Below are positions 1 to 14,849 of a stretch of DNA of 14,849 bases, piece by piece. The notes under the pieces are model-generated. The model did not search any database and was not told the DNA's origin. It was given only the letters and a program-made list of their open reading frames with translations. The DNA comes from Nitrospinota bacterium. Its GTDB lineage: Bacteria > Tectomicrobia > Entotheonellia > J063. Position numbers and translations under genes: made by a program. The number at the start of each line of letters is the position of its first letter. Position 1 is the stretch's first letter. The DNA lies in contig RFHZ01000381.1 of NCBI GenBank assembly GCA_003696125.1, positions 1 through 14,849 on the forward strand, given 5' to 3'.

Positions 1-478
1 CCTGTCCACCGATCATCCCAAAACAGCCAGCCGCCTGAGCGATCTCGTTGATCACGGAGAGCAGAGTGGCGGGGGGAAAATGGCGGGTAAGATCGGGATG
101 GGTCAGGAGCTCAAAGGTATGGGTCAGGAGGGCGTCCCCGGCCAGAATGGCCACGGCCTCACCAAACATCTTGTGATTGGTCAGTTTCCCACGCCGGTAG
201 TCGTCGTTATCCATGGCCGGCAGGTCGTCATGAATCAGGGAATAGGTGTGGAGCATCTCCAGGGCACACGCCACCGGTAAGACCGGTTCATCTTCGCCAC
301 ACACCGCTTCGGCAGCGGCCAGGGCCAGAATCGGGCGGATCCGCTTTCCCCCGGCAAAGACACTGTAGCGCATGGCCTGAAAGATGATGGGAGGGAAGGC
401 CTGTTCAGAAGGGAGATAGCGATCAAGCGCTGCATCGACAAGCGTCTTCTTGGCCTGCAAATAGCTGATGATGTCCAC
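1..478 (-). CDS. ispA: Polyprenyl (farnesyl-type) diphosphate synthase, N-terminal part
   Basis: The reading frame on the minus strand runs off the left edge, leaving 159 codons from a GTG start at 476-478. An AAGGAGGT ribosome binding site lies 6 nt upstream, and no ATG start is comparably placed. The visible part has the hallmarks of class I trans-prenyltransferases: GGKRIRP near residues 43-49, and the first Asp-rich motif DDLPAMDND from residue 84, with the bacterial DDxxxxD spacing that binds Mg-diphosphate. The family condenses IPP with allylic diphosphates to make FPP or GGPP in the cytoplasm. A tyrosine five residues and a serine four residues before the first Asp suggest a short-chain product, but the second DDxxD motif is outside the window. 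It follows xseB by 19 nt and is probably last or near-last in a seven-gene operon; this pairing with exonuclease VII genes is common in bacteria. Family call is secure; product chain length is inferred. Confidence 0.93.
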   Translation of the reverse strand, partial: MDIISYLQAKKTLVDAALDRYLPSEQAFPPIIFQAMRYSVFAGGKRIRPILALAAAEAVCGEDEPVLPVACALEMLHTYSLIHDDLPAMDNDDYRRGKLTNHKMFGEAVAILAGDALLTHTFELLTHPDLTRHFPPATLLSVINEIAQAAGCFGMIGGQ

Positions 479-497
479 CTAAGACCTCCTTCTTGCA

Positions 498-761
498 TCA
501 GGTGTCGACCTCTTCTGCCTCTTCACTCCCCTCAACAGCAAAAGGCTGGGCCTCTACCGTCCCATCCGGATGGGTAATCAACATCTCGATCTTGCTCTCC
601 GCTTCCTCGAGTTTACGGGTACAGAAACGGGCGAGCCGTACCCCTTCCTCGAAGATTTGCAGGGAGCGATCAAGGGGGAGCGCGCTATCCTCGAGCTGGG
701 TCACGATCTCCTCTAGACGGGAGAGGGCCTCTTCAAATGAGAGTTCTTTGGATGCAGACAT
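498..761 (-). CDS. xseB: Exodeoxyribonuclease VII small subunit
   Basis: The 87-residue protein has the usual size and composition of XseB. It opens with the conserved pattern LSFEEALSRLEEIVTQLE, continues with PLDRSLQIFEEGVRLAR, and ends in an acidic tail. The fold is a small helical hairpin. Several XseB copies bind the C-terminal coiled coil of XseA to form the ATP-independent nuclease that degrades single-stranded DNA to oligonucleotides. The ATG at 759-761 lies 2 nt after the xseA stop, and the ribosome binding site GGAG sits inside the last codons of xseA, so the two are translationally coupled, as expected for subunits of one complex. Confidence 0.95.
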   Translation of the reverse strand: MSASKELSFEEALSRLEEIVTQLEDSALPLDRSLQIFEEGVRLARFCTRKLEEAESKIEMLITHPDGTVEAQPFAVEGSEEAEEVDT

Positions 762-763
762 GT

Positions 764-2134
764 TTAGATCTCCTTCTCTACCACCTTTTCCACCCCACAG
801 CGAAGCTCTCCATCGGCGAGCATGACCTGGATGCGGTCCCCTGCCTGGAGCTGGGTAACGCTTTTTATCACCTCCTGGGAAGGGAGATGGCGGCAGATGC
901 TGTATCCCCTCCCCAAAATGGCCAGGGGACTCAAGGCATCCAGCTTGCCGATCACCCCGTGGAGTCGTTGACGGAGTAAGTGCAGGCGATGCCGCATCCC
1001 CTGCACCATCTGCTCCTGTAAACGGAGCAATCGCTCCTGCTGTTGCCGGTAGCGGGCACGAGGATTGGCCAGGTAGAGTCGTCTCTCCAGGGTGAGAAAA
1101 CGTCCCTCCCTCTGCTCGAGTTGCCGCTGCATACTCCGCTCCATGCGCATGGTGAGTTCATCGAGTCGTTGCTGCAAGGTATATACCCGGTTCAAAGGAT
1201 CGGTTAAGACCCGGCGTTCGGTACAATGGGAGAGACGACGCCGCAGCAGGGCAAGCTTCCCCTGCATGGCATGGAAGAGTCGTTGCTGTAAGGTCTCGAT
1301 ACGCTGGAGGATTTCGGCTTTATTCTTCACCACCAGTTCTGCGGCGGCAGATGGGGTGGGAGCGCGGAGATCGGCCACAAAGTCGGCAATGGTGTAGTCG
1401 ATCTCATGACCGACCGCCGAGATCACCGGGATACGCGAGTGGAAGATGGCCCGGGCCACCCGTTCTTCATTAAAGGCCCAGAGATCTTCCAGCGATCCCC
1501 CGCCACGGCCCACGATCAACACATCACACGGGTAGAGGGTGTTGAAGACTTCTATCCCCTGGGCAATCTCCTCTGCTGCCCCTTCCCCCTGCACCCGGAC
1601 CGGGTAGAGCAGGATGTGGACATTGGCAAAGCGCCGCCGGATGATCTGCAGCATGTCTCGGATCGCGGCACCGGTGGGAGAGGTGATGATCCCGATCTTC
1701 TGGGGGAAGGCTGGTAGAGGGCGCTTCCGGCTCTGGTCAAAGAGCCCTTCCTCGGCCAGGCGGGTTTTGAGCTGTTCGAAAGCGATCTGCAGGGCACCGA
1801 TGCCTTTGGGCTCCAGGCTTTCGATGACCAGTTGATACTCCCCCCGCGGTTCGTACACGGTGAGCCGACCCCGCGCGATCACCTGCATCCCATCCTCTGG
1901 TTGAAAGCGGAGATAGAGACGCTGCGGCTTGAAGATCACCGCGCGCAACTGGCTGTTTTCGTCCTTGAGCGTCAGGTAGCTATGACCGGAAGAGGGGGTG
2001 CGGAGATTGGAGATCTCCCCCTCGACCAGGATAATCTGGAAGAAGGCCTCTTCCAGGACCTCTCTGATCTGCTGGGTCAGCTCGCTGACCGTATAGATCT
2101 TCCGCTGGGGAAAGGGTAAGAGGAGGTTTTCCAT
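764..2134 (-). CDS. xseA: Exodeoxyribonuclease VII large subunit
   Basis: The 456-residue protein has normal full length for XseA. An N-terminal OB-fold nucleic-acid-binding domain covers about residues 10-105 (VSELTQQIR, VEGEISN, SGHSYLTLKDE). The catalytic domain follows, with GIITSPTGAAIRDM (148-161), VGRGGGSLEDLWAFNEE (208-224) and AVGHEIDYTIADFVADLRAPTP across 240-261. The region from about 265 to 420 is a long Gln/Arg/Leu-rich coiled coil that holds XseB. The enzyme digests single-stranded DNA from both ends during repair. The ATG is only 2 nt after the folD stop, with no recognisable Shine-Dalgarno sequence, so translation probably depends on coupling to folD. No missing motif was seen. 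Confidence 0.96.
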   Translation of the reverse strand: MENLLLPFPQRKIYTVSELTQQIREVLEEAFFQIILVEGEISNLRTPSSGHSYLTLKDENSQLRAVIFKPQRLYLRFQPEDGMQVIARGRLTVYEPRGEYQLVIESLEPKGIGALQIAFEQLKTRLAEEGLFDQSRKRPLPAFPQKIGIITSPTGAAIRDMLQIIRRRFANVHILLYPVRVQGEGAAEEIAQGIEVFNTLYPCDVLIVGRGGGSLEDLWAFNEERVARAIFHSRIPVISAVGHEIDYTIADFVADLRAPTPSAAAELVVKNKAEILQRIETLQQRLFHAMQGKLALLRRRLSHCTERRVLTDPLNRVYTLQQRLDELTMRMERSMQRQLEQREGRFLTLERRLYLANPRARYRQQQERLLRLQEQMVQGMRHRLHLLRQRLHGVIGKLDALSPLAILGRGYSICRHLPSQEVIKSVTQLQAGDRIQVMLADGELRCGVEKVVEKEI

Positions 2135-2136
2135 AC

Positions 2137-3015
2137 TCAGTACCGATGGCTTAACGGTTCGGTAGCGGTCTGCTGCCTCTTGAAGGCGATGACCGTATTC
2201 TTCACCAGCATGGCAACCGTCATCGGTCCCACCCCCCCGGGAACCGGGGTTATGGCGGCTGCCTTCTCCTGGACCGAGACAAAATCGACATCCCCGACCA
2301 CCTGGCCGTCGATATAGTTCGAGCCGGCATCGACCACCACCGCTCCCTCCCGGATCATGTCCCCGGTAATGGCCCGTGGTTTATGGATATCGACGATGAG
2401 GAGGTCTCCCTGCTGGATCTCGGGACGAGCCATGGAGAGGTCATCCGGGCAGAAGGTAATGGTGGCATTCTGGTGGAGGAGGAGCATGGCCACAGGTTTC
2501 CCCACCAGCTCGGTTCGCCCCAGGATCACCGCCCGTTTCCCTTCCAGCGGGATACGGTAACGCAGCAACAGCTCCAGAATGCCGGCCGGAGAACAGGAGA
2601 GGGGGGGAGCCGTATTGGTCACCAGGCGGCCGATGTTCAGCGGGTGAAAACCGTCTACATCCTTTGCCGGCGCGATGTTGCGCACCACCTCTTCCTGCTG
2701 GATATGAGGAGGGAGGGGAAGCTGGACCAGGATGCCATGCACGGACGGGTCTTTGTTGAGATGGGCGATCAAGGCGAGGAGCTGCTCCTGGGTCGTCTCT
2801 GCAGTGAGCCGATGATGGAAGCACTCTACCCCGACCTGCTTGCAGGCACGTTTCTTGTTGCGCAGGTAGAGATGGGTCGAGGGATCATCTCCCAGAGAGA
2901 TCATGGCCAGCCCGGGAGCCATGCCGAACTCCTGGCGCAGCAGGGCCACCTCGGGTTGCAATTCCTGCAGGATCGCCTGCGCTACCGCTTTGCCATCGAG
3001 AATCACTGCACTCAT
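2137..3015 (-). CDS. folD: Methylenetetrahydrofolate dehydrogenase/cyclohydrolase (FolD) with atypical cofactor loop
   Basis: FolD interconverts 5,10-methylene-, methenyl- and 10-formyl-tetrahydrofolate in the cytoplasm. I chose the ATG at 3013-3015, which overlaps the nifS1 stop in an ATGA; a GTG 15 nt upstream has no ribosome binding site. The 292-residue protein keeps the folate-site residues Y50, K54 (YLRNKK), Q98 (VQLPLP) and D121 (KDVDGFHP), plus VILGRTELVGKP (163-174) and PVPGGVGPMTVAML near 257-270. One segment is unusual. Where the family normally has an H-[SR]-x-T-K-type loop followed by VAAVGKP, this protein reads FCPDDL (188-193) and then LLIVDIHKP (205-213). The basic/Thr loop that contacts the NADP 2'-phosphate is therefore replaced by acidic residues. 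By inference, cofactor preference may be NAD, or the dehydrogenase half may be weakened. Family assignment is secure; the cofactor is open. Confidence 0.93.
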   Translation of the reverse strand: MSAVILDGKAVAQAILQELQPEVALLRQEFGMAPGLAMISLGDDPSTHLYLRNKKRACKQVGVECFHHRLTAETTQEQLLALIAHLNKDPSVHGILVQLPLPPHIQQEEVVRNIAPAKDVDGFHPLNIGRLVTNTAPPLSCSPAGILELLLRYRIPLEGKRAVILGRTELVGKPVAMLLLHQNATITFCPDDLSMARPEIQQGDLLIVDIHKPRAITGDMIREGAVVVDAGSNYIDGQVVGDVDFVSVQEKAAAITPVPGGVGPMTVAMLVKNTVIAFKRQQTATEPLSHRY

Positions 3016-4181
3016 GCTTTCTCTTCCCACAGGAGAGAGGTGAGGCGGAGTTGTTCGACGATCGGGGGGAGGAGGTCAAGGACAGAGGTGATCTCCTCCT
3101 CCGTATTCCCGCGTCCCAGGCTGAAGCGGATGGCACTTTTGCTCTCTTCCGGCGTGAGCCCCATCGCTTCCAGGACATGGGAGGGCTCCAGGCGTCCAGA
3201 GCTACAGGCGGAACCGGTGGAGACAGCCACTCCCTGGAGGTCGAGGTGGATGAGGAGCGCCTCTCCTTCCACCCCATGAAAGCTGAGGTTGACCGTAGTG
3301 GGCAGCCGTTGGGTCGGGTGACCGTTTAAGGAAACACCGGGGATGGTGGTGCAGATCCCTTCCTGCAGGCGGTCTCGTAGCCTGGCCAGGCGCTCTCCCT
3401 CCTGCTTCATCACCCGTCGCGCGATGGCACAGGCCTTCCCCAGGGCCACGATCCCGGCCACATTTTCCGTCCCTGCCCGGAGTCCCCCCTCCTGGTGTCC
3501 ACCGCTGATCAGGGGCCAGAGCGGTGTCCCCTTGCGGACATAGAGGGCCCCGATTCCTTTGGGGGCATACAGCTTATGGCCGGACAGGGAGAGGAGATCT
3601 ACCCCCAACGCCTTTACATCCACCGGGATCTTCCCCACACTCTGTACCGCGTCGGTGTGGAAGAGAACCCCTTTCTCTTTGGCCAGGGTGGCCAGCTCTG
3701 CTACCGGTTGAATCGTCCCCACCTCGTTGTTGGCATGCATGATGGAGACCAGGATCGTCTCCGGTGTCAGCGCCGCCTCCAGGTCGGCCGGATCGACCTG
3801 CCCGTACCGGTCTACCGGGAGATAGGTGACCCGGTACCCGTACGTCTCCAGCAGGCGGCAGGTAGAGAGCACGGCCGGATGCTCCACCTGGGAGGTGATG
3901 ATCTGCTTCCCTTGTTTCCAGTAAGGGAAGGCTACCCCTTTGAGGGCCAGGTTATCCGCTTCGCTTCCCCCGCTGGTGAAGAAGATCTCAGCCGGGTCCT
4001 CTGCCCCGATGAGCAGCGCCACCTCTTCACGTGCCTGTTCCACGGCCCGCCGCGCCTCCCTGCCCCAGTGGTGCAGGCTGGAAGGATTGCCAAACTGTTT
4101 CTGCACAAAAGGGGCCATGGCTTCCAGCACCTCTTCATCCACCGGCGTGGTGGCGTTGTGATCGAGATAGATCCGCTGCAT
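3012..4181 (-). CDS. nifS: Cysteine desulfurase, NifS/IscS type (paralogue 1)
   Basis: A 389-residue class V PLP aminotransferase-fold enzyme that removes sulfur from cysteine as an enzyme-bound persulfide and passes it to a scaffold. It begins with IYLDHNATTPVD and has SGGSEADNLALKG (70-82), QVEHPAVLSTC with His101 over the PLP ring, HTDAVQSVGK (175-184) and the PLP lysine K203 in SGHKLYAPKG. The loop STGSACSSG carries catalytic Cys326. The frame is open further upstream, but the ATG at 4179-4181 matches the family N-terminus and lies 2 nt after the nifU stop. Its stop overlaps the folD start. It is about 60% identical by eye to the second desulfurase on the other side of nifU, so the two flank one scaffold gene. 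Selenocysteine lyase activity is a known side reaction of this family, but nothing here proves it. Confidence 0.95.
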   Translation of the reverse strand: MQRIYLDHNATTPVDEEVLEAMAPFVQKQFGNPSSLHHWGREARRAVEQAREEVALLIGAEDPAEIFFTSGGSEADNLALKGVAFPYWKQGKQIITSQVEHPAVLSTCRLLETYGYRVTYLPVDRYGQVDPADLEAALTPETILVSIMHANNEVGTIQPVAELATLAKEKGVLFHTDAVQSVGKIPVDVKALGVDLLSLSGHKLYAPKGIGALYVRKGTPLWPLISGGHQEGGLRAGTENVAGIVALGKACAIARRVMKQEGERLARLRDRLQEGICTTIPGVSLNGHPTQRLPTTVNLSFHGVEGEALLIHLDLQGVAVSTGSACSSGRLEPSHVLEAMGLTPEESKSAIRFSLGRGNTEEEITSVLDLLPPIVEQLRLTSLLWEEKA

Positions 4182-4183
4182 GC

Positions 4184-4576
4184 TCAGGATTTTCCTTTCC
4201 CTCGTCGTGCTCGATAATCGTCCAGGGCCTCCTCCAGGGCCTCGATCACCAGGTCGGCCGCATGCTGTTTCACCCGGGGCAATCCCCCTAAGGCCTGGGA
4301 GATCTCTTCCGGGGTCAGGGCAGTCGCTTCTGCCAGCGACCTGGACTTGACCAGGGTGGTCAAGACCGAGCTGGCGGCAATCGAGGCTTCGCAACCGAAG
4401 GTCTTGTACCGGATCTCGGTGATCCGGTCCCCTTCGATCCGCAAAAAGAGCTTCATCGTATCACCGCAGACCGGATTGGAGACGGTCGCCATCCCATCCG
4501 GATCTTTGATTTCCCCCGTGTTGCGCGGATTCTTGAAGTGGTCGAGGAATTCTCTGGTATAGGTGATCTCTTCCAT
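4184..4576 (-). CDS. nifU: Fe-S cluster scaffold protein, NifU/IscU type, lacking the third cysteine
   Basis: A 130-residue single-domain scaffold on which sulfur from the flanking desulfurases and iron are assembled into clusters. Recognisable motifs are FLDHFKNPRNTGEI (10-23), NPVCGD with Cys37 and Asp39, and FGCEAS with Cys62. Where IscU-type proteins normally have a LPPVKxHC motif, this one reads GGLPRVKQHAADL: His105 is kept but the usual third ligand cysteine (position 106) is alanine. There is no C-terminal NifU ferredoxin or Nfu domain. The ATG lies 5 nt after the nifS2 stop, with AGGAAAG just in front. It may be a two-cysteine scaffold or sulfur carrier rather than a standard [2Fe-2S] scaffold; this is inference. 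Placement between two nifS genes strongly supports a role in Fe-S or sulfur transfer. Confidence 0.92.
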   Translation of the reverse strand: MEEITYTREFLDHFKNPRNTGEIKDPDGMATVSNPVCGDTMKLFLRIEGDRITEIRYKTFGCEASIAASSVLTTLVKSRSLAEATALTPEEISQALGGLPRVKQHAADLVIEALEEALDDYRARRGKGKS

Positions 4577-4581
4577 CTTTC

Positions 4582-5754
<1,173 letters not shown>

Positions 5755-5809
5755 GGTCGAGTATCCTTTCCCTCTGCTGGCGCTTGCTTTGTCCCTCTGG
5801 CTTTCTCCG

Positions 5810-5838
5810 ATTTTAGCATACTCGTCTGCTGGAAGCAA
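5810..5838 (-). promoter_or_regulatory. Sigma-70-type promoter for the nifS-nifU-folD-xse-ispA operon
   Basis: Read on the minus strand, the -35 box TTGCTT (5833-5838) and -10 box TAAAAT (5810-5815) are separated by 17 nt. A TG one base upstream of the -10 box gives an extended -10. Predicted transcription begins near 5803, leaving a leader of about 50 nt before nifS2. No other strong promoter was seen within the operon, whose genes are tightly packed. Confidence 0.65.
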
Positions 5839-5896
5839 CTTTTATGCGCTCTCTCTCCCCTGGCCGGTGTGACCCGGGTGAGAGTCGATCTCGTGC

Positions 5897-5925
5897 TTGA
5901 CAGCGAGAAGGCAAAGGGGGAGAAT
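5897..5925 (+). promoter_or_regulatory. Sigma-70-type promoter for the amidase gene
   Basis: A perfect -35 box TTGACA (5897-5902) is followed after 17 nt by GAGAAT (5920-5925), which matches TATAAT at four of six positions. Transcription would start near 5932, about 60 nt before the amidase ATG. It is divergent from, and about 60 bp away from, the operon promoter. An 8-bp perfect palindrome ACCCGGGT (5872-5879) lies between the two and could be a shared operator, though this is speculative. Confidence 0.55.
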
Positions 5926-5991
5926 AGGGATGTGGAAAGCGGGAAACAGGAAGGGGAAAGTGAACAGGCTTTTCGACAAAGGAGGGAAGGC

Positions 5992-7404
5992 ATGGAAGAG
6001 GTTGATCTCTGTTATTTATCCGCCTTAGAGCTTCGTGAGTTGTATCGAAGACGCGAGCTATCACCGGTGGAAGTGACGCAGGCGGTCTTGCATCGCATCG
6101 AGCGACTCAATCCCAGCCTGAATGCTTTCATCACCGTGACGCCGGAACTCGCCCTGGAACAGGCTCGAGCCGCGGAACAGGCGTATGCAAAAGAGGAATC
6201 CCCTCCCTTGCTGGCCGGTATTCCCACCTCGATCAAGGATCTTACCCCCACCAAAGGGATCCGTACCACCCTGGGATCGCTCCTCTATAAGGACTGGATT
6301 CCTGACTTTGATCCCCCGGTGGTACAGCGACTCTACGCTGCTGGCATCGTGATGCTGGGGAAGACAAATACACCGGAAAGGGGGTGGAAAGGGGATTCTG
6401 GGAATCGACTCATCGGCCCTACCCATAACCCCTGGAAGCACGGACAGACATCGGGAGGATCGAGTGGTGGAGCAGCAGCGGCTGTTGCCACCGGCCTGGG
6501 ACCGTTAGCGCAGGGGAGTGATGGAGCCGGATCCATTCGTATCCCGTCCGGCTTTTGTGGCATCTATGGATTCAAACCTTCCTGGGGACTGGTGCCCCAG
6601 TACCCGGCCAGTCCGCTCGAACTCCTCTCCCATATCGGTCCCATGACCCGTACCGTACGCGATGCTGCCCTGATGCTGACCGTGATGGCTGGGGCCGATC
6701 CTCACGATCGCCTCTCCCTCCCCTCCCAGATCGATTACCTGGCAGAACTGGAAGGAGAGGTGAGTATTCGAGGCTTGCGGGTGGCCTGGTCTCCTGACCT
6801 GGGGTACGCACCGGTGAACCCGGAGGTACGGGAGATCGCTGCTGCCGCCGCTGCCCGCTTCCGTGAACTCGGATGCCACGTCGAGGAGGCGAATCCAGGG
6901 GTTCCTGATCCCTGGGACATCGTGGACGTGATGTGGGCTGCTGCCCAGGCGGCCCTGCACCTGCACGATTTTGATCAGGTCCGTGATCAGCTTGATCCGG
7001 GACGGATCCCGATCATTGAGCGAGGAAAACAGCTCCTGGCCGCAGAGCTCGCCTCTGCCCTGATGCGCCGGAACGACTACTATCATGCCATCCGGAGATT
7101 CATGGAATCGTATGACCTGCTGCTGACCCCGACCCTCCCGGTCACCGCTTTCCAGGCTGGTGCCGATCATCCCGGGGAGATCAATGGTCACCCGACCACC
7201 TATCTCGGGTGGACGGCCTTTACCTACCCGTTTAATATTACCGGACAGCCGGCTGCCACCGTGCCTTGCGGCTTTGCCTCTGATGGACTGCCGGTCGGTC
7301 TGCAGATCGTGGGACGCTGGCGCGACGATGTCACCGTGCTCAAGGCCTCTGCCGCCTTCGAAGCCCTGGCTCCCTGGACAGGGCAAAGGCCACCGGTGGA
7401 CTGA
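5992..7404 (+). CDS. Amidase-signature family hydrolase
   Basis: A 470-residue enzyme of the amidase signature family, which hydrolyses carboxamides through a Ser-cisSer-Lys triad. The catalytic Lys82 lies in IPTSIKDL, the cis-Ser pair is in GGSSGG (155-160) and the nucleophile Ser181 is in GSDGAGSIRIPSGFCGIYG. Length is normal. The frame is open far upstream as the antisense shadow of nifS2, but the ATG at 5992 has AAAGGAGG 7 nt upstream and starts the family N-terminus (LSALELRELYRRRELSPVEVTQ). There is no GatB or GatC nearby, so it is unlikely to be the tRNA amidotransferase GatA subunit. No signal peptide is visible, so it is probably cytoplasmic. Substrate cannot be told from sequence. 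It may be co-transcribed with the CHRD gene 56 nt downstream. Confidence 0.9.
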   Translation: MEEVDLCYLSALELRELYRRRELSPVEVTQAVLHRIERLNPSLNAFITVTPELALEQARAAEQAYAKEESPPLLAGIPTSIKDLTPTKGIRTTLGSLLYKDWIPDFDPPVVQRLYAAGIVMLGKTNTPERGWKGDSGNRLIGPTHNPWKHGQTSGGSSGGAAAAVATGLGPLAQGSDGAGSIRIPSGFCGIYGFKPSWGLVPQYPASPLELLSHIGPMTRTVRDAALMLTVMAGADPHDRLSLPSQIDYLAELEGEVSIRGLRVAWSPDLGYAPVNPEVREIAAAAAARFRELGCHVEEANPGVPDPWDIVDVMWAAAQAALHLHDFDQVRDQLDPGRIPIIERGKQLLAAELASALMRRNDYYHAIRRFMESYDLLLTPTLPVTAFQAGADHPGEINGHPTTYLGWTAFTYPFNITGQPAATVPCGFASDGLPVGLQIVGRWRDDVTVLKASAAFEALAPWTGQRPPVD

Positions 7405-7460
7405 AAACCGTTATGAGGAGGAAGGAAAAGGGATTTTCCTGCTAAGGAGGAGGAAAGGCT

Positions 7461-8012
7461 ATGAAGAAGCTTTATACCATTGTCTTTTTGACTCTGTGCG
7501 TTGCCCTCTTCTATCAGCGTGTTTCTGCTCGTGATCATGACCACTGGTGGTGGAAAGTCAGACCGGTCTTCCGTACCGTTTTAAGCGGAGCCCAGGAGGT
7601 TCCAGAGGTGGTAACAGATAGCACAGGGAGGTTGCAACTTCGCTTTGACCGGGGGATGAGCAGAGCGGAGTTTCAGCTATACGTGTTTGACGGAGTAGGG
7701 GTAACGGCAGCACATCTGCACTGCGCATCTGCCGGGGTCAATGGACCGGTCATCGCTTTGCTGTTCGAAGATACGGATGGGGTGGATGTTGATGGATTGC
7801 TGGCCAGGGGGACGTTGACCAATGCCGACATTTCCCCACCCACTCCTGAAGAGTGTGGAGTGGTGATCAACAACATCGCTTCCCTCTTCAACGCCATACT
7901 CCAGAACCAGATCTACGTGAATGTGCATACCATAGCACATCCCGAGGGAGAGATCCGGGGACAGCTCTTCCCCTTGCCTGCTCCTCCCGGTTTCTTTATC
8001 TTTAAGGATTGA
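7461..8012 (+). CDS. Secreted CHRD-domain protein
   Basis: A 183-residue protein with a typical signal peptide: KK at residues 2-3, a hydrophobic core at about 5-18 and likely cleavage after VSA (21-23). The exported part starts with a His/Trp-rich stretch (RDHDHWWWK), followed by one CHRD (chordin-type) domain: VLSGAQEVPEV near 40-50, GVTAAHLHCASAGVNGPVI near 79-97, RGTLTNADI near 116-124 and YVNVHTIAHPEGEIRGQLF near 152-170. Two cysteines (in AHLHCAS and PEECG) could form a disulfide. CHRD domains occur in extracytoplasmic bacterial proteins, but their function is unknown; the conserved histidines could bind metal. A strong AAGGAGGAGG site precedes the ATG. It probably shares the amidase transcript; no separate promoter was found in the 56-nt gap. 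Confidence 0.85.
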   Translation: MKKLYTIVFLTLCVALFYQRVSARDHDHWWWKVRPVFRTVLSGAQEVPEVVTDSTGRLQLRFDRGMSRAEFQLYVFDGVGVTAAHLHCASAGVNGPVIALLFEDTDGVDVDGLLARGTLTNADISPPTPEECGVVINNIASLFNAILQNQIYVNVHTIAHPEGEIRGQLFPLPAPPGFFIFKD

Positions 8013-8073
8013 TCCCCTAGAGGAGGAGCGAAAAGGAGAGCCCTGTCCTGCAAAGAGCATGGGCGAAAAGGGG

Positions 8074-8102
8074 TTGACTCTCCTACGAAAATCGCGTATG
8101 AG
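8074..8102 (+). promoter_or_regulatory. Probable promoter for the VOC-family gene
   Basis: TTGACT (8074-8079) and TATGAG (8097-8102) are separated by 17 nt; the -35 matches consensus at five of six positions and the -10 at four. Transcription from here would leave a leader of about 110 nt before the VOC ATG. That leader contains an 8-bp stem (8122-8129 with 8143-8150, one G-T pair, GGGACC/GGTCCC core). A short inverted repeat CCTAC/GTAGG (8082-8086, 8105-8109) flanks the -10 box and could be an operator. I see no clear terminator for the upstream CHRD gene in this gap. Confidence 0.45.
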
Positions 8103-8218
8103 AAGTAGGTATCGGTTCAACAGGGGACCTGGCAGGGCTTGTGGTCCCTTGTGGGTAGATATAAGGGTAGAGCGTTATGAACTCCTGTAGCAGTCCAGAT
8201 AACGGAGAGGAGTGGAAC

Positions 8219-8602
8219 ATGACCTATCGGTATCATCATCTCCATCTGATCTGTAGCAATCTCGACGAGATGGAAAACTTCTTTACCCAGACCCTGGGTG
8301 CCAGGCTGGTGGAGCGACGCAAGTTCGGAACCGCAGACGGGGCAACCGTTGACCTCAACGGGATCACGATCAATCTTCGCCTCCCCCGGGAAGGGGATGA
8401 GATCAGTGGGGACTCAAGCAAGGAGCGGTACGGCTATGATCACCTCGGTCTGCAGGTCGAGAATGTCGATGCCGCGTACAATGACCTCAAAAATAAGGGG
8501 TTTACCTTTATCACTCCCCCTACAGACGCCGGTAATGTGCGCATCGCCTTCTTCAAAGGGCCGGATAACATTACCATCGAGTTGCTGCAACCCCTAAGCT
8601 AA
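8219..8602 (+). CDS. VOC/glyoxalase-fold metalloprotein
   Basis: A 127-residue protein of the vicinal oxygen chelate superfamily, with two beta-alpha-beta-beta-beta halves: YRYHHLHLICSNLDEMENFF (4-22) and YGYDHLGLQVENVDAAYNDL (71-90). Likely metal ligands are His7 or His9, His75 and Glu121 in ITIELLQP, the usual H/H/E pattern. The family includes glyoxalase I, methylmalonyl-CoA epimerase, dioxygenases and antibiotic-resistance proteins, and the sequence does not choose among them. The ATG at 8219 has GAGAGGAG about 7 nt upstream and starts the family N-terminus. An in-frame ATG at 8177 would add 14 residues not typical of the family. The 3' end overlaps the convergent desulfhydrase gene by 9 nt. 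Confidence 0.85.
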   Translation: MTYRYHHLHLICSNLDEMENFFTQTLGARLVERRKFGTADGATVDLNGITINLRLPREGDEISGDSSKERYGYDHLGLQVENVDAAYNDLKNKGFTFITPPTDAGNVRIAFFKGPDNITIELLQPLS

Positions 8603-9643
8603 GGCGAGATCGTCTGCATAGGCGAAAAGGGCCGGTGTGCCCCCGGTGTGGAGGAAGACCACGGTTTCATTACTCTGGATACGGCCCTGGCGGATATGAT
8701 CGATGAGACCGGCCATGGCTTTGCCTGTATAGACCGGATCGAGGATGATCCCTTCGGTCCGGGCCACGAGTTTTAAGGCTTCCTGGCAGGCAGGGGTCAT
8801 GATGCCGTACCGTTCTCCTACATAGCGGTCATCGTTGATGATCTCCTCTGGGGTCAGGGTGAAATCGAGCTTGAGCCGTTGCGCGGTGGCCGTGGCGATG
8901 CGGGCAATATCGGTTGCCCGGTCTTCTTTCCAGCGGATAGGGGTGATGCCCACCACCCGGGTGTGGCGGCCCAGCGCTTTCACCCCGACCGCCATGCCGG
9001 CCGGGGTGATGTTGGCGCCGGCCATGTAGATGTAGTCCGCTTCTTTCCCGCACTGTTCGAGTTGGGCGTCCAGTTCGAGCAGGGCATGGACATAGGCCAC
9101 CGCGGCCAGGGAGAGGGTAGAAAGCCCAAACGGGTTCATCAGGTACGGTTTGCGTCCCTCCTGTCGCAGGGCAGCCACTTTGGCCTCCAGGAGAGGAGGG
9201 AGTTGCTGGAGATCCTCTCCCGGGACGATGGTCACCTCGGCACCGAGCAGGTGGTCGAGAAGGAGGTTCCCCTGGAGCAGGGGGCCTTTGATGCTGTGGG
9301 CCAGGATCAGCACCGCTTTCAGGCCGAGCCTGGCGGCTGCAGCGGTGGTTTGCCGACACCAGTTCGACTGTGATCCGGCTCCGGTGACAATGGTATCGGC
9401 TCCCTGTTCCAGGGCTTCGGCAAAGAGAAACTCGAGCTGCCTGGTCTTGTTGCCGCCAAAGGCGAGACCGGTACAGTCGTCCCGCTTCATCCAGATCTCA
9501 GGTCCTCCCAGGGCTTCACTCAGGCGTGGACACCGTTCAAGCGGGGTGGGGAGGTGGGCCAGTTGGACCCGGGGGATGGCATCGATGCGGGCTTGCAGGG
9601 TTTCGCGGGAAAGGGGAGGGACGCTACGGGCTTGGATGTTCAT
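8594..9643 (-). CDS. PLP-dependent D-cysteine desulfhydrase / ACC deaminase family enzyme
   Basis: A 349-residue fold-type II PLP enzyme. Family marks are LAHLPTPLERCPRLSEALGG (28-47), WMKRDDCTGLAFGGNKTRQLEFL (51-73) with the PLP lysine Lys66, GAGSQSNWCRQTTAAAARLGL (88-108), and a phosphate-binding/C-terminal HTGGTPALF. Family members turn D-cysteine into pyruvate, H2S and ammonia, deaminate 1-aminocyclopropane-1-carboxylate, or cleave L-cysteate. The substrate-side motif reads QSNWCRQT, where many D-cysteine desulfhydrases have QSNHxRQ, so substrate is uncertain. The ATG at 9641-9643 has AAGGAGAT upstream. The gene diverges from the phosphoesterase with only 29 nt between starts and overlaps the VOC gene at its 3' end. 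Confidence 0.88.
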   Translation of the reverse strand: MNIQARSVPPLSRETLQARIDAIPRVQLAHLPTPLERCPRLSEALGGPEIWMKRDDCTGLAFGGNKTRQLEFLFAEALEQGADTIVTGAGSQSNWCRQTTAAAARLGLKAVLILAHSIKGPLLQGNLLLDHLLGAEVTIVPGEDLQQLPPLLEAKVAALRQEGRKPYLMNPFGLSTLSLAAVAYVHALLELDAQLEQCGKEADYIYMAGANITPAGMAVGVKALGRHTRVVGITPIRWKEDRATDIARIATATAQRLKLDFTLTPEEIINDDRYVGERYGIMTPACQEALKLVARTEGIILDPVYTGKAMAGLIDHIRQGRIQSNETVVFLHTGGTPALFAYADDLALA

Positions 9644-9672
9644 GATTATATCTCCTTAAACGGGAAGTGCAT

Positions 9673-10323
9673 ATGCGTTTGGGGTTTGTCGCCGATATTC
9701 ACCATCATTTCCAGGTTGTTGACCAGATACTGGAAAGCGTAGGAGCGCTCGACCTGCTGGTCATCGGTGGAGACCTGACCAACCGGGGTACCCCCCAGGA
9801 GGTCTGCTCTGCCCTCCAGCGCTGGCAGGCTCGTGTTCCCCAACTGTTAGCCGTTACCGGTAACATGGATACCCACGCCATCGAGCAGGCGATCAGCGAT
9901 CTCGGCCTCAGCCTGCACGGCCGGGGAATCCGTCTCGGTGAGATCGGGTTCTTCGGGGTCTCGGCCGGTCCCTTCTCTCCTTTAAACAGCCCTTACGAGC
10001 TGAGCGAAGAGGAGATTGCTCACCAGCTTGACCAGGGATTTCGCACGGTGGCAGAGGCCCGGGTACACGTGCTCGTTACTCATGCTCCTCCCTGGAATAC
10101 ACCGCTCGACTATACCTGGCATGGTACCCATGCCGGGAGTCGAGCGGTGCGGGAATTCATCCTCCAGCACCACCCCCAGCTCGTCCTCTGCGGTCATATT
10201 CACGAGGCCAGGGGACAGGCTTACCTGGGAAAGAGCCTGGTGATCAATCCTGGTCCTGCTCGTGCTCACCACTACCTGGTGGTGCGTATCGAAGAGGAGG
10301 TGGTGATCGAACAGATGAACTGA
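9673..10323 (+). CDS. Calcineurin-like metallophosphoesterase
   Basis: A 216-residue protein with the complete two-metal phosphoesterase motif set: DIH (D8, H10), GGDLTNRG (D34), GNMD (N64), THAPPWN (H137) and GHIHEARG (H175, H177), ending in the usual VINPGPARAHHY strand. These short bacterial and archaeal proteins hydrolyse phosphodiesters such as bis-pNPP, and their natural substrates are mostly unknown. GNMD replaces the commoner GNHD; this change is found in parts of the family. The ATG at 9673 follows GGGAAG; a GTG two codons upstream at 9667 is an alternative. A terminator-like hairpin begins 1 nt after the stop. Confidence 0.88.
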   Translation: MRLGFVADIHHHFQVVDQILESVGALDLLVIGGDLTNRGTPQEVCSALQRWQARVPQLLAVTGNMDTHAIEQAISDLGLSLHGRGIRLGEIGFFGVSAGPFSPLNSPYELSEEEIAHQLDQGFRTVAEARVHVLVTHAPPWNTPLDYTWHGTHAGSRAVREFILQHHPQLVLCGHIHEARGQAYLGKSLVINPGPARAHHYLVVRIEEEVVIEQMN

Positions 10324-10324
10324 A

Positions 10325-10369
10325 GACTTCTTCTCTTCACTAAAGTAAACTTTGTCAAGAGGGGAAGTC
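10325..10369 (+). terminator. Hairpin terminator candidate after the phosphoesterase gene
   Basis: Arms 10325-10337 and 10357-10369 pair over 13 positions (GACTTC/GAAGTC, two G-T pairs, CTCTT/AAGAG), with a small inner AAAG/CTTT hairpin in the loop. It starts immediately after the stop codon. The downstream T tract is poor (TTTT at 10376-10379), so it may be a weak or 3'-end-stabilising structure rather than a strong intrinsic terminator. Confidence 0.4.
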
Positions 10370-10397
10370 AAGAGGTTTTGGGCCCCTTGCCTAACTT

Positions 10398-10530
10398 GAT
10401 AATGTTACTGTTACATTGGCATTTTACCGCAGACACGCTGAGGTCGCAGAGGATATCTCTGGGATGAATTGCAAAAAACGCTGTTCCTCTCTGCCTTCTC
10501 TGCGAACTCTGCGGTGAATTTAACATTGTC
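10398..10530. repeat. Imperfect palindromic intergenic repeat (CCGCAGA/TCTGCGG type)
   Basis: The outer ends GATAATGTTA (10398-10407) and TAACATTGTC (10521-10530) are inverted copies with one mismatch. Inside them, ATTTTACCGCAGA (10421-10433) is mirrored by TCTGCGGTGAATTTAA (10508-10523), followed inward by CGCAGAGG (10445-10452) and CTCTGCCTTCTCTGCG (10489-10504). The whole is about 133 bp, non-coding, and resembles the ACCGCAGAG...CTCTGCGGT sequences found between genes in many unrelated bacteria. It could be a REP-like or MITE-like element, since it has terminal inverted repeats but no transposase. I saw no other copy in this window. Confidence 0.6.
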
Positions 10531-10587
10531 GGGCGAAAGAGCCTGTCAAAACAGGAAATCGACATTGCCTGAAGGGGTTACCGCTGA

Positions 10588-10618
10588 GGCAGGGGGGAAG
10601 ACATGACCCCGCCCTGCC
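10588..10618 (+). promoter_or_regulatory. GC-rich hairpin in the selenoprotein leader
   Basis: GGCAGGG (10588-10594) pairs with CCCTGCC (10612-10618), and GGG (10595-10597) continues with CCC (10608-10610) across a bulged G at 10611, giving a 10-bp stem with a 10-nt loop. It ends about 10 nt before the ribosome binding site of the selenoprotein gene, close enough to influence translation. It has no T tract and matches no riboswitch class I recognise. Confidence 0.45.
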
Positions 10619-10640
10619 GGAAAGCCGAGGAGGGAAGCGT

Positions 10641-10874
10641 ATGGAGATCGAGATTTCTTACTGCACCGAATGAGGATACCTGGCAGAAGCCGTCCAGGTA
10701 GCGACGGCCGTCCTTGAAGCCAAAAAACAGGAGGTAAAGGCCTTACACCTGATCCCGGTAAGCCGGGGACGGTTTGAGGTAAAGCGTGATGGTGAGATGA
10801 TTTACAACAACGAAGGGGATCTCCCCGATCCAGAGGCGGTATTACAAAAGCTCGGGATACCCGCGAAAGCGTAA
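10641..10874 (+). CDS. SelW/Rdx-family selenoprotein with in-frame TGA (Sec at codon 11)
   Basis: Reading through the TGA at 10671-10673 as selenocysteine gives a 77-residue protein ending at TAA 10872-10874. It begins MEIEISYCTEUGYLAEAV, so Cys8 and Sec11 form the CxxU redox motif at the end of the first beta strand, exactly as in the thioredoxin-fold SelW/SelT/SelH (Rdx) family. The second half is equally typical: GRFEVKRDGEMIYN near 43-56, then GDLPDPEAVLQKLG (59-72), matching the G-x-FEV-x-x-DG signature and the terminal helix. The ATG has AGGAGGG about 7 nt upstream. The frame is open for 66 codons after the TGA and conserves family features throughout, so the TGA is not a random stop. 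The family is thought to act in thiol or selenol redox chemistry; its substrate is unknown. Expression needs SelA/B/C/D, encoded outside this window. It converges on the chemoreceptor gene. Confidence 0.9.
10671..10708 (+). promoter_or_regulatory. Candidate bacterial SECIS element
   Basis: Directly after the TGA (10671-10673), TACCTGG (10677-10683) and CCAGGTA (10694-10700) form a perfect 7-bp stem with a 10-nt loop. If the closing G-C pair opens, the 12-nt loop starts with G, as bacterial SECIS loops usually do. An alternative, mutually exclusive stem pairs GCCGTC (10689-10694) with GACGGC (10703-10708) around an 8-nt loop, placing that loop farther from the TGA. Bacterial SECIS hairpins lie within the coding region just 3' of the UGA and are bound by SelB, so the placement fits. 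Which fold is used cannot be decided by eye. Confidence 0.65.
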
Positions 10875-10882
10875 GTGGAGGC

Positions 10883-10918
10883 GAGGGGCCTCCCTCACGT
10901 GGAGAGGAGGTTCCCCTC
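10883..10918. terminator. Bidirectional hairpin between convergent genes
   Basis: GAGGGG (10883-10888) pairs with CCCCTC (10913-10918), CCTCC (10889-10893) with GGAGG (10906-10910) across a TT bulge, and CTC (10894-10896) with GAG (10902-10904). This 14-bp stem fills the gap between the selenoprotein stop (10874) and the chemoreceptor stop (10919). Neither strand has a good T tract, so it may act as a transcript-end barrier for both genes rather than a canonical terminator. Confidence 0.5.
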
Positions 10919-13135
10919 TTAAAAGTCTTGCAGGATCTTTTGATCTTCCCCGTCTAAAGAGATTAGAGCCTTTGCAGGTGGTGGGACGGCGCCGTTTCCG
11001 TCGCCAGAGCCGCTCTGCTTTTTCCCCGGCCGACTCCCTGCCTGTTTTCCCTCCCTGCGTAAAGGGGATACCGGACCGGCAGGAGAAGCTCTATCCTGGG
11101 GAGTGAGGTGAAAGGTGGTGACGAGTTTCTGCATGGTTTCTGCCTGGCCGAAAAGCTCTTCGGCTGCGCTTGCCGCTTCTTCTGAGGTTGCGGCAATATG
11201 CTGGGTGACCTTGTTCATCTGATTTACGGCCGTATTGATCTGCTCTATCCCCTGATTCTGCTGTTGAGAGGCGACAGCGATCTCGGTCATAACCGTGCTC
11301 ACCTTTTGCACGCGGGTTGTGATCTCGGTGAGGTTGGCCAGCGCCTCCTGGTTGAGCATCACGCCCTGCTCGACGTTCTGTATCGCTTCGGCGATCATCT
11401 GGGCCGTATTCTTTGCCGCTTCTGCACTGCGGATGGCGAGGTTGCGCACCTCTTCGGCCACCACGGCAAATCCCTTGCCCGCTTCTCCGGCACGAGCCGC
11501 TTCCACAGCGGCATTTAAGGCCAGCAGATTGGTCTGGAAGGCGATGTCATCGATCGTTTTCACGATCTTGGCCGTTTCATCGGCCGAAGCTTTTATCTTA
11601 GCGATGGCTGCGGAGAGCCGTTGCATACTCTCCACTCCCTTCTCTGCACTGGCAAGGGTCTCTGCAGAGAGCTGCTGCGTTTCTTGAGCATTGGCGGTGT
11701 TTTGGCCACTCATGGAAGCCAGCTCCTGCAGGCTGCTGGCGATCTCTTGCAGAGAGCTGGCCTGTTCAGAAGCTCCCTGGGCCAGGCTCTGACTCCCGGA
11801 ACTGATCTGGGCAGCCGCAGAGGAAACCTGCTCGGCAGCGGCTGCCACCTGCTTCATCCCTTCGTCCAGATTCTGTATGGCCGTGTTTAAGGCGGCCTTG
11901 ATCTGGGCGAGGTCCCCGCGGTACTCTCCCCGGACCCGTACCGCCAAATCCCGGGTGGCGACCTTTCCCAGCACGTGCGCCGCTTCCTGAATGGGGGCGA
12001 GGAAAGCATCCAGCATGGTATTGATCCCGTCGATGATCTCGGCAAAAGCCCCTGTAAATTTGCCGGCATCAGCCCTGGTATGGAGTTGTCCTTCCTGGGC
12101 TACCTGAACGAGTCCCTGAATCTCCTGGATGAGAGCCTGGACCGTATCGCGGATCTGCTGGAAGCTCCGGGCAAGGATGTCCTGCTCGGATCTGGCCTCT
12201 ACGGTGACGGAAAGCTCTCCACGACTCAGGGCGTTTACCGCATCGGCTATCCCTTTCAGATAGGCCATCAAGGCCTGGAAGGATTGGCTTAATAGACCGA
12301 TCTCATCCTGGCGGTGAACATCGATGGTCTGATCCAGATCCCCCTGCGCGATGGCCTGAGCAGCCTCTGTTATCTGAATGATCGGCTGGGAGAGATGCCT
12401 GGCCATGAGGTACCCGATGGCAAAGGCGAGGAGCAATCCGATGGCCAGCGCTCCGACTTCCGAAGCCTGGGAGAGGGTTATGGCGTCTTGAGAGGAGGAG
12501 ACAGCCGCAGCAATGATCGCTCTGGCCCGCTCTTCTATCTTTTCCATCGTGGCGATCATCTCCTGTCCGGCAGCATCAGCTTCTCTATCGAGTACCCTTT
12601 CCCGCTCCCGGAGCATGTCGATCTTCTTTTGGAGTTCCTCAAACTGGGAGGAACCGGCTGGAAAGGCTGCTTGCGCCTTCTGGGCCAGCAACTCTTCTTT
12701 GACCAGATCGTATAATTGCGCGATCTTGGGCTGGAACGCATCGTCATGCATCCGTTCCGCGTCCTGCACCATACTCCGTAACGCCGGATCTGAGGTGGCA
12801 TAGATGGTGCCGGCCTCTGTTTCGGCACCGTTGAGAATGGCCTGGGCAAAGGTGGTAAAGTGTGTGGCCCAGTTTTCATGCTCTTTCCAGAGGCCTTCCA
12901 GGCCTGTCTGCTCGGTAGCCTCCATCATCTCCATAAGGATGGTCATGTTTCGGGAGACAGCCAGTTCCATCTCCATGGCAGCATCGATCAGGGGAGTGGA
13001 TCGGGCGATGATCGCTATCCGCTCTTTGATCCCGTCAGAGTGCATGTAGCCCAGCACACCGACGGCAAAGAACAGCACAATGATGATCAGAAATCCGCTC
13101 CAGAGCTTTGTTTTGATTGACATGTTGCTCAACAT
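10919..13135 (-). CDS. Methyl-accepting chemotaxis protein with multiple HAMP-like repeats
   Basis: A 738-residue transmembrane chemoreceptor. TM1 is about 12-31 and TM2 about 227-244. The ~195-residue segment between them is helical, like four-helix-bundle (4HB) sensor domains, and faces the outside. After TM2 comes a HAMP domain (about 245-297), then further HAMP-like helical units: [32 protein letters not shown] and [20 protein letters not shown]. The signalling hairpin tip is near 526-572 ([32 protein letters not shown]), which binds CheA/CheW. The C-terminal 60 residues are Gly/Pro/Lys-rich and end [11 protein letters not shown], which is not the NWETF CheR/CheB pentapeptide but similarly ends acidic-aromatic. 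The ATG has AAGGAGG close upstream. The ligand is unknown. It diverges from the leuC-like gene. Confidence 0.94.
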
Positions 13136-13253
13136 GATCTCCTCCTTATCTCACCATATCCTCTCCGCTCCGCCTGCACTATCGTTTCCGGGGGGCGCTA
13201 TGGTGGGATGTCTTCCCGGTACCATGTCTTCTGAAGGGGGCTCCTCTCTTCTC

Positions 13254-13280
13254 TTTTCGGTCGATGAGGTGAAATTCTTA
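13254..13280 (-). promoter_or_regulatory. Possible sigma-28 (FliA)-type promoter of the chemoreceptor gene
   Basis: On the minus strand, TAAG (13277-13280) and ACCGAAAA (13254-13261) are separated by 15 nt. The flagellar sigma-28 consensus is TAAA-N15-GCCGATAA, so this matches three of four and six of eight positions with exact spacing. Chemoreceptor genes are often in the sigma-28 regulon. It would leave a leader of about 110 nt. No good sigma-70 promoter was seen on this strand. Confidence 0.4.
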
Positions 13281-13317
13281 ACCCCACCGATGCTGTTGGG
13301 GGAGAGAAAAGAAGAGA

Positions 13318-13346
13318 TTGACAATACAGGATCATGGCGATAGAGT
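13318..13346 (+). promoter_or_regulatory. Sigma-70-type promoter for the leuC-leuD-like pair
   Basis: A perfect TTGACA (13318-13323) and TAGAGT (13341-13346, four of six matches) are separated by 17 nt. Transcription would start near 13353, about 46 nt before the leuC-like ATG. The leader is too short for a leucine attenuator, and no leader peptide is seen. Confidence 0.5.
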
Positions 13347-13398
13347 AACAGCACCGGTGGATGACGTGTGTGTACCTTTAAAGAGAGGAGAGCTGAGG

Positions 13399-14646
13399 AT
13401 GGGAATGACCATGGCCGAAAAGATCCTGGCCCGGGCAGCAGGCAAGGCAAAGGTGGAGCCGGGAGAGCTGGTTGTCTGCAGTGTGGATCGGGCAGTCCTC
13501 CTCGATCTCAATTTTTCTCCTTCCCGTCTCTTTGACCGGGTGAAGCGGGTCTTTGATCCGGAGAAGATCGCCATTGTGCTGGATCATTCGGTTCCTGCTC
13601 CCACCGTTGCCGATGCCGAGAATATGATCCGGGCACGCGCCTTTGCCCAGAAGTTCGGGGTGCGACACCTGTACGACGTGGGACACCACGGTATCTCACA
13701 CCAGATCGTGGCCGAGATCCCTCTGGCCCTCCCCGGACAGTTGCTGACCTGTGGCGATTCGCATACCTGTGCGGCCGGGGCGCTGAACTGTGCCGCACGG
13801 GGGATGGGAGCAGAGATGCTCAGCATCCTCTGCACCGGTCGCACCTGGTACCGGGTAGGTCCAACGGTACGGTATGTGCTGGAGGGAGAACTGCAGGCAC
13901 CGGTATCGGCCAAGGATGTGTTTCTTTACATTGCCGGGGAGTATGGGGACCATGTGAACCAGAACGTCGAGTTTGTCGGACCGGCGGTGGAGGCGATGAG
14001 TATCATGGAGCGACACACCATCGCCACCATGGGTGCAGAGATCAGCGCCGAGTTTACCACCTTTCCGGCCGATGCCAAGCTGATCGAGTATTGTCGAGCC
14101 CGCACCTCAGAACCGTTTACCCCGGTGGAGAGCGATCCGGATGCCCGCTTTGCCGCGGTCAGAAGCATCGATGTGAGCAGGCTGGAGCCGTACGTCGCCC
14201 TGCCCCATACGGTGGTACACAACACCCAACCGGTACACCAGGTCAGGGGACAGCGCATCCACCAGGCTTTTATCGGCTCCTGTGCCAACGGCAAGCTGGA
14301 GGATATCGCCATGGCTGCCCGCATGGTGCGGGGAAAGCGGGTAGCGCCAGGGGTCCGTTTCATCGTGACCCCAGGCTCCCAGACCATCTATAAGGAAGCG
14401 GTGAGGGCAGGCTATGTGGAGACGCTGCTTGAGGCCGGGGCGGTAGTGACCAACTCGACGTGTGGGGCCTGCCCGGGAATCCACATGGGGGTCTTGGGGG
14501 CAGGAGAGGTCTGTATCACCTCCAGCACCCGCAACTTCAAGGGGCGGATGGGGAGCCCGGCCGCAGAGATCTACATGGCCTCTTCCGCTACTGTGGCCGC
14601 TTCTGCCCTCACCGGTGTCATCACCGATCCGCGTGATGTCCTGTGA
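13399..14646 (+). CDS. Aconitase-family dehydratase large subunit (LeuC/homoaconitase-like)
   Basis: A 415-residue protein, the length of the two-subunit isopropylmalate/homoaconitate dehydratase large subunits. The three [4Fe-4S] cysteines are present: Cys295 in IGSCANG, and Cys355 and Cys358 in TCGACPG. Other family marks are LDHSVPAP (61-68), YDVGHHGISHQ (92-102), TCGDSHTCAAGALN (117-130) and STRNFKGRMGSPAAEIYMAS (376-395). Two points differ from standard LeuC: the N-terminal aspartate-rich region reads SVDRAVLLDLN rather than carrying the usual HD pair, and the downstream small subunit is also atypical. Candidate substrates include isopropylmalate, homoaconitate and dimethylmalate; sequence by eye does not decide. 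I chose ATG 13399, with GAGAGGAG 8 nt upstream; ATGs at 13405 and 13411 are alternatives. No leuA or leuB is visible. Confidence 0.88.
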   Translation: MGMTMAEKILARAAGKAKVEPGELVVCSVDRAVLLDLNFSPSRLFDRVKRVFDPEKIAIVLDHSVPAPTVADAENMIRARAFAQKFGVRHLYDVGHHGISHQIVAEIPLALPGQLLTCGDSHTCAAGALNCAARGMGAEMLSILCTGRTWYRVGPTVRYVLEGELQAPVSAKDVFLYIAGEYGDHVNQNVEFVGPAVEAMSIMERHTIATMGAEISAEFTTFPADAKLIEYCRARTSEPFTPVESDPDARFAAVRSIDVSRLEPYVALPHTVVHNTQPVHQVRGQRIHQAFIGSCANGKLEDIAMAARMVRGKRVAPGVRFIVTPGSQTIYKEAVRAGYVETLLEAGAVVTNSTCGACPGIHMGVLGAGEVCITSSTRNFKGRMGSPAAEIYMASSATVAASALTGVITDPRDVL

Positions 14647-14663
14647 ATGCAAGGAGGAACAGA

Positions 14664-14849
14664 ATGCTGATACGGGGAAGAGTCTGGAAGTTTGGGGACG
14701 ATATCAACACCGACCTGATCATGCCCCAGGTGGCCTTTGCTTTACCGCTGGAAGAGCAGATCCGCTACGTCTTTCGTGCCAACCGGCCCGGTTGGGTGGA
14801 GCAGGTGCGGGAAGGGGATATCATCGTGGCCGGACGCAACTTCGGTACC
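14664..14849 (+). CDS. Aconitase-family dehydratase small subunit (LeuD-like), N-terminal part
   Basis: The first 62 codons are present before the right edge. The start ATG has AAGGAGG 6 nt upstream and lies 17 nt after the large-subunit stop, so the two form an operon and a heteromeric enzyme. The start RGRVWKFGDDINTDLIMPQ and REGDIIVAGRNFG (49-61) are the swivelling-domain signatures of LeuD. After DLIMP the sequence reads QVAFALPLEEQ instead of the common xYLxT-type substrate loop, and NFG is followed by Thr62 rather than the usual Cys of NFGCGSSRE. Both suggest a substrate subtype other than ordinary LeuD, though the key SSR segment lies beyond the window. Confidence 0.88.
   Translation, partial: MLIRGRVWKFGDDINTDLIMPQVAFALPLEEQIRYVFRANRPGWVEQVREGDIIVAGRNFGT

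Follow-up and report, generated by a model that had tools for sequence, protein, structure and literature searches.

Bacterial SelW-like selenoproteins

SelW-like selenoproteins had been reported in bacteria by 2005-2006, deltaproteobacteria included (PMC1794560). They make up the most abundant selenoprotein family in the Sargasso Sea (PMC1088965), and 427 GOS sequences of this type have been described (PMC2398784). In eukaryotic selenoprotein W, selenocysteine (Sec) is inserted via a SECIS element in the 3′ UTR, outside the coding region (PMC1088965). The bacterial element is described by a model (bSECIS) with a loop of 3-9 nt, a stem of 4-16 bp, a distance of 16-37 nt from the UGA and a minimum free energy (MFE) of at most -7.5 kcal/mol; one of the first two loop positions must also be a G (PMC13188914).

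The locus described here lies in a 14,849-nucleotide stretch of DNA (the window) from a metagenome-assembled genome (MAG) of a Nitrospinota bacterium. Like the known bacterial SelW-like selenoproteins, it encodes a protein of about 75 aa with an N-terminal CxxU motif and homology over its whole length, in a genome that holds Sec machinery, and the UGA is followed at a short distance by a hairpin whose loop lies at about +22. We are highly confident that positions 10641-10874 (Table 1) form a working selenoprotein gene of the SelW-like (Rdx) family, and the internal UGA is very probably read as Sec. The original prediction had proposed this decoding, which is supported. For a gene of this type it is no surprise: SelW-like proteins are among the commonest bacterial selenoproteins (PMC1088965, PMC2398784). 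With high confidence, then, the gene adds a clear, divergent member to an already known selenoprotein type. What it contributes is a selenoprotein gene missed by ordinary ORF calling, in a poorly known lineage (only five genomes of its class available for comparison) that very probably decodes UGA as Sec in no fewer than three genes (two Rdx and SelD).

Table 1. Features of the SelW-like gene, in window coordinates
Feature	Position	Strand	Basis
SelW/Rdx-type selenoprotein gene	10641..10874	+	translation, PF10262, TIGR02174, structure model, codon-usage test
Shine-Dalgarno GAGGAGGG	10627..10634	+	sequence; 6 nt 5′ of ATG
Start codon ATG	10641	+	
CxxU redox motif C-T-E-U = TGC ACC GAA TGA	10662..10673	+	Cys8, Cys/Sec11 invariant in 16 homologues
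In-frame TGA, codon 11	10671..10673	+	
Probable bacterial SECIS hairpin GCCGUC-CAGGUAGC-GACGGC	10689..10708	+	folding, homologue comparison
Stop codon TAA	10872..10874	+	

Family membership and fold

With TGA read as Sec (U), the frame translates as MEIEISYCTEUGYLAEAVQVATAVLEAKKQEVKALHLIPVSRGRFEVKRDGEMIYNNEGDLPDPEAVLQKLGIPAKA, 77 residues followed by TAA, with only one in-frame TGA. The 78 codons originally claimed for it thus include the stop, and the frame itself stands; coordinates and translation likewise agree with the claims of a TGA at codon 11 within YCTEUGY (CxxU) and of a strong ribosome binding site just before the ATG. This translation matches the PF10262 (Rdx) profile over residues 2-71 (E=4e-14, 53 bits; cut-off 22.6), bearing out the predicted family, and scores 45.6 bits with TIGR02174 (NCBIfam CXXU_selWTH), above the curated cut-off of 34.2. 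The narrower NF041051 (Campylobacter SelTWH) model gave 51.5 against its cut-off of 88. The gene had also been called invisible to normal ORF calling: there is indeed no ordinary ORF of at least 80 aa in the gap that holds it, but it is not unknown to annotation, since the curated CxxU models catch it.

The CxxU motif (YCTEU, residues 7-11) follows strand 1, as in the Rdx family, and an alignment of 16 rows shows no variation at Ile5, Tyr7, Cys8, Cys/Sec11, Gly43, Phe45 or Pro62. An AlphaFold2 model made from the single sequence, without an alignment, reached a pLDDT of 89 with the order E-H-E-E-E-H, that is, the beta-alpha-beta-beta-beta-alpha, thioredoxin-like fold that the Rdx family requires. 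Foldseek returned 21 matches at E<=0.001, every one a bacterial Rdx/SelW-like protein, with thioredoxins ranking next. The solved structures 2oka, 2obk, 3dex, 2fa8, 2ojl and 2p0g, which we take to be Cys-type Rdx proteins in contrast to the Sec of the window gene, have the same fold as the model (TM ~0.79 and rmsd ~2 Å over 71-74 columns in most), although their chains are longer, at 103-108 residues versus 77. Eukaryotic selenoprotein W (2npb, mouse SelW) is distant: it shares the thioredoxin-like fold, with a profile match of E 2.9e-5.

In several respects the protein differs from other SelW-like proteins. It is at most 41% identical to any homologue compared, it has a two-residue deletion after strand 4 (YNN--EGDLPDP versus SKxxTGRFPE), it reads SRGRFEV where GSGGxFEV is usual, and an SK motif, a frequent feature of Rdx proteins, is missing. 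The same genome holds a second, more typical Rdx copy (contig C573), which has a TGA at the same CxxU position (MQVEIVYCAAUNYTPQ...).

Homologues and place in the Rdx family

A search of 386 genomes, with matches kept at E<=1e-6, gave 80 Rdx matches; 65 of them contain exactly one internal TGA and 15 none, and in all 25 TGA-bearing sequences that were read the TGA lies at CxxU. Homologues that ended at the TGA, or could not be aligned beyond it, had been named beforehand as grounds for giving up the Sec reading. Instead, homologues align with the window protein over its full length and have either a Sec-TGA or a Cys at the codon-11 position.

The nearest sampled relative, on locus L152, is of the Cys type (41% identity), and the tree joins the two with support of 98/94-96, on long branches and 70 columns. 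Searches of genome contigs and viral contigs found no close relatives of the window protein. The window gene is a divergent paralogue within the Rdx family, and a Cys in its nearest sampled relative is a mild surprise. Sec may have been gained in the window lineage, or Cys may have arisen in L152; either direction fits. A more far-reaching proposal, which we hold to be possible though rather unlikely, is that the gene stands for a divergent Rdx subfamily of its own, with a Cys protein as the nearest known member. Sec would have been acquired there, or retained by this gene alone, in a history separate from that of the main bacterial SelW-like Sec clade, and one genome would hold two functionally distinct Sec-Rdx paralogues.

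Two further loci deserve mention. On L152 (400-1450), a long ORF resembling UGSC-family proteins directly precedes the Cys-type gene. The Rdx gene on L045 (619-840; G004:C216) contains a TGA (YCVAUKHLATATW), yet in the tree it falls within an otherwise Cys-type Rdx clade; a 6-bp hairpin, CGCCAC/GUGGCG, comes after its TGA, and the gene is a possible case of independent Sec gain.

A hairpin after the UGA

The hairpin in Table 1 has a 6-bp stem and an 8-nt loop starting at +22 after the UGA, with a folding energy of -9.3 kcal/mol alone and -10.3 kcal/mol with flanks. Its loop, stem, spacing (21 nt) and energy are all within the limits of the bSECIS model, but the first G of the MFE loop is at position 3; a G falls within the first two positions when C22-G28 closes an AGGUA loop, a pairing that lies 0.3 kcal/mol above the MFE. 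A strict scan that demanded a G at one of these positions gave no match in the window gene, and only an unrestricted scan and RNAfold detected the hairpin. Another candidate, ACCUGG/CCAGGU, was discarded because its loop at +11 is nearer to the UGA than the published model allows. Taken singly, the fold is only mildly unusual: an equally good hairpin occurs in 4.7% of shuffles, the 58-nt context is unremarkable (folding z -0.44), and with more surrounding sequence another structure is marginally favoured.

Comparison among homologues is the stronger support. When positions +11 to +40 were folded in 37 homologues (24 Sec-type, 13 Cys-type), the apical loop fell at +22/+23 in 23 of the 24 Sec-type genes and in 3 of the 13 Cys-type genes (p=8e-6, indicative only, as the rows are phylogenetically related). 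The loops of the Sec-type hairpins typically hold AGU or GGU. The Sec reading thereby gains a line of evidence absent from the original prediction, since a hairpin recurs across the family where a SECIS would be expected, and the placement of the loop is a rule usable for finding and annotating such genes.

Selenocysteine machinery and proposed decoding

Absence of selA, selB, selC and selD would have counted against Sec decoding; all four are present in the genome, SelD as a fragment. The tRNA-Sec scores 74 bits (gathering score 47), and ARAGORN gives its anticodon as TCA. SelB (386 bits) and SelA (526 bits) are adjacent on contig C102; an N-terminal part of SelA is on C184, in an overlap almost identical to C102, as a single gene broken at the ends of two contigs would appear. 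For SelD, the initial third lies at a contig end (G000:C684) and scores above the cut-off. Its active site contains an in-frame TGA (ACAGUASK; L019 267-269, minus strand), followed by a strong hairpin, GCCCGGC-GGU-GCUGGGC; judged by these features, the SelD of this genome is probably a selenoprotein itself. A second SelD candidate, on C642 (65 bits), was set aside: it is below the cut-off and its ORF resembles another PurM/HypE-type protein.

The MAG is 8% contaminated and consists of 990 contigs. Among 98 genomes, the closest relatives of its SelB come from four genomes of the same class (58-62%), and the same four also carry relatives of the window's XseA (54-64%), so the Sec machinery is no obvious contamination. 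G+C content is in agreement as well, at 0.56-0.62 for the machinery and 0.588 for the window. A separate scan with XseA found distant relatives only, the best (56%) in 'Deltaproteobacteria' MAGs. Across the 98 genomes, full-length SelB occurs in 16 of the 17 with a TGA-bearing Rdx gene and in 29 of the 81 others (Fisher p=1.5e-5). The lone exception, G065 (L155), has a TGA-bearing Rdx gene and no SelB above the curated cut-off in a genome that is 99% complete; it may reflect an assembly gap, a divergent SelB or lost Sec decoding.

Given these components, selenium insertion and redox activity of the protein can be inferred as follows. The mRNA would be translated from the ATG at 10641. SelA, with selenophosphate from SelD, would produce Sec-tRNA(Sec), which SelB, bound to the hairpin just 3′, would deliver at the UGA of codon 11, and translation would then run on until the UAA (10872), yielding a single-domain thioredoxin-like protein in which the CxxU pair sits where strand 1 leads into helix 1. 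Motif and fold together point to a small cytosolic thiol/selenol oxidoreductase, probably one that forms a Cys8-Sec11 selenenylsulfide.

Other readings of the in-frame TGA

Codon usage in frame 0 fits that of the window's other genes, both over the whole gene and in the part after the TGA alone, whereas the two other plus-strand frames have negative scores and 4-6 stops each. None of 5000 shuffles reached the post-TGA score. About 5.6% of shuffles leave this region open, so openness is a weak argument by itself, and the case for a real gene is carried by homology and codon usage.

Among the features that weigh against a Sec gene are its divergence (best identity 41%), its long branch, the missing SK motif and the Cys-type L152. 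A divergent gene on a long branch with a Cys-type nearest relative could be a pseudogene of a Cys-type Rdx gene in which a nonsense mutation (TGC/TGT to TGA) terminates translation after 10 residues. Such a history is very unlikely: the sole stop coincides exactly with the family's Sec codon, the genome has the complete Sec machinery, the frame continues unbroken past the stop with gene-like codon usage, every family-invariant residue is retained, and a hairpin occupies the family's SECIS position. An in-frame TGA within a conserved frame could also arise if UGA were read genome-wide as another amino acid (Trp or Gly, codes 4 and 25). However, 8 of the 13 neighbouring genes listed terminate in TGA. 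UGA thus serves here as an ordinary stop, which excludes wholesale reassignment; moreover, the TGA aligns to Cys or Sec in all homologues, never to Trp or Gly, and the probability of this reading is negligible. A chance open frame or assembly artefact with no gene at all, for which the many contigs of the MAG and the open shuffles might speak, can be dismissed in view of the strength of the family match and a confident single-sequence model that resembles SelW-like structures.

The SelW-like gene and its surroundings

The SelW-like gene lies, as first described, between a metallophosphoesterase gene 317 bp upstream and a convergent chemoreceptor gene downstream, neither of which hints at a substrate. 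No sigma-70-like promoter or intrinsic terminator was found around it on the plus strand. Elsewhere in the window (3012-5838, minus strand), an IscU/NifU_N gene is flanked by two cysteine desulfurase genes in one cluster. Upstream of the SelW-like gene, window positions 10415-10530 are occupied by an interspersed palindromic repeat of ~116 bp (ACCGCAGA...TCTGCGGT), which folds as a single long imperfect hairpin (-37.8 kcal/mol) and has 23 matches in the genome, other copies being up to 91-93% identical.
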